From: an uncultured Anaerolineae bacterium
Lineage (GTDB): Bacteria > Chloroflexota > Anaerolineae > CG2-30-64-16
Reading direction: 5' to 3'
NCBI GenBank assembly: GCA_937124585.1
Contig: CAKZKT010000144.1
Coordinates: forward strand, 1 to 64,000
Length of the DNA: 64,000 nt
Part shown: positions 1 through 64,000 of the stretch, one piece after another
Numbering within the stretch: the stretch's first letter is position 1
Layout: the number at the start of each line of letters is the position of its first letter
The notes under the pieces: model-generated
The model's database searches: none
Seen by the model: only the letters and a program-made list of their open reading frames with translations
What the model was told of the DNA's origin: nothing
Position numbers and translations under genes: made by a program

Positions 1-87
1 TTCTGATTCGCCTTCCGCGCAGTGCATCCTGGAGGCAGGGGCCCTCCCCGGGTCCTTGCCTTCTTCGTTTTCAAAGCCGGATCGTGG

Positions 88-330
88 CTACTTCGCCGCC
101 GGCGCAGGCAGGGTCACCGAGCCGAGGAATCGCGTGCCGCGGTCATACAGAAGGAATCGCACACTCTTGGCCCTGGGATCCATGGCCACTTCCTGGTCGA
201 AGGGCAATCCCTCCTTCGCGGCGTCAACCAGCTGCTGCTTCGGAAGCTTCAGGTTGAAGGTCATCGGCTGGGTGGCGCCCAGCAGGTTCCTGCCGTCGTA
301 CTGCGCGTATATCACGGAAACCTGGCCGAC
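88..330 (-). pseudogene. C-terminal fragment of a VWFA-related protein
   Basis: Only the last 80 or so residues of this minus-strand frame look like protein: IYAQYDGRNLLGA and LLYDRGTRFLGSVTLP resemble the C-terminal beta-domain of bacterial proteins with an N-terminal von Willebrand A domain (the VWFA-related family common in Acidobacteria, from memory). Upstream of about position 330 the same frame turns into compositionally biased shadow sequence, so the N-terminal part is missing. The frame ends at a TAG at 88. The adjoining plus-strand fragment is truncated at the same place, which points to a rearrangement or a chimeric join rather than gradual decay. Confidence 0.5.
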
Positions 331-339
331 GGCATGGCC

Positions 340-681
340 CAGGTGATGGGCGCGGGCGATGTGACGGTGCTGAGCCGAGATGCGGAGCGCGTTTTTTCGG
401 CCGGCGACCGCTTCTCCCTGGCCGAGTTCGGCCCTTTCACCTGGCCTGCGCCCGAAGCGGGCCTGCCGCCGGGCGCCTGGGCCGAGGCACTGGCCGCGCA
501 CGAGGCTGATCACGCGGCGCCCGCGCCGTCTGCCGAGGTGCTGGCGCTGGTCGCCGAACGGGAGGCCGCGCGGCGGCGCCGGGATTGGGCCGCGGCCGAC
601 GCCCTGCGCACGCGCATTGCGGCCCTGGGCTGGCAGGTGCAGGATACGCCGGAAGGGCCCCAGTGCGTGCCGGTCACGTAG
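340..681 (+). pseudogene. C-terminal fragment with CysS/YqeB-type helical domain
   Basis: The last 110 residues or so of the 22..681 frame read as protein. They end in a helical hairpin (LVAEREAARRRRDWAAADAL, then a GWQVQDTPEGP tail) typical of the C-terminus of cysteinyl-tRNA synthetase and of small proteins carrying that domain alone. The part before about position 340 is the shadow of the opposing fragment, so no genuine start is present here. The segment VTVLSRDAERVFSAGDRFSLAEFGPF just before the domain was not recognised. The gene could be a truncated cysS or another protein with this domain; it is cut at its 5' side. Confidence 0.45.
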
Positions 682-779
682 ATTGCGGTTTGACGCTCGG
701 AGCGAGGGACGGCCGATAGTTGCCCTGCGGCACAAGGGCCCGTGAGCCTCGATTCTACATGACAGTTGGATGATTCGCT

Positions 780-2081
780 ATGATCTGGGATTTTCAAGAC
801 ACCCTCTCCCGCCGGTTGCTGCTGTGGTCGGCGCTGAGCATCGTCGCCGGCGCAGTTCTGCTGCTGGCCGGCAGCGATTTCTGGCGCGGGTTCGGCCTGC
901 AAGCGGCCGTCTGGGGCGCCATTGATGCGGCCATCGCGCTGTTCGGGCAGCGCTCTGCGGTCAAGCGCCGGGCCAAGGGGCCCTTCACGGCCGAGGCGCG
1001 CGCCGCGGAGGCGGCCAAACTGCGTCGGCTGTTGTGGATCAACACGGGGCTGGATGTCCTGTATGTGGCCGGTGGACTGGTTTTGGTGTATACTCTGGGC
1101 GCTCGCGATCCTTTTGCGGCCGGCAACGGCTGGGGCATCGTCCTCCAGGGCGGCTTCTTGTTTGTCTTCGATCTGCTGCACGCGCTGGCGGTCCCCTGCC
1201 GGGAACGGGCGCTGCCCGTGGCAGATCTCTTCTCCAGGCCCGAGCATGCCGCGTTCCACCTGGACGGACGGCCCGGCGCGCTGCGTTCCGAGGCAAGCCC
1301 CGGCGATACCCCTGCCGCCCTGCTGGTGCACGGTTTTGGCGGCACCCCGGCCGAGATGCGCGGCCTGGCCGAGGCGTTGCACCGGGAGGGGTGGACGGTG
1401 CAAGCGATCCTGCTCCCCGGTTTCGGCGCCGACATCGCCACGTTGACCGAGCGACGGCACGAAGAGTGGCAGGATGCCGTGGCCGCGGCGGCGCAAGAGC
1501 TGCGGGAAGCGGGGCACCGGCCGCTGTTGTTGGCGGGTTACTCCATGGGCGCCACGCTGACCCTGGCGCTCGCCGGACAAGTCCGGCCCGACGGCGTGAT
1601 CGCGTTGGCGCCGTTCTACTGGTCGGAGAAACCGTGGACCCGGATCGTCGAGTTCTTTGTGCGGCCGTTTCTGCCCATCGGATTCCGGCCGCTGCGCAAG
1701 GCCGATTTCGGTGACCCAAAGCTGCGCGAAGGGATTGCCAGGTTCGTGCCCGGCGTTAACCTGGATGATCCCGCCACGCAGGCCGCCATGCGCGATTTCC
1801 GCCTGCCGTTGGGTCTGATTGACCAGGTGCGCATGCTCTCGCGGCGGATGTGGGCCGTGTTGCCCCAGATCAACCTGCCGGTGCTGCTGGTGCAGGGCGT
1901 CCACGACAGCGTCGTGCGCGTGCCGCAGACACGGCGCCTGCTGGAACGGTTTCCCAACGCCGTGCAGTACGTTGAAGTCGAGAGCGAACACGACTTGACC
2001 CTGTCGGAGAACCCCGCGTGGCCGCAAGTGGAAGCGGCGGTGGTGGCGTTCGCGCGGAGGCTTTCAGAAGGCGAAGCCTGA
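780..2081 (+). CDS. alpha/beta hydrolase (carboxylesterase-like) with N-terminal membrane segments
   Basis: This is a 433-residue protein. The first 130 residues or so hold three or four hydrophobic segments resembling a small membrane domain (DUF6992-like, tentative). The rest is an alpha/beta hydrolase: an oxyanion-region LLVHGFGGTPAEM, the nucleophile elbow GYSMG near residue 256, an acid in GVHDSVV near residue 375 and a histidine in ESEHDL near residue 403. That triad order fits thioesterase/carboxylesterase enzymes acting on acyl esters at the inner membrane face. The substrate is unknown. The gene is followed after 18 bp by the CruF-like gene, so it may open the carotenoid/lipid operon; an acyl-ester link to that pathway is only inference. 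No clear SD precedes the ATG. Confidence 0.8.
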   Translation: MIWDFQDTLSRRLLLWSALSIVAGAVLLLAGSDFWRGFGLQAAVWGAIDAAIALFGQRSAVKRRAKGPFTAEARAAEAAKLRRLLWINTGLDVLYVAGGLVLVYTLGARDPFAAGNGWGIVLQGGFLFVFDLLHALAVPCRERALPVADLFSRPEHAAFHLDGRPGALRSEASPGDTPAALLVHGFGGTPAEMRGLAEALHREGWTVQAILLPGFGADIATLTERRHEEWQDAVAAAAQELREAGHRPLLLAGYSMGATLTLALAGQVRPDGVIALAPFYWSEKPWTRIVEFFVRPFLPIGFRPLRKADFGDPKLREGIARFVPGVNLDDPATQAAMRDFRLPLGLIDQVRMLSRRMWAVLPQINLPVLLVQGVHDSVVRVPQTRRLLERFPNAVQYVEVESEHDLTLSENPAWPQVEAAVVAFARRLSEGEA

Positions 2082-2099
2082 CATCATTTTGAACATCGC

Positions 2100-2861
2100 A
2101 TGAAGGAGACGTTGAAGCAAACCGTCGCCGCCGTGCGCGCTGCCTTCGGGAGCGCGACACCGCTGCTTGTCGCCTGGGTGATGGCGCTGCTGGCCATGCC
2201 TTTTGCCCAGTGGGCCGCGGGCTATCCGGGGTTGATCGCCGGGGTCATCGTGGGTGTCCTGCTACAGGTGCTGTTGGCCGTCTTCTTCCTGGCGCAAGCG
2301 GCCGGTGTCCGCCGCGCCGTCCTCACGGCCCTGGTCGTCATCCCCGTTGCCTGGGCCTCTGAGGCGTTGGGCTCCAAGACCGGCTTCCCGTTCGGCGCGT
2401 ACGACTACACGGCGGCGCTTCAGCCGCAACTGCTGGGCGTGCCGCTGCTCATCCCGCTGGCATGGCTCATGATGTTGCCGCCTGCGTGGGCCGTGGCGCA
2501 GCGGGTTACCGGCCAGGCTTCTGGCCCGGCCTTCGTGATCGTCAGCGCTTTGGCGTTTACGGCGTGGGATCTCTTCCTCGACCCGCAGATGGTCTACTGG
2601 GGCTTGTGGGCCTGGGAGGAGGGGGGCGCGTATTTTGGCATCCCGCTGGTCAACTTCGCCGGCTGGTTGCTGGTCTCCGGCCTGATCACGGTGCTGGCCC
2701 GTCCACCCGCCCTGCCCGAAAAGCCGCTCATCGTCATCTACGCGCTGACCTGGCTCATCGAGACCGTCGGCCAGATCGTGTTTTGGCGGCTTTACGGCCC
2801 GGCAGCCTTCGGCTTCGTCGGCATGGGGCTGTTCGTGTGGCTGGCGTGGCGCAGGCGCTGA
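2100..2861 (+). CDS. cruF: CruF-like carotenoid hydratase (carotenoid biosynthesis membrane protein)
   Basis: A 253-residue protein with about seven hydrophobic segments. The block EALGSKTGFPFGAYDYT and the later WDLFLDPQMVYWGLWAW are hallmarks of the DUF422/CruF family, which adds water across the terminal psi-end double bond of carotenoids (1',2'-hydratase in cyanobacterial myxoxanthophyll synthesis, bisanhydrobacterioruberin hydratase in haloarchaea). An integral membrane enzyme is expected. It lies directly upstream of plsY, a CruG-like glycosyltransferase and two CrtI-type desaturases, which supports a carotenoid role. The last 15 codons and the stop belong to a 48-bp direct repeat that is duplicated just downstream. 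Confidence 0.82.
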   Translation: MKETLKQTVAAVRAAFGSATPLLVAWVMALLAMPFAQWAAGYPGLIAGVIVGVLLQVLLAVFFLAQAAGVRRAVLTALVVIPVAWASEALGSKTGFPFGAYDYTAALQPQLLGVPLLIPLAWLMMLPPAWAVAQRVTGQASGPAFVIVSALAFTAWDLFLDPQMVYWGLWAWEEGGAYFGIPLVNFAGWLLVSGLITVLARPPALPEKPLIVIYALTWLIETVGQIVFWRLYGPAAFGFVGMGLFVWLAWRRR

Positions 2862-2912
2862 GGAGTCGGCATGGGGCTGTTCGTGTGGCTGGCGTGGCCC
2901 AGGCGCTGAGGA
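2817..2912 (+). repeat. 48-bp tandem duplication of the cruF 3' end
   Basis: Two adjacent 48-bp copies (2817-2864 and 2865-2912) begin GTCGGCATGGGGCTG and differ at one base (GGCGCAGG versus GGCCCAGG). Copy 1 encodes the last 15 residues and the stop of the CruF-like protein. Copy 2 lies after the stop and is untranslated in that frame. The near identity suggests a recent slippage or unequal-crossover event. Confidence 0.95.
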
Positions 2913-2926
2913 GTCGGGAGAAGGAG

Positions 2927-3038
2927 GATTCGCCGATTCGCCCATTCGCCCATTCGCCGATTCGCCCATTCGCCCATTCGCCCATTCGCCGATTCGCTGA
3001 CTCGCCCATTCGCTCATTCGCTCATTCGCTCATTCGCA
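2927..3038 (+). repeat. Fourteen-copy octamer array (SATTCGCY)n before plsY
   Basis: Fourteen consecutive 8-bp units of the form (G/C)ATTCGC(C/T) run without interruption; one unit carries an internal change (GACTCGCC), and the last unit ends on the A of the plsY ATG. The period is not a multiple of three, so every frame repeats each 24 bp and none contains a stop, which produces spurious ORFs rich in MGEWANGR or SPIRPFAH. An AAGGAGG motif at 2921-2927 immediately precedes the array. Similar octamer arrays are, from memory, scattered through Chloroflexota genomes; their function is not known to me. Confidence 0.95.
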
Positions 3039-3637
3039 TGACCGCACTTATCTGGACTCTCATCGGTTTCCTGTCCGGCTCCTTGCCTTTCTCCGTATGG
3101 CTAGGGAAGCTCGTGCTGCACACCGACATTCGCCGCTATGGCGACGGCAATCCCGGAGCGACCAACGTGTTTCGCGCCGGGAACTTCGGCGCCGGGATGC
3201 TGGCCGTGTTCCTGGACATGCTCAAAGGCGCTGCACCGGTGGCCCTGGCGCGCTACGTCTTCGACGTGACCGGCTGGGGCCTGGTGGCTGTGACGGTGGC
3301 GCCGATCCTGGGCCACGCGTTCTCGCCGTTCCTGCGCTTCCGTGGCGGCAAGGCGCTGGCCGCCGCCTTCGGCGCGTGGACCGCGCACACGGTGCCGTTC
3401 GGCCCCTTCGTCATGGGCTTCTCGGTGTTCGTCTTCCACAAGCTGCAGACGATCCCGGGCTGGGCCGTCATGGCTGCGCTGACGGTGCTGCTGGGCTTCC
3501 TCGTGCTCACCGCGGCGAGCTGGCCCCTGTTGGCTGCCTGGGCCGCGACGAGCGTGCTCCTGGCCTGGACCCATCGCAACGATCTGCGCCAACGGCCGGC
3601 GCTGCGGCCGGGCGTGCGAAAGTGGCTGGGGCGCTGA
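3038..3637 (+). CDS. plsY: glycerol-3-phosphate acyltransferase PlsY
   Basis: A 199-residue membrane protein matching the PlsY/YgiH family. PlsY transfers an acyl group from acyl-phosphate to the sn-1 position of glycerol-3-phosphate in the first step of phospholipid synthesis. Diagnostic motifs are FLSGSLPFSVWLGK at the N-terminus, RYGDGNPGATNVFRAGN and RFRGGKALAAAFG. The start is fixed by homology (MTALIWTLIGF); the longer ORF running in from 2462 is a read-through frame. No SD lies at normal distance, because the octamer array occupies that space and the nearest AAGGAGG is 110 bp upstream. It is the acyltransferase of the carotenoid block but is most simply a housekeeping enzyme. Confidence 0.92.
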   Translation: MTALIWTLIGFLSGSLPFSVWLGKLVLHTDIRRYGDGNPGATNVFRAGNFGAGMLAVFLDMLKGAAPVALARYVFDVTGWGLVAVTVAPILGHAFSPFLRFRGGKALAAAFGAWTAHTVPFGPFVMGFSVFVFHKLQTIPGWAVMAALTVLLGFLVLTAASWPLLAAWAATSVLLAWTHRNDLRQRPALRPGVRKWLGR

Positions 3638-3651
3638 GATCGTGAGGCCTC

Positions 3652-4821
3652 ATGTATTTCATCTGGCTCTATTCCTTGAGTTCGGCCAGCGCCTTCGTCG
3701 GCTGCCTGGTGGTCTTGACACTGATCAATTGGCGGCTGATGCGCCGGATAGAGCGCGCGCCCGCGCCGCGTTCGCATCCGCGCGTCTCGGTGCTGGTTCC
3801 GGCGCGCAACGAGGAGGCCAACATCGGCGAATGCGTGCGCTCGCTGCTGGCGCAGGACTACCCCGACTTCGAGGTGGTGGTCCTGGATGACCGCTCCACC
3901 GACCGCACCGCCGAGATCCTGGCCGGACTGCAACAAGACAACGCCTCCGACAGGCGCCTGCGCGTGATCACCGGCCAGGAGCTGCCACCGGGCTGGCTGG
4001 GCAAGCATTGGGCCTGCCATCAACTGGCCGAGGCTGCGGACGGCGAACTGCTGCTCTTCACCGACGCCGACACGCGGCACGGGCTGCAGTCGCTGCGTCA
4101 CGGGGTGGCTGCCCTGCAGGCCGAACGAGCCGATATGCTGACCGCCTTCCCGCACGAGATCGTGGTCAGCTGGGCCGAGAAGCTGGTGGTGCCGGTGTTC
4201 CCCTTCAGCATCTTCACCTTCCTGCCGCTGATCGTGGCCTACAACGTGCGCGCTCCTGCCTTCTCGGCAGCCATCGGCCAGTACATGCTCTTCAGCCGCC
4301 GCGCCTACCGCCAGATCGGCGGCTACGCGGCCATCCGGAGCCGGCCGGTGGACGACGTGGCGCTGGCGCAGCAGATCAAGGCGCACGGCCTGCGCTGGCG
4401 CCTGGCCGATGCCACTCGCGATGTCCGCTGTCGGATGTATCAGAACGCGGCCCAGGTTTTCGAGGGGTTCAGCAAGAACCTGTTCGCGGGCTTCGGCTAC
4501 CGGCTGCTGCCGTTCGTCTTCGTCTGGACGTGGCTGGCGATCATCTTCTTCCTGCCGCTCGGCGTCGTGCTCCTGGGGCTGGCCGGCGCAGCGATCCCGC
4601 CCCTGGACCTGGCCATCGCCGGGGCAGGGACGGCCTTTGCGCTGGCGCTCTGGGGGCTGTCGCATGTGCGGTTCAGGTTCCCCCTCTACCTGGTGCCGCT
4701 CTACCCGGTCAGCATGATCCTGGCGTTGATCATCGCCGGCCGGTCGGTGGCCCTGGCGGTGAGGGGTCAGGCCACGTGGAAGGGCCGGACGCTGATCCGG
4801 CCGCAGGTACGCTGGTGGTGA
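3652..4821 (+). CDS. family 2 glycosyltransferase, CruG/CrtQ-like
   Basis: A 389-residue membrane-associated GT2 enzyme: N-terminal membrane anchor, then a GT-A fold beginning VSVLVPARNEEANIGECV, the nucleotide-binding VVLDDRSTDRTAE, the metal-binding TDADTRH and an acceptor-side RPVDDVALAQQIK. Three hydrophobic segments close the C-terminus. Its size and arrangement match carotenoid glycosyltransferases such as CruG and CrtQ and the related HpnB group. Its place between cruF/plsY and two CrtI-family genes argues for sugar transfer to a carotenoid hydroxyl or carboxyl group. It ends 4 bp before the next ATG, so translational coupling is likely. The sugar donor cannot be read from the sequence. 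Confidence 0.8.
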   Translation: MYFIWLYSLSSASAFVGCLVVLTLINWRLMRRIERAPAPRSHPRVSVLVPARNEEANIGECVRSLLAQDYPDFEVVVLDDRSTDRTAEILAGLQQDNASDRRLRVITGQELPPGWLGKHWACHQLAEAADGELLLFTDADTRHGLQSLRHGVAALQAERADMLTAFPHEIVVSWAEKLVVPVFPFSIFTFLPLIVAYNVRAPAFSAAIGQYMLFSRRAYRQIGGYAAIRSRPVDDVALAQQIKAHGLRWRLADATRDVRCRMYQNAAQVFEGFSKNLFAGFGYRLLPFVFVWTWLAIIFFLPLGVVLLGLAGAAIPPLDLAIAGAGTAFALALWGLSHVRFRFPLYLVPLYPVSMILALIIAGRSVALAVRGQATWKGRTLIRPQVRWW

Positions 4822-4825
4822 GGGC

Positions 4826-6364
4826 ATGAGCAAAACCGTTGTGGTGATCGGCGCGGGGATCGGCGGGCTGAGCGCGGCGATCCGGCTGGCAGCCGCGGGC
4901 CAGCGGGTGATCGTGCTGGAGAAGAACGCGGCCGTCGGCGGCAAGATGGGCGAGGTGCTACGGGCAGGATTCCGCTGGGACACCGGCCCGTCGGTGATCA
5001 CCATGCACCATGTCTTCGAGGACCTGTTCCGGGCCGCGGGCCGGCGGCTCGAGGATTACATCGAGCTGTTGCCGGTGGAACCGCTGACCCGTTACTTCTA
5101 TCCCGATGGCACGGTCCTCGACGTCACGCGCGACCTGGCGCGCATGGTCGAGCAGATCCGCCGGCTGGACGAGCACGACGTCGAAGGCTACCTGGCATAC
5201 CTGAGCTATGTGGCCCGGCTGCACCGGGTGACCGGGCCGGCGTTCATCTACGGCGCGCCGCCCACCTGGCGCACGGTGACGCAGGTCGCGCTGGCCGACG
5301 CGCTGCGGCTGGAGCCGTGGCTGACCATGGACGCAGCCATCCGGCGCTATGTCCGGTCGCCGCACCTGCGTCAACTGCTGGGCCGCTTTGCCACCTATGT
5401 CGGCGGCAGCCCCTTCCGCGCGCCGGCCACGCTGAACGTCATCGCGCACGTGGAGCTGAACGAAGGCATCTGGTATCCCCGCGGGGGCATCTACGCCATC
5501 GCGGCGGTGCTGGAAAGGCTGGCGCGCGAACTGGGCGTGACGATCCGCACGGGGTGCGCGGTGAAGCAGATCCACGTGTCGGCCGCGTCGCGCGCCACCG
5601 GCGTCATCCTGGCCGATGGGGAGCAGATCGCGGCCGACGCGGTGCTGTCCAACGTGGACGTGGCCCACACCCTGACCAACTTGCTGCCGCGGCCAGCCGT
5701 AGACCTCCGTCAGTTGCGCGCCATCACCCGCGCTGATCCGTCGTGCTCCGGCTTCATCCTGCTCCTGGGTGTGCGGGGCGAGTTCCCCCAGCTGGCCCAG
5801 CACAACATCTTCTTCTCGGCCGACTATCGGCGCGAGTTCGACGACATCTTTCGCCGTGGGGTGCCGCCGGACGAGCCCACCGTCTACATCGCGATCACGG
5901 CCAAGGCCGACCCCGATCACGCGCCGGCCGGCCACGAGAACTGGTTCGTGTTGGTGAACGCGCCTGCGGCCGGGCCGGGGTTCGACTGGGAGCGGGGGAA
6001 GGCCGGGTATCGTGACCGCGTCCTGGCGACCCTGGCGCGTTTCGGCCTGGACGTGCGCGACCGCCTCGTCGCGGAGGAGGTCTTCACCCCGGCCGACCTG
6101 GCGCGGCAGACCGGCAGCTGGCGCGGCGCGCTCTACGGCGCGTCGCCCAACAGCGCGTTGGCGGCGTTCCGTCGGCCGCCCGTGCGCGATCCTCGCGTGG
6201 CCGGGCTCTACTACGCGGGTGGGACCACCCATCCCGGCGGTGGCGTGCCCATGGTGATCTTGTCGGGCCGGCTGGCGGCGCAGACCATTGTGGATGATTG
6301 CGCGCCAGAATCGACGTTTCGGCAAGGAGATGCTTCACTGACGGCTCGTCGCAACGCATCTTGA
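4826..6364 (+). CDS. CrtI-family carotenoid desaturase/oxygenase (first copy)
   Basis: A 512-residue FAD-dependent enzyme of the phytoene desaturase superfamily. The N-terminal Rossmann motif VVVIGAGIGGLSAAI is followed by VGGKMGEVLRAGFRWDTGPSV, which is typical of CrtI/CrtD/CrtP. The C-terminus carries the FAD-binding GLYYAGGTTHPGGGVPMV signature of the family. It probably introduces double bonds into, or oxidises, a carotene intermediate. Sequence alone does not separate phytoene desaturase from 3',4'-desaturase or a diapocarotene oxygenase. It overlaps no neighbour but starts 4 bp after the glycosyltransferase. The terminal stretch beyond the signature is poorly conserved. Confidence 0.82.
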   Translation: MSKTVVVIGAGIGGLSAAIRLAAAGQRVIVLEKNAAVGGKMGEVLRAGFRWDTGPSVITMHHVFEDLFRAAGRRLEDYIELLPVEPLTRYFYPDGTVLDVTRDLARMVEQIRRLDEHDVEGYLAYLSYVARLHRVTGPAFIYGAPPTWRTVTQVALADALRLEPWLTMDAAIRRYVRSPHLRQLLGRFATYVGGSPFRAPATLNVIAHVELNEGIWYPRGGIYAIAAVLERLARELGVTIRTGCAVKQIHVSAASRATGVILADGEQIAADAVLSNVDVAHTLTNLLPRPAVDLRQLRAITRADPSCSGFILLLGVRGEFPQLAQHNIFFSADYRREFDDIFRRGVPPDEPTVYIAITAKADPDHAPAGHENWFVLVNAPAAGPGFDWERGKAGYRDRVLATLARFGLDVRDRLVAEEVFTPADLARQTGSWRGALYGASPNSALAAFRRPPVRDPRVAGLYYAGGTTHPGGGVPMVILSGRLAAQTIVDDCAPESTFRQGDASLTARRNAS

Positions 6365-6399
6365 GCCGTTAACTCGTTCAGCATCACCAAAGAGGTATC

Positions 6400-7884
6400 A
6401 TGATGAAATCAGTCATCATTATCGGCGCGGGCATGGGCGGCCTTGCTGCTGCGTTGCGCCTGCGGCACATGGGTTTCGACGTCACCGTCATCGAGAAACA
6501 GAAGCGGCCCGGCGGCCGCTCCAACGTCCTCCAGGAGCAAGGCTTCCGGGTGGACATCGGCCCGACCATCCTGGTCATGAAGGACACTTTTGAGGAAACC
6601 TATCGCGCCATCGGCCAGGACATCAACCGGCGCATCAAGTTCGCGCCGCTCGACCCCAACTATCGCATCTACTACCACGATGGCACGTACATTGACCTGT
6701 ACAATAGCATGGCGAAACTGGCAGCCGAGTGCGAGCGGGTGGAGCCGGGGGTCACCACGCGGCTGTTCCGCTTCATCGGCGACAGCGCGAGGAAATACGA
6801 GCTGGGCATGGACTTCGTGGCGCGCAACTACGACCGCATCACCGACCTGGCCAACCCGTCGGCGGCGTTGCGCCTGATCCAAACCGGCGCGTACCAGAAC
6901 CTCTTCGCCCAGGTGGGCAGCTACTTCAAGACCGACAAGCTGCGCAAAGCATTCAGCTTCCACTCCATGTTCCTGGGCCTGTCGCCGTTCGACGCGCTGG
7001 CCATGTACAGCCTGATCACCTACGCCGACCTGGTGGAGGGGATGCAGTTTCCCATGGGCGGGATCTACAGCATCGTGGAGGATATGGTGAAGCTGGCCGG
7101 CGAGATGGGGGTCACCCTGCGCACCGGGACACCGGTGGAGGAGATCATCGTGGAGGGCGGCCGCGCGCGCGGGGTGCGGTTGGCCGGCGGCGAAGTCGTG
7201 CGCGCCGATATCGTGGTCTCCAACGCCGACCTGGTGTACACGTACAAGAAGCTGGTGCCGGCCCAATACCGAAGGATCTACACCGACGCCCGGCTCGACC
7301 GCATGGAGTACGCCTGCTCCGGCTACCTGCTCTACCTGGGGGTGGACAAGACCTATCCGCACATGCGGCACCAGGCGCTCTACTTCTCGGAGGACTACCG
7401 GGCCAACCTGGACGCCATCTTCCGCACCAAGACGCTGCCCGAAGACCCGTCTTTCCACCTGAACAACCCGACGATCACCGATCCCAGCCTGGCACCGCCG
7501 GGCCACAGCGCGCTCTACCTGTTGGCGCCCATGCCCAACTTGCAGGGCAACGTGAACTGGGACGAGGCCGCGCCGGTGGTGCGGGAGAAGCTGCTGCGGC
7601 AGCTGGAACGGCTGGTGGACCCGGATATCCGGAAGCATATCGTCTGGGAGCGCCAGTACCGGCCCACCGACTGGCTGCACGACATCAACGCGCCCTACGG
7701 CGTGGCATTCGGCTCGCTGTCGCACGGCTTCTTCCAGTCTTCCTACTTCCGGCCGCACAACGTGGCGCGCGACATCCCCGGCCTCTACTTCGTCGGCCAG
7801 GGCACCTATCCGGGGATCGGCATGCCCATGGTGATGCTGTCCGCCCGGCTGTTGGCGGAGCGGCTGCAACGCGAGGCATCATAA
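6400..7884 (+). CDS. CrtI-family carotenoid desaturase (second copy)
   Basis: A 494-residue paralogue of the preceding gene, with VIIIGAGMGGLAAALRLRHM at the N-terminus, RPGGRSNVLQEQGFRVDIGP and a C-terminal GLYFVGQGTYPGIGMPMVM signature. The two enzymes are clearly divergent, so they are likely to act at different pathway steps (for example desaturation versus terminal oxidation or 3',4'-desaturation) rather than being redundant. An AGAGGT SD-like stretch precedes the ATG. This is the last plus-strand gene of the carotenoid block. A hairpin terminator lies 5 bp after its stop. No phytoene synthase gene is in the window. Confidence 0.83.
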   Translation: MMKSVIIIGAGMGGLAAALRLRHMGFDVTVIEKQKRPGGRSNVLQEQGFRVDIGPTILVMKDTFEETYRAIGQDINRRIKFAPLDPNYRIYYHDGTYIDLYNSMAKLAAECERVEPGVTTRLFRFIGDSARKYELGMDFVARNYDRITDLANPSAALRLIQTGAYQNLFAQVGSYFKTDKLRKAFSFHSMFLGLSPFDALAMYSLITYADLVEGMQFPMGGIYSIVEDMVKLAGEMGVTLRTGTPVEEIIVEGGRARGVRLAGGEVVRADIVVSNADLVYTYKKLVPAQYRRIYTDARLDRMEYACSGYLLYLGVDKTYPHMRHQALYFSEDYRANLDAIFRTKTLPEDPSFHLNNPTITDPSLAPPGHSALYLLAPMPNLQGNVNWDEAAPVVREKLLRQLERLVDPDIRKHIVWERQYRPTDWLHDINAPYGVAFGSLSHGFFQSSYFRPHNVARDIPGLYFVGQGTYPGIGMPMVMLSARLLAERLQREAS

Positions 7885-7888
7885 AAAC

Positions 7889-7925
7889 GCCCCCTTCTCC
7901 CCGACCGGGCGGAGCAGAAGGGGGC
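7889..7925 (-). terminator. Rho-independent terminator between convergent genes
   Basis: GCCCCCTTCT pairs perfectly with AGAAGGGGGC across a 17-nt loop. On the minus strand the stem is followed by GTTTTTATGA, a short U-tract, so it should stop transcription from the M42 peptidase gene. On the plus strand there is no U-tract, although the stem may still slow read-through from the desaturase gene. Confidence 0.75.
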
Positions 7926-7968
7926 CGCGGAGAATGCCAGAGGTCGCCGTCTCTGACGACGCCCTGGG

Positions 7969-9027
7969 TCACGGCGTGAAGTCGGTGTCGTCCTTCACGC
8001 GCAGAATGAACGCGGCGAGCAGCCGGGAGACGTTCTCCAGATCATCCAGGGAGATGATCTCGGCCGCCGTGTGCATGTAGCGCAGCGGGATGCTCACCAG
8101 ACCGGTGGCGACGCCGGCGCGCGTCAGCTGGATGGCATTGGCGTCGGTGCCGGTGCCGCCCGGCGCGGCCTCGATCTGATACGGGATCCCCTCAGCCTCG
8201 GCCGTCTCGATCAACATGCGCTCGACGACCGGATTGATGTTCGGCCCGCGCGCAATGGCCGGCCCGCCGCCCAGCTTGATCTCGCCCACCCGCTTGCGAT
8301 CCATGTCCGGATGATCGGTCGCATGGCACACGTCCACTGCGATGCCGACCTTCGGGTCAATGCCGTAGGTGCTGGTGCGCGCGCCGCGCAGCCCCACCTC
8401 CTCCTGAACGGTCGAGACAGCATAGACGGACGCATCGAAGGTTTTGCCCTGCAACAGCCGCAGCACCTCGCCCACGGCAAAGCTGCCGGCCTTGTCGTCG
8501 AACGCGCGCGAGGCGGCCACCGAGCCGCGCACGATCTCGAAACTCTCCGCGTAGGTGATCGGGTCGCCCACGCGCACCAGCGACTCGGCCTCCTTCTTGT
8601 CCTTGACGCCGATATCAATCCAGAGGTCCTGGATCTCCAGCTTCTTCTTGCGATCCTCCTCGGTCATCACGTGAATCGCCTTTTTGCCGGTGACGCCGGG
8701 CACAGGGCCGTTCTTCGTGTGGATGCGCACGCGGCGGCCGGGGATGATGTTGAGATCGAAGCCGCCGATGGTCTTGAAGAAAATATAGCCGTCCTCGTTG
8801 ATGTAGTTGACCATGAAACCCAGTTCGTCCACGTGGCCGGCCAGCAGGATACGCGTGGGGCGCCCCTCGTGCAACGCGGCGATGCAATTGCCGTGCATGT
8901 CGGTCGTGATCCGATCGGCATAGGGTGCCATATATTGCCGCCACACTTTCTGAGCAGGCTGCTCAAACCCCGACGGGCTCGGGGCGGCCAGGAGATCCTT
9001 CAGAAATGCCAGAGAACGTTCGTCCAC
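7969..9027 (-). CDS. M42 family metallo-aminopeptidase (1 of 4)
   Basis: A 352-residue member of the M42 (glutamyl aminopeptidase/endoglucanase M, TET-type) family. All expected metal and catalytic residues are visible: AGHVDELGF, FDDKAGS, QEEVGLRGA, an acid in VDVCHATDH and the C-terminal YMHTAAE histidine. Such enzymes form large cytosolic dodecamers that trim peptides from the N-terminus. The GTG start is supported by AGGAGC 9-10 bp upstream; an in-frame ATG does not precede it. It follows the SH3 lipoprotein gene on the same strand after 109 bp, probably with its own promoter (a GATAAT hexamer lies near 9060). Confidence 0.88.
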   Translation of the reverse strand: MDERSLAFLKDLLAAPSPSGFEQPAQKVWRQYMAPYADRITTDMHGNCIAALHEGRPTRILLAGHVDELGFMVNYINEDGYIFFKTIGGFDLNIIPGRRVRIHTKNGPVPGVTGKKAIHVMTEEDRKKKLEIQDLWIDIGVKDKKEAESLVRVGDPITYAESFEIVRGSVAASRAFDDKAGSFAVGEVLRLLQGKTFDASVYAVSTVQEEVGLRGARTSTYGIDPKVGIAVDVCHATDHPDMDRKRVGEIKLGGGPAIARGPNINPVVERMLIETAEAEGIPYQIEAAPGGTGTDANAIQLTRAGVATGLVSIPLRYMHTAAEIISLDDLENVSRLLAAFILRVKDDTDFTP

Positions 9028-9142
9028 GAGTCGTTGCTCCTGAAATGGTATCTCGCGCCATTATCCCCGATTTGGCGTCGGATGAGAAATTCACGACCAA
9101 CGCGCATCAACGACGATGGGAACTGGGCCGATGTCATGACGA

Positions 9143-10033
9143 CTACGGCCGTCCGGCAATCGGGAAGCGGTAGTGGCGGCCTGCCTGCACGTCGAGCGTG
9201 CCATTGATGTCGGCCCATGGCGGCGGCGCATCTATTGTGTAGGTGTAACGGCCCGGCGCCAGGCAATAGAGACGCTCGCTGTTCGGCGGGATCTTGAAGT
9301 TATCGGCCCAGCCCCGTCCGTCGCTGATCGTGACGTTCAGTTCGGCGCCCATATGATTCTGGAACAGATAGCAGCCTTTATCGGTCGGCAGACCGCCCGC
9401 TGTGGGCGGCGATGTCGGCTGAGGCCGCGGCGTGGGCCGTGGGGTAGGCGATGGCACGCGGATGACGGGGACCTGGGCGCACGGCATGTTGAGCTGGACC
9501 AGGTCGGCGCCGCCTGAACGCCGCGCCACCCATCCCTCCAGCTTGCCCGGGGTGCGCACTTTGAGCCAGGTGCATTGATCGGCCTGGCCGATGACGGTCA
9601 ATGCGTCGCCGCGCGCCACGCGACCGATGGCCTCGTACCGCGTGTCCGGTCCGGTGCGCACGTTGAGGGTGTCGGTGGCGACGACGGCATCCAGCGCCGG
9701 GGTCGGTGTGACGGTCGGTTTCTCCGTGGGCGGGGCCGTCGGTGTGGCCGAGTGCGTGGCGGTTGCGGTGGGAGGCAGCGGCGTTGCGGTGGGGGGCACG
9801 GGCGTCGCGGTCGGCGACGGCGAGGAAATCGGCGACGGCGTCTGAGTCGGTGGCGGGGGCGAGGGCGTCGCAGAAGGGGCCGGCAACGGCGTGGCGCTCG
9901 GCGGCTCTGCTCGTATGGCGATTGACGACGTTGCGGTGGCAGCCGGCGAACTGCCTTTGCATGCCACAAGCGTCGTTAACGCAACAAGGATCACGGCCAC
10001 GGAAATGATGCTTCGGACGCACGAGCGCTTCAT
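9143..10033 (-). CDS. SH3-domain lipoprotein with Thr/Pro-rich linker
   Basis: This 296-residue product starts MKRSCVRS, after the track's earlier start is discarded in favour of the ATG with GGGAGGCGGCTT upstream. A signal peptide ends in the lipobox LTTLVAC. About 75 residues of low-complexity Pro/Thr/Ser/Ala linker follow (PTATPLPPTATA-like motifs). A bacterial SH3 domain then begins TDTLNVRTGPDTRYEAIGRV and contains WLKVR and GWVARR. A final domain of about 75 residues (GCYLFQNHMGAELNVTI) resembles surface beta-sandwich modules but was not recognised. A cell-surface binding protein is likely, with unknown ligand. Confidence 0.75.
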   Translation of the reverse strand: MKRSCVRSIISVAVILVALTTLVACKGSSPAATATSSIAIRAEPPSATPLPAPSATPSPPPPTQTPSPISSPSPTATPVPPTATPLPPTATATHSATPTAPPTEKPTVTPTPALDAVVATDTLNVRTGPDTRYEAIGRVARGDALTVIGQADQCTWLKVRTPGKLEGWVARRSGGADLVQLNMPCAQVPVIRVPSPTPRPTPRPQPTSPPTAGGLPTDKGCYLFQNHMGAELNVTISDGRGWADNFKIPPNSERLYCLAPGRYTYTIDAPPPWADINGTLDVQAGRHYRFPIAGRP

Positions 10034-10049
10034 AAGCCGCCTCCCGGAC

Positions 10050-10079
10050 GTGTCGGGCACTCTACAGGGTGCCCGGCAC
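10050..10079. repeat. Hairpin element, GGCAC...GTGCC family, copy A
   Basis: GTGTCGGGCAC pairs with GTGCCCGGCAC (one G-U pair) across the loop TCTACAGG. It sits in the 5' leader of the SH3 lipoprotein gene, about 16 bp above its start. Two related perfect hairpins occur at 36304-36343 and 60536-60569, so this is treated as a dispersed REP-like element and not as a gene-specific site. Confidence 0.7.
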
Positions 10080-10131
10080 ATCCAAACTGACGCATCCGGG
10101 ATGAAAATACGTCACAGCGGGGGAAAACAAA

Positions 10132-10160
10132 TCCGGGGGCCTCATGCCGAAGCCCCCGGA
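10132..10160 (-). terminator. Rho-independent terminator of the AOR gene
   Basis: TCCGGGGGC and GCCCCCGGA form a 9-bp GC stem with an 11-nt loop. In the minus direction it is followed by TTTGTTTTC. It begins 7 bp after the stop codon of the aldehyde:ferredoxin oxidoreductase gene, exactly where a terminator is expected. Confidence 0.85.
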
Positions 10161-10166
10161 AATGGC

Positions 10167-11996
10167 CTAGATGATCTCCAGATCCTTCAGCTTGCTCTCC
10201 GGCACGACGCCATCCACCCAGCCGCGCGCCTCATAGTACTCGGCCAGCATCTTGTCCAGCTCGCAGACATGGCCTGTGGAGCCCTGCATCGTGGACGGCT
10301 CTTCCAGGAAGCGCTTGGGCAGGGTGTCATCCTTGCCGGTGAAGCCGGCGAGATTGTTGTAGTGGCGCTCCAGATTGTAGACCCGCTCGCCGACTTTCAT
10401 CAGGTAATCGGCCGTGCAGGGCGCGCCGGTGATGGCGGCGAACTGCATGGCGTAGCCCTCCATGGACTCGGCGAAGGTGGAGAACTTGCACACATCCAGG
10501 CAGTCGGTGAGGGCGTGCACGTTCTGGAACACGACCAGCAGCTTGCCCTTGCCCTCCCAGGCCAGCGGGTCAACCGTAGAGGCCGGGCCGAGCACGTTGC
10601 CCGCGATCTCGGCGGCCGGGGTGTAGCCGCGCAGATGGCACGCGCCACGATTCGAGGTGGCATAACCGATGCCCATGCCTTTGAGGCCACGCGGGTCATA
10701 GGCCGGGATGCCCTGATCTTTGACCGCCATGGCCAGCTCGGGATGGCCGAGCTTCTTGGCCGCTTTGCCGGTGCCCTCGGCTAGGATGTCGCCAATACCC
10801 TCGCGGTATGCGATCTTGCGCATCATCTCGACCATGCCGTGCGTATCGCCCCAGGCCAGGCCATCGCCATTGGCATAGCCGCGCTGGGTGTATTCCATGT
10901 ACATGGCCAGGACGACGCCAATCTCGATGGCATCATAGCCGTAGTCATTGGCGCGATCGATCATGTAGGCGATGGCGCCGACATCGTCATTGTCGCACAT
11001 GGCGCCCAGCGACCAGGCCGACTCGTACTCGACACTCTCCATGTGCACCTTGAACGGCCCCTCTTTGATCTCCACCTCTTTCTTGCAGGCCACCGGGCAG
11101 GCGTGACAGGTGGGGTCGTTCACCAACACGTTGGCTTTGACGTACTCGCCGCTGATCCGCTCGGCCTTTTCGCCGAACGAGGTTACCTGGCCGTTGCGCG
11201 TGGGCAGCGCGCCCATGTTGCTGGTGATGTTCATGAGCACGTTCGTGCCGTAGACCGAAAGCCCGCCCTTGCGCGGTGCGGTGAGCACCCGCTCGTCCAT
11301 CAGCTCGGCCAGGGCGCGCTTCTGCGCCTCTTTCCAGCCCTCTTTGTCCACAGGCCGCGGCCGGTTCGCATGCTCGCCCTTGATCACGATCGCCTTCAGG
11401 TGCTTGCTGCCGCCGACGCAGCCCGTGCCGCCGCGGCCCGAGGCGCGATCGTCCTCGTTCATCCAGTTGGCGAATTTCACCAGGTGCTCGCCGGCCGGAC
11501 CGATGGTGATGACGCTGAGGTCCTTCGGCCCACCATGCCGCTCCTGCAGGATTTTGACCGTCTCGTGCACGGTCTTGCCCCACAGGTCGCTGGCATCGTG
11601 CAGCGTCACCTGGCCGTTCTCCACATAGGCGTAGACCGGCTTCTCGGCCTTGCCTTTGAAGACCAGGCCGTCGAAGCCCGCCCATTTAAGCCGGGCCGCC
11701 GACCAGCCGCCATGATGGGAATCGGTCACGGTGCCGGTCAGGGGCGATTTGGTAACGACGGCCATGCGGCCGCTCAGGTTGACGTCGGTGCCGGTGAGCG
11801 GCCCGTTCATGAAGCAGAGAATGTTGTCCGGCGACAGAGGATCCACTTGCGGCCCGTTGTCGAAGACGTACTTGACGCCCAGGCCACGCGCGCCGATGTA
11901 CTTGCGCGCGTCTTCTTCGGCAATCGGCTTGTACTCGATCTGCCCGGTGGTCAGATCAATCCAGGCCACTCGATTCGCATACCCGCCCAGTTGCAT
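10167..11996 (-). CDS. Tungsten/molybdopterin aldehyde:ferredoxin oxidoreductase family enzyme
   Basis: A 609-residue AOR-family protein. The N-terminal beta-rich domain (MQLGGYANRVAWIDLTTGQ, GARGLGVKY, GRMAVVTKSPLTGT) binds the bis-pterin cofactor. The [4Fe-4S] ligands lie in CHACPVACK near residue 300 and CLDVCKF near residue 500. Such enzymes oxidise aldehydes to acids with ferredoxin, usually with tungsten. The ATG at 11996 is preferred over the GTG two codons earlier because GAGGAGG sits 5 nt before it. A ModE-type palindrome lies 56 bp upstream, and the ModE-like regulator and a radical-SAM maturase follow upstream on the same strand. The aldehyde substrate is unknown. Confidence 0.92.
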   Translation of the reverse strand: MQLGGYANRVAWIDLTTGQIEYKPIAEEDARKYIGARGLGVKYVFDNGPQVDPLSPDNILCFMNGPLTGTDVNLSGRMAVVTKSPLTGTVTDSHHGGWSAARLKWAGFDGLVFKGKAEKPVYAYVENGQVTLHDASDLWGKTVHETVKILQERHGGPKDLSVITIGPAGEHLVKFANWMNEDDRASGRGGTGCVGGSKHLKAIVIKGEHANRPRPVDKEGWKEAQKRALAELMDERVLTAPRKGGLSVYGTNVLMNITSNMGALPTRNGQVTSFGEKAERISGEYVKANVLVNDPTCHACPVACKKEVEIKEGPFKVHMESVEYESAWSLGAMCDNDDVGAIAYMIDRANDYGYDAIEIGVVLAMYMEYTQRGYANGDGLAWGDTHGMVEMMRKIAYREGIGDILAEGTGKAAKKLGHPELAMAVKDQGIPAYDPRGLKGMGIGYATSNRGACHLRGYTPAAEIAGNVLGPASTVDPLAWEGKGKLLVVFQNVHALTDCLDVCKFSTFAESMEGYAMQFAAITGAPCTADYLMKVGERVYNLERHYNNLAGFTGKDDTLPKRFLEEPSTMQGSTGHVCELDKMLAEYYEARGWVDGVVPESKLKDLEII

Positions 11997-12051
11997 ATGC
12001 ACCTCCTCGTGTGATGTGGATGGAATGTGGCAGACGAATAGAAATGAAAAA

Positions 12052-12090
12052 CGGCGGATCGTTATATCCTATAGATATAACGATCCGCCG
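12052..12090 (-). promoter_or_regulatory. ModE-type operator upstream of the AOR gene
   Basis: A perfect 17-bp inverted repeat (CGGCGGATCGTTATATC / GATATAACGATCCGCCG, 5-nt centre) contains ATCGTTATAT-N7-ATATAACGAT. From memory this matches the Escherichia coli ModE operator pattern (ATCGNTATATA-N6-TATATAACGAT) closely. It lies 56 bp before the AOR start and near a ModE-family gene. TATA-like hexamers fall inside the repeat, so a bound regulator would overlap the promoter. Read as RNA on the minus strand the repeat is followed by TTTTT, so a terminator role is an alternative or additional possibility. Confidence 0.75.
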
Positions 12091-12114
12091 CCACGATTCT
12101 GATCCGAAGCTACG

Positions 12115-12192
12115 TCAATCCGACTTCGGCGCCTTGTAGCCGCTATTCCGGCTGAGAACGGCCACGGTCTCACGGTATTCCTCCGGCGCGAA
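12115..12192 (-). pseudogene. Protein-like reading frame without a start (possible remnant)
   Basis: The 362-bp gap between the AOR and ModE-like genes holds a minus-strand frame ending FAPEEYRETVAVLSRNSG plus YKAPKSD and a TGA at 12115. Its amino-acid texture (acidic, Tyr, Glu, Lys) is unlike the Arg/Pro/Ala shadow sequence usual here. No ATG, GTG or TTG with an SD opens this frame nearby, so it is either the tail of a lost gene or chance. The rest of the gap upstream (12193-12358) shows nothing further. Confidence 0.25.
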
Positions 12193-12358
12193 GCATCTGA
12201 CCGAAAAAGAGCAGGCGAGAATGATTCTACATGATTTCCCCGTGGCGCGCAAATCGCGCCGAGCAGCGGCTACGGCGCCAAGCCGGCGGTTGTGGCGCTA
12301 TCGCCCGCACGCCGAGCGATGGCCGCAAGAAAAATCCCCTCCCCCCGAACAATCGCCG

Positions 12359-12730
12359 TTATTCCGGGCCGCCAAAGGCATCGGCGAAAAGGCGGGCAAT
12401 GGCCGCGTCGGCCGCGGCCGCAAAACGCCGAAAACGCGCCAGATAGTCTTGCCCGGCTGCGGTCAGCTGCGCCGAGCCGCCCTTCACGCCCCCGCGCTGT
12501 CGTTCCACCAGCCGCACCCCCAGCGCCTGTTCCATCTCATCCAGCCGATGCCAGGCGAGCGTGTAGGTGATTTGCATCTGCGCGGCCGCGGCGCGAATCG
12601 AACCGGTCTCGGCGATTGCCGCCAGCAGCTCGGCGCGCCACCGGCTCAACGCAACCCGGCCGTTGACCTCCAGCCACAGATTGGCGTGGACGGCGAGAGA
12701 TCGGGGTGGATGGTTATCGGACGACGTCAT
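12359..12730 (-). CDS. ModE-like winged-helix regulator, DNA-binding domain only
   Basis: A 123-residue protein whose core (LWLEVNGRVALSRWRAELLA, SIRAAAAQMQITYTLAWHRLDEM, LGVRLVERQRGGVKGGSAQL) is the N-terminal winged-helix domain of ModE. ModE is the molybdate/tungstate-responsive regulator of Mo uptake and Mo-enzyme genes. The C-terminal Mop/TOBE domains that bind molybdate are absent, since the protein ends about 25 residues after the wing, so metal sensing must be indirect or absent. It lies between the radical-SAM maturase and the AOR gene, with a ModE-type palindrome 270 bp further on, making autoregulation and AOR control likely. The family call is firm; the effector is unknown. Confidence 0.85.
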   Translation of the reverse strand: MTSSDNHPPRSLAVHANLWLEVNGRVALSRWRAELLAAIAETGSIRAAAAQMQITYTLAWHRLDEMEQALGVRLVERQRGGVKGGSAQLTAAGQDYLARFRRFAAAADAAIARLFADAFGGPE

Positions 12731-12752
12731 GCCCGCTGGTTTCCTCCGGCCG

Positions 12753-13988
12753 TTACGGGCACCGGATCACTCCCTGCGCCCACAGACAGCCCCCGCAGGT
12801 CGGAAACGAGTTGCCGAAGCAGTCTTCCTGGTTGGACAGGCTGTAGTCACAGCCGCCGCAGAAGGTGCAGGGCGAGAAGGTGAAAGCCCGCACGCGGCGA
12901 CGAAAGGCGATGTGGTCGGCCGCGTACCACAGATCGGCCAGGGAACGGTCGGCCAGATTGCCGACGACGTAGGGCCGACTGCGGCGCTCGCGATCGTTCA
13001 GGTAACTGGTGTGCTCGTGCAGCAGCGGCAAGCAGGGGCTGAAACCGCCATCCCAGCGAATGGCGGCCGCACCGGCGTCAATGAACGGGCAGCGGTTGTT
13101 GGCATCCCCCAGGTTGTGTCCGCCCAGGCTGATGTTGTGATGGCTGCGCAGCACCTGGTACAGCATCGGCGCCGTTTCCTCGTCCACGTCCATCCTGGGC
13201 AGGTCCACATGGGGCGTCCACAGCGAAGGCAGGTAGGCGATGTCGGTCAGCGCGCGGCCGTACAGGATCTCACCCCGCATCTCCTCCGTGTAGGGCAGGA
13301 GATTGGTCACCAGAAAACGGTTGGCGCCCAGATGGCTGCCCAGGCTGAGCAGCTGCGGCAGGTCGCCGATATTGCGTCGCATGGCCACGAACGCGATCCC
13401 GATCTCCGGCCGACGCAGGTGCGCCGGCGGCCGCAGCGCGCTGAAACGGCTGAGATTGGACAGCACCGTGGGCAGGGCAGCGCCCAGACGAACGTCAGCA
13501 TAGCTCTCCGGCCGCGCGCCGTCCAGCGATACCCACAGCCGATCCAGACCGGCCGCGATCAGGCGCCTGGCCATCATCTCGTCCAGCAGGACGCCGTTGG
13601 TGATCAGCTCGGCCCCACAGCCAAGCGCCTTCACCGCGGCCACCATCTCGACGATACGCCGATGCGAGAGCGGTTCGCCAAAGCCCCCGAAGCAGACGGT
13701 TGGCCGGGGCGTGAATGCGGCCAGTCCGACCAGCACGGCCGCAAACGTGGCATCGCTCATGTGGCCGAGCGATTCATTCCAGACGTTGCGGACACAGATG
13801 CGACATGCCAGGTTGCAACAGGAGGTCGGCTCGACGTAGAGCCGTGCCAGGTGTGTCACCGGCCGGCGCAGGCGCAGCGTGCCGGCCTCCTCCTCCACCT
13901 CGACCGTCGTGCCCGCAGCCAGCCCGAAACGCGCGGCGACCTCGGCCGCCAGCACCAACCGGCCATTTTCGTCAATGGATGGGGTCAA
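12753..13988 (-). CDS. Radical SAM/SPASM protein, probable tungsten-cofactor oxidoreductase maturase
   Basis: A 411-residue protein. The first 45 residues form a SpoVT/AbrB-like beta motif (IDENGRLVLAAEVAARFGL). A radical SAM barrel follows with CCNLACRIC (CX3CX2C) near residue 60 and FGGFGEP. The C-terminal SPASM-type cluster region is very Cys-rich (CTFCGGCDYS, CFGNSFPTCGGC). This architecture fits the radical-SAM maturases encoded beside AOR-family tungsten enzymes (TIGR04317-like, and Cmo of Pyrococcus). Its location two genes from an AOR gene and beside a ModE-like gene supports that assignment. The modified target is unknown. Its start overlaps the CFA synthase stop by 4 bp. Confidence 0.82.
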   Translation of the reverse strand: MTPSIDENGRLVLAAEVAARFGLAAGTTVEVEEEAGTLRLRRPVTHLARLYVEPTSCCNLACRICVRNVWNESLGHMSDATFAAVLVGLAAFTPRPTVCFGGFGEPLSHRRIVEMVAAVKALGCGAELITNGVLLDEMMARRLIAAGLDRLWVSLDGARPESYADVRLGAALPTVLSNLSRFSALRPPAHLRRPEIGIAFVAMRRNIGDLPQLLSLGSHLGANRFLVTNLLPYTEEMRGEILYGRALTDIAYLPSLWTPHVDLPRMDVDEETAPMLYQVLRSHHNISLGGHNLGDANNRCPFIDAGAAAIRWDGGFSPCLPLLHEHTSYLNDRERRSRPYVVGNLADRSLADLWYAADHIAFRRRVRAFTFSPCTFCGGCDYSLSNQEDCFGNSFPTCGGCLWAQGVIRCP

Positions 13989-15313
13989 GAGAAACCTCCA
14001 GGAGATCCGTTCGCGTACCAGTCGGCACGCGTCAACGGCAAGCCGCTACGGCCGTGCGCGTCTGGCTTGCTCAGCAGTGCCTGATAGACGCTCAGCCGGC
14101 CGGTCGTGAAGCCGTGCGCAGAACCGGACATGAACAGCCGCCAGACCCGATAGGTTGGCTCATCCACGAATTGGAGGGCCTCGGCATGATGTGCTTCGAG
14201 GCGACGCACCCAATGGCGCAGCGTCAGCACGTAGTGCTCGCGCAGGCTCTCCACGTCGCGCACCTCGAAACCGGCCCCTTCGGCCGCTGTCAACGTGGCG
14301 CTGATCGGCGTCAGCTCGCCGTCCGGAAAGACATAGGTGTCGTTGAAGCTGGGGCCGTGGGCCGCGGTAGCGGTGGCACGGCAGGCAATGCCATGGTTGA
14401 GAAAGACACCGGCCGGTTTGAGCAGCTGCCAGGCCTGGGCGAAGTAGGTCGGCAGCAGGGCCGCGCCCACATGCTCGAACATCCCCACGCTGACCAGCGC
14501 GTCGTACCCCTCCGGCTCGTCCACCTCGCGGTAGTCGCGCGCCTCGACGCGGCAGCGGTCGGCCAGGCCCGCAGCGCGAATCCGCTCGTTCGCCAGCTCC
14601 ACCTGAGGCCGGCTCAGCGTGATACCGACAGCCGTCACGTCGTAATGCTGGGCCGCGTAGATCACCAGCCCGCCCCAACCGCAGCCGATGTCGAGCAGTC
14701 GCTGGCCGGGCCGCAGCCGGAGCTTGCGACAGATGTAGTCCAGCTTGCGCTCCTGTGCGGCGTCCAGCTCGTCCTGCGGCGACTGAAAGTAGGCGCACGA
14801 GTAGACCATGCGCCGGTCAAGCCACAGCGCGTAGAAATCGTTCGACACATCGTAGTGATAGGCGATGGCCTGACGGTCGCGCTCGACCGAGTGACGCCGG
14901 CCGCGCAGCCGCGCCGGGCCACGCCGCGTCGTCGGTCGCGGCGGGACCTCGGGCAGCCGCAGCAGCTCGCGCGCCGTAACCAGCCTCTTGCGCCAGCCCC
15001 CTGTGGCCGCGGCCAGCGCGTCGGCCAGGCCGAACACGGCCTCGATGTCGCCCTCGATGTCGAAATCGTCGTACAGATACGCCTCGGCGAGGCCCAGCTC
15101 GTGGCCGGGCAGAAACATCGCGCGCAGCGCGGCCGGATGTTTGAGCACGAGCGTCACCGACCGGGGCGCGTCATCGGGCCAGCGAGCGCCGTTCCACAGA
15201 CGCACGCCGACCTGCGCTTTCGCGCCGGAATCGAACAGGCTCTCCAGGATGCGCACCGAGCGGCCAATGGCCTCAGCGGTCGGGTCATGAGTCGAAACCG
15301 GTTGATCCGCCAT
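13985..15313 (-). CDS. Cyclopropane-fatty-acyl-phospholipid synthase family methyltransferase
   Basis: A 442-residue SAM-dependent methyltransferase of the CFA synthase/MmaA group. It has an N-terminal lipid-binding region (GLAEAYLYDDFDIEGDI), the entry YHYDVSNDFYALWLD, SAM motif I LLDIGCGWGGLVIYAA, and the later MFEHVG and NDTYVFPDGEL segments. These enzymes methylate or cyclopropanate unsaturated acyl chains in membrane phospholipids. The ATG at 15313 is chosen because AGGAGG lies 5 nt upstream; the track start at 15340 has no SD. It overlaps the YkoP-like gene by 29 bp and the radical SAM gene by 4 bp, so the lipid and cofactor genes are probably co-transcribed. Confidence 0.9.
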   Translation of the reverse strand: MADQPVSTHDPTAEAIGRSVRILESLFDSGAKAQVGVRLWNGARWPDDAPRSVTLVLKHPAALRAMFLPGHELGLAEAYLYDDFDIEGDIEAVFGLADALAAATGGWRKRLVTARELLRLPEVPPRPTTRRGPARLRGRRHSVERDRQAIAYHYDVSNDFYALWLDRRMVYSCAYFQSPQDELDAAQERKLDYICRKLRLRPGQRLLDIGCGWGGLVIYAAQHYDVTAVGITLSRPQVELANERIRAAGLADRCRVEARDYREVDEPEGYDALVSVGMFEHVGAALLPTYFAQAWQLLKPAGVFLNHGIACRATATAAHGPSFNDTYVFPDGELTPISATLTAAEGAGFEVRDVESLREHYVLTLRHWVRRLEAHHAEALQFVDEPTYRVWRLFMSGSAHGFTTGRLSVYQALLSKPDAHGRSGLPLTRADWYANGSPGGFS

Positions 15314-15899
15314 GGCGACCTCCTGCTTCAATGTCTCCATAACGATACAAAAGCTCTGCCGCCGTCATCCAGATCTCGCTGCGATGCAGGCGCAACAGGC
15401 CCCGACCGGCCAGAGTCGGTTCATTGAAGGCCCACATCACTCCCCAGGTGTAGAGGTTCTCCCAAAATTCGCCGAACCGGCCTAACGGATTGTGATATGG
15501 CAGAATGGTGAAGCCGAGCTGCTGAAACAACTTCACCCCGCCCGCATGCGCGCCGGCCAGCGGCAACACGGTGACCCCGCCCACCAGGATCGCATCAGCC
15601 AGCCGTGGATCGCGGGGCATCTGCCGCGCCAGGGCCCGAAAGGATTTGACCAGTCTGCGCTGGGTCCGGACGGCCCAGGCCAGATCGGGCCCGGCAGCCG
15701 GCAGCCGCGGCAGATGCTCGTTCCACAGGTGCAGCTCGATCATAGCCGTGCCGACCGCGTAGGTCTGGCCGGCGAGGGTCAGCGACCGGCTCAGCGCGGT
15801 GCGTCGCACGCGCAGCAGGCAATCGTCCTCGCCGCAAAACTCGAACACGCCGAGAGCCCAGCGCAGAAACCGGTCGAAGCCGCGGATGATCTGCTTCAT
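15285..15899 (-). CDS. YkoP-like conserved protein
   Basis: A 204-residue soluble-looking protein. The central block YAVGTAMIELHLWNEHLPRL plus a region with KLFQQLGFTILPYHNP resembles the YkoP domain, which is found alone or fused to polysaccharide deacetylases in Firmicutes and Chloroflexota. No catalytic motif is visible. It sits 7 bp after an HpnI-like glycosyltransferase and overlaps the CFA synthase gene, in a group with a YdjC-type deacetylase, so a role in glycolipid or envelope carbohydrate tailoring is inferred. The biochemical function is not known to me. Confidence 0.6.
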   Translation of the reverse strand: MKQIIRGFDRFLRWALGVFEFCGEDDCLLRVRRTALSRSLTLAGQTYAVGTAMIELHLWNEHLPRLPAAGPDLAWAVRTQRRLVKSFRALARQMPRDPRLADAILVGGVTVLPLAGAHAGGVKLFQQLGFTILPYHNPLGRFGEFWENLYTWGVMWAFNEPTLAGRGLLRLHRSEIWMTAAELLYRYGDIEAGGRHGGSTGFDS

Positions 15900-15906
15900 C
15901 CCTGCC

Positions 15907-17124
15907 TCAATGCGGGCGCCGCCGCCAGCCGCCCCATATCGAGACCAGGCGCGGCGGCGCCGGCGTCATGCGGCCATGCTTCGTCAGGATAAAGCGCTCT
16001 CCACGCCAGACGATCTCACGGCCCAGCCCGCCCACGATCCAGGTGAGCGCGCTCAGCACATCGCGCACCGGCAGCCAGAGCAGCCATTGGCGAGAGTCAT
16101 GGTCGCCGACGCGGCCGCTGACCAGCCAGGCCACCACCCAGCGCAGCAACACCGACCCGATGAGGAGCTGCTGGCTTTCCGGCGTCGGCCCCATGAGGGA
16201 CAACAGCACCAGGGCCAGCGGCGTGGCATAGCTCAGGAGCAGCCCCGGATACTCCAGTGGTCGGCTGACGCTGGCGCAGCGCATCCAGCGCACCTCGCGT
16301 TCCCACTGCTCGATGAAACGCGGGGCGCCGAGCACACAGCGGACCACATAGTCCGACAGGCGCACCTGCAGGCCCAGGCCGGCAATGCGCGCGCCCAGCT
16401 GATAATCGTCGGCCAGATAGTCGGCCAGCGCGGCGAACCCGCCGATGCGCGCCAGGTCGCTCCGGCGCAGGGTGACGCTGGCGCCCATAGCGAAACGCAT
16501 GCCGATCACCTTGCGCGCCACCGTGATCGAAGGCAGGAAAGTGACGCCCATGTGCAGCGCCTCCAGGCCGGCCGTCAGGTTTTGCGCGTCCATGCCGAGA
16601 TAGGGACAGGTGACCAGGCCCACGGTCGGATCGGCCAACGGCGCGGTCACCCGACGCAGATAGTCGGGCGTCACCCGCATGTCGCTGTCGCTGACCACCA
16701 GGATCTCGTGGCAGGCCTGCCCGGCCAGGTGGTGCAGCAGGCTCGCTTTCCGATTGGCGCCCGTCGGTTGCACGATGAAAAGCCGGATGCTGATCTGGGG
16801 AAACTCCCGCCTCAGGCGCTCGATGAGCGGGATGACCGGATCGTCCGGGTCGGCCACGCCGAACAACAACTCGTAGTCGGGGTAATCCTGGCGGCAAAAG
16901 CTGGCGAAATTCTGATATGCCTGCGCATCCACCCCTTTGACCGGCTTGAGGATCGAGACGGGTGGGCAGGCTGACGTATCGGCCGGGCAACCGTCGGCCC
17001 GAAGCCGCTCCTCGCGATTGCGGTAATGTCCTTCTGTTTTGAAGAAATCAAACACCAGCCACAGCGCCACCAGCCAATAAAGCCAACTGAACAAAATAAA
17101 TGCGGCCAACAAGGCGGTGATCAT
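15907..17124 (-). CDS. HpnI-like family 2 glycosyltransferase (hopanoid/ceramide-type)
   Basis: A 405-residue membrane GT2 enzyme of the ceramide glucosyltransferase/HpnI type. It has an N-terminal transmembrane helix, PPVSILKPVKGVDAQAYQNF, VSDSDMRVTPDYL as the metal-binding region, and DDYQLG with a later QWEREVRWMR (Q/RxxRW-like) acceptor motif, followed by several C-terminal membrane helices. HpnI adds N-acetylglucosamine to bacteriohopanetetrol. The neighbouring HpnK-like deacetylase is its normal partner. A GGAGGT SD sits 6 nt before the ATG. A sphingolipid- or diacylglycerol-directed activity remains possible because no hopanoid cyclase is in the window. Confidence 0.75.
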   Translation of the reverse strand: MITALLAAFILFSWLYWLVALWLVFDFFKTEGHYRNREERLRADGCPADTSACPPVSILKPVKGVDAQAYQNFASFCRQDYPDYELLFGVADPDDPVIPLIERLRREFPQISIRLFIVQPTGANRKASLLHHLAGQACHEILVVSDSDMRVTPDYLRRVTAPLADPTVGLVTCPYLGMDAQNLTAGLEALHMGVTFLPSITVARKVIGMRFAMGASVTLRRSDLARIGGFAALADYLADDYQLGARIAGLGLQVRLSDYVVRCVLGAPRFIEQWEREVRWMRCASVSRPLEYPGLLLSYATPLALVLLSLMGPTPESQQLLIGSVLLRWVVAWLVSGRVGDHDSRQWLLWLPVRDVLSALTWIVGGLGREIVWRGERFILTKHGRMTPAPPRLVSIWGGWRRRPH

Positions 17125-17207
17125 AAGTGCACCTCCGATCTCGTGACTGGACTACCGATGCCCTCCTTTCTATCTCACTATTTTACCACTTTTTGGGAGC
17201 AAACGTA

Positions 17208-18092
17208 TCACCGAATTGATCCCGCCGCGGCCGACTCATGCACGGCCAGGGTGGCGTAGGTGGCGGGCCGTAAGCCCTGCCCGGCGAACGCGCGACGCAA
17301 CGCCGGGCTGAGGAGCGTCGCCAGGTCGTCGGGATTGGGACCCAGAGCCTCGCCCGATCTGGTCAAAGAAGGATGAAAATAGAACTCTACCGAGGGGACA
17401 GAGAGCTGCCGCAGCGCCTGCAGCACGTAATCCTCCGTCATCTGGCCGCTCTGGAACACGCCGTAGACGCGATGGGCCACGCGCAGGCCGCTGGCGCGCG
17501 CACGCGCCGCGCACCACCCCGACACCAGCCCCAGGCCCAGCGCCCAGCCGATCTTGGCGACCGCGCCTCGCCGATTGTGACGCAAAGCCAGCCGCAGGTC
17601 GTCCCTCGGCACGCGCACGCCCTGCGCGCCGTAGTGCCGGGCCAGGGGCAGCAGCAGGCTGAACACGGTCGGATGCACGTGCAGGTGCTGATGACCGTCC
17701 ACGTGCGAAAGGGGCAGGCCGGTGGCGGCAAACCGCGCAAACTGCGCCGCGATCTCCGCGGCCAGCTCGCGCTGCGCTGCGCAATCCAGCGCGTAGCGCA
17801 GGCCCAGGCGCAATGGATCATCCGGGAAACAGCCGTCGGCGGCGACCAGATGCGGCACATGTGACGGGTCGAGCGCAGGCCGGCCGGCCGAGATGACCAG
17901 GTGCAGGCCCACCGCCAGCGTCGGCGTGCTGCGCGCCAGGGCCACCGCCTCGGCACAGGCATCGCCGGTCACCATCAAGCTGGCGCCGGTGAGCATTCCC
18001 GCGCGATGCGCCTGGATCACCGCGGCGTTGATCTCCGGCGAGCGACCGAAGTCGTCTGCGGTCAGAATGACCTGCGCGCCGGCGAAGGCCAT
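17208..18092 (-). CDS. HpnK/YdjC-like carbohydrate deacetylase
   Basis: A 294-residue ChbG/YdjC-family protein. The metal site is seen in ILTADDFGRSPEINAAV at the N-terminus and HVDGHQHLHVHP in the middle, with an acid/His tail in VEFYFHPS. Members remove N-acetyl groups from small acetylated sugars; HpnK deacetylates GlcNAc on hopanoids after HpnI. Here it lies one gene from an HpnI-like transferase and 4 bp from a small DMT transporter gene, matching that pathway. It would act in the cytosol or at the inner membrane face. Soluble chito-oligosaccharide deacetylation is the alternative. Confidence 0.78.
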   Translation of the reverse strand: MAFAGAQVILTADDFGRSPEINAAVIQAHRAGMLTGASLMVTGDACAEAVALARSTPTLAVGLHLVISAGRPALDPSHVPHLVAADGCFPDDPLRLGLRYALDCAAQRELAAEIAAQFARFAATGLPLSHVDGHQHLHVHPTVFSLLLPLARHYGAQGVRVPRDDLRLALRHNRRGAVAKIGWALGLGLVSGWCAARARASGLRVAHRVYGVFQSGQMTEDYVLQALRQLSVPSVEFYFHPSLTRSGEALGPNPDDLATLLSPALRRAFAGQGLRPATYATLAVHESAAAGSIR

Positions 18093-18095
18093 CCA

Positions 18096-18476
18096 TCACC
18101 CCCGGCCTACCAACACGATCCCGGCGATCACCAGCGCCGTGCCGAGCCACTGGCCGCCGGAGATCGCCTCGCCGAAGAGCAGGCGCGCTGCAACGACCTG
18201 GACGCCGACGACAGCCAGACCGGCCGTGACCGGATAGGCGACATGGAGCGGCAGATAGCGCAGCAAGCCGGTCAGCGTGAGCACCGTGATGAAGCCGGCC
18301 AGATTGCCCGCCACCTGCCAAGCCAGGAATCCCCGCCACTCCGGGCTGGTCGCCGACATCTTGAAACTGGCGTTGGCAATGATGTTACAACACAGATTGC
18401 CGGCGAGCAGCGCCAACGGAACGACGGCATTCTCGAGCGACGCCGCCCGGTCAAATAACACGGTAGGCCGCCACAT
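18096..18476 (-). CDS. Small DMT/EmrE-like membrane transporter subunit
   Basis: A 126-residue protein with four hydrophobic helices, of the SMR/ArnE type (LLAGNLCCNIIANASFK at the start, ending GTALVIAGIVLVGRG). The ATG at 18476 is preceded by GGGAGGAGCGC, so the longer track start is rejected. Proteins like this move lipid-linked or lipophilic molecules. With the HpnK/HpnI pair immediately downstream it may flip a glycolipid intermediate, but this is inference from position only. Confidence 0.75.
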   Translation of the reverse strand: MWRPTVLFDRAASLENAVVPLALLAGNLCCNIIANASFKMSATSPEWRGFLAWQVAGNLAGFITVLTLTGLLRYLPLHVAYPVTAGLAVVGVQVVAARLLFGEAISGGQWLGTALVIAGIVLVGRG

Positions 18477-18558
18477 GCGCTCCTCCCTCGCATAAATATT
18501 GGGCAGTGCCGGCGCGCAAACGCGACGCGCCATCCCCGCAGCCACCTGCGCGCAGACC

Positions 18559-20130
18559 TCAGCGGCTGCGATGCCTGCCCGCAAGTTTCGTCGGCTTGCC
18601 CGCGAATTCGCTGCCGATGCGGATGCCCAACCGCGGCAGGATCACCCGATGCACGAGGAGGATGAGACATGTCGCGCCGAACGCCAGCGCGAAGACGGCC
18701 AGCGCCGAGCCGATGTTGCTCATCAGGCCAGGGTTGACCAGCATCACGACCGCCAGCGTCAACATCAGCGTGCCGCCGATAAGCTTCAGGATGCGGCCGT
18801 GCTTCTCCTCCAGCCGGCTGGCGCGCAGGCTGAAGACGGCTGCCAGGAAGATGCCGAGCTCATCTAACTGATAGATCAACATGTAGAGCGCCACCAGCGC
18901 CACGAACGTCAGCACGGCGACGCCCTGGCCGGCCAGCAGATTCGTCCACAGCACGGGGAAGCCGGCCGTGCACGAAAACTCCACCAGCGATGCGCCCGCC
19001 GACATGACAATCGTGGCGCCGATCAGGCCGGGCAGGGAGTCGCCGGCATTGAGCACCCCGCGCATGCTGCGGTACAGGCCGGGCTTCTTCTCGTCCGCGA
19101 TCGTGAAAGAAATGCCCTCTTTGTACCAGAAATAATCCTTGATGTTCACCGCGCCGAAGAAAAGCGCCACCAGCGCGACGACGACCTCGATCCAGCCGAC
19201 GAAACGGATGACCGTGAACATGGTGAACAGCCCGGCGATGAAGAGCACGTACACCAGCGACGTGACCGTCAGAAACACCAGGCCGATGATGAACACCTTC
19301 CGCCGCGAGCCGGTGTGAAGTGTGAGGGCCAGCAGCACCGAGAGCACCCACAGCGAGCACGGGTTGAAGCCATCCACGAACGCGATCAGCGCAGTGCTGA
19401 GGGCCAACGACCGGGTCGCCAGATCCACGGGGCCGATCAGCGGCACATCCAGCACGCTGTTTCGAGCCAATGGGGCCGCAGCCGGGCTTCCGGCAGCTGC
19501 AGGTGCCAGATCCTGCCTGGCCGGCACCTGGGCGACGACCGGCGGGGCGGTCGGCTGCGCGGCGGTCGTCGGGCCAGGCATCAGTGTCGGCGGGGCGAGC
19601 GTCGGCGCGGGCGTTCTGGTGGACGTCGGCTGGACAGACGTTGTGGTCAACACACCCGCGCCAGCATCGGGACAGCCGGAGAGCGCGCACGAGGCGACGT
19701 AGGCCTCGATCTCCTGGCCGATCGGCCGCTCAGCGAAGCCGATCCAGTAGCGCTGGCCGATGAAGATGGTCGGCACGCCGGTAGGCTCGAATCCGAACTT
19801 GGCCGCCATCTGGATGAACGGCTCCCGATTGGCTTCGTTGTACCAGACCTCGAAATCGCGCACCTGGACGCCCGGATAGGTGCGCGCCAGCCGCGCCAGG
19901 AAGGGTTTAGCCGCCGCGCAGTGCGGACAGCCTTCACCCCAGAAGAAGTAGATGATCGTTTGTCCGCCGCTCTGTGGAGCAACGGCACGCGCCAGGACGT
20001 GTGTGCGCGTGGCGCCGATCGTCTGGTCGGCTTCGGTGCAGCCGACACAGCGATCCGTCTGCGCGACGGCCTGGCCGGTCAGCAGCAGGACGGCGATCAC
20101 GGCCGCCGCCATCGAAACTAGTCTACGCAT
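18559..20130 (-). CDS. Glutaredoxin-like domain fused to DsbD/CcdA-type membrane protein
   Basis: A 523-residue secreted/membrane fusion. It has a signal peptide, then a thioredoxin-fold domain with the redox motif FFWGEGCPHCAAAKP. A Thr/Pro/Ala-rich linker of about 80 residues follows. The C-terminal half has about seven membrane helices with FVDGFNPCSLWVLSV and FSCTAGFPVLW cysteines, as in cytochrome-c-biogenesis CcdA/DsbD electron conduits. It should carry reductant across the membrane to extracytoplasmic thiols. The ATG at 20130 has GGAGG 7 nt before it. Similar glutaredoxin-type fusions are known in Gram-positives and Chloroflexota. The client proteins are unknown. Confidence 0.8.
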   Translation of the reverse strand: MRRLVSMAAAVIAVLLLTGQAVAQTDRCVGCTEADQTIGATRTHVLARAVAPQSGGQTIIYFFWGEGCPHCAAAKPFLARLARTYPGVQVRDFEVWYNEANREPFIQMAAKFGFEPTGVPTIFIGQRYWIGFAERPIGQEIEAYVASCALSGCPDAGAGVLTTTSVQPTSTRTPAPTLAPPTLMPGPTTAAQPTAPPVVAQVPARQDLAPAAAGSPAAAPLARNSVLDVPLIGPVDLATRSLALSTALIAFVDGFNPCSLWVLSVLLALTLHTGSRRKVFIIGLVFLTVTSLVYVLFIAGLFTMFTVIRFVGWIEVVVALVALFFGAVNIKDYFWYKEGISFTIADEKKPGLYRSMRGVLNAGDSLPGLIGATIVMSAGASLVEFSCTAGFPVLWTNLLAGQGVAVLTFVALVALYMLIYQLDELGIFLAAVFSLRASRLEEKHGRILKLIGGTLMLTLAVVMLVNPGLMSNIGSALAVFALAFGATCLILLVHRVILPRLGIRIGSEFAGKPTKLAGRHRSR

Positions 20131-20186
20131 CACGCCCTCCATGCATCATCGTGACCCGAAGCAGTCATCGGCCGCGGCGGCCACGA

Positions 20187-20657
20187 TCACCAACGCGTGA
20201 CCACCGTGGGGATGAACTCCTCTCCATCATACCAGAACACGCACAGCAGGGCATCAGCGCTCAACCAGACCCATGAGCCGGGAGCGACGGGCAGCTGCAC
20301 TTCTGACAGAGGCAGGCCGCGCTCCACCGCGCCGATGGGTAGCCGGTTGCAGGGCACACACTCCTGCTCTTTCGACGTTTCCACCCGCACGCGCACGGCC
20401 TGTACCTCCCCGCCGACTGCGGCGGCGCACTGGCCCGCCGCCTCTGCCAGGGTCGCCACCCGCTGCAAGCGTGCGCGAATCGCCCCCGCATCTATCGCCG
20501 GCCCGGACGACGTCGCAGCGGCAACCGGCGCCCGCTCCACCGGTGGCGTCGGCGCAGGCGCAATCGCGGTGACAGATGCCCCACAGCCTGCCGTCAGCGC
20601 CAGCAACGCCGCCATCCATCCCAGCAGGATGCACGTCAGCGCCGGCCGTGCGCTCAT
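20187..20657 (-). CDS. Small lipoprotein of unknown function
   Basis: A 156-residue product starting MSARPALT, with a signal peptide ending LLALTAGC (lipobox) and a short Pro-rich spacer. The remainder has a few cysteines (AAGQCAAAV, QECVPCNRLP, ALLCVFWY) and a C-terminal VWLSADALLCVFWYDG segment. CVPC looks like a CXXC motif, but no thioredoxin fold is apparent. Its start overlaps the FmdE stop by 4 bp (ATGA), so it is translated from the same message. It was not recognised as a family. Confidence 0.6.
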   Translation of the reverse strand: MSARPALTCILLGWMAALLALTAGCGASVTAIAPAPTPPVERAPVAAATSSGPAIDAGAIRARLQRVATLAEAAGQCAAAVGGEVQAVRVRVETSKEQECVPCNRLPIGAVERGLPLSEVQLPVAPGSWVWLSADALLCVFWYDGEEFIPTVVTRW

Positions 20658-21259
20658 GGCCCCTCGTACGAACAGGGGATGCAGAGCGGCCGACCTTCCT
20701 TGACGCGCACGAACGGAGCCATCACGTATTCGCCGCACCGTGCACAGAGGGTCTTGGCATAGGCAAGCTCCATCTGCTGATAGGGGAAGCCCACCTCATG
20801 TTCGATCTTGAAGATGGCCTCGTCTGGTTGCGCATCCACCCAGACCAGTGCCTCCTCCAGGACCTGCGACGGCATGTCGCTCGGATCCACGCCCCGGACC
20901 CGCAGGGCATGGAAGCGTAGCCGCTCCAGGCCATCCACGAACGCCGGACGCAGGCTGTAACGGATCGCGCCCCCACGCTGCGGATAGAAGAAGGTCGCCG
21001 CCAGCTTGCCGTAGAAGGTCTTGGCGATCATGATCTGGCCGTAGATGGCGCCGGTGGCCGCGCGAATGCCGTCCACGATGCAGGTGTACGGATTGCCTTC
21101 GCCGAACTCGGGCAGCACCAATAGCCCACGATTGTGCTGGCGCTCGAAGCGCAGCGCCGCCATCGCCAGGCTGCCCATGCGAAAGCCAATCGCCAGATAT
21201 GGGCAGCTGTGAGTGTGAAACGCGACTGCCCACTCGGGCAGGCTGTGAGTAGTGCTCAT
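20654..21259 (-). CDS. FmdE family protein with zinc ribbon
   Basis: A 201-residue protein of the FmdE family, named from formylmethanofuran dehydrogenase operons. The N-terminal HTHSCPYLAIGFRMG motif and EFGEGNPYTCIVDGIRAATG are diagnostic, and the C-terminus has a zinc ribbon (LCARCGEYV, PLCIPCS). The role is unproven; association with molybdenum/tungsten enzymes suggests a part in cofactor handling. In this window an AOR-type enzyme and its maturase lie 7-11 kb further along the same strand. The ATG at 21259 follows CAGGATGATGCCG; two in-frame ATGs just upstream are alternatives. Confidence 0.78.
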   Translation of the reverse strand: MSTTHSLPEWAVAFHTHSCPYLAIGFRMGSLAMAALRFERQHNRGLLVLPEFGEGNPYTCIVDGIRAATGAIYGQIMIAKTFYGKLAATFFYPQRGGAIRYSLRPAFVDGLERLRFHALRVRGVDPSDMPSQVLEEALVWVDAQPDEAIFKIEHEVGFPYQQMELAYAKTLCARCGEYVMAPFVRVKEGRPLCIPCSYEGP

Positions 21260-21361
21260 CGGCATCATCCTGAATCGTAAGGAACAAACGCTATCCAGAT
21301 GATAGCCCCTTGGCCAGCATCCGTCCATGATCTTGGTCAGAGACGATGATCATACCCCGGC

Positions 21362-21390
21362 TTGACAAACCTTCCCGATGATAGCATATT
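21362..21390 (+). promoter_or_regulatory. Promoter with start codon at the predicted transcription start
   Basis: TTGACA, 17 bp, then CATATT. The ATG of the phosphatase gene begins 6 nt after the -10 hexamer, so the transcript should begin at or within a base or two of the A of ATG. No SD is present. This is one of three similar arrangements in the window. Confidence 0.6.
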
Positions 21391-21396
21391 ACATCC

Positions 21397-24084
21397 ATGG
21401 ACGCCATCCGATACCTTCTACGCTGGCTGTTGCGCTTCATCGTGGTCTGGGCGGTAGATGGCATCGCCCTGTTGGCCGCGACATTCGTCGTGCCCGGCAC
21501 GCGGCTGTTGGCTGCCACGCCGGGCGAACAACTGGTCGTGGCAGCTGCCGCAGCGTTCGCGCTCGGCATCGTCAATCTGCTGATCCGGCCGCTCATCCTG
21601 CTGCTGGCCCTGCCGCTCGGCTTTCTGGCCACCTTCTTCATCGGCCTCGTCGCCAATGCGTTCACCCTGCTCATCACGTCGCGGCTACTGCCGTTTTTCG
21701 CGGTGAGTGGTTTCCTGTCCGCGCTCGGCGCCGGCCTGGTGCTGGCCGCGATCAACACGCTCCTCACCGGCATGATCACGCTCGACGACGAAGGCTCGTT
21801 CTACGAAGGCGTGATCGAACGGATCGCCCGCCTGCAGACTTTCCGAGGGGCCGCCGAGCCCGGCCGGGGCCTGGTGATGCTGGAGATAGACGGCCTGAGC
21901 TACTGGCACATGCGCTACGCCCTCGCCGTCGGCATGTTGCCGACCCTGGCGCAGATGATGCGCGAAGAGGGCTATGTCCTCTCGCGCGTCGAGTGCGGCC
22001 TGCCCTCGGAAACGGCCGCCTGTCAGGCCGGCATCCTCTTCGGCGACAATTACGACATCCCCGCGTTTCGCTGGTTCGACAAGGCGCAGAAGAAGCGATT
22101 CGTCTCGCGCAATGACGCGGCGCAGCTCAACGCGCGCTATGCTCGCGGCCACGGCCTTCTGCGCGGCGGATCGAGCATCAACAACATGCTCGACGGCGAC
22201 GCCGAGAAATCCATTTTCACCCTGGCCGATCTGCTCGGCGGCGATCTGGACGAACGGTTCCGCCGCGCGCAAGACGTCTATCTGTTGGCGGCCAACCCGT
22301 ACTTTTTAATGCACACCGTCGTGCTCATGTTCGGCGACGCGCTGCTCGAGATCTTCCAGTATCTCAAAGCACAATGGCGCGATATACACCCGCGGCTAGA
22401 TCGGCTGCGCGATCTGTACCCGCTGCGCCGGGCCATCACGACCGTCATGATGCGCGATGTCGCGGCAGCCCTCACCGCCCTGGACATCCTGCGCGGCGCG
22501 CCGGCGATCTACGTGACCTGGCCCGGCTATGACGAAGTGGCCCATCATTCGGGGCCCTGGTCGAGCGACGCGTTCGGCGTGCTCAAACGATACGAGCGCG
22601 TCTTCCGTCGTATCCGGCGCTTCATGCGCGAGAAGGCCCCACGGCCCTATGAACTGATCGTCCTCTCGGATCACGGCCAATCGTTCGGCGCCACCTTCAA
22701 ACAGCGCTACGGCATGACACTGCGAGAATTCATCCAACGCCAGCTGCCCAACGGGACCGTCGTCCATCAGCGGTTCGGCGGCGACACCGGCGCCATCGCG
22801 CTCTCGGCCGTCTCGGTCGAGCTGGAAAACGTCCAACAGCAGGGCGTGGCCGGCCGGGTCGGCACGGCCGTGGCCAGGCGTGGGCAGCGCACCGCCCAAC
22901 ACGCGCTCCATCAACACGAACGCTCGGCCGAAGCGCGGCCCAGCGGCCCAGCCTCAGCTCAGGTCATCGCGTTCGGCAGCGGCAATCTGGCGCACATCTA
23001 CTTCGATCTCCACCCGGGCCGGGTCACGTTGGCCGAGCTCGACGCGGCCTATCCCGGCATCGTCGAGGCGCTGGTCGGCCACGAGGGCATCGGCCTGGTG
23101 GCGGGCTTCGCCGACGCCGACACGCCGGTCGTCCTGGGCAAACGGGGCCGCCGCGACCTGCGTTCCGGCGCGGTGGACGGCGAAGACCCGCTGATCCCCT
23201 ACGGCGATGTCGCCCTGCGCGCCTGGCAGATCCGACGGGTGATCGAATTCCCGCACGCCGGCGACCTGATGGTGATCAGCACGGTCTATCCCGATGGCAC
23301 AGTGGCGGCCTTCGAGGAGCTGATCGGCAGCCACGGCGGCCTGGGCGGCGAACAGACCGATGCGTTCCTGTTCCACCCCGGCGACATGGCCGTCGGTCCC
23401 ACGCGCAGCGCGGCCGACCTCTACCACATCCTGAACGCCCGCCGCGGCCAGCCCGTGTCGCCGCCGATCCTACCGCCCCAGGCCGCACAGATGCAGGAAC
23501 GAGTCTGGGAGATACGCCCTCTGGTGCAGAGCGTGATCCGCCAGCCCAGCCGCTGGCTGGGCCGCGGCCTGCGTTGCCTGGTGCTGGATCCGCGCGCCTA
23601 CGCCGAAGTGGTCGCCGACCCGCAGATGACAGGGCCAGCAGTCCTGCTCATGCTCATCGGCCTGGCCGCGACCGTGCTTTTCGGCGTCACCGGCTGGAAC
23701 ACGGCGACCTGGATCGAACAGATCGGCGTCTGGCTGATGGCGGTGCTCGTCATCTTCGACGTGGGCCGCCGGCTGGGCGGCGATGCCACCTATACCAGCG
23801 CGCTGCGGGGCCTCGGCTTCGCGTCCACGGCCCACCTGCTGAACCTGCTGGCGCTGCTGCCGCTGCTGGCGCCATTGGCCCGGCTGATCGCGTTCGTAGT
23901 GACCTTCATCGCCACCTGGATGGCCGCCGCAGCCGCGCACCACCTGACCGGCTGGCGCACCCTGATCCTGCCCGTGGCCAGCCTGGCGCTCTTCTTCGTC
24001 GGCCTGTCGGCCCTGGGCGTCCTGTTCGCGGGCGCCGAGCTGACGATCACCACCATTGCCCAAAACCTGGGACTGCTCCCGTAG
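21397..24084 (+). CDS. Three-part membrane protein: holin-like, alkaline-phosphatase-like, Yip1-like
   Basis: An 895-residue fusion. The first 130 residues hold four hydrophobic segments of the small phage-holin-like/YvlD type (GIVNLLIRPLILLLALPLG). Residues about 155-690 form an alkaline-phosphatase-superfamily domain: VMLEIDGLSYW, PSETAACQAG carrying the nucleophile, YDEVAHHSGPWS, LSDHGQSFG and GSHGGLGGEQT supply metal ligands. The C-terminal 170 residues are a Yip1-like bundle. The family hydrolyses phosphodiester or phosphoglycerol-type substrates; the active site would face outside or inside depending on unresolved topology. It appears to be a single-gene, leaderless transcript. Confidence 0.8.
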   Translation: MDAIRYLLRWLLRFIVVWAVDGIALLAATFVVPGTRLLAATPGEQLVVAAAAAFALGIVNLLIRPLILLLALPLGFLATFFIGLVANAFTLLITSRLLPFFAVSGFLSALGAGLVLAAINTLLTGMITLDDEGSFYEGVIERIARLQTFRGAAEPGRGLVMLEIDGLSYWHMRYALAVGMLPTLAQMMREEGYVLSRVECGLPSETAACQAGILFGDNYDIPAFRWFDKAQKKRFVSRNDAAQLNARYARGHGLLRGGSSINNMLDGDAEKSIFTLADLLGGDLDERFRRAQDVYLLAANPYFLMHTVVLMFGDALLEIFQYLKAQWRDIHPRLDRLRDLYPLRRAITTVMMRDVAAALTALDILRGAPAIYVTWPGYDEVAHHSGPWSSDAFGVLKRYERVFRRIRRFMREKAPRPYELIVLSDHGQSFGATFKQRYGMTLREFIQRQLPNGTVVHQRFGGDTGAIALSAVSVELENVQQQGVAGRVGTAVARRGQRTAQHALHQHERSAEARPSGPASAQVIAFGSGNLAHIYFDLHPGRVTLAELDAAYPGIVEALVGHEGIGLVAGFADADTPVVLGKRGRRDLRSGAVDGEDPLIPYGDVALRAWQIRRVIEFPHAGDLMVISTVYPDGTVAAFEELIGSHGGLGGEQTDAFLFHPGDMAVGPTRSAADLYHILNARRGQPVSPPILPPQAAQMQERVWEIRPLVQSVIRQPSRWLGRGLRCLVLDPRAYAEVVADPQMTGPAVLLMLIGLAATVLFGVTGWNTATWIEQIGVWLMAVLVIFDVGRRLGGDATYTSALRGLGFASTAHLLNLLALLPLLAPLARLIAFVVTFIATWMAAAAAHHLTGWRTLILPVASLALFFVGLSALGVLFAGAELTITTIAQNLGLLP

Positions 24085-24105
24085 GCAGCCGGCGATGGAC
24101 CATTG

Positions 24106-24870
24106 CTAATCCATCAGCAGCCCGCCGTTCACCTCGATCGTCTCGCCGACCAGATAGCTGCTGGACGTGCTGGCCAGGAAGAGGACGACCTGCGCCACCT
24201 CCTCGACCGTGCCGAAGCGGCCGATCGGCACATCGCGCAGCAGCCGGGCTGCCTCGGCAGGCTGATAGCCCACCACCATCATGGCGGTGTCAATTCGCCC
24301 CGGCGCCACCGCGTTCACCCGAATGCCGTGCGGAATGGCCTCTTTGGCCAGCGAACGAGTGAGCGCCAACAGGCCGCCTTTCGCGGCGGCATAGTGGGCG
24401 TGGAACGCGGAGCCGCGACGACCGGAGATGGAAGCCATGTTGACGATGGTGCCCTGCCCCGCCGCCATCATGGCCGGCAGCGCGGCGCGACAACAGTAGA
24501 AGGCGGAGAAGAGATTGGCGCGCAGCACTTCTTCCCACTCCGCGTCGCTGATCTCGACAAACGGCCGCCGCGGAAAGATGCCCGCATTGTTGACCAGGAC
24601 ATCGAGGCGGCCATGTTGTGCCAACACGCCTTCGACGAGGGCGGTCGCCTGCGCGCTGATGCCGACATCTGCCTGCACGGCCACAGCCGTCCCGCCGCGA
24701 GCGGCGGCCTCCTGCACAACGGCCGCAGCCGCAGCGGCATCCGCCCGATAGCAAAATGTAACGGTCGCGTCGCGCTCGGCGAAGGCCAGCACGATCGCCC
24801 GGCCGATCCCGCGCGATCCGCCCGTCACCAGCACGATTTTGCCGGCGAATTCATCGGTGCCGCCCGTCAT
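24106..24870 (-). CDS. Short-chain dehydrogenase/reductase (classical SDR)
   Basis: A 254-residue oxidoreductase with the cofactor motif VTGGSRGIGRAI, NNAG, the catalytic serine in MASISGRRGSA and YAAAK as the Tyr/Lys pair. The tail NGGLLMD fits sugar or polyol dehydrogenases of the FabG-like group. The track frame runs in from the kinase frame; the true ATG at 24870 overlaps the kinase stop (ATGA) with GGAGGG just upstream. The three-gene operon with an FGGY kinase and a 2-hydroxyacid dehydrogenase points to catabolism of a rare sugar or sugar alcohol. Substrate unknown. Confidence 0.85.
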   Translation of the reverse strand: MTGGTDEFAGKIVLVTGGSRGIGRAIVLAFAERDATVTFCYRADAAAAAAVVQEAAARGGTAVAVQADVGISAQATALVEGVLAQHGRLDVLVNNAGIFPRRPFVEISDAEWEEVLRANLFSAFYCCRAALPAMMAAGQGTIVNMASISGRRGSAFHAHYAAAKGGLLALTRSLAKEAIPHGIRVNAVAPGRIDTAMMVVGYQPAEAARLLRDVPIGRFGTVEEVAQVVLFLASTSSSYLVGETIEVNGGLLMD

Positions 24871-26414
24871 CGGCCCTCCGTCTGGGATGCATTCACTGCT
24901 GCGGCCAGCTCGAAGCTGGCCTTCAGCGCAGGATAAAGGCCGAGATAGATCCGATAGGTCGCGTCGTAGCGATCGCGTTGCGCGGCATCCGGCGCGAACG
25001 TGCGCTCGATCTGGCTCAAGCGCTGCACAGCCTCCGCAAACGAACCGTAAACGCCCGTCGCCACGCCGGCCGCCACCGCATCGCCCAGAGGTGCGCCTGT
25101 GGCCGCGCGCGGCAACAGTACGGGAACCTGGAGCACGTCGGCCTTGATCTGGTTCCACAACGCGCTGCGGGCGCCGCCGCCGCCGCACTTCAGCGCGGTG
25201 ATGGGGAAACCGCTCGCCACGGCGGTCTCCGCGTTGTGGCGCAGGCCGAATGCCGCGCCCTCCATGATCGCCCGCACCAGATCGGCTTTGGTCGTGGCGA
25301 GGGACAGGCCAAAGAAGACGCCGCGCGCCGCGCTGTCCCAGAGCGGAGAACGCTCGCCGTACATGTACGGCAGGAAGATCACGCCATTGGCACCGGCCGG
25401 ACTGCGCGCGGCCTCCTGGCTCAGCAGGTCGAAGGGATCCAGTCCCAGCAGCGGCCCGGCCAGCCGTTCGGCCTCGCCCAGCTGATCGCGAAACCAGCGC
25501 AGGCTGCCGCCGCTCGCCACCAGCGCACCGGCCACCAGGTAGCGGCCGGGCACGGCGTGCACGAGCGGGATGAGCGGCCGACCCAGGTATGGCTCGTCGC
25601 TGCAAATCAGCAGGACGGTGGACTGACCGGTCATCTCCACGGCATCCCCCCGGCAGAGCAGCCCGGCCTCGACTGCGGCTGCCGTGCCATCACACATGCC
25701 CGCGATCACCGGCGTGCCGGGCGCCAGGCCGGTGGCCGCGGCCGCCGCGCGCGTCACTTCGCCCACCACCTCGGCGCAGGCCCGCAGCGCCGGCATCTGT
25801 GCCAGGTCGAGCCCCATGGCATCGGCCAGATGGCCGGCGTAGTCCAGACGTCGGCTGTCGAAGAAGAGGGTCAGCGGGCCGTGCGAGACATCCATGCTGC
25901 GTGCAGCACACAACCTGTTGACCAGGTAGCCGTTCGCCTGCAAAACGGCGGCAGTCTGACGATAGACGTCCGGCTCATGCCGGCGCAGCCAGAGCCATTT
26001 GGGGGCCAGGTAGTACGGATCAATCCGACCGCCGTTCGCCGCAGCAATGGCGTCTTCGCCGACCTGCTGGCGCAGCCACGCGCATTCGGCCTCGCTGCGG
26101 CGGTCGAGCCAGAGGAGCGCCGGCCGCAGCGGCATGCCGGCCGCATCCACTGGCGCTACGGCCGGCGCCTGGCCGCTGACGCCAATGCCGGCGATGGCGC
26201 GCGGATCGGCCCCGGCCCGGGCGATCACCTGCGGCAGCACCGCGCACGCCGCGCGCCACCAGTCCTCCGGATCTTGTTCGGCCCAGTTGGGATGAGGATA
26301 GCGGGTCGGATATTCCCGGCTCGCCTGCGCCAGGAGCGTGCCATCCGCGTCGCACAGCACGGCCTTGAGGCCGGTCGTGCCGACATCTATGCCGAGGAGG
26401 AGCGGAGCTGACAT
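24867..26414 (-). CDS. FGGY-family carbohydrate kinase (xylulokinase-like)
   Basis: A 515-residue kinase beginning LLLGIDVGTTGLKAVLCDAD, with GVSGQAPAVAPVD, WLDRRSEAE and a C-terminal ATP-site KCGGGGARSALWNQIKADVL typical of the FGGY family near xylulokinase. It would phosphorylate a ketose or related polyol in the cytosol. It starts 13 bp after the upstream dehydrogenase gene with GGGAGA 6 nt before the ATG and overlaps the SDR start. The residues that select substrate were not assigned, so xylulose is only the default guess. Confidence 0.85.
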   Translation of the reverse strand: MSAPLLLGIDVGTTGLKAVLCDADGTLLAQASREYPTRYPHPNWAEQDPEDWWRAACAVLPQVIARAGADPRAIAGIGVSGQAPAVAPVDAAGMPLRPALLWLDRRSEAECAWLRQQVGEDAIAAANGGRIDPYYLAPKWLWLRRHEPDVYRQTAAVLQANGYLVNRLCAARSMDVSHGPLTLFFDSRRLDYAGHLADAMGLDLAQMPALRACAEVVGEVTRAAAAATGLAPGTPVIAGMCDGTAAAVEAGLLCRGDAVEMTGQSTVLLICSDEPYLGRPLIPLVHAVPGRYLVAGALVASGGSLRWFRDQLGEAERLAGPLLGLDPFDLLSQEAARSPAGANGVIFLPYMYGERSPLWDSAARGVFFGLSLATTKADLVRAIMEGAAFGLRHNAETAVASGFPITALKCGGGGARSALWNQIKADVLQVPVLLPRAATGAPLGDAVAAGVATGVYGSFAEAVQRLSQIERTFAPDAAQRDRYDATYRIYLGLYPALKASFELAAAVNASQTEGR

Positions 26415-26427
26415 TGCGGTTCTCCCG

Positions 26428-27495
26428 TCACAGGGGCCAGCGCAGCGCGGTGGCCAGCGTCGCCGGATTCGCGCAGTTGACCGGCGTGCGGCCCACGATC
26501 CACGCGGCGATATCCGTGCACACCATCTCGGCTGCCTGGTACACCGATTGCTGCGAACAGCCGGCGATGTGGGGTGTCAGGGTGACGTTCGGCAGCCTCA
26601 ACAGAGGCGAATCGGGGGTCGGCGGCTCCTGGGCAAAGGTCTCCAGGCCGGCGCCTGCCAGATGCCCGTCGGTCAACGCGCGGTAGAGCGCGTCGTAGTC
26701 CACTAGCGGACCGCGCGCCGTGTTGATGAAATAGGCGCCCCGCTTCATGCGCCGGAACTGCCGCTCGCCGATGAAGCCACGCGTCTCGGGCGTGACGCGC
26801 GCGTGCAGGCTGACGATGTCCGACTCGGCCAGCAATATGTCCATGTCGAACACGCGCTCGGCGCCCCTGGCGATGAACACCGCATCGGCGACATACGGGT
26901 CATAGGCTAGGACGCGCACCCCGAACGGTCGGAGCAATTCGGGCATGAGCGACCCGATATGGCCGAAGCCGATCAGGCCGACCGTTTGCCCGTGGAGCTC
27001 GCGCGGGGCCCGGTCGAAGCGATAGAGGTCGCTGCGCCAGATGCCCTGTGCCAGCGCTGCGTGTCCGCGCGCCAGGTTGCGCGTCTCGGCAACGATCAGC
27101 CCGACGCAGAACTCGGCCACGGCGCGCGCGTTGCGGCCCGGCGCGATCATGACCGGGATGCCGCGCGCCGTGGCCGCAGCCACGTTGATGTTGACCGCCT
27201 CGGTGCGCGTGCAGCCGATGACGCGCAGCCCCGACAGGCGCGCGAGCACCGCCTCCGTGATCGGCGGCATGTGGCTCAGGATGATCTCGGCATCCGCGGC
27301 CAGGGCGATCACATCTTCCGGCCGGCCGACGAACTCGCGGATCTCCGCGTTGTGCTGCGCCGGCTCGTCCGGATAGCCGAGCTCCATCGCGGCGCAGTGA
27401 AGCGGCCCGACCAGCGGCTCCAGGTGCCGGCGCAAAGTCTCCTCGAGGATGGCGGCCCGCACGAACAGGTCGCCGAAGATGGCGATGTGAAGCAA
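26428..27495 (-). CDS. NAD-dependent 2-hydroxyacid dehydrogenase (PGDH-like)
   Basis: A 355-residue D-isomer-specific 2-hydroxyacid dehydrogenase. The NAD-binding motif is VGLIGFGHIGSLM, the substrate-side block is YFINTARGPLVDYDAL, and the catalytic His is in LTPHIAGCSQQS. Proteins of this branch are often encoded in sugar-kinase operons and may reduce a sugar-derived 2-keto acid. The start is TTG, supported by GGAGGT 6 nt upstream; no ATG fits. It is the first gene of a three-gene minus-strand operon and is divergent from the VOC gene across a 141-bp gap. Confidence 0.83.
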   Translation of the reverse strand: MLHIAIFGDLFVRAAILEETLRRHLEPLVGPLHCAAMELGYPDEPAQHNAEIREFVGRPEDVIALAADAEIILSHMPPITEAVLARLSGLRVIGCTRTEAVNINVAAATARGIPVMIAPGRNARAVAEFCVGLIVAETRNLARGHAALAQGIWRSDLYRFDRAPRELHGQTVGLIGFGHIGSLMPELLRPFGVRVLAYDPYVADAVFIARGAERVFDMDILLAESDIVSLHARVTPETRGFIGERQFRRMKRGAYFINTARGPLVDYDALYRALTDGHLAGAGLETFAQEPPTPDSPLLRLPNVTLTPHIAGCSQQSVYQAAEMVCTDIAAWIVGRTPVNCANPATLATALRWPL

Positions 27496-27517
27496 ACCAC
27501 GACCTCCAGAACGCGAT

Positions 27518-27546
27518 TTGACCGACTAGCAAATTTGTTCTATAAT
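27518..27546 (+). promoter_or_regulatory. Near-consensus sigma-70-type promoter of the VOC gene
   Basis: TTGACC, 17 bp, TATAAT. It gives an expected leader of about 84 nt to the VOC gene, whose ATG has GGAGGAGG 6 nt upstream. The -35 starts 22 bp from the divergent TTG start of the hydroxyacid dehydrogenase, so the two transcription units may compete or be co-regulated. Confidence 0.8.
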
Positions 27547-27636
27547 CTCAGCGTATCCGTTCAGGGCTGTCACCGACGAGGAACGCATCGCCGGGCAGAC
27601 AGGATCAGTGCGCCATGCACGTGGAGGAGGAATCCT

Positions 27637-28041
27637 ATGCAAACCCGTTTCGGACACATCCAGTTCAACGTCCAACCCGCCAATCTGTCGTTCTACAAGG
27701 AATTGATAACCTTCCTAGGCTGGCCCGTCATCATGGAGGGGGACGACTTCTTCGGCGTGGGCGGGCCAACCGGCGACAGCCTCTGGTTCATCGGCTACGT
27801 CAAGCCGGTGAGCAATGACTACGATGGGCCGGGGATGAATCACATTGCGCTGGCTGCCGCCTCGCAGGCCGACGTGGATGCGGTCGTCGCCTATCTCGCC
27901 GATCGCGGCGTGCCGGCGCTCTTCGAGACCCCACGTCACCGGCCCGAATTTGCCCGTGGCCCCGATCAGACCTACTACCAGGTCATGTTCGAGTCGCCCG
28001 ACCGCATTCTGTGGGAAGTGGTGTACATCGGGCCGAAATGA
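27637..28041 (+). CDS. VOC (glyoxalase/dioxygenase superfamily) protein
   Basis: A 134-residue single VOC-domain protein: FGHIQFNVQPANLSFYKEL at the N-terminus, a central MNHIALAA and a C-terminal QVMFESPDRILWEVVYIG. Metal-ligand candidates are the two His and the terminal Glu. VOC enzymes include glyoxalase I, fosfomycin-type transferases and dioxygenases; no feature selects among them. The ATG with a strong SD replaces the long track frame starting at 26959, which is a shadow of the opposite gene. It stands as a single gene with its own promoter and is closed by a perfect hairpin. Confidence 0.82.
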   Translation: MQTRFGHIQFNVQPANLSFYKELITFLGWPVIMEGDDFFGVGGPTGDSLWFIGYVKPVSNDYDGPGMNHIALAAASQADVDAVVAYLADRGVPALFETPRHRPEFARGPDQTYYQVMFESPDRILWEVVYIGPK

Positions 28042-28050
28042 TGGCCGGAT

Positions 28051-28089
28051 GGTTGGAAGGTTGAACCGGCTGCCTGCAACCTTCCAACC
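28051..28089. terminator. Hairpin between convergent genes
   Basis: GGTTGGAAGGTTG and CAACCTTCCAACC form a perfect 13-bp stem with a 13-nt loop. It begins 10 bp after the VOC stop and ends 8 bp before the stop of the convergent isomerase gene. There is no clear U-tract on either strand, so factor-assisted or weak bidirectional termination is inferred. Confidence 0.65.
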
Positions 28090-28096
28090 CATCTCC

Positions 28097-28894
28097 TCAC
28101 CGCGCGCCGCAGGCCTGCAGGCACGCCTGCATGTGGCCGCGCGCCTCGGCGGCGATGATGGCGCACTGGATCACATCGTAGTTTTTCGCGCCGATCACTT
28201 CCAGGTCCAGCGGACCGGTGTAGCCGGCCTCGTGCAGCACCCGCACATAGCCGAGCAGATTGATATCTCCGCGACCGTTGGCCTGCATCTCCGGCTTGCC
28301 CGGGCTTTGCTGACGGCCCTTGCAGTCGCGGATGTGTACGTGCTTGACGCGCTGCACTACCGCTTTGATCGCTTCGACCGGATCTTCGCCTCCGCGGTAG
28401 ATGTGCGAGGGGTCCATGTCCACGCCGAACGCGGGCGAAGTGATCGCTTCCATCAGCCGCAGGGTGGTGGGCGTGTTCCAGATCGCTGCGCCGACGTGCG
28501 CCTTCACGCAGAGGGTGACGCCGTAGCGTTCGGCCATCTGACAGAGCCGGCCGATCGAGTCCACCACCTGTTGGAAGCTGGCCTCATCCCCGCTCTTGCC
28601 GCCCGGCCCGCAGTTGACGATCGGAATGCCGAGGGCGACCGCGGCCTGAAACGCCTTTTCCATCTTCACCGGATCCTGGGACGGCTGTTCCATGGCCAGC
28701 AGCTCCAGGCCATATTCCGCCGACAGCCGTTTGATCTCCGGCACCAGCTCCTGCCAGCGATCCAGCACCAGGTGTTCGCTCATGCCGTCAATCGCCGACA
28801 ATTCGATACCGTCATAACCGGCCATGGCGATGTATTTGAACGCCGTCTCCAGGCTGTGGCCGCCGAAAAGGACCGAATTGGCTCCGAGTTTCAT
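28097..28894 (-). CDS. Sugar phosphate isomerase/epimerase family (xylose-isomerase-like TIM barrel)
   Basis: A 265-residue AP-endonuclease-2-fold TIM barrel. Metal-binding candidates are the Glu in ELLAMEQPS, the His in CVKAHVGAA, the Asp/His in VDMDPSHIYRGG and the Glu in LDLEVIG. Members isomerise or epimerise sugars and inosose derivatives, often beside Gfo/Idh/MocA dehydrogenases as here. The start at MKLGANSV has GGAGA 7 nt upstream. It probably belongs to the same catabolic set as the two oxidoreductases that follow upstream. Substrate unassigned. Confidence 0.82.
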   Translation of the reverse strand: MKLGANSVLFGGHSLETAFKYIAMAGYDGIELSAIDGMSEHLVLDRWQELVPEIKRLSAEYGLELLAMEQPSQDPVKMEKAFQAAVALGIPIVNCGPGGKSGDEASFQQVVDSIGRLCQMAERYGVTLCVKAHVGAAIWNTPTTLRLMEAITSPAFGVDMDPSHIYRGGEDPVEAIKAVVQRVKHVHIRDCKGRQQSPGKPEMQANGRGDINLLGYVRVLHEAGYTGPLDLEVIGAKNYDVIQCAIIAAEARGHMQACLQACGAR

Positions 28895-28931
28895 GGGTGT
28901 ATCTCCAGGTGAGATCCTCCTCGCCTGCCCT

Positions 28932-28950
28932 CGCTCCCTTCCAGGGAGCG
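28932..28950. repeat. Short GC hairpin in an operon spacer
   Basis: CGCTCCCT and AGGGAGCG flank a 3-nt loop, and flanking G-C/G-U pairs can extend the stem to about 12 bp. It lies in the 87-bp spacer between two minus-strand genes. No U-tract follows, so a processing or mRNA-stabilising stem is more likely than a terminator. Confidence 0.45.
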
Positions 28951-28981
28951 GGGGGCGGGGGAGTGAGGGTCGCGGCCGGCG

Positions 28982-30085
28982 TCAATCCAGCAGCTTCTGC
29001 GGGTCGCCGTGCAGGTTCGGCAGAGGATGCGGCCGCACCATGGCGCCGCCGCTCTCGTACGATTCGATGACGGCCCAGGTGTACTCCAGCGTCGCCAGCG
29101 CATCGCGGCCAGAGGCCCGCAAATCCTCGTGGAAGACACCGTTGGTCACATCTTCGAGAAAAGCGTGAATGCGTCGCGGGAAGGTCTGGTTGAAATCCTT
29201 GATGCCGCTGTCGAACACCTCGGTGGGCGGCAGGGTGCCCATCGGGTTGCCGCCCGCCTTCCAGTAATAGAGCTTCTCGATGCAATTTTCGATGCAGAAA
29301 GCGCCCTTCGTGCCGGCCACCTCCAGGCTCCACCAGCCGCCCAGGCCCCACGGCGCATCCCCGCGCTGGCTGATCAGGCTGCCGACGCAGCCGTTGGCAA
29401 AGCGGAGGTTGATGCTGGCGACCGACAGCATCACGTCATTGGCGCGACGACGATGGCCAGGCCGCTCGACGAACGCCTGTACATGGGTGATGTCGCCGCA
29501 GAAATAGCGCATGCAGGCGAACGGATGCGCCAGGAACGCCTTCAGATGCGCGTAAGGCCAGCCGGGCAGCCGGGTGCCCGGGCCGGCGCCGCGGTAGCCC
29601 TCTTCACCGCCGTTGAAGCCAACTTTGTGGAGGCAATAAATCTGCTCGCCGATGGCGCCTTGCTTGATGTACTGCATTGCCCGCTCGGCGGTCGGCGTGA
29701 AGTAGTGGTTCAGGTTGCAGCCGAGATAAAGCTTCTTCTCGGCCGCTTTCGCCACCATCTGCCGGGCTTCGATGATGTTGTTGGAGATCGGCTTCTCCAC
29801 CAGCACGTGCTTGCCGGCCTCCAACGCCTCCATCACCGGCTCGAAATGCCAGCTACCGTTCTCGAACCCGCCCGTGGTCACGTCCACGATGTCGAGTTCC
29901 TCGTGCTTGAGCATCTCGGTCAAGCTATAATACGCCCGCACGCCATACTTCTCGGCCGCGGCATCCGCTCGCGCCTTCACCACGTCGCACACGGCGACCA
30001 ACTCGGCGAGGGGATCGTTTTTGTGACAGGTGGCATGCTGGTTCCCGATCCCGCGCAAGCCCACCACACCGACTTTGAGAGCCAT
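28982..30085 (-). CDS. Gfo/Idh/MocA family oxidoreductase (first)
   Basis: A 367-residue NAD(P)-dependent oxidoreductase. The Rossmann start is VGVVGLRGIGNQHATCH, the family signature is VLVEKPISNN and the C-terminal alpha/beta substrate domain contains GWPYAHLKAFLAHPFACMRYF. Such enzymes oxidise hydroxyl groups of sugars, inositols or their derivatives. It is adjacent to a paralogue (18-bp gap) and to a xylose-isomerase-like protein, an arrangement typical of inositol-like or rare-sugar pathways. An AAAGGA lies 9 nt before the ATG. Substrate unknown. Confidence 0.83.
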   Translation of the reverse strand: MALKVGVVGLRGIGNQHATCHKNDPLAELVAVCDVVKARADAAAEKYGVRAYYSLTEMLKHEELDIVDVTTGGFENGSWHFEPVMEALEAGKHVLVEKPISNNIIEARQMVAKAAEKKLYLGCNLNHYFTPTAERAMQYIKQGAIGEQIYCLHKVGFNGGEEGYRGAGPGTRLPGWPYAHLKAFLAHPFACMRYFCGDITHVQAFVERPGHRRRANDVMLSVASINLRFANGCVGSLISQRGDAPWGLGGWWSLEVAGTKGAFCIENCIEKLYYWKAGGNPMGTLPPTEVFDSGIKDFNQTFPRRIHAFLEDVTNGVFHEDLRASGRDALATLEYTWAVIESYESGGAMVRPHPLPNLHGDPQKLLD

Positions 30086-30103
30086 TTGTGTCCATCCTTT
30101 CCG

Positions 30104-31096
30104 TTATTTCACGTACACGATCTTCCCCGTTTCCAGCGACTCGATCGCCGCCTGCAAGACTTTTTGCGCAGCCAGGCCATCGGCGCCCGAACCGTCAATC
30201 TCTTCCGGTTTGACGCCCTCCGTCACTTGCTGCAGGAATTTGTGGATGCGGTTGCGGAAGGTATCCTCGAAATCGCGGTGGCCGCCGAACACCGGGTTGG
30301 AGTAGACGCGCTTCTCCAGGTCGCCGGCCGGGTAGAGGGTGACCTCCCGCCACATGTCCTCCAGGACAAAGCGGCCCTTCGTGCCGGCCACCTCACAGCG
30401 CTCCATCGGATGGCCGCGCTCGATGTCGTAGGAGGCGGTCAGGCCGCCCACCACGCCGTTCACGAACTTCATGCTGAAGTGCGCGGTGGACCAGATGCGC
30501 CGGCCCGGCGCCTTCTGTGCGAAACACTGCACGGCCTCCACATCGCCGCAGAAGTGGCGCATCACATCCACGCTGTGCGGATTGAGCGCCTTGATCATGT
30601 AATAGGGCGAGCTTTCGGCCGGGTTCTTGATCCACATGCTCATGTTGATGAAGAGCAGATGGCCCAGTCGGCCCTCGTTTTGCCAGCGTTTCGCCACATA
30701 GGTGGCCTCGGTGAAACGATGGTTCAGGTTAATGCCGTAGCACAGCCCTTTCTCGCGCGCCTTCGCCACCATTTCCTCGGCCTGCGCGATATCGTTGGAG
30801 ATCGGCTTCTCGCCCAGGACATGGCAGCCGGCCTCGAGTGCCTGCATGGTCGGCAGATAGTGATCGCTGCCGTACTCGTAGCCGCCCGTGGTGATGCTGC
30901 ACACGTCCGGCTTCAGGGCGTCCAGCATCTGCTGGGCGTCGTAGAATGCGGGCACGCCGTGCTGCGCCGCCGCCGCATCGGCGCGCTCGCGGATGATATC
31001 GCACACGCCCACCAGTTCGGCCAATGGGTCTTCTTTATAGATCTTCGCATGGCGGTTGCCGATCGGCCCCATGCCGATGACGCAGACTCGGAGCAT
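30104..31096 (-). CDS. Gfo/Idh/MocA family oxidoreductase (second)
   Basis: A 330-residue paralogue of the neighbouring oxidoreductase, sharing TTGGYEYGSDHYLPTMQALEAG and the EKPISND signature, with the Rossmann start VCVIGMGPIGNRHAKIY. The catalytic region includes MIKALNPHSVDVMRHF. The ATG at 31096 is chosen because GAGG lies 7 nt upstream; the GTG two codons earlier is too close to it. Adjacent paralogues of this family often catalyse successive oxidation and reduction steps on one substrate, but this is inference. Confidence 0.83.
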   Translation of the reverse strand: MLRVCVIGMGPIGNRHAKIYKEDPLAELVGVCDIIRERADAAAAQHGVPAFYDAQQMLDALKPDVCSITTGGYEYGSDHYLPTMQALEAGCHVLGEKPISNDIAQAEEMVAKAREKGLCYGINLNHRFTEATYVAKRWQNEGRLGHLLFINMSMWIKNPAESSPYYMIKALNPHSVDVMRHFCGDVEAVQCFAQKAPGRRIWSTAHFSMKFVNGVVGGLTASYDIERGHPMERCEVAGTKGRFVLEDMWREVTLYPAGDLEKRVYSNPVFGGHRDFEDTFRNRIHKFLQQVTEGVKPEEIDGSGADGLAAQKVLQAAIESLETGKIVYVK

Positions 31097-31121
31097 TTTC
31101 ACGCCTCGCGCAAAATAACTC

Positions 31122-32342
31122 TCAATCCACCAGCGCCTGATACGTCAGCGCCTTGAACTGCTGATGGATCGGGAAGGTCCATGCCTGGTGCTGGGTCATC
31201 AGCAGGCCATAGAGCGCCTGCTTGCGATCCACCCAAAAATAGGTGGCGAACGCGCCATCCCAGCCGAACTCGCCGACCGAGCCGGCCCGACCCGACGCAG
31301 CCACGTCGGTGAGCACGCGCATTCCCAGGCCATAGCCGTAGCCGGAGTTTTTCAGGATGCCCGGTCGCTGCTCGTAGGGCATCGCCTGCGCCGGTGCCTG
31401 GTTCATCTCCATGAGCGCCACCGTGTGCGGGCTGAGCAGCCGGACGCCGTTCAGCTCGCCGCCGTTGACCAGCATCTGGGCGAAGCGACCATAGTCGCCG
31501 ACCGTGGAGAAGAGCCCGCCGCCGCCCGACAAGAAGGCAGGTGGCTCGGTCGGCACAGGCAGGTCGACGCGCGCTAGCCCGGCGCCCTCTTGCGGTGTGA
31601 TGTAGATTTTGGCCAGGCGCGGCAGCTTCTCGGCCGGCACGTAAAAAGCGGTGTCGGTCATGCCCAGCGGCTCGAAGAGGCGCTCCTGCAAGAAGACATC
31701 GAGCGGCTTCCCGGAGATCAGCTCGACCAGGTAGCCGAGGATGTCAATCGAGAGGCTATAGCGCCACTGCGTGCCCGGCTGGAATGCCAGCGGCAGCTTC
31801 GCCAACGCCTCGATCAGATCCTTATTGCCCAGCCGCGCGCCTGGCGCGTAGAAATGCAGCAGGCTGGCGCCTGCCTGATGATACAACGCGTCGATCGGGT
31901 CCTGCGGATCGAAGCCGTAGCTGAAGCCGGCGGTGTGCGTGAAGAGATGGCGAAAAGTGATCGGCCATTCGAGCGACGCAACGTCGTAGCCGCTCTCGGT
32001 TCGTTTGACGAAGACTTTGAGGTCTTTGAAGGCCGGGATGAACTCGTACACGAAGGTGTTCAGGTCAAACCAACCTTCCTCGTACAACATCATGGCGGCG
32101 ATGCTGGTGATCGGCTTGGTCATCGAGGCGATGCGGAAGATGGTATCGAACTGCATCTCGACGCCGGCCTCGACGTCGGCCCAGCCGAACTTCTCCAGAT
32201 AAAAGGTCTGGCCGCGTCGCGCCGCCGTGGCGACGATGCCGGCCAGCTTCTTCTCGGCAACGTAACGCTGCAACACCGCGCTGATGCGCTTCAGTCGCTC
32301 GGCCGAGACCCCGACCTGAGCGGGTGGTTCGGATACGATCAT
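31122..32342 (-). CDS. Serine hydrolase, beta-lactamase/esterase family VIII
   Basis: A 406-residue protein of the class C beta-lactamase fold. The nucleophile motif is SMTK (in IFRIASMTKPITSIA), the tyrosine motif is YSLS, and the C-terminal GWDGAFATYFWVD replaces the KTG triad, which is the usual pattern for family VIII carboxylesterases such as EstB. No signal peptide is seen, so it is probably cytosolic and not an antibiotic-resistance enzyme. It overlaps the sulfotransferase gene by 4 bp (ATGA), and GAGGAGG lies 7 nt before its ATG. Natural ester substrate unknown. Confidence 0.85.
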   Translation of the reverse strand: MIVSEPPAQVGVSAERLKRISAVLQRYVAEKKLAGIVATAARRGQTFYLEKFGWADVEAGVEMQFDTIFRIASMTKPITSIAAMMLYEEGWFDLNTFVYEFIPAFKDLKVFVKRTESGYDVASLEWPITFRHLFTHTAGFSYGFDPQDPIDALYHQAGASLLHFYAPGARLGNKDLIEALAKLPLAFQPGTQWRYSLSIDILGYLVELISGKPLDVFLQERLFEPLGMTDTAFYVPAEKLPRLAKIYITPQEGAGLARVDLPVPTEPPAFLSGGGGLFSTVGDYGRFAQMLVNGGELNGVRLLSPHTVALMEMNQAPAQAMPYEQRPGILKNSGYGYGLGMRVLTDVAASGRAGSVGEFGWDGAFATYFWVDRKQALYGLLMTQHQAWTFPIHQQFKALTYQALVD

Positions 32343-33115
32343 GATCTGACCTCCTCATCTGCCCGCTCCTGAGCGGGCGGGCGCGCTGCTTCCTCCGGCA
32401 ACGGATAGCCATAGGCTCGCATGGCCGGTTCCAGAAAGTCGAAATAATTCACCCCATCGTCCTGCCGCCAACGGTCCACCGTTTCCGGCCGCACCGGTAT
32501 CTTGGCCAACTTAATGCCCAGGAAATCCTCCAGGCGGGCCAGCGTCTCGTCCTGGCGCAGAACGAAGTCCTCGAAACGCACCTCGATCCAGTGCGCGGGC
32601 TTGGGCGTCGCCTGCACCAGGTCGTACTGATATTTCCAGGAGATCGCCCGGCGCAGGCGGATGTCCTCGGTGCAGGGATATGCGATCCCGAAATCGCGCA
32701 GGTCATCGGTCAGATGGCGGTTCAGGATGCAATCGCGCGGGTTTCGGATCCAAAAGATGTACCGCGCTTCGGGGAACATGCGGACGATCCAGGGGAAAAC
32801 CAGGGTAGTCTCCGGGATCTTCCAGCCTTTGTGCTCGGCCGGACTTTCCCGCACTGAGGTGAGATAGGTCTCGATCAGGGAGGTGAATTCGGCGGGGATC
32901 TCCATGTCGAAGACCTGATCCCAATTCCACTCCAGCCCGCCGCGCCAGCGCACGTAGCGGGCAAAGACACGGCACGCATCGTACATCGCCTCTGGCGGCA
33001 ACAGATCGCCCGAGACGTTGAGCGGCGCGCCCATGAAGACGCCAGAGGCCGACAGGGTATGCGACATGATGCGCGTCCCCGAATGGCCCCGGCCGATCAC
33101 AGTGATGAGTGTCAT
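32339..33115 (-). CDS. Sulfotransferase-family protein
   Basis: A 258-residue protein with the PAPS 5'-phosphosulfate loop VIGRGHSGTRIMS at the N-terminus and the 3'-phosphate motif FWIRNPRDCILN near residue 125. A GIKLAKIPV tail segment is also seen in this family. It should transfer sulfate from PAPS to a hydroxyl group of a carbohydrate or lipid. It is the first gene of a two-gene operon with a serine hydrolase and starts after GGAGCGGCGT. The leader runs about 180 nt from a perfect consensus promoter inside the end of trmFO. Confidence 0.75.
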   Translation of the reverse strand: MTLITVIGRGHSGTRIMSHTLSASGVFMGAPLNVSGDLLPPEAMYDACRVFARYVRWRGGLEWNWDQVFDMEIPAEFTSLIETYLTSVRESPAEHKGWKIPETTLVFPWIVRMFPEARYIFWIRNPRDCILNRHLTDDLRDFGIAYPCTEDIRLRRAISWKYQYDLVQATPKPAHWIEVRFEDFVLRQDETLARLEDFLGIKLAKIPVRPETVDRWRQDDGVNYFDFLEPAMRAYGYPLPEEAARPPAQERADEEVRS

Positions 33116-33270
33116 ACGCCGCTCCTAGACCGGAGAAGCAGGGGCCAAAGTGGTCGGATGACAGGTGCTGCCGGAGAGAGCGGCGCTCGGCGAACGCCTG
33201 CCTTGTCGCTGCGATGACATACTGCCTCCTGGGAAGGTCAATCGGGATAGCCGCAAGCAAACCGATGAGG

Positions 33271-33300
33271 CTTGACACGTGCAGGCTTACACGTGTCAAG
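33271..33300 (-). promoter_or_regulatory. Operator-like palindrome over the transcription start
   Basis: CTTGACACGTG and CACGTGTCAAG form a perfect 11-bp inverted repeat with an 8-bp centre. It begins 4 bp downstream of the -10 hexamer of the promoter at 33305-33333, so it covers the expected start site. That is the classic position for a repressor site, or for a 5' stem-loop on the mRNA. The 214-bp gap 33116-33329 holds nothing else that I can see. Confidence 0.65.
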
Positions 33301-33304
33301 CCGG

Positions 33305-33333
33305 ATTATAGCGAAGAAGCCGTCGGTTGTCAA
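33305..33333 (-). promoter_or_regulatory. Perfect consensus sigma-70-type promoter
   Basis: On the minus strand, TTGACA, exactly 17 bp, TATAAT. The -35 overlaps the stop codon of trmFO. The expected transcript starts near 33298 and runs into the sulfotransferase/esterase operon. Perfect matches are rare, and paired with the adjacent palindrome this suggests a strong but repressible unit. Confidence 0.85.
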
Positions 33334-34817
33334 CCGATGGCCCCGCGCTCGGCCACGGCGCTGCCCGCCGCGCTCAGCGCCGCCTCCAGGTCGGCCAGGG
33401 CGCGGCGGGCGAGGGCGGCATGCCGCAACCACTTGTCGCGGATCGACGTGGCCAGCTCGGGCAGCAGGCCGAAATTCGCTTTCATCGGCTGAAAGGCGCC
33501 CGCCTCGGCATGCGTGATGTAGTGGATCAGCGCGCCGATCATCGTCGTGACGGGCAGCACGAGGGGCGGCCGACCGCCGGCCACGCGCGCCGCGTTGAGG
33601 CCAGCCAGCAGCCCGCTGGCAGTCGAACCGACATATCCCTCCGTGCCGGTGATCTGGCCGGCGAAGAACAGATCGTCCCGGTCACGCCATTGCAGTGTGG
33701 GCCGCAGCAGGGCAGGGCTATTGATGAAGGTGTTCCGGTGCATCTGGCCAAAACGCACAAATTCCGCGCGGGCCAGGCCCGGGATCATGCGCAGCACCCG
33801 TTCCTGCTCGCTCCATTTCAGATTGGTTTGAAAGCCGACCAAATTGTAGAGCGTGCCGGCGATGTTGTCCTGCCGCAGCTGCACGACCGCGTAGGGCCGG
33901 CGACCGGTGCGCGGGTCGCGCAGGCCCACCGGCGTCATCGGGCCGAACGCCAGCGCGCGCGGATCGCGCGCGGCCAGCACCTCGATGGGCAAGCACGCTT
34001 CAAAGTAGCGCCGCGCCTCGGCATCCTGTTCGAACTCGCGCAACGGGATCTTCTCAGCCGCGTTCACGGCCGCCACAAACGCCAGATACTCCTCGCGCGT
34101 GAGCGGACAATTGACGTAGTCGCCGGAGGCGGACAGATCAGCAGGCAGGGGGGCCATGGAACCTGCCGATCCGCCGCCTTGTCCACCTGCCGGTTTCCGG
34201 ATCGACCGCCTCCCCTCCTCTCCCCACCGGTTGCCGCGCCAGGCAATCGTCATGTCAATGCTCTCGCCGGTAACGATGGGCGCCATCGCATCATAGAAAG
34301 CCAGGTATTCCTGGCCTGCCAGCCGACGGATCGCCTCGGCCAGGGCCGGCGAGGTCAGCGGCCCGGTTGCCACGACCGTGTTGCTGCATGGCTCGGGCCC
34401 GAAGAGCTCTGTCACTTCGGCGCGGCGCACCTCGATATTGGGGTGGCCGGCGATGGCCTCGGTGACCGCCCGGCTGAACGCGGTCCGGTCTACCGCCAGC
34501 GCATCGCCGGCAGGCACGGCCGTGCGGTCGGCGCAGGCGATGATGAGCGAACCGAGACGACGCAGCTCTTCCTTGAGCAGACCGAGCGCGCGATCGAGCA
34601 GAGCCGAGCCGAGGCTGTTGGAACAGACCAATTCCGCCATGTCGCCGGTCTGGTGCGCCGGCGTCATGCGACCGGGGCGCATCTCATACAGGATCACGCG
34701 CAGGCCTGCCTGTGCGATCTGCCAGGCGGCCTCGCTGCCCGCCAGGCCGGCGCCGATCACCCGTACCGGAGCCACAGATTCCGCCGCGGCGCGCCGCGAT
34801 GCCAATACTTGATTCAC
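33330..34817 (-). CDS. trmFO: tRNA (uracil-54,C5)-methyltransferase, folate/FAD-dependent TrmFO
   Basis: A protein of about 495 residues that makes ribothymidine at tRNA position 54 using methylenetetrahydrofolate and FADH2. Motifs are [15 protein letters not shown] (FAD), [20 protein letters not shown] and CSNSLGS. TrmFO occurs mainly in Gram-positives and related phyla in place of TrmA, consistent with a Chloroflexota host. The GTG at 34817 is preferred because GGAGGG precedes it by 4 nt; the track start five codons earlier overlaps that SD. It is a single gene; the adjacent unit begins within its stop codon. Confidence 0.93.
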
Positions 34818-34988
34818 ACCACCCTCCAACACATCGAAACTGCTCCCTACGCGCCAGAATTCACAATTCTTTCACGGTCTTCGCATCTCCCCTTCAAACC
34901 GAACGCGTACACTACTGACAGAAACGCGGTTCGCATTTCTGGCGCCAAACGGGCGCACGACTATTTTACCACGAGAGGAAAAAAGACG

Positions 34989-35618
34989 ATGGCGAAGGCA
35001 ACGGTCTCGAAACAAACACTCAAGAACTGGCTGATAGATGCCTCTGTCTTCGTCGGCGGCCTCATCGCCGGCCTGACGGGAATCTACTTCCTGTTTCTGC
35101 CCATCGGGGGCTACCAGGGCGGCCGCAATCCCTATTACGGCGTCACGATTCTGTTCGAGCGCCGAACCTGGGACGACCTGCACACCTGGTTCGGGGTGCT
35201 GATGATCGCAGCGGTTGCGATCCATTTCGCCATCCACTGGAGCTGGGTGGCGAGCATGGTGAAACGGATGGCCCGAACGTTGATCGGCCGAGGGGCGCAT
35301 ATGAACCGTCGTGGCTACTTCAACGTGCTGGTGGACGCCCTCGTCGCCGTGAGTTTCCTGCTTGCGGCCATTTCGGGCATCTACTTCCTGTTCGCGCCGG
35401 CTGGCGGACGCCAGGCCACTCCGATCTTCATCTTCGACCGGAGGACCTGGGACCTGATCCACACCTGGTCGGGCGTGACGATGATGGCAGCGGCCGTCGT
35501 CCACTTTGCGATCCACTGGGGCTGGGTGACCAAAGTGACGGCCAAAGTGCTGGCCGCGGTCCTGCCGACGCGGCAACAGGCCGGTCAGCGCTCGCTGTCC
35601 AAGTCTGCCAGCGCATGA
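34989..35618 (+). CDS. DUF4405 membrane protein with internal duplication
   Basis: A 209-residue protein made of two similar halves, each with two transmembrane helices. GIYFLFLPIGG / GIYFLFAPAGG and RRTWDDLHTW / RRTWDLIHTW are repeated, and each half has HTW...IHFAIHW histidines within the membrane. DUF4405 proteins belong to the cytochrome b561-like two-heme clan (from memory), so these six His could ligate two hemes. It is followed after 43 bp by a secreted basic protein. Redox activity is inferred from the His pattern only. GAGAGG lies 11 nt before the ATG. Confidence 0.78.
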   Translation: MAKATVSKQTLKNWLIDASVFVGGLIAGLTGIYFLFLPIGGYQGGRNPYYGVTILFERRTWDDLHTWFGVLMIAAVAIHFAIHWSWVASMVKRMARTLIGRGAHMNRRGYFNVLVDALVAVSFLLAAISGIYFLFAPAGGRQATPIFIFDRRTWDLIHTWSGVTMMAAAVVHFAIHWGWVTKVTAKVLAAVLPTRQQAGQRSLSKSASA

Positions 35619-35661
35619 CATATATCTGATCTGAAACACATCAACTGAGGAGATGACAACC

Positions 35662-36249
35662 ATGTTTAAGAAAATCCTGTTGGGGGGCCTGCTGGTCGGA
35701 CTGATCGGGGTTCTGATCGCAGGTGCCGTTATTCGCACGAATGCCCGCGCGGCGGACAACGCAACGGGCACAGGAGCGCAACGCGGCCGGGCGGTCGAGG
35801 TGGCGCAGGCGGCCGCTCCGGATAACGGGCAGCGCGGCGGTCGCTGGGCGCAGCCAGAGAGCGCGGTGCCGCAAACCGGGACAACCGGCGGTCGCGGCTA
35901 TGGCCAGGGTCGCAATCAGCAATTCCAGAACGCGCTGCCGGCGCCACAAGCCGACATCACGGACGCCGACTGGATGACGCTGACCGGGAAAGTCATCAGC
36001 GCGACGAGTGATCTGATCGAAATCGAGACCGCTGCAGGCGAGGTGATCCCGTTCGAGGGGCAGCCGCTCTACTATGCGCTCGGCCAGGGCTTCAGCGCAC
36101 AGCCAGACGATGCCGTGATCGTGAGCGGCTTCGAGGAGGATGGCGAGTTCAAGATCGGTCAGGTCACGAATCTGAGCAATGGCGCCAGCGTGACGCTGCG
36201 AGACTCAAGCGGCCGGCCCGGCTGGGCAGGTCGCGGCCGCAGAAGGTAG
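35662..36249 (+). CDS. Membrane-anchored secreted protein, Gly/Gln/Arg-rich, unknown
   Basis: A 195-residue product starting MFKKILLGGLLVGLIGVLIAG (hydrophobic anchor), then about 70 residues of Gly/Gln/Arg/Ala-rich linker (GRGYGQGRNQQFQ). A small beta-rich domain of about 80 residues follows (WMTLTGKVISATSDLIEIET, VIVSGFEEDGEFKIGQVTNL) resembling an OB-like fold, and an Arg-rich tail. The ATG at 35662 lies 9 nt after GAGGAG. The pairing with DUF4405 suggests an extracytoplasmic partner of that membrane protein. No family was recognised. Confidence 0.65.
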   Translation: MFKKILLGGLLVGLIGVLIAGAVIRTNARAADNATGTGAQRGRAVEVAQAAAPDNGQRGGRWAQPESAVPQTGTTGGRGYGQGRNQQFQNALPAPQADITDADWMTLTGKVISATSDLIEIETAAGEVIPFEGQPLYYALGQGFSAQPDDAVIVSGFEEDGEFKIGQVTNLSNGASVTLRDSSGRPGWAGRGRRR

Positions 36250-36303
36250 GCCGTCACAGCAGAGGCCGTGCGCAGCAGCGGCCTCGCCGATCTGAAAACA
36301 TCT

Positions 36304-36343
36304 CTCACGGGCCGGGCACTCTGGAAGGTGCCCGGCCCGTGAG
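36304..36343. repeat. Hairpin element, GGCAC...GTGCC family, copy B
   Basis: CTCACGGGCCGGGCAC and GTGCCCGGCCCGTGAG form a perfect 16-bp stem with loop TCTGGAAG. It lies between convergent genes and could end both transcripts, but no U-tract follows on either strand. The core (CCGGGCAC-TCT...GGTGCCCGG) matches copy A at 10050 and resembles copy C at 60536. The remainder of this 167-bp gap shows nothing else. Confidence 0.75.
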
Positions 36344-36416
36344 CGCTTCCAGCAACGCACAGCGCCACACGATGGCCGGGATCGGCCGACCGACCCACGC
36401 CGGGCGTATGCTCAAG

Positions 36417-37526
36417 TCAGCCCGCGGCCTCTTCGCCCTGAAACACGGCCAGGGCCGGACCCACGGCCAGGATCAGGATGAGCGCCATGAGCACGGCCGA
36501 AGTCAAACACCAGATACACACAGCCAGGATCACGGCCAGCTCGATGTAGGTCAGATACAGGGAAAAGAGCGCGCCGAAAAGCGCCATTGCCAGCAGCGCG
36601 ATCGGCGCATAGACAGCAAGCGACCCTGCACCACGGCGGCGCACCAGCCAGGCTGCCAGGATGGCGACATACCCCCCCATTCCGAGCAGCCCCACCGGCA
36701 CAACGCCGAACAGCTTCGCGTACGGGCTGGCCTGCACCGCGTTGCAGTCGCCTACCGGGCCGCAGACGGCCCGCACATTCTGCGTCTCCACGAAAGTCAG
36801 ATAGCCGGCCACGCCCAGGCCGATCAGGCTCAGCGCAGGGATCAACCAATCCATAGAATCCGGCAGGGTGGGCAACGAGCGACCGCTGCTGACTGCCGCC
36901 AACGCGGCCAGCGCGTAGATGATGGCGACCGCCAGCAGCACGGCGACCGCAGTCGCCAGCCCAAAGCCCTGCGCCACAGGCTGCTCTGCCGCTGCGCTGC
37001 GCTCGCCGACGGGCGCGAGCGCAGCCGAGGCGAGCGCGACGCCAGCCTGCACCGCGGCTGGCGTGGGCGTGGCCACGATGAAGGTCGCCAGATCAACGGC
37101 CGTGCGCGCCATATGCTCGGACAGGCCGGGCAGAGCCGGATAGTCCACACCGCCCGCGGCCAGATAGCGCTGAATCAGGTCGGGCAGTTCAGCCGGAATC
37201 TCCTGGCTTCCCACCAGAATGCGATCCCCGATGAACAACGCAGGCACACCCCGACGCTCGGCGGGCAGCCTGGCCGCCTCCTCGATCTGGCGGAAATAGG
37301 CGTAGTTCTCTCCGCTCGAAACCTCGATCATGGCGATCTGGAGTTGACTGCCGTACTGACGTTGCAGCGGCGCCAACGACCTTTCGATCACCGCATGACA
37401 ATGTCCGCAGCCCTCTGCCCAGAACAGCACGGCCCGCACGATCGGCTGCTGCGCGGCAGCCAATGGGCCGAGCGCAGCCAAAACCAGACTCAACCCCACC
37501 AACAACACAATCACCCGCCTTCGCAT
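36417..37526 (-). CDS. Thioredoxin-fold/vitamin K epoxide reductase (VKOR) fusion
   Basis: A 369-residue membrane protein. After a signal/anchor sequence comes a Trx-like domain with FWAEGCGHCHAVIER (CGHC) and a cis-Pro region GVPALFIGD. The second half is a VKOR domain of four to five helices with the loop cysteines CGPVGDCNAVQASPYAKLFG and the active CIWC. Such fusions oxidise protein thiols outside the membrane and pass electrons to quinone, replacing DsbA/DsbB. The reversed order (Trx first) is notable. The ATG at 37526 has GAGGGG 5 nt upstream. Confidence 0.85.
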   Translation of the reverse strand: MRRRVIVLLVGLSLVLAALGPLAAAQQPIVRAVLFWAEGCGHCHAVIERSLAPLQRQYGSQLQIAMIEVSSGENYAYFRQIEEAARLPAERRGVPALFIGDRILVGSQEIPAELPDLIQRYLAAGGVDYPALPGLSEHMARTAVDLATFIVATPTPAAVQAGVALASAALAPVGERSAAAEQPVAQGFGLATAVAVLLAVAIIYALAALAAVSSGRSLPTLPDSMDWLIPALSLIGLGVAGYLTFVETQNVRAVCGPVGDCNAVQASPYAKLFGVVPVGLLGMGGYVAILAAWLVRRRGAGSLAVYAPIALLAMALFGALFSLYLTYIELAVILAVCIWCLTSAVLMALILILAVGPALAVFQGEEAAG

Positions 37527-37568
37527 CATCACCCCTCGTACTCGCGCTTACAATTCGACAATCACCGG

Positions 37569-39053
37569 TCAGGGCAGGGCAGCAGCGGGCCGACCGGCGG
37601 ACCGAAGCCGCACCCTCTGCCGGGGCATCAGCCATTGGCCCAGGCCGAGCGCGGCCACCAGGCCGAATCCGCCGGCATACAGCGCCAGAAAAGGAATCGC
37701 GCCATAGCTCCCGCGCAGGGCGGCGAGGACAATCCCGGCGACTGCGTACAGCGCCAGCACTGCCTCGCCGATGATCGTCCAATCAGGTCGCAGACGATAA
37801 ATGCTGTCGGCCCAACACCCCTGTCGGCCCTCCAGGCAAAACTTGGGCGTGCGCGCGAAGACGCCGCCCCGACGGATGATCCCCTGCCACACGGCCCGGC
37901 TGGTGCTCCAGGCAATACCGGTGCCGATCAGAACGATCAGCGGCAGATAGAGGATTCGCCGCGGCCAGTCATCGTGCAGCGCGCGCTGCGCCACCGTGTA
38001 GAGCACCGGCGGCGCCATACTGACGAAGATCAGCACAGCCAACGGAATCTGCAGCGACCGGCCCGACCAGATCAACGGCAGCGACAGCAAAAGCACGCCG
38101 AGCATCAACGGATGGGTGAAATAGGATGCGATGTGCAGAAGGGCCGCTAGCTTCTGAGACAAACGCAAGTCGCTACGCAGGAGCTGCGGCCCCAGCTTGC
38201 GCAAACATTGCGTAGAGCCCTGCGCCCAGCGCGCTTGTTGACGTTTGAAGGCATCTATCTGGGGCGGCAGTTCGGCGGGCGCTTCTACATCCGGCAGGTA
38301 GAGCGACTTCCAGCCGGCCAGTTGTGCCCGATAGCTCAGGTCCATGTCCTCGGTCATGGTATCGGCCTGCCAGCCGCCCGCCGAGATCACGGCCTGCCTG
38401 CGCCACACGCCGCCGGAGCCATTGAAATTGATGAGCAGGCCCGACCGGTTGCGGCCGGTCTGTTCGACGACGAAATGCGCGTCGAGCGCCAGCGACTGGG
38501 CACGCGTGAACGCCGAGTATTGCTCGTTCAAATGCGTCCAGCGCGTTTGGAGCATGCCCACATCGGGCCGGTCCACCAGATACGGGATCACCCGGCGCAG
38601 GAAGTGAGGCGACGGCACGAAATCGGCATCAAAAATGGCCAGAAACTCGGCATCTGTCTGCGTCAGACCGGCAGCCAGCGCGCCTGCCTTGAAGCCATTG
38701 CGCTCGGTGCGATGCAGCACTTGCACGTTCACTCCACGTGCCCGATGATGGGCCGCGCGCGCCTCGGCCAGGGCCGTGGTATCGTCGGTCGAATCGTCCA
38801 ACACCTGGATCTCCAGCCGCTCGCGCGGATAGTCCAGGGCTGCTGCAGCATCAATCAAACGTTCGACGACGTGGCGCTCGTTAAAAATCGGCAACTGAAC
38901 CGCCACCGTCGGCCAGTCGCGGCCGGTCATATCGGCCTGGGTCGGCCGGTCGGAACGGTGGCGCAAATACAGATACGTCAAGATGAACGCCTGCACTCCG
39001 TAAAGAGCCAGCCAAAACGCCATGGCTGCGTTCATCACCTGCAACAGCGTCAA
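37569..39053 (-). CDS. Processive family 2 glycosyltransferase (cellulose/mannan-synthase-like)
   Basis: A 494-residue membrane GT2. It has an N-terminal helix, VAVQLPIFNERHVVERLID, VLDDSTDDTT, FDADFVPS (DxD), TMTEDMDLSYRAQLAGW (TED) and QQARWAQG (QxxRW). Four or more C-terminal helices form the export channel. The motif set and lack of a PilZ domain resemble CslA/beta-mannan and glucan synthases. The TTG at 39053 follows GGGGGTG; an ATG six codons inside is an alternative. It lies 18 bp after the aminotransferase gene. The polymer it makes is not predictable. Confidence 0.85.
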   Translation of the reverse strand: MTLLQVMNAAMAFWLALYGVQAFILTYLYLRHRSDRPTQADMTGRDWPTVAVQLPIFNERHVVERLIDAAAALDYPRERLEIQVLDDSTDDTTALAEARAAHHRARGVNVQVLHRTERNGFKAGALAAGLTQTDAEFLAIFDADFVPSPHFLRRVIPYLVDRPDVGMLQTRWTHLNEQYSAFTRAQSLALDAHFVVEQTGRNRSGLLINFNGSGGVWRRQAVISAGGWQADTMTEDMDLSYRAQLAGWKSLYLPDVEAPAELPPQIDAFKRQQARWAQGSTQCLRKLGPQLLRSDLRLSQKLAALLHIASYFTHPLMLGVLLLSLPLIWSGRSLQIPLAVLIFVSMAPPVLYTVAQRALHDDWPRRILYLPLIVLIGTGIAWSTSRAVWQGIIRRGGVFARTPKFCLEGRQGCWADSIYRLRPDWTIIGEAVLALYAVAGIVLAALRGSYGAIPFLALYAGGFGLVAALGLGQWLMPRQRVRLRSAGRPAAALP

Positions 39054-39071
39054 AAGACACCCCCGTCCGAC

Positions 39072-40196
39072 TCAATGTGACCGCAGCAGGCGACCGAGGG
39101 CGCCGAGCAGGGTCACCACATTTTCGGAGCGGGCGGAATAGCCCATCAGCCCGATGCGCCACAGCTTGCCTCGCAGCGCGCCCAACCCGCCGGCGATCTC
39201 GATGTTGTATTCCTCCAGCAAACGACGCCGGATCGTCAGGTCATCCACGCCGTCAGGCACGACCACCGTGGTCAGCGTAGCCAGGCGGTTTTCGGCCGGG
39301 ACGAACAGGCGCAGGCCTAGCTCGGCCAGGCCTTCCCACAGCAGCTGCGCCACGGCCGCGTGACGCGCGAAACGCGCCGGTAGCCCCTCCGCGACCGTCA
39401 TGCGCAGGGCCTCCAGCATGGCATATTGCAGGCTGATCGGCCCGGTGTGATGGTAAACGCGCTCTGTGCCCCAGTACTTCTGAATCAACGTCAGGTCGAG
39501 ATACCAGCTTTGAACTTTGGTCTTGCGCGCCTTCAGCACATTCTCGGCCCGCGGGCCAATGGTGATCGGCGCCATGCCGGGCGGCACGCTCAGGCACTTC
39601 TGCGAACCGGTATAGCAGATGTCAATGCCGAGTCGGTCCACGGGCAGATCTACGCCGGCCAGCGAAGCCACGGAATCCACCAGCAACAGGCCGCCATAGC
39701 GATGGACGATCTCGGCGATCTCGGCCAGAGGCTGGCAGACGCCGGTAGAGGTCTCGCCATGGACGAGGGCGACCACTTTTGCCGGCCGCGTGCGCAGCAC
39801 CTCTTCGACCTGGGCCGGTCGGATGGGCTCACCCCACGCCGCGTCGACGCGGCGCACATCCGCTGTGACGCGGCTGACGATCTCCACCATGCGTTCGCCG
39901 AAGAAGCCGGCCACACAGATCAGAGCCGGGTCGCCGGGCTCCAGAAAATTAGACAGCGCGGCCTCCATGCCGGCGCTGCCGGTGCCGGGCAGCGTGAATG
40001 TCAGGCGATTTTCGGTCTGAAAAACCTGGCGCAGGAGGGCCTGCGTCTCATCCATGATGGCGAAAAACTGCGGATCCATATGGCCGACGACCGGCGTGGC
40101 CATCGCCCGCAACACGCGCGGATGAACCATGCTCGGCCCAGGCCCCAGCAACAGTCGTGGCGCGCTGATCAAGTCGGCGGAATAGGCGTTGCTCAT
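39072..40196 (-). CDS. Class V PLP aminotransferase (alanine-glyoxylate/serine-pyruvate type)
   Basis: A 374-residue enzyme: LLGPGPSMVHPRVLRAM at the N-terminus, VHGETSTGV, LLVDSVASLAG (PLP aspartate) and YTGSQKCLSVPPG with the Schiff-base lysine. These match the alanine-glyoxylate/serine-glyoxylate aminotransferase group, linking photorespiration-like glyoxylate removal to amino acids. The ATG at 40196 has GAAGGAG 6 nt upstream, and the longer track start is rejected because it runs through the promoter. It is probably co-transcribed with the downstream glycosyltransferase. Confidence 0.88.
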   Translation of the reverse strand: MSNAYSADLISAPRLLLGPGPSMVHPRVLRAMATPVVGHMDPQFFAIMDETQALLRQVFQTENRLTFTLPGTGSAGMEAALSNFLEPGDPALICVAGFFGERMVEIVSRVTADVRRVDAAWGEPIRPAQVEEVLRTRPAKVVALVHGETSTGVCQPLAEIAEIVHRYGGLLLVDSVASLAGVDLPVDRLGIDICYTGSQKCLSVPPGMAPITIGPRAENVLKARKTKVQSWYLDLTLIQKYWGTERVYHHTGPISLQYAMLEALRMTVAEGLPARFARHAAVAQLLWEGLAELGLRLFVPAENRLATLTTVVVPDGVDDLTIRRRLLEEYNIEIAGGLGALRGKLWRIGLMGYSARSENVVTLLGALGRLLRSH

Positions 40197-40239
40197 GTTG
40201 GCTCCTTCACAGGTAAAAAGTAGCTCGCAAAACAAACCC

Positions 40240-40268
40240 ATTGTAGTCGTGCCGATGCGAGTTGTCAA
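40240..40268 (-). promoter_or_regulatory. Promoter of the aminotransferase gene
   Basis: On the minus strand, TTGACA, 17 bp, TACAAT, giving a leader of about 37 nt with an SD before the ATG at 40196. It lies in a 245-bp divergent region whose other half carries a weaker plus-strand promoter. Confidence 0.8.
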
Positions 40269-40318
40269 AGACCCGACCGTGCCCCTTCTGGGTCGGCCGC
40301 CCGGCTGTATCATCAGGT

Positions 40319-40347
40319 TTGCACAAATCGGCGGCACCCGTTACACT
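40319..40347 (+). promoter_or_regulatory. Probable promoter of the UbiA-family gene
   Basis: TTGCAC, 17 bp, TACACT: four of six matches in each hexamer with ideal spacing. The leader would be about 88 nt to the GTG at 40442. Together with the promoter at 40240 it explains this divergent intergenic region. Confidence 0.5.
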
Positions 40348-40441
40348 GGCAGCAGCGATCGTGCCCGGCCGCGTTCCGGCCGGCAGGTGGCTCGGCGCGA
40401 ACAAGACTCCGAAAGATCGTAACTGAAAGGGGATTTGTGCG

Positions 40442-41467
40442 GTGCGCAATTATCTGAACGGCATCCTGCGCTTGACTCGTTATCGAGAATACATCTGGTT
40501 CGTGATGGTGACCACCTCTCTGGGAGTGATCGCGGCATACGGCCCGGTGGATTGGCGACTGGTGGTCGTCGTGCTGGCCAACGAGCTGGCGGTCGGCTTT
40601 GCGTTCATGATCAACGACGTGGAGGATGCCGCTGACGATGCGCTCGATCCGGGCAAACGGCAGCGGAATCCTGTCTCGGCCGGCTTGCTGACCCGCCGAA
40701 CGGCCTACGCGGCCTCTGCCGTCGTCGCCGCCCTCTCGACGGCGCTTTTCGCCCTACTCGGCCGCGGCCCGTTCCTGGTGGGCGCGGCCAGCCTGGTGAT
40801 CGCGTTCCTCTACTCCTGGCGCCCCATCCGGCTGAAAGCGATCCCCTTCATAGATCTGGTCTCGCACGCGTTGATGCTGGCCGGCCTGCAATTCATCGCA
40901 AGTTATGTCACCTTCAGCGAGACGTTCGGGCCGCGCTTCTACTGGCCGTTGGCGATGGTGTTGGCGATCAGCGTTTACGGCGAGCTGTACAACGAATTGC
41001 GCGACCTGGAGGGGGATGAACGGGCCGGCGTCACGCACACGGCCAGTCGGCTGGGCGCCGGCACGGCGCGCCGGCTGGCAGCTGTGTGCGCGCTGTGCGG
41101 GGTGCTCGCGGCATTCATCGTGCTCTTCTTCGTGCAGCTGGTGCCGCCATGGGTGATAGGGCTGTCGGCGTTCGTGGCGATCGTGCTGCTGGCGCGGCCG
41201 ATCTGGCTGCTAAAACGGCAAGGCGGCCTCAGCCGCCGACCTGCTTTCGTGGCCGCGCAGGCTCCCCTGCACAAGCCCGTCGAGATCGCGGCCGCGTTGG
41301 CGCTGAGCGTACGCCTGGTCGGCCCCTGGCTCAACACCGTGGCCCATGCCATGAGCACCGCGCTGCTCCAGAGTCCGCTCGGCGTGCTCATCACCTCTTC
41401 GCCCTGGACCCAACAACTCCAGCGCGTCTGGCAACTGCAAACCGAACAACTGCTCCGGCTTTTCTAG
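40442..41467 (+). CDS. UbiA-family prenyltransferase
   Basis: A 341-residue integral membrane protein of eight or nine helices. The first Asp-rich motif is NDVEDAADDALDPGKRQRNP and the second is ELRDLEGDERAGVTHT; both bind the Mg-diphosphate of a prenyl donor. Family members attach prenyl chains to quinone, chlorophyll, heme or lipid head groups. It stands alone on its strand, so the acceptor cannot be inferred; the C-terminal 60 residues or so are atypical. The GTG start follows GAAAGGGG by about 9 nt. Confidence 0.8.
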   Translation: MRNYLNGILRLTRYREYIWFVMVTTSLGVIAAYGPVDWRLVVVVLANELAVGFAFMINDVEDAADDALDPGKRQRNPVSAGLLTRRTAYAASAVVAALSTALFALLGRGPFLVGAASLVIAFLYSWRPIRLKAIPFIDLVSHALMLAGLQFIASYVTFSETFGPRFYWPLAMVLAISVYGELYNELRDLEGDERAGVTHTASRLGAGTARRLAAVCALCGVLAAFIVLFFVQLVPPWVIGLSAFVAIVLLARPIWLLKRQGGLSRRPAFVAAQAPLHKPVEIAAALALSVRLVGPWLNTVAHAMSTALLQSPLGVLITSSPWTQQLQRVWQLQTEQLLRLF

Positions 41468-41502
41468 CGCTCTGATGCCGTTGCTGAGCTGGCCATCGCC
41501 TC

Positions 41503-42033
41503 TCAATCGCTCTCGCGCGCCAGCAACCGCACCACCCGACTGAGCGCCAGGATCGCCACGAAGCCGAGGATCAACATCACCGTCAGGTTGAGCTTGAGTT
41601 GAATGGCCTGCCCGGCCCAGCTGAGACCCAGGCCAATGCCGGCAACGACTGCCAGGCGGAGCAGATGACGGCGCTCCAGCTCGGCGGTCTCAGCGACACC
41701 GGCCTCGGCGTGATTGGCCGCGCCGGATGCCGTCTCGACCACGGCCAGCCGGCCGGCGAACCGATCTAGGTCCCAGGCGGCGAGAGCCGCGACGAGACAG
41801 AGGGGCGCCCAAAACGCGGCGGCCGGGAGCGCGACGCCGGCGGCTGCCAGCAGGATGAAACCGAGGAATAACAGCGAGGGCAGTCCTCGCCAGCCGCGGC
41901 GCAGGGCCACCAGCCACAAACCGGCCAGCGCAGCGCCGATCACACCGATCTGCCAGGCGCCGACCACGGCGTAGCCTGCCGTCGCTGCGGCACCGGCAAC
42001 CACGACACAAAAAATGACTGCGCGAACAATCAT
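41503..42033 (-). CDS. Small membrane protein of unknown function
   Basis: A 176-residue protein with four or five hydrophobic helices and a short charged loop (VETASGAANHAEAGVAETAELE). It has no recognised motif. It starts 17 bp after the DUF58 gene with AGGAGG 6 nt before its ATG and is the last gene of the PAC2/DUF4129/MoxR/DUF58 operon, so it may be an accessory of that membrane complex. Confidence 0.65.
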   Translation of the reverse strand: MIVRAVIFCVVVAGAAATAGYAVVGAWQIGVIGAALAGLWLVALRRGWRGLPSLLFLGFILLAAAGVALPAAAFWAPLCLVAALAAWDLDRFAGRLAVVETASGAANHAEAGVAETAELERRHLLRLAVVAGIGLGLSWAGQAIQLKLNLTVMLILGFVAILALSRVVRLLARESD

Positions 42034-42049
42034 CGGCGGCCTCCTGCCA

Positions 42050-43345
42050 TCAACGCACAGGGCGGGCCTGCCGGGGCAGCCGGCCCAACGTCGTCAACAC
42101 GGCCTGATCCAGCGGCCGTTCCACCGGCCAATCCACCACCTGGATACCGGCCTGGCGCAGCCGTCTCAACAGGATCGCGCGCTCGAGGCGGGCGAATCGC
42201 GTGGCGATCGCCACATGCTCGGCATGCTTTGCATCGACGCGCAGCCCTTTACTCTCAAAGGCGATCGGATCTGGGCTGATGATCAGCACCTCGTAGCCGT
42301 GCGCGCGCAGCCGGATCAAAGTGCCCAGATCCTCCTGGCATAGCGGACTGACCAGCACGATCTGGGAGCGAGGCGGGAAAAGGCGCGTCGGCAGGTAGTC
42401 GAGGGTCTCGAAGATGTCGCTTTCACCGGTCTGAGCGCGAGCCAGGGCCTGGAAGATGCGTTCTCGCTGCAACCGGCCATAGCCGGGGACAACCCAGGTG
42501 AGTCCGGCGCCGTAGGTCAACAGCGCCACGCGATTGTTGTCGCGCAGGAATGTATCGGCCAGAGAGGCGGTAGCCCGCACCGCGTGCTCAAACAGCGAAT
42601 CTTCGCCTACCCACAGGTCATGGCGCTGCCGCGCGTCGAGGATCAGGCCGACATCGGCGATGCGTTCCTGTTCGAACTCGTTCGTGAAGATGCGCCTGGG
42701 GTGCCGGGCCGTCGCGTGCCAGTTCACCCAGCGCAGCGAATCGCCGTACTGATACTCGCGCACGCCGTAGAAATTCACGCCCGGGCCGGCAATGCGCGCC
42801 GGGATCAGGCCGGTGCTGGCGCGCGTGCGCAGCGGCCGGATGGCCACCTGGCGCATGCGGGGGGCTTCGGGCAAGACGACGAAGCTGGCCGGCGCCGAAA
42901 GCTGTGCCTGACGCCGAAACAGCCCCAGGTGATCGGCTGCCGTCACCTGCACCTTTTGGAACTGGTAACGGCCCCGTGCTCCCAGCACCGTGTACGCGAT
43001 CTCCAGCGTCTTACCCGGCGGCAACAAGACGACCCGGCTCGTCTGGCCATCGCGCAACTTCAGCCCGCGCGGGACGCTGTCCTCGATCAGAACTTCCTCG
43101 AGTCGGGCCCCTTCGTTGAAGAGGGTGAGCTTCACCTCGACCGGCACGCCCGGCATGACGCGGTCGGCGCTCAAGCTGCGCGTTGCCTGCAGGCGGGGCG
43201 GGTCGGGAGCGTAGAGCAAGGCCGCGCCCAGGTAGACAATGAGGGGCAGACTCAACGCCACCAGCCCACCGTTCAGGCCAGCCAGGCCGATCAGCAACAG
43301 GCAATAGGCGACGCCGGCCAGCAGGAAAAACCGGCCCACGGTCAC
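42050..43345 (-). CDS. DUF58 domain protein (first copy)
   Basis: A 431-residue protein with two N-terminal membrane helices. An immunoglobulin-like region follows (VPVEVKLTLFNEGARLEEV), then the DUF58 motif YGVREYQYGDSLRWVNWHATARH, and a vWA-like C-terminal domain (ADVGLILDARQRH). DUF58 proteins pair with MoxR ATPases, here the gene directly upstream with overlapping stop/start (GTGA). The pair is thought to act as a chaperone system for membrane or secreted metal proteins. A GTG two codons further in is an alternative start. Confidence 0.85.
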   Translation of the reverse strand: MTVGRFFLLAGVAYCLLLIGLAGLNGGLVALSLPLIVYLGAALLYAPDPPRLQATRSLSADRVMPGVPVEVKLTLFNEGARLEEVLIEDSVPRGLKLRDGQTSRVVLLPPGKTLEIAYTVLGARGRYQFQKVQVTAADHLGLFRRQAQLSAPASFVVLPEAPRMRQVAIRPLRTRASTGLIPARIAGPGVNFYGVREYQYGDSLRWVNWHATARHPRRIFTNEFEQERIADVGLILDARQRHDLWVGEDSLFEHAVRATASLADTFLRDNNRVALLTYGAGLTWVVPGYGRLQRERIFQALARAQTGESDIFETLDYLPTRLFPPRSQIVLVSPLCQEDLGTLIRLRAHGYEVLIISPDPIAFESKGLRVDAKHAEHVAIATRFARLERAILLRRLRQAGIQVVDWPVERPLDQAVLTTLGRLPRQARPVR

Positions 43346-44307
43346 ACTCCGACGACGACCGGCACTGCGACCGAGCGCATCACATCAGTGATGATATCGT
43401 CGGCCGCCTGCCGGGTGAGCCAAAGATCGGGCTCCAGGATCAAACGATGAATGAGCACGGGCTTGACGAACAGCTTGACATCATCGGGCAGCACGTAATC
43501 GCGGCCCTGCATGGCGGCCCAGGCGCGCGCCAGCTTGAGCAGCGCCAGCGAGCCGCGCGGGCTGGCGCCCACGGCCACCTGACGACGCTTGCGGGTGGCC
43601 GTCACCAGCTCGATCATGTAGCGCTCGACGTCATCGTCCACATGCACCTGCTCCACCGCCTCGCGCAGTGCCAGCAGCTCGGCGGCGTCGGTGATCTGGC
43701 GCAGGTCTACCTCATCGCGCTGCCGCGCGCGGCGGCGCCGCAGGATCTCCTGTTCCTCTTCCGGAGCCGGATAGCCGACCGAGAGCTTCATGATGAAGCG
43801 GTCGAGCTGCGCTTCGGGCAGGGGGAACGTGCCCTCGTATTCGATGGGGTTTTGCGTCGCCAGCACGATGAACGGTTCGGGCAGGCGCATGGTCTCCCCT
43901 TCCAGCGTCACCTGATATTCCTGCATTGCCTCCAGCAGCGCGGACTGGGTTTTCGGCGAGGCACGGTTGATCTCATCGGCCAGGATGATGTTGGCGAAGA
44001 TCGGCCCTGGCCGCAGGACGAAGCGATTCTGATCGCGATTGAAAACATAGCCGCCGGTGATGTCGCCCGGCAACAGATCGGGGGTGAATTGAATGCGCTT
44101 GAACTCCAGGCCCAACGCGGCCGCGAAGCTTTTGGCGATCATCGTCTTCGCCAGGCCGGGATAATCCTCCAACAATACGTGGCCGCCCGAAACCAACGCA
44201 GCGGCCATCAGTTTCTCCAGGAGCGGTCGTTTGCCGACGATGGCCCGTTCTACCTCACGGATCACCTGTTCGCTCTTGGCTGCCACTTGCCGAATGCTAA
44301 TCGTCAT
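43342..44307 (-). CDS. MoxR-type AAA+ ATPase
   Basis: A 321-residue ATPase with Walker A GHVLLEDYPGLAKTMIAKS, Walker B NIILADEINRASPKTQSALLEAMQE and sensor region FIVLATQNPIEYEGTFPLPEAQLDRF, typical of MoxR (RavA/MoxR branch). It would remodel or load partner proteins, with the downstream DUF58 protein as its usual partner. It overlaps the upstream gene by 11 bp and the downstream gene by 4 bp, so the order is translationally coupled. Confidence 0.93.
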   Translation of the reverse strand: MTISIRQVAAKSEQVIREVERAIVGKRPLLEKLMAAALVSGGHVLLEDYPGLAKTMIAKSFAAALGLEFKRIQFTPDLLPGDITGGYVFNRDQNRFVLRPGPIFANIILADEINRASPKTQSALLEAMQEYQVTLEGETMRLPEPFIVLATQNPIEYEGTFPLPEAQLDRFIMKLSVGYPAPEEEQEILRRRRARQRDEVDLRQITDAAELLALREAVEQVHVDDDVERYMIELVTATRKRRQVAVGASPRGSLALLKLARAWAAMQGRDYVLPDDVKLFVKPVLIHRLILEPDLWLTRQAADDIITDVMRSVAVPVVVGV

Positions 44308-44974
44308 GCTCTTTCTCCAGTTGTCCCTCGAGGAATTGGGCGATGAGAACCGGCTCCACGTTCAGAGGGGAATGATCGCGCGCCGGATGTCGCAGGTGCG
44401 CCAGCCTGGACCGCAGGTCGTGCGGCTGCCAGGGCGGCGTGGCCAGACCCGATTGCAGATACGCGGTGATGGCAGGCGGCGCGTCGAGCAGTTCGATGTA
44501 TTGGCTACGATCGCGCGGGGCCACGCCGGCCCGATCACGATAGGCCAGAAATTCCAGGGCCAGAGCGGCCAGGTCGCGCGCCAGGCGCCAGCGGAAATAC
44601 TCGCCGTGCTCGCTGGCTTCAATCCGGCCCATCCACGATCGAATTGCGCCGGCAGTCAGGTGCAGGTCTGGCCGTTCGATGGGTTCGGGCCGGGGCCGGG
44701 TGCGCAGGCTGCGGCCGGCGATCACCAGGGCGATGATCAGGAACCATCCCCACCATAGCCAGCCGGGCACGCTGCGAAACACCAGATCGGCCAGCCAGGC
44801 CAGATAGAGGAGCGGCATGACGATCGAGGTGCGCGCCACGCCCTGCAGCGCCATGCCCAAGATGATCACCAGGATCAGCCCCAGGAAAAACAGGCCGACG
44901 AGCAGGATCCGACCGGACGGCTGGAGTCTCTGGGGCTCTGCGCCGGGCAGCTCGACAGGGGATCGGTCGGTCAT
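44297..44974 (-). CDS. Membrane protein of the MoxR operon, unknown
   Basis: A 225-residue protein with three N-terminal hydrophobic segments (LVGLFFLGLILVIILGM, WWGWFLIIALVIAG) and a soluble helical C-terminal part of about 130 residues containing ARDLAALALEFLAYRDR. No family was recognised with confidence. Its gene overlaps both the DUF4129 gene (4 bp) and the moxR-type gene (11 bp), so it is surely part of the complex encoded by this operon. Confidence 0.7.
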   Translation of the reverse strand: MTDRSPVELPGAEPQRLQPSGRILLVGLFFLGLILVIILGMALQGVARTSIVMPLLYLAWLADLVFRSVPGWLWWGWFLIIALVIAGRSLRTRPRPEPIERPDLHLTAGAIRSWMGRIEASEHGEYFRWRLARDLAALALEFLAYRDRAGVAPRDRSQYIELLDAPPAITAYLQSGLATPPWQPHDLRSRLAHLRHPARDHSPLNVEPVLIAQFLEGQLEKEHDD

Positions 44975-45903
44975 GGCTGGCCCGCTCCAACCGAAATCGG
45001 TGCCGGCCGCGGTGCGGCCTCGCCGACCAGGTCACGACAGGCATCGGCGATGGCCGTCAGGCAGGCGATCGCCCGGCGTCCTTCCCACGGGCCCAGCTCT
45101 TTGGCGCCGTAGCGCACCTCCTCGAAGAGCTGGGTCAGGTCGTGCACCGGTTCTCCCGGCAGGCCGGCGTGCCGGAGTTGTGCTTCGAATTCATGGGGGG
45201 TCATGGCGCGCTCGCGCTGCAGGCCGCGCGCCTCGCGCACGATGCGGCTCATCTCCACATAGCAGCGGATCACCGTGTGGCGCAAGTCGCCGCCGGCCTC
45301 GATCTCTTCGCGCGCGGCTTCGGCTTTCTCGGCCAGTTCCACGAGGACGCCCTCCGCTTCAGGCCGGCGCCGGCGATTCAAGAACGCCCAGATCAAGCCG
45401 ACGGAAAGCGCCGTGACGAAGATCGCCAGCACGAAGCTGACCAGGATGACCAGCCACTGCGGCGCAACGGCGTTGAATTCGGCGACCGGCGGACCGCCAA
45501 CTTCCCCGGCCAGACCTCGCATGCCCAGGCCAGCCAGGAAATCGTTCTCCTGTTCGCCGAAGCGCATCTGCCGGCGCAGCAGATAGATGAGGCCGAGAAA
45601 AACGCCGAAGACGATCAGGTTCTGCAGCACCCGGCGCCGCGCCTCCGGCGAGATGATCAGGTAGAAGATAGAGAAGGGAAGCAGCGCCAGCGTCAACAGG
45701 AGCAGGCCGCGCAGCAGCAATCTGACGAACGGCGGCAGGTCGGGCGACATGCCGGCCGGCGGAGGGCGCACGGTCATGCCCGTGCCGAATGCGAACGGCT
45801 CGCCCGGCGAGAATTCCACCTGGGCCAAGCTGGCCGCCAGGATCAGGATCGCCGCAATGGCGACTCCGAGCGCAACGAGAATCCACAGTTGACGCCGGCG
45901 CAT
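44971..45903 (-). CDS. DUF4129 domain membrane protein
   Basis: A 310-residue protein with four hydrophobic helices and a C-terminal cytosolic DUF4129 domain: TVIRCYVEMSRIVREARGLQR, AMTPHEFEAQLRHAG and LTQLFEEVRYG. DUF4129 domains occur at the end of transglutaminase-like TgpA proteins or alone in MoxR/DUF58 operons, as here. The start MRRRQLWI at 45903 is fixed by the 16-bp gap to the preceding gene; the longer track ORF overlaps that gene. No strong SD is seen, suggesting coupling to the upstream gene. Confidence 0.8.
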   Translation of the reverse strand: MRRRQLWILVALGVAIAAILILAASLAQVEFSPGEPFAFGTGMTVRPPPAGMSPDLPPFVRLLLRGLLLLTLALLPFSIFYLIISPEARRRVLQNLIVFGVFLGLIYLLRRQMRFGEQENDFLAGLGMRGLAGEVGGPPVAEFNAVAPQWLVILVSFVLAIFVTALSVGLIWAFLNRRRRPEAEGVLVELAEKAEAAREEIEAGGDLRHTVIRCYVEMSRIVREARGLQRERAMTPHEFEAQLRHAGLPGEPVHDLTQLFEEVRYGAKELGPWEGRRAIACLTAIADACRDLVGEAAPRPAPISVGAGQP

Positions 45904-45919
45904 TGTAGACAACTCGCTC

Positions 45920-46840
45920 TTACTCGTCACTCTGCTGGAACAGATCGCCCAGCTCCCGCTCCCACACGTCATCCAGCGGCATAAAGGGGTTCTCGACGAA
46001 CTGCTCGGCGACCTTCGCCATGTATTCACGCACGCGGAGCTGCGGCGCGGTGCGCGCCAGGTCATCCAGGCGGGCTTTCATCTGCGCGGTGAGCTCATCG
46101 CTGCGATTGTGAAGATCGGACAGGCTGAGCCCCAGATCGAACATGTAGTTGACACGGCGCATCAGCTCCCACCAGGCGCGATGATCGGTGTCGAGCCGAA
46201 TGCTCTGGTTGAAGGGGGAAGATTCGGAGAAGTCGTAGGCCGGCACGAAGGCATAGAACACTACGACTTCGATCCCACGACGCTCCGCGCGATGCGCCAG
46301 ATAGGTGCAAATGGTGACGCCGCCCTCATAGTCTGAGAAGGTGACCGCGTACTTTTCCAGCTCGGCCTTCATGCGGGGCAGGCTGTACACACAGGACACC
46401 TGCCGGTCTTTGTCGTAGGGCGTGGCGCCGAAGACGCCGCCCACCATGACCACGCGACGCACGCCGAAAGCCTCCACGGCATCGAAGAAGGCATCGGCGT
46501 AGCGGTCCACGTCCATGTGCGGCTCCTCGCCCTTGAAGATGACCAGTCCTTTACCGCCGACCTCTGCGTAGAAGAAATCGTTCTGTTTGGTCTCCATGAA
46601 TTGGCGATAGCCGCCTTCCAGCTTCACCACCGGCCGCAGGTAATGATGCGTGCCGGGGGCCTGGAACAGATAGAACCCCTCCGGCCGGATGTGCCCGATC
46701 TTAACCGCGTCGGTCTTCTGGATCAGGTAGTCAGGCAATTCCGACGAAATAGAGCCGGCATCCGCCCACTGGGTCCAACCGGCGAGCATATAGACGACGC
46801 TGGCAGCCGGCTTCTGCCAGATTTCGAGCGCTTGTTGCAT
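45920..46840 (-). CDS. PAC2 family protein
   Basis: A 306-residue protein of the PAC2 (proteasome assembly chaperone-like) family, recognised by GWTQWADAGSISSELPDYL, GLVIFKGEEPHMDVDRYADA and VVMVGGVFGATPYDKDR. Bacterial PAC2 proteins have a purine-phosphorylase-like fold and are common in actinobacteria and Chloroflexota; their role is unclear. The ATG at 46840 is chosen because GAGAGG lies 9 nt upstream. It heads the six-gene minus-strand operon down to 41503. Confidence 0.78.
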   Translation of the reverse strand: MQQALEIWQKPAASVVYMLAGWTQWADAGSISSELPDYLIQKTDAVKIGHIRPEGFYLFQAPGTHHYLRPVVKLEGGYRQFMETKQNDFFYAEVGGKGLVIFKGEEPHMDVDRYADAFFDAVEAFGVRRVVMVGGVFGATPYDKDRQVSCVYSLPRMKAELEKYAVTFSDYEGGVTICTYLAHRAERRGIEVVVFYAFVPAYDFSESSPFNQSIRLDTDHRAWWELMRRVNYMFDLGLSLSDLHNRSDELTAQMKARLDDLARTAPQLRVREYMAKVAEQFVENPFMPLDDVWERELGDLFQQSDE

Positions 46841-46909
46841 CGTTTCCATCCTCTCCACCACACGCTACGCAGGTGCGCCAACTTGCAGCAGCCGGCCAGA
46901 CCGCGCCGG

Positions 46910-47056
46910 CTATGGCGCTTCGCTTGCCGCGGACGCCGTCATGTTCCAGCGCAGGCGACTGTCCATCGGCACCACGTTGATCTCGGTCAGGTCGTCGGTC
47001 TCGATCGGCCAGGCCGAGAGGTCTTGGCCGCATTCCAGGGCGCGCACCGGGCGCAT
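46910..47056 (-). pseudogene. Protein-like fragment, probable gene remnant
   Basis: Within a 435-bp gap (46841-47275) a minus-strand frame reads MRPVRALECGQDLSAWPIE then TDDLTEINVVPMDSRLRW to a TAG at 46910, unlike shadow sequence. It is open only to a TGA at 47078, and the ATG at 47056 lacks an SD. It looks like the C-terminal end of a larger protein, or a very small gene of 48 residues. The rest of the gap (47079-47275) shows no gene; a TTGACA lies at 47155-47160 (minus strand) without a good -10. Confidence 0.35.
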
Positions 47057-47275
47057 CCAGTAGTGGAGCTCGAGCTTTCAGGCCGGGGACAGACTTCCTG
47101 TGTGGCGCATTGAGACGAGTTCACCGACATGATCGGATGTGCGGGTGCAAAGGCTGTCAACCTCTGGCTCATCTTTCGACCGGCGATAATGCTAATCTTA
47201 CCACAAAGCCGCGGAGATGCAAAGACCACCGACAGAAAGCCTGTATTTCGGCCGGTTCCAGCCATAGCCGACGCC

Positions 47276-48451
47276 TCAGGTCGGCGGCAGCTCCGATCGC
47301 TGAGCCAGCAGGCCGGCTAGCAGGCTGGTTGCGGGCACTGCCAGGATCAGCCCCAGGCTGCCGACCAGCGTGCGCACGATTTCCTCGGCGATGAACTCAC
47401 GGTTGACGATCTGCGCCGGCGGGATGTTTAAGGTCGCCATCAAGAGAAAAAGAGGCAACGAGGCGCCAACATAGGCCAGCAGGAGAGTATTCGTCATGGA
47501 CGCGATGTGATCGCGGCCGATGGCCATGCTGTGACGCACGAGCTGCATCCACTGTAGCTGTGGATTAGCCCGACGCAACTCGAAGGTCGCCGACGCCTGG
47601 CCCACCGCCACGTCGTCGAGCACGCCCACCGCGCCGAGCACGATGCCGCCCAGCAGCACCCCGCGCGGGTTGACCTGGAACTGACCCAGATGGATCAGGA
47701 AACCGGCCTCCTCGGAGCCGAGCCCGCTCAGGCGCGCCAGCTGGCCGAAGAGGAAGGCCAGCGTCGCGGTGGCGAGTAAGCTGATGGTCAGGCCGGCCAA
47801 CGCGCTATGCGTCTTCCACGTCCAGCCATAGATCAGATAGAGGGATGCGATCATCAGCAGCAGCGCGCCGGCCATGCAGACGAGGAGCGGATCGTGGCCG
47901 GCCATGATGCCGGGCAGAATGAAGCCGGCGACCGTCAGCACACTGATGCTCATGCTCAGCAATGCGGTCAGGCCTACCCGACGTCCCACTGCGACCGCGG
48001 CGACCACGAAAAGAGCCACCAGCACCAGCAGCGTCGGCCAGCGCACGAAATCGCTGATGTAGAACGTCTCACGGTCGGCGCCGATGCTGCGCTCCAGCAA
48101 TACCCGGTCTCCTGGCCGGACGCGCGTTGCTCCGGTCAACATCATTGTCTGGCCCCGCAGCGCCTCGACCTGCTGGCCGGCCAGGCGGCCGCGGGTGATC
48201 GCCACGATCACGCGCTGTACTCGTTGCGGCTGTCCGGCGACGAGCTGTTCCTCCTCGGCCAACACCGTGACGACGCGCCCCTCAAGCGTTTCACCAGTCG
48301 CCGCGCCGGCGATCTCTGGAGCCGGCGGCTTGAAAAAGAGCCAGCTGGTCGCCAGCATGACGGCCAATGCGATGATCGTCACCCAAATATGACGGGGCAC
48401 GCTTTTGACCAGCAGGTCAATGGGATCCTCATCCGCTACGGGTTCCTTCAC
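47276..48451 (-). CDS. YibE/F family membrane protein
   Basis: A 391-residue protein. The N-terminal helix is followed by an extracytoplasmic beta domain (VIVAITRGRLAGQQVEALRG, VRPGDRVLLE) and seven or eight helices with GGIVLGAVGVLDDVAVGQASATFELR and IASMTNTLLLAYVGASLPLF, which are the YibE/F signatures. The function is unproven; in lactococci it is tied to export. The GTG start is preceded by GAGGAGAGG. It stands alone on its strand, divergent from the flavoprotein gene. Confidence 0.85.
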   Translation of the reverse strand: MKEPVADEDPIDLLVKSVPRHIWVTIIALAVMLATSWLFFKPPAPEIAGAATGETLEGRVVTVLAEEEQLVAGQPQRVQRVIVAITRGRLAGQQVEALRGQTMMLTGATRVRPGDRVLLERSIGADRETFYISDFVRWPTLLVLVALFVVAAVAVGRRVGLTALLSMSISVLTVAGFILPGIMAGHDPLLVCMAGALLLMIASLYLIYGWTWKTHSALAGLTISLLATATLAFLFGQLARLSGLGSEEAGFLIHLGQFQVNPRGVLLGGIVLGAVGVLDDVAVGQASATFELRRANPQLQWMQLVRHSMAIGRDHIASMTNTLLLAYVGASLPLFLLMATLNIPPAQIVNREFIAEEIVRTLVGSLGLILAVPATSLLAGLLAQRSELPPT

Positions 48452-48560
48452 GATCCTCTCCTCATGCCTCCTGTCAGCAGGTCAGATAAACAAGCAGCGG
48501 CACACTGCCCGCCACGATCTCGCACTCCGTTCGCTGCGGTTTGGTAAAAGATACCAGAAA

Positions 48561-48590
48561 TTCGATTTTCCCGCCAAATTGTGCTAGACT
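48561..48590 (+). promoter_or_regulatory. Extended -10 promoter before the flavoprotein gene
   Basis: TAGACT preceded by TGC (extended -10) with a poor -35 (TTCGAT, 18-bp spacer). The ATG at 48591 would lie upstream of the start site this promoter predicts, so the in-frame ATG at 48711, which has GGAG 7 nt before it, is the better translation start. The leader would be about 115 nt. Confidence 0.45.
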
Positions 48591-48710
48591 ATGGCACAAG
48601 ATCGGTTTCGCCCTTTTGGGCGCGAGAAGCCGACGCGTCCATCGTGCCCGTATATTGCACTGGACACCACCACAACGACCCTGATCGATTGGACCTGCCC
48701 GGAGCTGCCC

Positions 48711-50306
48711 ATGCGTCGCTGGAACGGTTGGGGCGATGACGCGATCACCTATCCTTTGTCGGCCGCAGCCGGCCGCTATCTGGAGACACGGTTAGGGCCG
48801 GGTCGGCCTGGGCCCGACGCGACCCTGGCAGAGACGCTGGCCACCGTGCCTCCCTCGCGCCTCCGCGACCATTCGCTGATCTCCACCGATCCGCTGATCC
48901 GTCTGCGCCATGCGCGCGGGCAGAGCCTGCCCGACTGGATCGCGCTGCACAGCGGCCGCATCGGCGCCTTCCCGGATGGCGTCGCCTGTCCCGCCTCAGC
49001 CGACGAAGTACGCCAGCTCCTGCGCCTGGCTCGCACACTTGGCGCGTGCATCATCCCCTACGGCGGCGGCACCAGCGTGGTCGGCCACATCAACCCGCCG
49101 GCCACGGACAGGCCGGTGCTTACCGTGAACATGGAGCGCCTGAACCACTTGCTGGCGCTGGACGAAACCAGCGGCCTGGCCACCTTCGGCGCCGGCATCA
49201 GCGGTCCGGCGCTGGAGGCACACCTGGCCGACCACGGCTTCACGCTGGGCCACTTTCCCCAGTCCTTCGAATATTCGACCCTCGGCGGCTGGATCGCCAC
49301 CCGCTCCAGCGGCCAGCAGTCGCTCGGCTACGGCCGGATCGAGCGCCTGTTCGCTGGCGGCGTGCTGGAGACTCCGACCGGGACGCTCCGATTGGCATCG
49401 GTTCCGGCATCGGCGGCCGGCCCCGACCTGCGCGAGCTGGTGCTCGGCTCCGAGGGCCGGCTGGGCCTCCTCATCGAGGCGACGGTACGGGTGACGCCGC
49501 TGCCGCGTCGCGAGGAATATCGCGCCGTCTTCTTCCCCGCCTGGGAGCCGGCCCTGGCGGCCGCGCGGGCCATCGCCCAGGCGCGACTGCCCCTTGCCAT
49601 GCTGCGGCTGAGCACTCCGGCCGAAACGGAAACCACGCTGGCGCTCGCCGGTCGCGAGCCGCTGATCGGCCTGCTGGAACAATTGCTGGCCCTGCGCGGC
49701 CTGCGCGGCGCCAAATGCCTGTTATTGATCGGCATCGCCGGTCGCGACCGCGGCGTGCGCTTTGCTCGCCATGAGACGCTGAGCATCGCGGCCAGCTATG
49801 GCGGCGTGCACGTGGGCGAGACATTCGGCCGCGAGTGGCACAAAACGCGTTTTCGCACACCCTATCTGCGCAATACCCTGTGGGAAATGGGCTATGCGGT
49901 GGACACGCTGGAGACGGCGGCCGACTGGTCACGCGTGCCGGCCCTCGTCGCCGCCATCGAAGCCGCATTGACGCAGGCGCTGGCGGAGACAGGCGAACGC
50001 GTCCACATCTTCACCCACCTGTCGCATCTCTACCCTGCCGGTTCCAGCATCTACACGACCTATCTGTTCCGCCTGGCGGCCGATCCAGACGAGACGCTGG
50101 CCCGCTGGCAGACCATGAAAGCCGCCGCCAGTCAGGCCATCCTCGCGGGCGGCGGGACGATCAGCCATCAGCACGGCGTGGGCGCCGATCATCTGCCCTA
50201 CCTGGCCGAAGAGAAAGGCGCGGCGGGCCTGGCCGTGCTAGCGGCCCTGTGCCGCGCCTGTGATCCCGACGGGATCATGAATCCGGGGAAATTGGTGGCC
50301 GCATAG
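48711..50306 (+). CDS. FAD-linked oxidase, alkyl-DHAP synthase-like
   Basis: A 531-residue flavoprotein of the vanillyl-alcohol-oxidase/AGPS fold. It starts RRWNGWGDDAITYPL and has the FAD pyrophosphate loop IIPYGGGTSVVGHINPP. EYSTLGGWIATRSSGQQSLGYGRIE and RTPYLRNTLWEMGYAVDTLETA match alkylglycerone-phosphate synthase homologues. The C-terminal GTISHQHGVGADH aligns with the AGPS His motif. AGPS swaps the acyl group of acyl-DHAP for a fatty alcohol to make ether lipids; D-lactate or glycolate oxidation is the alternative. The next gene makes DHAP, which favours the lipid link. Confidence 0.75.
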   Translation: MRRWNGWGDDAITYPLSAAAGRYLETRLGPGRPGPDATLAETLATVPPSRLRDHSLISTDPLIRLRHARGQSLPDWIALHSGRIGAFPDGVACPASADEVRQLLRLARTLGACIIPYGGGTSVVGHINPPATDRPVLTVNMERLNHLLALDETSGLATFGAGISGPALEAHLADHGFTLGHFPQSFEYSTLGGWIATRSSGQQSLGYGRIERLFAGGVLETPTGTLRLASVPASAAGPDLRELVLGSEGRLGLLIEATVRVTPLPRREEYRAVFFPAWEPALAAARAIAQARLPLAMLRLSTPAETETTLALAGREPLIGLLEQLLALRGLRGAKCLLLIGIAGRDRGVRFARHETLSIAASYGGVHVGETFGREWHKTRFRTPYLRNTLWEMGYAVDTLETAADWSRVPALVAAIEAALTQALAETGERVHIFTHLSHLYPAGSSIYTTYLFRLAADPDETLARWQTMKAAASQAILAGGGTISHQHGVGADHLPYLAEEKGAAGLAVLAALCRACDPDGIMNPGKLVAA

Positions 50307-50438
50307 ACCACTGCGTGCCGGGCATCCCGCAGAGCGCCGGCGCGTCGAAAACAATGCGCCGCGGCGGGAGCGAGACAACATCGCCTCTGCGCCACCGCGG
50401 TGATCCTGAGCGGCCATTTTCAGAAGGAGAGCGATCGC

Positions 50439-52190
50439 ATGTGGGGGCCAAACTGGCGCGAAACAGCCTGGGCGCAGCTTGCACAGCCCTGGGACATCAT
50501 CGTCATCGGCGGCGGGATCACCGGCGCGGGCATCCTGCGCGAGGCGGCGCGTGCAGGCGTGCGCGTCCTGCTGGTCGAACAGCGCGACTTCGCCTGGGGC
50601 ACCTCCAGCCGCTCGTCCAAACTGGTGCACGGCGGCCTGCGCTACCTCAAAGAAGGTCGCCTGCGCCTGACGCGAGCCGCAGTGCGAGAGCGCGAACGGC
50701 TCCTCGACGATGGACCGGGGCTGATTGATCCGCTCGGCTTTCTCCTGGCGACATACAAAGGCGAGAGCCCCGGTCGCCGCCTCTACGGCGCCGGGCTCAC
50801 CATCTACGACCTGCTGGCCCTGCAATGGACGCACCGCTATTTCAAGGCCAGCGACCTCCGGCTGCTGGCACCGCACATTGCCCAAAAAGGGTTGCAGGGC
50901 GGCTTCCAATATGGCGACGCGCAGACAGACGATGCCCGGCTGGTGCTGCGCGTAATCCAGGAGGCGGTGGCCGCAGGAGCCGTCGCGCTCAACTATGCGC
51001 GCGTGGACGACCTGCTTCACGATGGCCGCGGCCGGGTGATCGGCGTCCGCCTGCGCGATCTGGTGACGGGCCGCCAGGCCGACCTCTCGGCCCGACTGGT
51101 CGTCAATGCCACCGGTGCCTGGGCCGACCGGCTACGCCGGCCGTTAGGCGGCCAGCCACGCATCCGGCCCCTGCGCGGCAGCCATCTGATCTTCCCTGGC
51201 CAGCGTCTGCCGGTCGCTCAGGCCATCGGCTTCCTGCATCCGCTCGACCGCCGACCCGTGTTCATCTTTCCGTGGGAAGGCATCACCCTGGTGGGCACGA
51301 CAGACGTTGACCACAGCGGGTCACTGGACGAAGAGCCGGCCATCAGCCCCGAAGAGGTCGCATATCTGATGGCTGCTGTCGAGGCACAATTCCCGACGCT
51401 CGATCTGACTCTGGACGACGTGCTCGCCACCTTTGCAGGCGTCCGGCCGGTGATCGGCACCGGCAAGGCCGACCCGTCAAAAGAGGCGCGCGATCACGTC
51501 GTCTGGCAGGAGAGTGGGCTGCTGACCGTGACGGGCGGCAAGCTGACCACCTTCCGACGCATTGCGCTGGATGCGCTCAAACGGGCACGGCGCGTGCTGC
51601 CGCCGCTGGGCCGGTTAAGCGCAAAAACGCCCGTGCTCGACCCGGTGGACCTCGCCCTGCCCGACTCGGGCGGTCTGAGTGAAGCATGGCGCCGTCGGCT
51701 GTTGGGCCGATATGGCGCGGCCGCTCCGGCACTGGTGGCTGCGGCCCGGCCCGGCGAACTGGCCGAGATCCCCGGCGCCCGCGTCCTCTGGGCCGAGCTA
51801 CGCTGGGCCGCGCGCGCCGAGGCCGTCGTCCATCTCGATGACCTGCTGCTGCGCCGCGTGCGGCTGGGATTGCTGCTGCCGCACGGGGGCGAGGCGATCC
51901 TGCCCCAGGTACGCGCCATCTGCCAGGCCGAACTCGGCTGGGATGATGACCGCTGGAATGCCGAGGAGGCTGCGTATCTGGCCCTGTGGCGACGCTGCTA
52001 CAGCCTGCCCGACCGCGCAACCATCCCGGACTGGCGACCGCTGCTGGCCGAAGCGCGCCTCAACCGCCTGACCCGGCGCCAGATACGGCGTCGGCGTCTC
52101 CGGCGTTCGGCATTTGCCGGCGGCGTGAGCACGGCCCTGGTGATGCTGGGCGCCTGGTTCTGGCGTCGCCGCCGCCGCACCAAAGGCTGA
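50439..52190 (+). CDS. glpD: FAD-dependent glycerol-3-phosphate dehydrogenase
   Basis: A 583-residue enzyme that oxidises sn-glycerol-3-phosphate to DHAP with electrons to quinone. Motifs are WDIIVIGGGITGAGILREAA (FAD), GTSSRSSKLVHGGLRYL, GGFQYGDAQTDDARLV and TVTGGKLTTFRRIA. The C-terminal domain is followed by a hydrophobic helix (AGGVSTALVMLGAWFW) and an Arg-rich end, an unusual C-terminal anchor for GlpD, which normally binds the membrane peripherally. AAGGAG lies 9-10 nt before the ATG. It directly follows the AGPS-like gene. Confidence 0.9.
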   Translation: MWGPNWRETAWAQLAQPWDIIVIGGGITGAGILREAARAGVRVLLVEQRDFAWGTSSRSSKLVHGGLRYLKEGRLRLTRAAVRERERLLDDGPGLIDPLGFLLATYKGESPGRRLYGAGLTIYDLLALQWTHRYFKASDLRLLAPHIAQKGLQGGFQYGDAQTDDARLVLRVIQEAVAAGAVALNYARVDDLLHDGRGRVIGVRLRDLVTGRQADLSARLVVNATGAWADRLRRPLGGQPRIRPLRGSHLIFPGQRLPVAQAIGFLHPLDRRPVFIFPWEGITLVGTTDVDHSGSLDEEPAISPEEVAYLMAAVEAQFPTLDLTLDDVLATFAGVRPVIGTGKADPSKEARDHVVWQESGLLTVTGGKLTTFRRIALDALKRARRVLPPLGRLSAKTPVLDPVDLALPDSGGLSEAWRRRLLGRYGAAAPALVAAARPGELAEIPGARVLWAELRWAARAEAVVHLDDLLLRRVRLGLLLPHGGEAILPQVRAICQAELGWDDDRWNAEEAAYLALWRRCYSLPDRATIPDWRPLLAEARLNRLTRRQIRRRRLRRSAFAGGVSTALVMLGAWFWRRRRRTKG

Positions 52191-52269
52191 ACCTGCTCAC
52201 CCTGCCCGAACCGCTCCGCCGCGCGAGCCGGCCCCGACCGTCTACAGAGGCCACGCGCAGACGCCCGCT

Positions 52270-53604
52270 TCAGGCCACAGCCCGATCGCGCGCGGCGACC
52301 GCCACCATGGTCGCACGGCTGCGCAGCCACAGCCAGCCGGTCTGTGCCGCCAGGCTGAGGGTGAAAGCCATCAGGCCGACATAGAGGCCCACCGTTCGTC
52401 CCCAAGCCACGCCGGCCCACAACAGCGCAACATTCACCGCCAGATAAACCACCACCGCCTCGGTGATGCCGCGCGTGCGGCGGCTATGCACGATCGCCCC
52501 CTGGCACCAGCTCTGCACCACGGTCAGGGCCGGGATGGGCAAGGTGAGCAGCAGACCCACCCGCGCCAGGGCCAGCAGATCGGCAGGCAAGGCAGAGAGC
52601 CGGCCAAACCAGAAAGTCGCGAGTGGCGTCGCCGCGATCAGCAGCAGGATAGCGGTCGTCGCGATCGCCAGCACCCCGGTGAAACGCCGCAAATACGGCG
52701 TCATTCCTCGCTCATCGAGCAGCGCCACCACCACCTCGTTGTAAGCGAAGCCCAGGCTGCGGATCAAAAAGAGCAGGCCGGTGACGACCGGCCAGACGGC
52801 CAACGACTCGATCGGCTGCGGCATGCGGCTCAGCCCGGCGCTGCCGATCGGCTGGGCCAGCAGGCTGATCAGCGACGTCAGCGCCAGCGGAATGTAGAAA
52901 GCGGCGAACGCGCGCCAGGTAAGCGGCGGCATGATGGCCGCTGCGGGCCTGAGCTGCTGGCGCAGCACCGGTTGCACGGCCCGACCGACGTAGAACGCCT
53001 CGACCATCACGCCGGTCGCCACGGCTGTGGCCGCCACCACGATGCCCGGCAACGTCCCGATAAAGTAGCCGAGCGCCAGCACGATGGCGTTCGCGGTCAA
53101 CCGGGTGGCCGTACCGATGCCGACCGCCTGCGCATGGCCGAAACGGATCAATACCCCCTGATGATAACGACGATACGCGATGGCCCACGTCCACGGCAGC
53201 ATGATCATCAAGCCGAGGCGGGCCGGGGCCACGATCGCCTCGGGCACGCCCAAAACGCCGCGCACGAGCACGAAATAGAGCGGAGTGAACGCAATCAGCC
53301 CGTGCAGGCCGGTGAGCAGCGCGCCGGCCGTCATCATGAAGCGCCACACTTTGCGATAAGACGCCCAGTCGCGGCTCAACGCGGTCGAGGCCGAGAGAAG
53401 CATGAGGATCGGCGACTCGACGATCAGGGCGAGCGGGAAGACCACGCCGCCATATGCGGCCAGGTTGATGGCCGGATCGGCCAGCCGCGCCACCACCGCG
53501 CTGAGCATCGGCATCTCGGCGGCCATCAGCATCCAGCTTGCGGCCAACGGCCACCAGGTGCGCACGATGCGCCGCAGCGGACCGGAAAGAAGGGAATCGT
53601 GCAT
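52270..53604 (-). CDS. Polytopic membrane protein, MOP-superfamily (ANKH/MATE-like)
   Basis: A 444-residue protein of about twelve helices. The N-terminal MAAEMPMLSAVVARLADPAI and the middle RYHQGVLIRFGHAQAVGIGT segments suggest the MATE/flippase-like MOP superfamily, near bacterial homologues of the ANKH transporter. This is a tentative call; no substrate can be given. The ATG at 53604 is preferred over the TTG at 53634 because the promoter would place the start site only a few bases before that TTG. There is no good SD for either. Confidence 0.55.
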   Translation of the reverse strand: MHDSLLSGPLRRIVRTWWPLAASWMLMAAEMPMLSAVVARLADPAINLAAYGGVVFPLALIVESPILMLLSASTALSRDWASYRKVWRFMMTAGALLTGLHGLIAFTPLYFVLVRGVLGVPEAIVAPARLGLMIMLPWTWAIAYRRYHQGVLIRFGHAQAVGIGTATRLTANAIVLALGYFIGTLPGIVVAATAVATGVMVEAFYVGRAVQPVLRQQLRPAAAIMPPLTWRAFAAFYIPLALTSLISLLAQPIGSAGLSRMPQPIESLAVWPVVTGLLFLIRSLGFAYNEVVVALLDERGMTPYLRRFTGVLAIATTAILLLIAATPLATFWFGRLSALPADLLALARVGLLLTLPIPALTVVQSWCQGAIVHSRRTRGITEAVVVYLAVNVALLWAGVAWGRTVGLYVGLMAFTLSLAAQTGWLWLRSRATMVAVAARDRAVA

Positions 53605-53643
53605 GGCAGAGTCGTTCCACTCCGGGGAGATCAAATTGAGCGC

Positions 53644-53672
53644 ATTCTACCGCATGGCGGGATGAACGGAAA
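53644..53672 (-). promoter_or_regulatory. Possible promoter of the MOP-like transporter gene
   Basis: On the minus strand, TTTCCG, 17 bp, TAGAAT. The -10 is good and the -35 poor. It faces the plus-strand PDZ gene in a divergent region of 126-156 bp depending on the start codon chosen. Confidence 0.4.
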
Positions 53673-53760
53673 ATGAAGCGCGCCGCGTGTTCGCCAGGGC
53701 CACGCTTGTCGTTTCCCTCCGACCGTGCTATCATCTGCCCGCACATGTTGGGAGGGAGAT

Positions 53761-54318
53761 ATGGGAGAAGAGAAGCAAAATCGCACCGCACTGATCGCCG
53801 TCATCACGGGCATCGTGGCTTTGCTGCTCGGCCTATGCCTGGGCGCCATGATCGGCGGCGCCGGCGGCTATCTGATCGGACGCGCCGGCGTGGCCAAGAG
53901 CGCAGTGACGCCGGCGCTGCCGCGCGTCATCCCCACATGGCCGCGTCTGCCGATCGTGCCCACGCCGGCCGTGCCGCAAACCCCTGAGCGCCTGCGACCC
54001 GGCGGCCTGATCCCGCGTTCCGGCGCGCTGATCCAGGAGGTCCTTCCGGACACGCCTGCGGACAAAGCCGGCCTGCGGGTGGGCGACGTGATCACCCAAA
54101 TCCAGAACACGCCGGTGGACGCCAATCATCGGCTGGCCGATGTGCTGGCGCAATACAAACCGGGACAACAGACGACCCTCACCATCTGGCGGATGGGGAG
54201 CACGCACACGGTCACGGTAACGCTCGGCGAACACCCGGACAACGCGCAGCGGCCTTATCTGGGAATCCGCTACAGCGAGCTGGCGCCGCAACGCCTGACG
54301 CCGCAGCCGGGAGACTGA
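53761..54318 (+). CDS. Single-PDZ membrane-anchored protein
   Basis: A 185-residue protein: one N-terminal transmembrane helix (ALIAVITGIVALLLGLCLG), a Pro-rich spacer, and a PDZ domain (ALIQEVLPDTPADKAGLRVGDVITQI, VLAQYKPGQQTTLTI) like the C-terminal part of HtrA/DegP. No protease domain is present, so it may recruit C-termini of exported proteins for another factor. GGAGGGAGAT precedes the ATG at 53761; the longer track start is rejected. It is transcribed alone. Confidence 0.8.
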   Translation: MGEEKQNRTALIAVITGIVALLLGLCLGAMIGGAGGYLIGRAGVAKSAVTPALPRVIPTWPRLPIVPTPAVPQTPERLRPGGLIPRSGALIQEVLPDTPADKAGLRVGDVITQIQNTPVDANHRLADVLAQYKPGQQTTLTIWRMGSTHTVTVTLGEHPDNAQRPYLGIRYSELAPQRLTPQPGD

Positions 54319-54403
54319 CTTCGAGATGACGCCGGAACGCGGCCCCATGGCACGAGGTCGGCCACCGGCCTGAGCGAAAAATCGGGCAGGGAAGCCCCGT
54401 CTC

Positions 54404-56890
54404 TTACAGACGCCGGAGTTTTGCCGATCCGGATGTGCGGAGAATACCCTGAAGCCCGACAAGCCACGCGCCGATCGGGATGCGCTGCGCCAGCCATAGC
54501 CGGCGCAGGGCTGGCCACAGGAGCGCATAGCGCCGGTCAGCAGCGGCCGCCTCGTCGGCGGTGACGGTGTCCTCCGCGTAGAGCATCGCCTCGAAGGCTG
54601 CAGTCAGCCGCGGCACCTCGGCCTGCACCAGGGCCACCGCGTGCGCCGTGGCGGGTGATCCATCCGCCACGGCCATCGCGATGCGCTCGGCGGCCGCGAT
54701 GATGCCATCCGCGTAGGAGCGTGGGGTGTCTGCTGCCTCCACGGGCCGGCCCAGCCGACGGCCCCAACGCACCAGCTGGTCGTAGGCGGCATCCGCGCCC
54801 TCCTGCCAGCGACCCCGCGCCATCACTGCCCAGGCAAAGATCTGATGCAATGCCAGCAGCGAGCTCAGGCCGGCAATCAGCCGCCTGGCCCACAGATCGC
54901 GCGCCTCGGCATGGGCCTGGGCCGCGCCGATCTCGCGCAGCGCGGCCAGGCTGGCATCCAGATCGGCCAGCCTCAGGTCGGGATCGGCCAGCTCGTAGGG
55001 CACCTCGGCCGTCGCGATGCGCACCGGAACCGCACGGGCCGGCGTCGGCTCGAAGGGAATCCAGCCCAGGCCGGGGAAGTAAACCTCTGGCCAGGAGTGC
55101 GCATCCATCTCGGTGACGACATAGCGATCGGCCTGGCGGTCGTAGACGCCCGTGGCGTAGCCAATCGCCAGCCGGGCCGGCACGCCGCTGAGCCGCGCCA
55201 GCACCACCATCGCCGTCGCGAAGTAGTCGCAATAGCCCCGGCGCAGATCGAACAGGAACCAGGAGGCCAGCTCGCGCTCCCCGGGCGGCGTCGGCACATC
55301 GAGGGAATAGGGCAGCCGACGCAGCGCCGTCTCGATGGCCAGCGCTTTGTCGTAGGGCGTGGCCGCGTCGGCGGTTATCTCGGCCGCGTACTCGACCAGA
55401 CCGGGGGGCAGATCATCCGGCAGTTGCAGATACACGGCGACAATCTCAGGGCTGTAGTCGCTCCCGGCAGCGCGCAAAGCGGTCGGGTTGGGCTCGGCCA
55501 CGGCGCCCAGTACGGCATAGCGCATCGGTCCGCCGGCAACCGAGAGCGCAATCAACTCATCCGGTGCGCGCAGGATCGCCTGATAGGGACGATCCACCGA
55601 GATCGGCTCGCCCGCCGCATAGAGGACGGCGCGCGTGGCCTCCTCCACCTGCACCGAGGCAAGGACTGTACGACGGAGCAACGGCTGGAACGCACTCCAC
55701 GGCTCGCCAGGACCGAAGTCGCGGCGCAATGGGCCGCGTTCAGGCCCGCCGGGGATCTCGCCCCAGCCGCGCCCCGTGTAGGCGGCGAAGGTTTGCCCCC
55801 GCCAGTACAGCTCCTCGCCGGGCCGTGCGCCGCGCACCTGGACGCGCAGCGCGATCGCGCGGCTGAGCTCGGGTCGGCCGCCCAACAGGTGCGCGCGCGG
55901 CAGGCCGCCGGCTGCCACGCCCAGCGGCGGCACCAGGGAGCGCCGGCTTTCAACGCCGGGGAAACTCTGCGCCATCTGCTCCTCGACCCGACGGTAGGGC
56001 TCCTCGAACACGCGCCAGAACGCCTCGGAGATGGCGCGCGGGGAAAGGCCGGGCAGAAGGGGCGACGCCACCAACACCACGACCGTCAGGCTGACGCCGA
56101 TCAGCGCGGCGTCCAACCGCAGCTCCTCCGAATAATCCATGCCGCCGGCATCCCACTCCCGCTCCAGGCGGTGCAATCCGACGATGACGAGCAACAGTGT
56201 CAGTGCACCCAGGAAGGTGAGCAGCCACATATGGCCGGCATCGGCATTGTAGACCTGCTGCGGCAGCAGGAAGCCGGTGGGAAAAAGAGCGACGAAAACC
56301 CGACCGGGTCGAGCCAGCCACCAACCGGCCCAGGCAGCCAGGCCCCAGGCGATCAGGCTGGCGACGCCGACGACAACCAGGTTGTCGGGAATGCCCTGGC
56401 CGCTGAGTGCGCCGGCAATCCACCAGCCGACCCGCTGGCCGAACTCGACGAGCCGATCGGCCTGGTCCTGCAGCGCAGGCCAGGACGGCATGGGCTGACG
56501 ACAGGCCGGCCACGCGGCGCAGGCGATCAGCCAGGCCAGCCGGCGACCGGCCTGCCAGATGATGGCCGGCCATTGCGCCAGGCTGAGCACGTGAACGCCC
56601 CAGATGAGGGTGGCGAGGATGCCCATCAACGATGCGACCAGGGCAGCAACCGGGCCGCGCCATGGCCGATGGCCCAGCCACCAGCCGCACAGCAGCCCCA
56701 GGGTGCTCAGAAGGAGGGTCACCTCGATGCCCGCAAGGAGGCGTCCCTCGGTGGCTGCTGCCGGCAGCGACATGACGCCGACCCAGGCCAGGACCGGGAT
56801 GAGCCACCCCTCGCGCGGGCGCCAGCGCTGGATCAGCCGGCCAATGAATGGCACATCGTCGCGTTCCTGCGTGGCTCTGGTGGCAGCCAT
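54404..56890 (-). CDS. TgpA-like transglutaminase-domain membrane protein
   Basis: An 828-residue protein with six or more N-terminal helices, a periplasmic/extracellular transglutaminase-core domain and a final helix with a DUF4129-like tail. The catalytic Cys is in RRGYCDYFATAMVVLARLSG near residue 552, the His in DAHSWPEVYFPG and the Asp in the following beta strand (PFEPTP region). In TgpA proteins the function is essential but undefined. It starts 7 bp after the second DUF58 gene. The ATG at 56917 overlapping that gene is the alternative start. Confidence 0.85.
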   Translation of the reverse strand: MAATRATQERDDVPFIGRLIQRWRPREGWLIPVLAWVGVMSLPAAATEGRLLAGIEVTLLLSTLGLLCGWWLGHRPWRGPVAALVASLMGILATLIWGVHVLSLAQWPAIIWQAGRRLAWLIACAAWPACRQPMPSWPALQDQADRLVEFGQRVGWWIAGALSGQGIPDNLVVVGVASLIAWGLAAWAGWWLARPGRVFVALFPTGFLLPQQVYNADAGHMWLLTFLGALTLLLVIVGLHRLEREWDAGGMDYSEELRLDAALIGVSLTVVVLVASPLLPGLSPRAISEAFWRVFEEPYRRVEEQMAQSFPGVESRRSLVPPLGVAAGGLPRAHLLGGRPELSRAIALRVQVRGARPGEELYWRGQTFAAYTGRGWGEIPGGPERGPLRRDFGPGEPWSAFQPLLRRTVLASVQVEEATRAVLYAAGEPISVDRPYQAILRAPDELIALSVAGGPMRYAVLGAVAEPNPTALRAAGSDYSPEIVAVYLQLPDDLPPGLVEYAAEITADAATPYDKALAIETALRRLPYSLDVPTPPGERELASWFLFDLRRGYCDYFATAMVVLARLSGVPARLAIGYATGVYDRQADRYVVTEMDAHSWPEVYFPGLGWIPFEPTPARAVPVRIATAEVPYELADPDLRLADLDASLAALREIGAAQAHAEARDLWARRLIAGLSSLLALHQIFAWAVMARGRWQEGADAAYDQLVRWGRRLGRPVEAADTPRSYADGIIAAAERIAMAVADGSPATAHAVALVQAEVPRLTAAFEAMLYAEDTVTADEAAAADRRYALLWPALRRLWLAQRIPIGAWLVGLQGILRTSGSAKLRRL

Positions 56891-56897
56891 ATCCGTA

Positions 56898-58208
56898 TCA
56901 GACCTCTTCTTCCACATCGATCTCGACGACCCGGCCGAAGCCGCCGAGGGTTTTCAGGGTGCGACGGTGGCGGCGGATGCGCTCGATCGGCCGGAAGGGA
57001 AAGCCCTGGCTGATCACGTAGGAACCGATCCGTTGCTGAGCCAACAGGCTGCGCAGGCCGAACAGGCCCTCGGAAGAGCCGCGCGGGGGATCGAAGGTGG
57101 CGCCATCAATCAGCACCGCGGTCAGCGCGTTGCCGCGCGCCAGCAGGGGCAACAACGGGCCGATCCAGGCCGGATCCTGCGAGGGGGTGATGACCGCGAT
57201 CGTGCGGCCGCTGCGCAGGCCCGGCCCGGCCTGGGTCAGGAGCTCGGCCAGCGACTGACCGCCGGCCGGCTCGGCCTCGGCCAGAGCGTGCAGGATGCGC
57301 CAGAGCTGCTCCTGACCGGCCGCGGGCGGCAGCATGATCGGCGCCCGGCCCGACATCAGCAGGCCCACCCCACGGCGCTCGCCGCCGCGCGTGAACTGGG
57401 CTGCGATCGAAGCCGCCAGGATCACCGCGTATTCCTGGGTCGCCTCCGCGCCCTGGCCCGCCTGCACCGCGGCGTCCATGTCCACGATCAGCCACAGGTC
57501 GCCGGTCGGCTCGCGCTCGAACTCGCGCACCATGAGCCGGTCATGGTGCGCGGTCGCCAGCCAGTGGATGCGACGCAGGCTGTCGCCGGGCAGGTAGGGG
57601 CGCAGCCCGCCGATGGTGATTGTATCTTCGGGCGCGCGCTCAGAGGTGGTGGCCCGACCCGGGGCGCGGCCGGCCGGCAGCTGCAGATCGGGCAGATGGG
57701 CGGCACGCGGATAGACCATGAGGATGGTGGTCGCCGGGTAGTGCTGGGTCACCTGGAAAAAGCCACACGGGTCGGCCATGAGCAGGTCGGTGGGGCCGAG
57801 CCGGAAGACGCCACGACGCTGACACACGCCGGCGTAGGTCCAACGGCGTTGTTGGCGCGAAGAGGCCGATTCGACCCGGTCGGCCCGATAGCCCGGGACG
57901 GCCGAGCCATCCCGGACGCGCGCCCACAAGACCGGCAGCGTGCCCGCGTTCGTCAGCGTGAATTCCTCGCGCAACTGATCGCCTGCCACCACCCAGGAGC
58001 CGATGGTGCGGCGCTCCAGCGCGACCCGACTGTACAGCATGTATGCCCAGTAGAAATTGATGGCCAGAAGGAGGGTGAGTCCGACCAGGAGCCAGCTCCA
58101 GGCAGTGGCCGGGCTGACCAACTGGACGAACAAAAGCAGGCCCCAGGCGATGAAGGGCAGCGGGCCGCTGGGCCGCAGGCGACGGATGACGATCGGCTGT
58201 TGATCCAT
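56898..58208 (-). CDS. DUF58 domain protein (second copy)
   Basis: A 436-residue protein with two N-terminal helices (FIAWGLLLFVQLVSPATAW) and the DUF58 signature GLRPYLPGDSLRRIHWLATAHHDRLMVREFE, ending with a vWA-like domain. It is a paralogue of the DUF58 protein at 42050 but is paired with a transglutaminase protein and not with a MoxR ATPase. The ATG at 58208 has no SD and lies about 9 nt from an extended -10, so the message is probably leaderless or nearly so. Confidence 0.85.
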   Translation of the reverse strand: MDQQPIVIRRLRPSGPLPFIAWGLLLFVQLVSPATAWSWLLVGLTLLLAINFYWAYMLYSRVALERRTIGSWVVAGDQLREEFTLTNAGTLPVLWARVRDGSAVPGYRADRVESASSRQQRRWTYAGVCQRRGVFRLGPTDLLMADPCGFFQVTQHYPATTILMVYPRAAHLPDLQLPAGRAPGRATTSERAPEDTITIGGLRPYLPGDSLRRIHWLATAHHDRLMVREFEREPTGDLWLIVDMDAAVQAGQGAEATQEYAVILAASIAAQFTRGGERRGVGLLMSGRAPIMLPPAAGQEQLWRILHALAEAEPAGGQSLAELLTQAGPGLRSGRTIAVITPSQDPAWIGPLLPLLARGNALTAVLIDGATFDPPRGSSEGLFGLRSLLAQQRIGSYVISQGFPFRPIERIRRHRRTLKTLGGFGRVVEIDVEEEV

Positions 58209-58217
58209 GGCGAGAAT

Positions 58218-58226
58218 AGTATACCA
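58218..58226 (-). promoter_or_regulatory. Extended -10 element of the DUF58/transglutaminase operon
   Basis: Minus-strand TGGTATACT is a TGn-extended -10 with TATACT. No good -35 is visible at 17-18 bp. The predicted start site lies within 0-3 nt of the ATG at 58208. Confidence 0.5.
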
Positions 58227-58355
58227 CAAACTGCCGACTGCCGAACGTGAGGGAGGTCACATCCGACGCCGCGGCGGCCTGGCCATGGGCCTCGCAGAAG
58301 CCACGGCTATCACGAGTGGCTGGAAGGGGCCGCCGGTTGCGCTGGGCCCCAAACT

Positions 58356-58383
58356 TTGCAAATCCGTCCAACCGTGCGATAAT
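58356..58383 (+). promoter_or_regulatory. Promoter of the tryptophanase-like gene
   Basis: TTGCAA, 16 bp, GATAAT. It would give a leader of about 212 nt to the GTG at 58602. The leader has a 9-bp stem (GATGCTGCC 58520-58528 with GGCAGCATC 58547-58555). No short leader peptide rich in Trp was found in it, so a TnaC-like mechanism is not supported. The rest of the 393-bp gap (58209-58601) shows nothing else. Confidence 0.55.
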
Positions 58384-58601
58384 GGCGTCCACTCTTGCCC
58401 GGGATATCTCCTCAAGCCACACATCGGCAAGTCACATTCCGGCCACGTTGGCCACACTGCGGTCGCCGCCGACCTCAAGCGTCACCTCCGTGCATCTTTC
58501 GAGCACGTCGGCGTCGTTGGATGCTGCCCAGAGGTGACGGCGCACAGGCAGCATCGGCTCGCCACAAACCAATCCATCATCTCATTCATGAGGAAGCCGT
58601 C

Positions 58602-60047
58602 GTGAAAATCAAACTGTCAAATGGCCAAACCATTCCCGTAGAAATGCACAAGGTCAAGGTGGTGCAGAAGACCAGCCTGCCGCCGGCGCGCCAGCGCCTC
58701 GCCGCCATCGAACGGGCCGGCTACAACACCTTTCTGCTGCGCACGCGCGATGTTTTCCTGGACATGCTGACCGACAGCGGCACCAATGCCATGAGCGACA
58801 ACCAGCTTGCGTCCATGATGGTCGCGGACGATGCTTATGCCGGCTCGGAGAGTTTCTATCGCCTGGCAGATGCGGTGCAGGACGTGTTGGGCTTCGCCTA
58901 CGTGATGCCGGTGCATCAGGGTCGCGCCGCCGAGCATCTGCTGGCCAAAGCGTTCGTGAAGCCCGGTGACGTCGTGTTGATGAACTATCACTTCACGACC
59001 AGCAAGGCGCACGTCGAGCTGGCGGGCGGCACGGTGTTGGAGATTTTTGGCGACGAGGCACTGAACACGCAGAGCCGCGCGCCGTTCAAAGGCAATCTCG
59101 ACCTGGACAAATTCGAGGCCGCGATTCGCCAGTACGGCGCCGACAAAATCGCTTACGTGCGCATGGAAGCCACCACGAACCTGATCGGCGGCCAACCGTT
59201 TGCGCTGGAGAATCTACGTCAGGTCAAAGCACTGGCCGCGGCGCACGGCATTCCACTCGTCTTCGACGGCAGCCTAATCTCGGAGAACGCGTATTTCATC
59301 CGCCAGCGAGAACCTGAATATGCGCACCGCACCCTGGCCGAGATCTTCCGCGAGATGATGCGCTACGTGGACATCCTATACCTCTCCGGCCGGAAGAGCA
59401 CTTCGGTGCGCGGGGGCCTGATCGCCACCAACCACAAGGAATACTACGACCGCATCCTGCCGTGGTTGCCGGTCTACGAGGGTTTCGCCACCTACGGCGG
59501 CATGTCCACCAAAGAGGTGGAGGCCATGGCCGTGGGTATTCGGGAGATGGCAGACGATCATGTGGCAGGGGCAACGCCGGAGTTCATCGAGTATTTCGTG
59601 GCGAGACTGCTGGAGCGTGGGGTGCCCGTGGTCACGCCGGCCGGCGGGCTGGCTTGCCACGTGGACGCCAGGCGCTTCTTGCCGCACCTGCCCCAGTCGC
59701 AATACCCGGCCGGCGCGCTGGCCGCGGCGATCTATATCGCGTCCGGGGTGCGCAGCATGGAGCGCGGCACCATCTCCAGCGATCGCGATGCCCAGGGCAA
59801 CGACGTTTATGCCGACCTGGAGCTGGCGCGGCTGGCGCTGCCCCGCCGCGTCTACACCATGTCGCACATCGAGTACACGGTGGATCGCCTGGCCTGGCTC
59901 TATCAGCATCGGGACCTGGTGGGAGGATTGCGCTTCGTCGAGGAGCCGCCGGTATTGCGCTTCTTCTTCGGACGGCTGGCGCCGCTGGACGATTGGGGCG
60001 CGCAGCTGGTGAAAGCCTTCGAGGCGGATTTCGGGCCCGACTTCTGA
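58602..60047 (+). CDS. Tryptophanase/tyrosine phenol-lyase family beta-eliminating lyase
   Basis: A 481-residue PLP enzyme of the TnaA/TPL family: RAGYNTFLLRTRDVFLDMLTDSGTNAMSD, VMPVHQGRAAEHLLAK, GIPLVFDGSLISENAYFI with the PLP aspartate, and LSGRKSTSVRGG with the Schiff-base lysine near residue 264. TnaA has SAKKD and TPL has SGKKD here, so the RKST variation leaves the substrate open. It cleaves an aromatic or other amino acid to pyruvate and ammonia. The GTG at 58602 follows GAGGAAG by 6 nt, and homology begins there. Confidence 0.82.
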   Translation: MKIKLSNGQTIPVEMHKVKVVQKTSLPPARQRLAAIERAGYNTFLLRTRDVFLDMLTDSGTNAMSDNQLASMMVADDAYAGSESFYRLADAVQDVLGFAYVMPVHQGRAAEHLLAKAFVKPGDVVLMNYHFTTSKAHVELAGGTVLEIFGDEALNTQSRAPFKGNLDLDKFEAAIRQYGADKIAYVRMEATTNLIGGQPFALENLRQVKALAAAHGIPLVFDGSLISENAYFIRQREPEYAHRTLAEIFREMMRYVDILYLSGRKSTSVRGGLIATNHKEYYDRILPWLPVYEGFATYGGMSTKEVEAMAVGIREMADDHVAGATPEFIEYFVARLLERGVPVVTPAGGLACHVDARRFLPHLPQSQYPAGALAAAIYIASGVRSMERGTISSDRDAQGNDVYADLELARLALPRRVYTMSHIEYTVDRLAWLYQHRDLVGGLRFVEEPPVLRFFFGRLAPLDDWGAQLVKAFEADFGPDF

Positions 60048-60091
60048 GGGCAGAGTCCGCGGGCAGAACATGCCTCCGACGACCAAAAAAC

Positions 60092-60115
60092 AGGGCGACC
60101 GTATGGGGTCGCCCT
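60092..60115 (-). terminator. Rho-independent terminator
   Basis: AGGGCGACC and GGTCGCCCT form a perfect 9-bp stem with a 6-nt loop, followed on the minus strand by GTTTTTTGG. It ends the small gene at 60142 and lies between convergent genes, so it may also serve the lyase gene in the opposite direction. Confidence 0.85.
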
Positions 60116-60141
60116 ATCATTTCGTGGGTCAGACGCTCTGC

Positions 60142-60441
60142 CTACAGCTGGAAGCGACCGGTAGCCTCGACAACCTTCTGATGAAAGTTGGTGACGTAGG
60201 TTTGCAGCCGTTCGCACAGCTGACGCCATTCCTCGCCGGCCAGGATCGCGCGCATGGTCTCCAGGTCCTCCGTCACGGCGCCGGTCAGGATCTGGGGCCC
60301 CTTGCCGTAAACGGTGTACCACGCCTCGGTCGGTTGGAGGCCCAGCCGCATCAGCCCAGGCGCGAAATCCTGGACGACGAACTCGAAATAGGGCTGTTCG
60401 CGTCCCGCCTTGATATCCCAGCTCATCAGGAGCTTGTACAT
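60142..60441 (-). CDS. Small alpha+beta protein (NIPSNAP/dimeric barrel-like), unknown
   Basis: A 99-residue protein (MYKLLMSWDIKAGREQPYFEF, PTEAWYTVYGKGPQILTGAV) with the beta-alpha-beta pattern of dimeric alpha/beta-barrel proteins such as NIPSNAP or EthD-like families. No catalytic residue can be named. The ATG at 60441 has GAAGG 9 nt upstream; the ATG at 60450 abuts that SD. It is a single gene between two hairpins. Confidence 0.6.
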   Translation of the reverse strand: MYKLLMSWDIKAGREQPYFEFVVQDFAPGLMRLGLQPTEAWYTVYGKGPQILTGAVTEDLETMRAILAGEEWRQLCERLQTYVTNFHQKVVEATGRFQL

Positions 60442-60535
60442 GGCCACCATCCTTCACAAACCTGATTACTTTGCAGGATAACAGAAGCGCGAAGTTTAAG
60501 CAAGTAGGCAGCCGTCCCAAACGGCATTTTCATCC

Positions 60536-60569
60536 ACGTGCCAGGCACCCTCCCAGGTGCCTGGCACGT
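60536..60569. repeat. Hairpin element, GGCAC...GTGCC family, copy C
   Basis: ACGTGCCAGGCACC and GGTGCCTGGCACGT form a perfect 14-bp stem with a 6-nt loop. A plus-strand U-tract (GTTTTT) lies 6 bp beyond it, but no plus-strand gene ends here. It stands 10 bp after the stop of the first tandem M42 gene. It is the third member of the dispersed family. Confidence 0.75.
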
Positions 60570-60579
60570 ACGGCGTTTT

Positions 60580-61584
60580 TCAGGGCAACACAATGGGCCC
60601 CTTCAAGAATACCTCCAGCAACGCGACGGCAGCCTCCACGTCCCGACGATCCACGACCTGCGACGGCGTGTGGACGTGGCGGCTGGGGATCGAGAGGCAA
60701 GTGGCCGGCACGCCCGCCCGCGAGATCTGAATGCTGCGCGCGTCGGTGGTGCCGGCGTGCAGCACCTCCAGCTGATAGGGAATGCCGGCCGCTTCGGCCG
60801 CGGCGATCAACAGCCGGTTGAGGCCGGGATGGCCGATCATGCCGCTGTCCCGCACCTTAATCGCCACCCCTTTGCCCATGACCACCTCCATGGCCGGCGT
60901 TGCATACGGCAGGTCGCCGGTCAGAGTCACATCGAGCGCGATGCCGATCTCCGGCTCGATAGCGTAGGCCGAGGTCGTGGCACCCCGCAGGCCGGTCTCC
61001 TCCTGCGTGGTGAACACGGCGTAGATGTCGTGGGGCAAATTCACCCCCTTCAGCTGGCGTAGAAGCTGCACCAGGGCGATACAGCCGATGCGGTCATCGT
61101 GATTGGAGGCGAACCAGGCGTTGCCCTGCGCCATAAACGGATAGATGAAAGTGGCTACGTCGCCGACTTTTTGTTTGACCTCGGTGCGGTCGGTGGCACC
61201 GACGTCAATGTACATATCCTTGAGCTCCGGCGCCTCGTTGCGCCTGGCGCGGCCGTCCAGTCCCACGGTTCCCACCGTGCCATCGGTGAAACGCACCTGC
61301 TTGCCCCAGCACGTCAACGGATAGATGCCGCCGATCGGCGCGAAGCGCATATAGCCCTTCTCGTCAATATGCGTCACCATCAGCCCGATCTGATCCATGT
61401 GCGCGGCGAGCATCACCCGTTTGCCTTCGCCCGCACCGCGGCGAAAGGCGACCAGATTGCCCAGCACATCCACTCGAACATCGTCCACCGTGCCGGCGAT
61501 CTCCTCCCGAATCGCCGTGCGGATCTCCTCCTCAAAGCCCGAGACGCCAAACGCCTCGGTGAGCCGCCTGGCCAGTTCTAGCAT
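60580..61584 (-). CDS. M42 family metallo-aminopeptidase (2 of 4)
   Basis: A 334-residue M42 peptidase. Metal and catalytic residues are in MLAAHMDQIGLMV, SNHDDRIGC, TTQEETGLRGATTSA, an acid in LDVTLTGD and the C-terminal RHVHTPSQ. AGGAGA lies 7 nt before the ATG. It is the most distal of three tandem minus-strand M42 genes, separated from the next by 102 bp. It lacks most of the loop that differs among the paralogues, so it probably has its own substrate range. Confidence 0.9.
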   Translation of the reverse strand: MLELARRLTEAFGVSGFEEEIRTAIREEIAGTVDDVRVDVLGNLVAFRRGAGEGKRVMLAAHMDQIGLMVTHIDEKGYMRFAPIGGIYPLTCWGKQVRFTDGTVGTVGLDGRARRNEAPELKDMYIDVGATDRTEVKQKVGDVATFIYPFMAQGNAWFASNHDDRIGCIALVQLLRQLKGVNLPHDIYAVFTTQEETGLRGATTSAYAIEPEIGIALDVTLTGDLPYATPAMEVVMGKGVAIKVRDSGMIGHPGLNRLLIAAAEAAGIPYQLEVLHAGTTDARSIQISRAGVPATCLSIPSRHVHTPSQVVDRRDVEAAVALLEVFLKGPIVLP

Positions 61585-61686
61585 GGAATGGTCTCCTGTG
61601 TCACAATACGTTATGTAAAACGTCAGCCGTCAAACGTGAAGCAGCAGACATCCAACGCGGGCTGAGACACACTGCCGGTTGACGCC

Positions 61687-62757
61687 TCACGCTTCACGTT
61701 CCAAATATCTTCGTTCCACCCGCTTCAGCGCTGCGGCCACCAGCCTGACCGTATTGGTCAGGTCGTTCAGGTTCAAGATGCTGGCCGGGCTATGGATGTA
61801 GCGGCATGGCACGGCCACCGTCACCGCGGGCACGCCCTCGCGCGTCAGATGGATGGCGCCCGAATCGGTGCCGCCGAGAGCCGGCTGCTTGTACTGAATG
61901 GGAATCCCTTCGGCTGCAGCCGCATCCTGCAGCAGGCGCACCAGGCCCGGATGCGACACCAGGCTGCGATCCATCAGCGTGATGGCCGGGCCGGCGCCCA
62001 GCCGCGTGACCGGCGACACATCCTCGTCTGGCTCCTTCGGCGTGTCGTCGCAGATGGTGCCCTCCAGCGCAATGGCAGCATCAGGCGCCACCCGATAGCC
62101 GGCCACCCGCGCGCCGCGCAGCCCCACCTCCTCCTGCACAGTGAAGACCGCCACCAGGTCCACCGGATAGCGTTCCTGCAGCAGTCCGATCAATGCGGTA
62201 CAGCCGACCCGATCATCGAACGCCTTGCCCCGCACGGTCGGCCACGCCGGATCGTCGCTGAGCACGGCGAAACGGGTCGCAAAGGTGCCGTAATCGCCGA
62301 CCTTAACCTTCGCCTCGACGCCTCTATCGTTCTCCGAACCGATGTCAATCGCCAGGTCCTCGATGTCGGGGATACGATCGTGCTCATTCCCCCGGGTCAG
62401 ATGCGGCGGCTTGATCCCGATGACGCCGGGGGTCCTGTCGTCGCCAACCACCACGCGTTTGGCCAGCAACATGCGGCTGTCCACGCCGCCCACGCGGGCA
62501 AAACGCAACAGGCCGCTTTTCTCGACCTGCAACACCATGAAGCCCACCTCGTCCATGTGCGCGGACACCATCACCTTCAGCCGCGGCTCAGGGCCCAGGC
62601 CGGCCTTGTATGCGATCAGATTGCCCATCGCATCCACCTCCAGCCGGTCGGCCAAGCCCTCGATCTCGGCCCGGATGAGCGCCCGCACGGCCTTCTCGTG
62701 GCCAGAGGGGCCGAATTCGTTCGACAGCTTCTCCAAAATCGCGCGCAGATCGGCCAT
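61687..62757 (-). CDS. M42 family metallo-aminopeptidase (3 of 4)
   Basis: A 356-residue M42 peptidase with VSAHMDEVGFMV, KAFDDRVGC, TVQEEVGLRGARV, an acidic ALEGTICDD in place of the usual Asp ligand block, and YIHSPAS. The ATG at 62757 has GGAGG 7 nt upstream; the ATG two codons earlier abuts that SD. The start lies 3 bp from the end of the next M42 gene, so the two are translationally coupled and the products could form mixed oligomers. Confidence 0.9.
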   Translation of the reverse strand: MADLRAILEKLSNEFGPSGHEKAVRALIRAEIEGLADRLEVDAMGNLIAYKAGLGPEPRLKVMVSAHMDEVGFMVLQVEKSGLLRFARVGGVDSRMLLAKRVVVGDDRTPGVIGIKPPHLTRGNEHDRIPDIEDLAIDIGSENDRGVEAKVKVGDYGTFATRFAVLSDDPAWPTVRGKAFDDRVGCTALIGLLQERYPVDLVAVFTVQEEVGLRGARVAGYRVAPDAAIALEGTICDDTPKEPDEDVSPVTRLGAGPAITLMDRSLVSHPGLVRLLQDAAAAEGIPIQYKQPALGGTDSGAIHLTREGVPAVTVAVPCRYIHSPASILNLNDLTNTVRLVAAALKRVERRYLEREA

Positions 62758-62759
62758 GA

Positions 62760-63836
62760 TCATACCTCCTCCGGCAACTGCGCCAGCACGGTCGCATCCA
62801 ATCGGCCGATGAACGCGGCCAGCAGCCGCGCCGCACGGTCAATGTCGGCCAACACAGCCAGCTCGACCGGCGAATGCATGTAGCGGATCGGAATGCTGAC
62901 CAGGCCAGTGGGGATCCCCTCGCGTGTGACCTGGATCGCCCAGCCATCGGTGCCAGAGTTGCCGGGGATCGGCTCATTCACGTAGGGGATCTCCAGCGCA
63001 TCGCCGGCCGCGCGCAGGCGGCTGACGACGCCCGGATGCATGTTCGGCCCCCAGCCGATGGCCGGGCCCTTGTCCATCGCCACCGTCTCGGTCTCCTTCA
63101 GGCCGGGCGTGGCGCCGAAAGTCACGTCAATGGCGACGGCGATATCGGGCATCACACCGAACGCGCTGGTGATTGCACCGAAAAGGCCGACCTCCTCCTG
63201 GGTCGTCGCCACCGCGAATACGTCCCAATCGTGTTTCATGCCGGCCAGATAGCTCAGCGCGGCGAGCATGGCGGCAACGCCGGCGCGATTGTCCAGCGCC
63301 TTGGCCGCCACCCGGCCGCCGAGCAGCTCTGTGTAGGGGCCACGCACCACGGCCCGATCGCCCACGCGCACCATTGCCGCCGCCCACAGGCCGAGGTCAA
63401 TGCGCAGGTCTTTCAGCGGCGTCATCTTCTTGCGCTCGTCCTCCGTGAGCATATGTGGCGGCCGGCCGCCGATGTAACCGCTCAGCCCCTGTGGGTACTG
63501 CTCTGCTCCGGGGCCGGTCGGATAAACGGTCACTTCCTGGCCGGGCAGCGTGCGCGGATCCACGCCGCCGACGGCTTCCATGTGCAGAAAACCGCCCTCC
63601 ACTTTCGTGACGATCAGGCCGATCTCATCCAGGTGTGCCGCCAGCATGACCCGGCCTGCCGGCCTATCGGCACCGGCCACGCGCAGGATGACGTTGCCCA
63701 GGGCATCCATGCGCGCCTCGGCCGCCAGATCGCGCGCCACGTCCATGACGACAGCCGCCACGGCCGCTTCGGCGCCCGATGGGCCGTCCACCTCCGTCAA
63801 TCGTTTGAGCAATTTGCCGAGCTCGGTTTTGTCCAT
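62760..63836 (-). CDS. M42 family metallo-aminopeptidase (4 of 4)
   Basis: A 358-residue M42 peptidase with LAAHLDEIGLIV, KALDNRAGV (Asp-Asn in place of Asp-Asp/Lys), TTQEEVGLFGAITSA, AIDVTFGAT and YMHSPVE. It heads the tandem M42 block and has a consensus promoter 43 bp upstream and a GAAGGGAG SD. The longer track start at 63872 is rejected because it would lie at or upstream of the predicted transcription start. Confidence 0.9.
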   Translation of the reverse strand: MDKTELGKLLKRLTEVDGPSGAEAAVAAVVMDVARDLAAEARMDALGNVILRVAGADRPAGRVMLAAHLDEIGLIVTKVEGGFLHMEAVGGVDPRTLPGQEVTVYPTGPGAEQYPQGLSGYIGGRPPHMLTEDERKKMTPLKDLRIDLGLWAAAMVRVGDRAVVRGPYTELLGGRVAAKALDNRAGVAAMLAALSYLAGMKHDWDVFAVATTQEEVGLFGAITSAFGVMPDIAVAIDVTFGATPGLKETETVAMDKGPAIGWGPNMHPGVVSRLRAAGDALEIPYVNEPIPGNSGTDGWAIQVTREGIPTGLVSIPIRYMHSPVELAVLADIDRAARLLAAFIGRLDATVLAQLPEEV

Positions 63837-63878
63837 GCCGCTCCCTTCGCCAACAGGTTTGACAGCAAACATCCAAAG

Positions 63879-63907
63879 ATTGTACGGTAGAGGGGCATCT
63901 CTGTCAA
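63879..63907 (-). promoter_or_regulatory. Promoter of the M42 tandem operon
   Basis: On the minus strand, TTGACA, 17 bp, TACAAT. The leader is about 36 nt and ends with the SD of the gene at 62760. The hexamers are identical to those of the aminotransferase promoter at 40240. Confidence 0.82.
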
Positions 63908-63945
63908 AATCAGCGGGAGGGTTGGCCGCCAGGAAGCCCGCCCAC

Positions 63946-63973
63946 TTGACAGGAGACAGCCCCCTGCTACAAT
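63946..63973 (+). promoter_or_regulatory. Promoter of a gene leaving the window
   Basis: TTGACA, 16 bp, TACAAT. An ATG at 63981 begins 7 nt after the -10, so a leaderless message is possible; another ATG pair lies at 63991-63996. The gene itself extends beyond the window and only about 20 bp are visible, so no product can be named. Confidence 0.55.
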
Positions 63974-64000
63974 GAACACAATGTCAGCGATGATGCGAAG

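What the first reader, a model, noticed from the sequence alone, without database searches (positions are those of the whole stretch)
2921..3040. Octamer array appears to have been expanded between the plsY Shine-Dalgarno and its start codon
Seen: AAGGAGG at 2921-2927, then 14 octamers of (G/C)ATTCGC(C/T), then ATG. Collapsing the array to one unit gives AAGGAGG-ATTCGC-ATG, a normal ribosome binding site with 6-nt spacing. Inference: slippage amplified the spacer and moved the SD 110 bp away from an essential gene's start. The array has no stops in any frame, so translation initiated upstream could read into plsY. Copy number could tune expression, like a phase-variable spacer.
Basis: partly seen in the sequence, partly recalled or inferred. 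Interest (0 to 1): 0.6.

Follow-up and report, generated by a model that had tools for sequence, protein, structure and literature searches.

The report
Dispersed octamer microsatellite before plsY start
The 14-copy, 8-base repeat in front of the lipid-synthesis gene plsY is real, but it is one of many short repeats of the same kind scattered between genes in this bacterium and its relatives; here it has pushed apart two genes that in most relatives touch or overlap.

Summary
The array is real: 2928-3037, 13.8 octamers (consensus ATTCGCCC), with AAGGAGG at 2921-2927 flush on its left and the plsY ATG at 3038 flush on its right. One claim is wrong: there is a TGA at 2998-3000, though not in the plsY frame. 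The array is not a private expansion of the plsY spacer. The same octamer occurs as arrays at about 14 other places in this genome and in 19 of 60 sampled relatives. Heavily affected Anaerolineae genomes carry many intergenic arrays of strictly 7- or 8-bp period with lineage-specific motifs. At orthologous sites arrays are present or absent, and copy number differs (cobT: 2 versus 14 units), so slippage growth is plausible. Arrays often abut gene boundaries, stop codons above all. In 10 of 11 array-free cruF-plsY pairs the genes overlap or lie within about 11 nt; the array, with a 48-bp duplication, opened a 176-nt gap here. Three of the 11 have a strong Shine-Dalgarno sequence at plsY, so the displaced AAGGAGG may once have been the plsY site; this is unproven. 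Copy-number tuning of plsY is untested. Best filed as an STRR-like intergenic microsatellite, with precedents in Chloroflexus, Nostoc, Xanthomonas and Beggiatoaceae.

The parts
2100..2861 (+). cruF-like carotenoid gene, upstream neighbour; its 3' end and stop (2859-2861) form the ancestral junction with plsY
   Evidence: Pfam Caroten_synth PF04240 5.7e-40; CruF NCBIfam models below cut-off
2817..2917 (+). 48-bp direct tandem duplication (2.1 copies) of the cruF 3' end including its stop codon; the second copy creates a 12-codon mini-ORF 2871-2909 (MGLFVWLAWPRR) preceded by GAGGAG
   Evidence: TRF 98% match; sequence
2921..2927 (+). AAGGAGG, perfect Shine-Dalgarno-like heptamer; the first ATG/GTG/TTG after it in any frame is the plsY ATG 110 nt on
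2928..3037 (+). octamer array, 13.8 units, consensus ATTCGCCC; one TGA at 2998-3000, not in the plsY frame
3038..3637 (+). plsY (glycerol-3-phosphate acyltransferase); the start is supported by homology (MTALIWTL; G007 MTAFIWTL, G002 MDALVWAL)
   Evidence: PF02660 9.8e-39; sole PF02660 match in the genome
2846..2848 (+). GTG in the plsY frame at the position homologous to the plsY ATG of relative G002, where plsY starts inside cruF; duplicated at 2894

Best explanation
The array is a local member of a dispersed class of intergenic microsatellites with a strict 7- or 8-bp period (STRR-like) that is very active in parts of the class Anaerolineae. Such arrays begin as one or two copies at a gene boundary, grow and shrink by slippage, and are kept out of coding DNA by selection, so they tend to fill the space between a stop and the next start. 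Here the array grew, together with a 48-bp duplication, in a junction where cruF and plsY touch or overlap in most relatives. The result is a 176-nt gap: stop-start coupling with cruF is lost, and any old SD lies 110 nt from the ATG. The most likely way plsY is still translated (inferred) is initiation at ATG 3038 by ribosomes that dock at AAGGAGG, or remain after cruF, and cross a leader that is poorly structured and has no other ATG, GTG or TTG. Shown: dispersal, period, intergenic bias, boundary abutment, presence/absence and copy-number differences at orthologous sites, and the overlapping state in relatives. Inferred: slippage as the engine, selection as the cause of the intergenic bias, and the route of plsY initiation.
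For: Own genome: 57 matches of the three-unit pattern at about 15 places, reversed control 0. Relatives: 19 of 60 genomes positive, up to 721 matches in G006. Samples not chosen for arrays: G006 158 kb has 21 arrays of period 7-8, 20 intergenic, against 1 of period 6 and 2 of period 9, all in coding DNA; G430, another family, 143 kb has 24, 23 intergenic (that set includes the contig that holds its plsY); three control genomes, 272 kb, have 0. Orthologous sites in one genus with 88-90% identical flanks: array present, absent or of another motif. cobT-cobS: the conserved stop is followed by about 2 units in G006 and about 14 here, none in other relatives. Boundary abutment: antisense ATTCGC arrays end within 2 nt of a stop in 15 of 30 cases, expected 1.0; all 7/8-bp arrays pooled 24 of 127, expected 4.3. 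cruF-plsY overlap or lie within 11 nt in 10 of 11 array-free pairs. Leader less structured than shuffles, z +3.2. No other ATG, GTG or TTG after the SD. A separate family, G430, has a heptamer array flush against its own plsY ATG.
Against: No relative of the same genus was available, so the birth of this particular array is not seen. The ATTCGC motif recurs across genera and families, which pure independent slippage from random seeds does not explain easily; common seeds, ectopic copying or transfer may add to it. The sharp restriction to 7 and 8 bp is unexplained. Some arrays lie inside predicted genes (37 of 126 scored), and gene calls are from a simple home-made codon-usage caller. No expression data exist, so the translation route is inference.
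Confidence: 0.78

Rival explanations
1. One reading: the plsY spacer itself was amplified by slippage, and unit number tunes plsY expression like a phase-variable spacer.
For: Both flanks of the array are flush (AAGGAGG on the left, ATG on the right), so one unit gives a normal spacing. AAGGAGG-5 nt-ATG exists at plsY of relative L341 and AGGAGG-7 nt-ATG at L333. Copy-number change at an orthologous site is seen at cobT. A repeat between promoter and start that affects expression by copy number is known in Moraxella UspA2 (cited in PMC4679880).
Against: The same octamer is dispersed in the genome, so the event is not specific to plsY. Most relatives have overlapping genes without a strong SD. 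Beyond the first few units extra length should matter little if the SD is already out of reach. plsY is an unlikely phase-variable gene.
Confidence: 0.15
2. The arrays are binding sites for a translational or transcriptional regulator, as proposed for TAACTGA repeats in Beggiatoaceae, and plsY is one target.
For: Arrays sit next to starts and stops, mostly between co-directional genes. Several replace a recognisable SD (window, L011, L238). plsY of another family has an unrelated heptamer array flush with its ATG. The TAACTGA repeats have a similar position (PMC4679880).
Against: Motifs differ between and within genomes; both orientations occur; an orthologous site can carry another motif or none; many abut stop codons rather than starts.
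Confidence: 0.12
3. Translation starts upstream (GTG 2846 or 2894) and reads through the open array, giving PlsY an array-encoded N-terminal extension (SPIRPFAH repeats).
For: The plsY frame is open from 2462 through the array; GTG codons in that frame lie at 2837, 2846, 2885 and 2894; 2846 is homologous to the plsY ATG of G002.
Against: Homologues start at the equivalent of ATG 3038 with the first hydrophobic stretch following directly. With one of three frames closed by TGA, an open plsY frame is not remarkable. A long charged extension before the first membrane helix would be unusual.
Confidence: 0.08
4. A reverse transcriptase of the DRT10 or telomerase type writes the arrays into the chromosome.
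For: Strict unit length of 7-8 nt; DRT10 makes tandem repeats of a 9-nt unit from an RNA template (PMC12632851).
Against: The only reverse transcriptase domains found in this 99.8%-complete genome lie in a Cas1-linked locus and a DGR-like locus; G006 has a Cas1-linked one and one not assigned; G008 has arrays but no match. Dozens of motifs per genome would need dozens of templates.
Confidence: 0.03
5. Assembly artefact of a metagenome bin.
For: The genome is in 164 contigs; short-read assembly can miscount units.
Against: The array lies about 2.9 kb inside a long contig, is short enough for reads to span, contains point variants in order, and similar arrays recur in many independent assemblies.
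Confidence: 0.02

Closest known systems
Heptamer satellites (GATAGRA)n of Chloroflexus aurantiacus (PMC6749651)
   Same: Same phylum; one short-unit motif in arrays scattered over the genome.
   Different: Heptamer of another sequence; here octamers and heptamers of many motifs, compared across genera and with gene boundaries.
STRR heptamers of cyanobacteria and the GGGAATC / GGGGA(C/T)T repeats of Xanthomonas and Nostoc (PMC4692102)
   Same: Dispersed, mostly intergenic arrays of heptamers with degenerate positions; length differs between related genomes at the same site.
   Different: Those studied are G-rich and quadruplex-forming; this unit has no G run. Here 7- and 8-bp periods coexist with many motifs.
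TAACTGA direct repeats of Beggiatoaceae (PMC4679880)
   Same: Tandem units ending at or just before start codons, sometimes where an SD would be; also in front of presumably essential genes.
   Different: That motif has stop codons in all three frames and one dominant orientation near starts; this family abuts stops more than starts, in both orientations, with changing motifs.
Phase-variable repeats in 5' regions, e.g. Moraxella uspA2 AGAT repeats (cited in PMC4679880)
   Same: Repeat between promoter and start codon of a gene.
   Different: No evidence of variation in a population or of an expression effect here.

Membership tests
STRR-like dispersed short tandem repeats | Same short unit in arrays at many unrelated genomic sites | tested here: met
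   57 pattern matches at about 15 places in the own genome, control 0
STRR-like dispersed short tandem repeats | Unit length about 7-8 bp | tested here: met
   Period 8 here; periods 7 and 8 dominate in G006, G009, G430
STRR-like dispersed short tandem repeats | Mostly intergenic | tested here: met
   20 of 21 in an unbiased G006 sample, 23 of 24 in G430; 89 of 126 for the ATTCGC family in loci chosen for arrays
STRR-like dispersed short tandem repeats | Length and presence vary between relatives at the same site | tested here: met
   G006 versus G009 sites; cobT 2 versus 14 units
TAACTGA-type start-codon repeats | Most arrays end within a few nt of a start codon in forward orientation | tested here: not met
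   True for the window array by its homology-based start, but none of 46 scored sense-facing starts lies within 2 nt of an array; abutment is at stops
Phase-variable expression repeat | Unit number varies within a population | not testable with these tools
   No reads or strains available
Phase-variable expression repeat | Expression depends on unit number | not testable with these tools
   Needs reporter assay
DRT10 / telomerase-like repeat synthesis | Cognate reverse transcriptase with repeat template RNA in the genome | tested here: not met
   Only Cas1-linked and DGR-like RTs found in the own genome; no template RNA search was made

The most novel reading that the evidence does not exclude
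A specific activity in these bacteria, intrinsic to a polymerase or dedicated, generates tandem repeats of strictly 7-8 nt at gene boundaries with rapid motif turnover, and repeatedly rewires stop-start junctions (including plsY in two families) from coupled to independent translation.
Probability: 0.08. Interest if true: 0.75.

Novelty: new member of a known kind. Interest (0 to 1): 0.36.

Why it matters
It corrects a single-gene story: the plsY array is one symptom of a genome-wide microsatellite habit in uncultured Anaerolineae. These lineages are a natural test of two open questions: why bacterial microsatellites favour 7-8-bp units, and how genes stay expressed when a repeat separates the ribosome-binding site or a coupled stop from the start codon.

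Tried and rejected
RNA families at the locus: Rfam gives no match. Promoter or terminator in the junction: none. Stable hairpin bringing the SD to the ATG: rejected, since the leader folds less well than all 200 shuffles. Reverse transcriptase origin: the RT search gave only Cas1-linked and DGR-like enzymes in the own genome. A MITE seen beside a few arrays (GTATCYTCTCAATAATCCGGGG): only 4 of 49 copies lie near an array, so it is not the carrier. A protein scan for PlsY in genome contigs found nothing. The first Pfam/NCBIfam scan of plsY used a wrong frame and was repeated. A phylum-wide exact four-unit pattern survey found only the own genome and one other of 201: that motif is patchy and the stringent pattern misses variants.

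Full report
OBSERVATION. The sequence reads AAGGAGG (2921-2927), then 110 bp of octamers (2928-3037), then ATG (3038). Tandem Repeats Finder scores it 157 with period 8 and 13.8 copies. There are 14 hexamer cores, 13 ATTCGC and one ACTCGC. The statement that no frame has a stop is wrong: TGA lies at 2998-3000. The plsY frame is open. Between the AAGGAGG and the plsY ATG there is no ATG, GTG or TTG in any frame. Just upstream, 48 bp of the cruF 3' end are duplicated in tandem (2817-2917).

THE GENE. The product matches Pfam G3P_acyltransf (9.8e-39) and scores below the cut-off of the PlsY equivalog model (108.5 against 137.2 bits). It is the only PF02660 match in the 99.8%-complete genome, so it is probably the sole PlsY; essentiality is inferred. 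Its neighbours are carotenoid genes. Homologues support ATG 3038 as the start.

NOT A PRIVATE EXPANSION. A three-unit pattern of the same octamer has 57 matches in the own genome at about 15 places on some dozen contigs; the reversed control pattern has none. Among 60 relatives 19 are positive, G006 with 721 matches. A capped scan of named genomes returned mostly Chloroflexi MAGs and scattered others. A stringent four-unit pattern found only two of 201 genomes sampled across the phylum, so the motif is patchy.

A CLASS OF ARRAYS WITH PERIOD 7 OR 8. In stretches of G006 not chosen for arrays (158 kb), 21 arrays have period 7 or 8 and 20 are intergenic; periods 6 and 9 give 1 and 2, all in coding DNA. 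The motifs are many (TATTGGG, CCAATCTA, GGTGACAC, GAATCAGC, CTTGTCTA and others). The own genome is poorer: 5 in 361 kb. G430, of another family, has 24 in 143 kb, 23 intergenic, with yet other motifs; that sample includes the contig chosen for its plsY, and 12 of its 23 intergenic arrays have an adjacent inverted partner. Three control genomes, 272 kb, have none.

HOW THEY CHANGE. G006 and G009 share flanks of 88-90% identity at several sites (85% at one). One array is present in one species and absent in the other; one has 7 against at least 14 units (an N gap lies in it); one intergenic site has octamers in one species and other short repeats around a palindromic element in the other. After the conserved stop codon of cobT (PF02277, followed by cobS, PF02654) G006 has about two units and the own genome about fourteen, and other relatives none. 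This is what growth or loss by slippage at a boundary would give; direction is not shown.

POSITION. When an ATTCGC array is antisense to a gene whose stop faces it, the array edge lies within 2 nt of the stop, or overlaps it, in 15 of 30 cases (expected 1.0 if placed evenly in the gap); for sense arrays it is 5 of 37 (expected 1.6). For all 7/8-bp intergenic arrays in four genomes the pooled count is 24 of 127 against 4.3. In L203 and at cobT the stop itself is conserved in the relative, so the array follows a native stop there. Near starts, arrays usually leave room for an SD, as in L225, L229 and L217; in the window, L011 and L238 they do not. The window is unusual in having the AAGGAGG on the far side.

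THE cruF-plsY JUNCTION. Eleven array-free relatives have both genes side by side. In ten they overlap or are at most 11 nt apart; one has a 166-nt gap. Three have a strong SD before plsY: L341 AAGGAGG-5 nt-ATG, L333 AGGAGG-7 nt-ATG, and L336. Eight do not, among them G002, the nearest pair, where the plsY ATG lies inside cruF. So the tight junction is the likely ancestor, and the window's 176-nt gap (cruF stop 2861 to ATG 3038) is derived. The AAGGAGG could be the former plsY site, but no relative shows AAGGAGG-ATTCGC-ATG. In G004 an unrelated gene lies between the two. In G430, a different family, a heptamer array (GATTACC, six units) is flush against its own plsY ATG; among 50 plsY upstream regions only these two have arrays.

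MECHANISM. Shown: dispersal, strict period, intergenic position, boundary abutment, turnover, and the tight junction in relatives. Inferred: slippage as the engine, removal from coding DNA by selection, and loss of coupling for plsY. The leader is unusually unstructured (z +3.2, all 200 shuffles fold better), so a ribosome that docks at AAGGAGG would meet the plsY AUG as its first ATG/GTG/TTG. About 39% of genes in the sampled own genome have an SD of at least 5 nt near a start, against 6% for an internal control, so starts without an SD are common here. No regulatory role follows from these data.

LITERATURE. Chloroflexus aurantiacus has 22 satellites of a heptamer (PMC6749651). Xanthomonas and Nostoc have dispersed intergenic heptamers, and polymerase slippage related to the length of DNA held in the polymerase active site was proposed for their abundance (PMC4692102). 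TAACTGA heptamers in Beggiatoaceae end at start codons and a translational role was proposed (PMC4679880). DRT10 makes 9-nt tandem repeats in defence (PMC12632851), but the RTs found in the own genome are Cas1-linked or DGR-like.

VERDICT. A real array, ordinary for its lineage, of a known kind.

Noticed in passing
window:2817-2917: 48-bp tandem duplication of the cruF 3' end with its stop codon; the second copy forms a 12-codon mini-ORF (2871-2909) with GAGGAG in front.
   Followed up: partly
L342 (G430:C622): Heptamer array (GATTACC, 6 units) flush against the plsY ATG in another family of the class; upstream gene looks carotenoid-related by eye.
   Followed up: partly
G006 and G009 loci, e.g. 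L230:8681, L209:3142, L215:3154; also upstream of plsY in L063: MITE-like palindromic element with ends GTATCYTCTCAATAATCCGGGG, 49 matches in 462 kb of G006/G009, 2 in 438 kb of the own genome.
   Followed up: partly
L346, L349, L352, L357 (G430); L009, L010, L020 (own genome): Head-to-head inverted pairs of 7/8-bp arrays that would form long hairpins; 12 of 23 intergenic arrays in G430 have such a partner.
   Followed up: partly
L022:1679-1874: In-frame stretch of about 65 codons in a glycosyltransferase gene, built of imperfect repeats and missing from most relatives.
   Followed up: no
L015:2406-2449: Octamer array starting at the stop codon of cas1 in a locus with a Cas1-linked reverse transcriptase; the G006 Cas1 frame runs on into a different octamer-encoded repeat (L194).
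   Followed up: no
L064 (G002:C503 near 9288): plsY is split in two frames, a frameshift or assembly error; not mended.
   Followed up: no
window:780-2081: Predicted fusion of a DUF6992 domain and an alpha/beta hydrolase, upstream of cruF.
   Followed up: no
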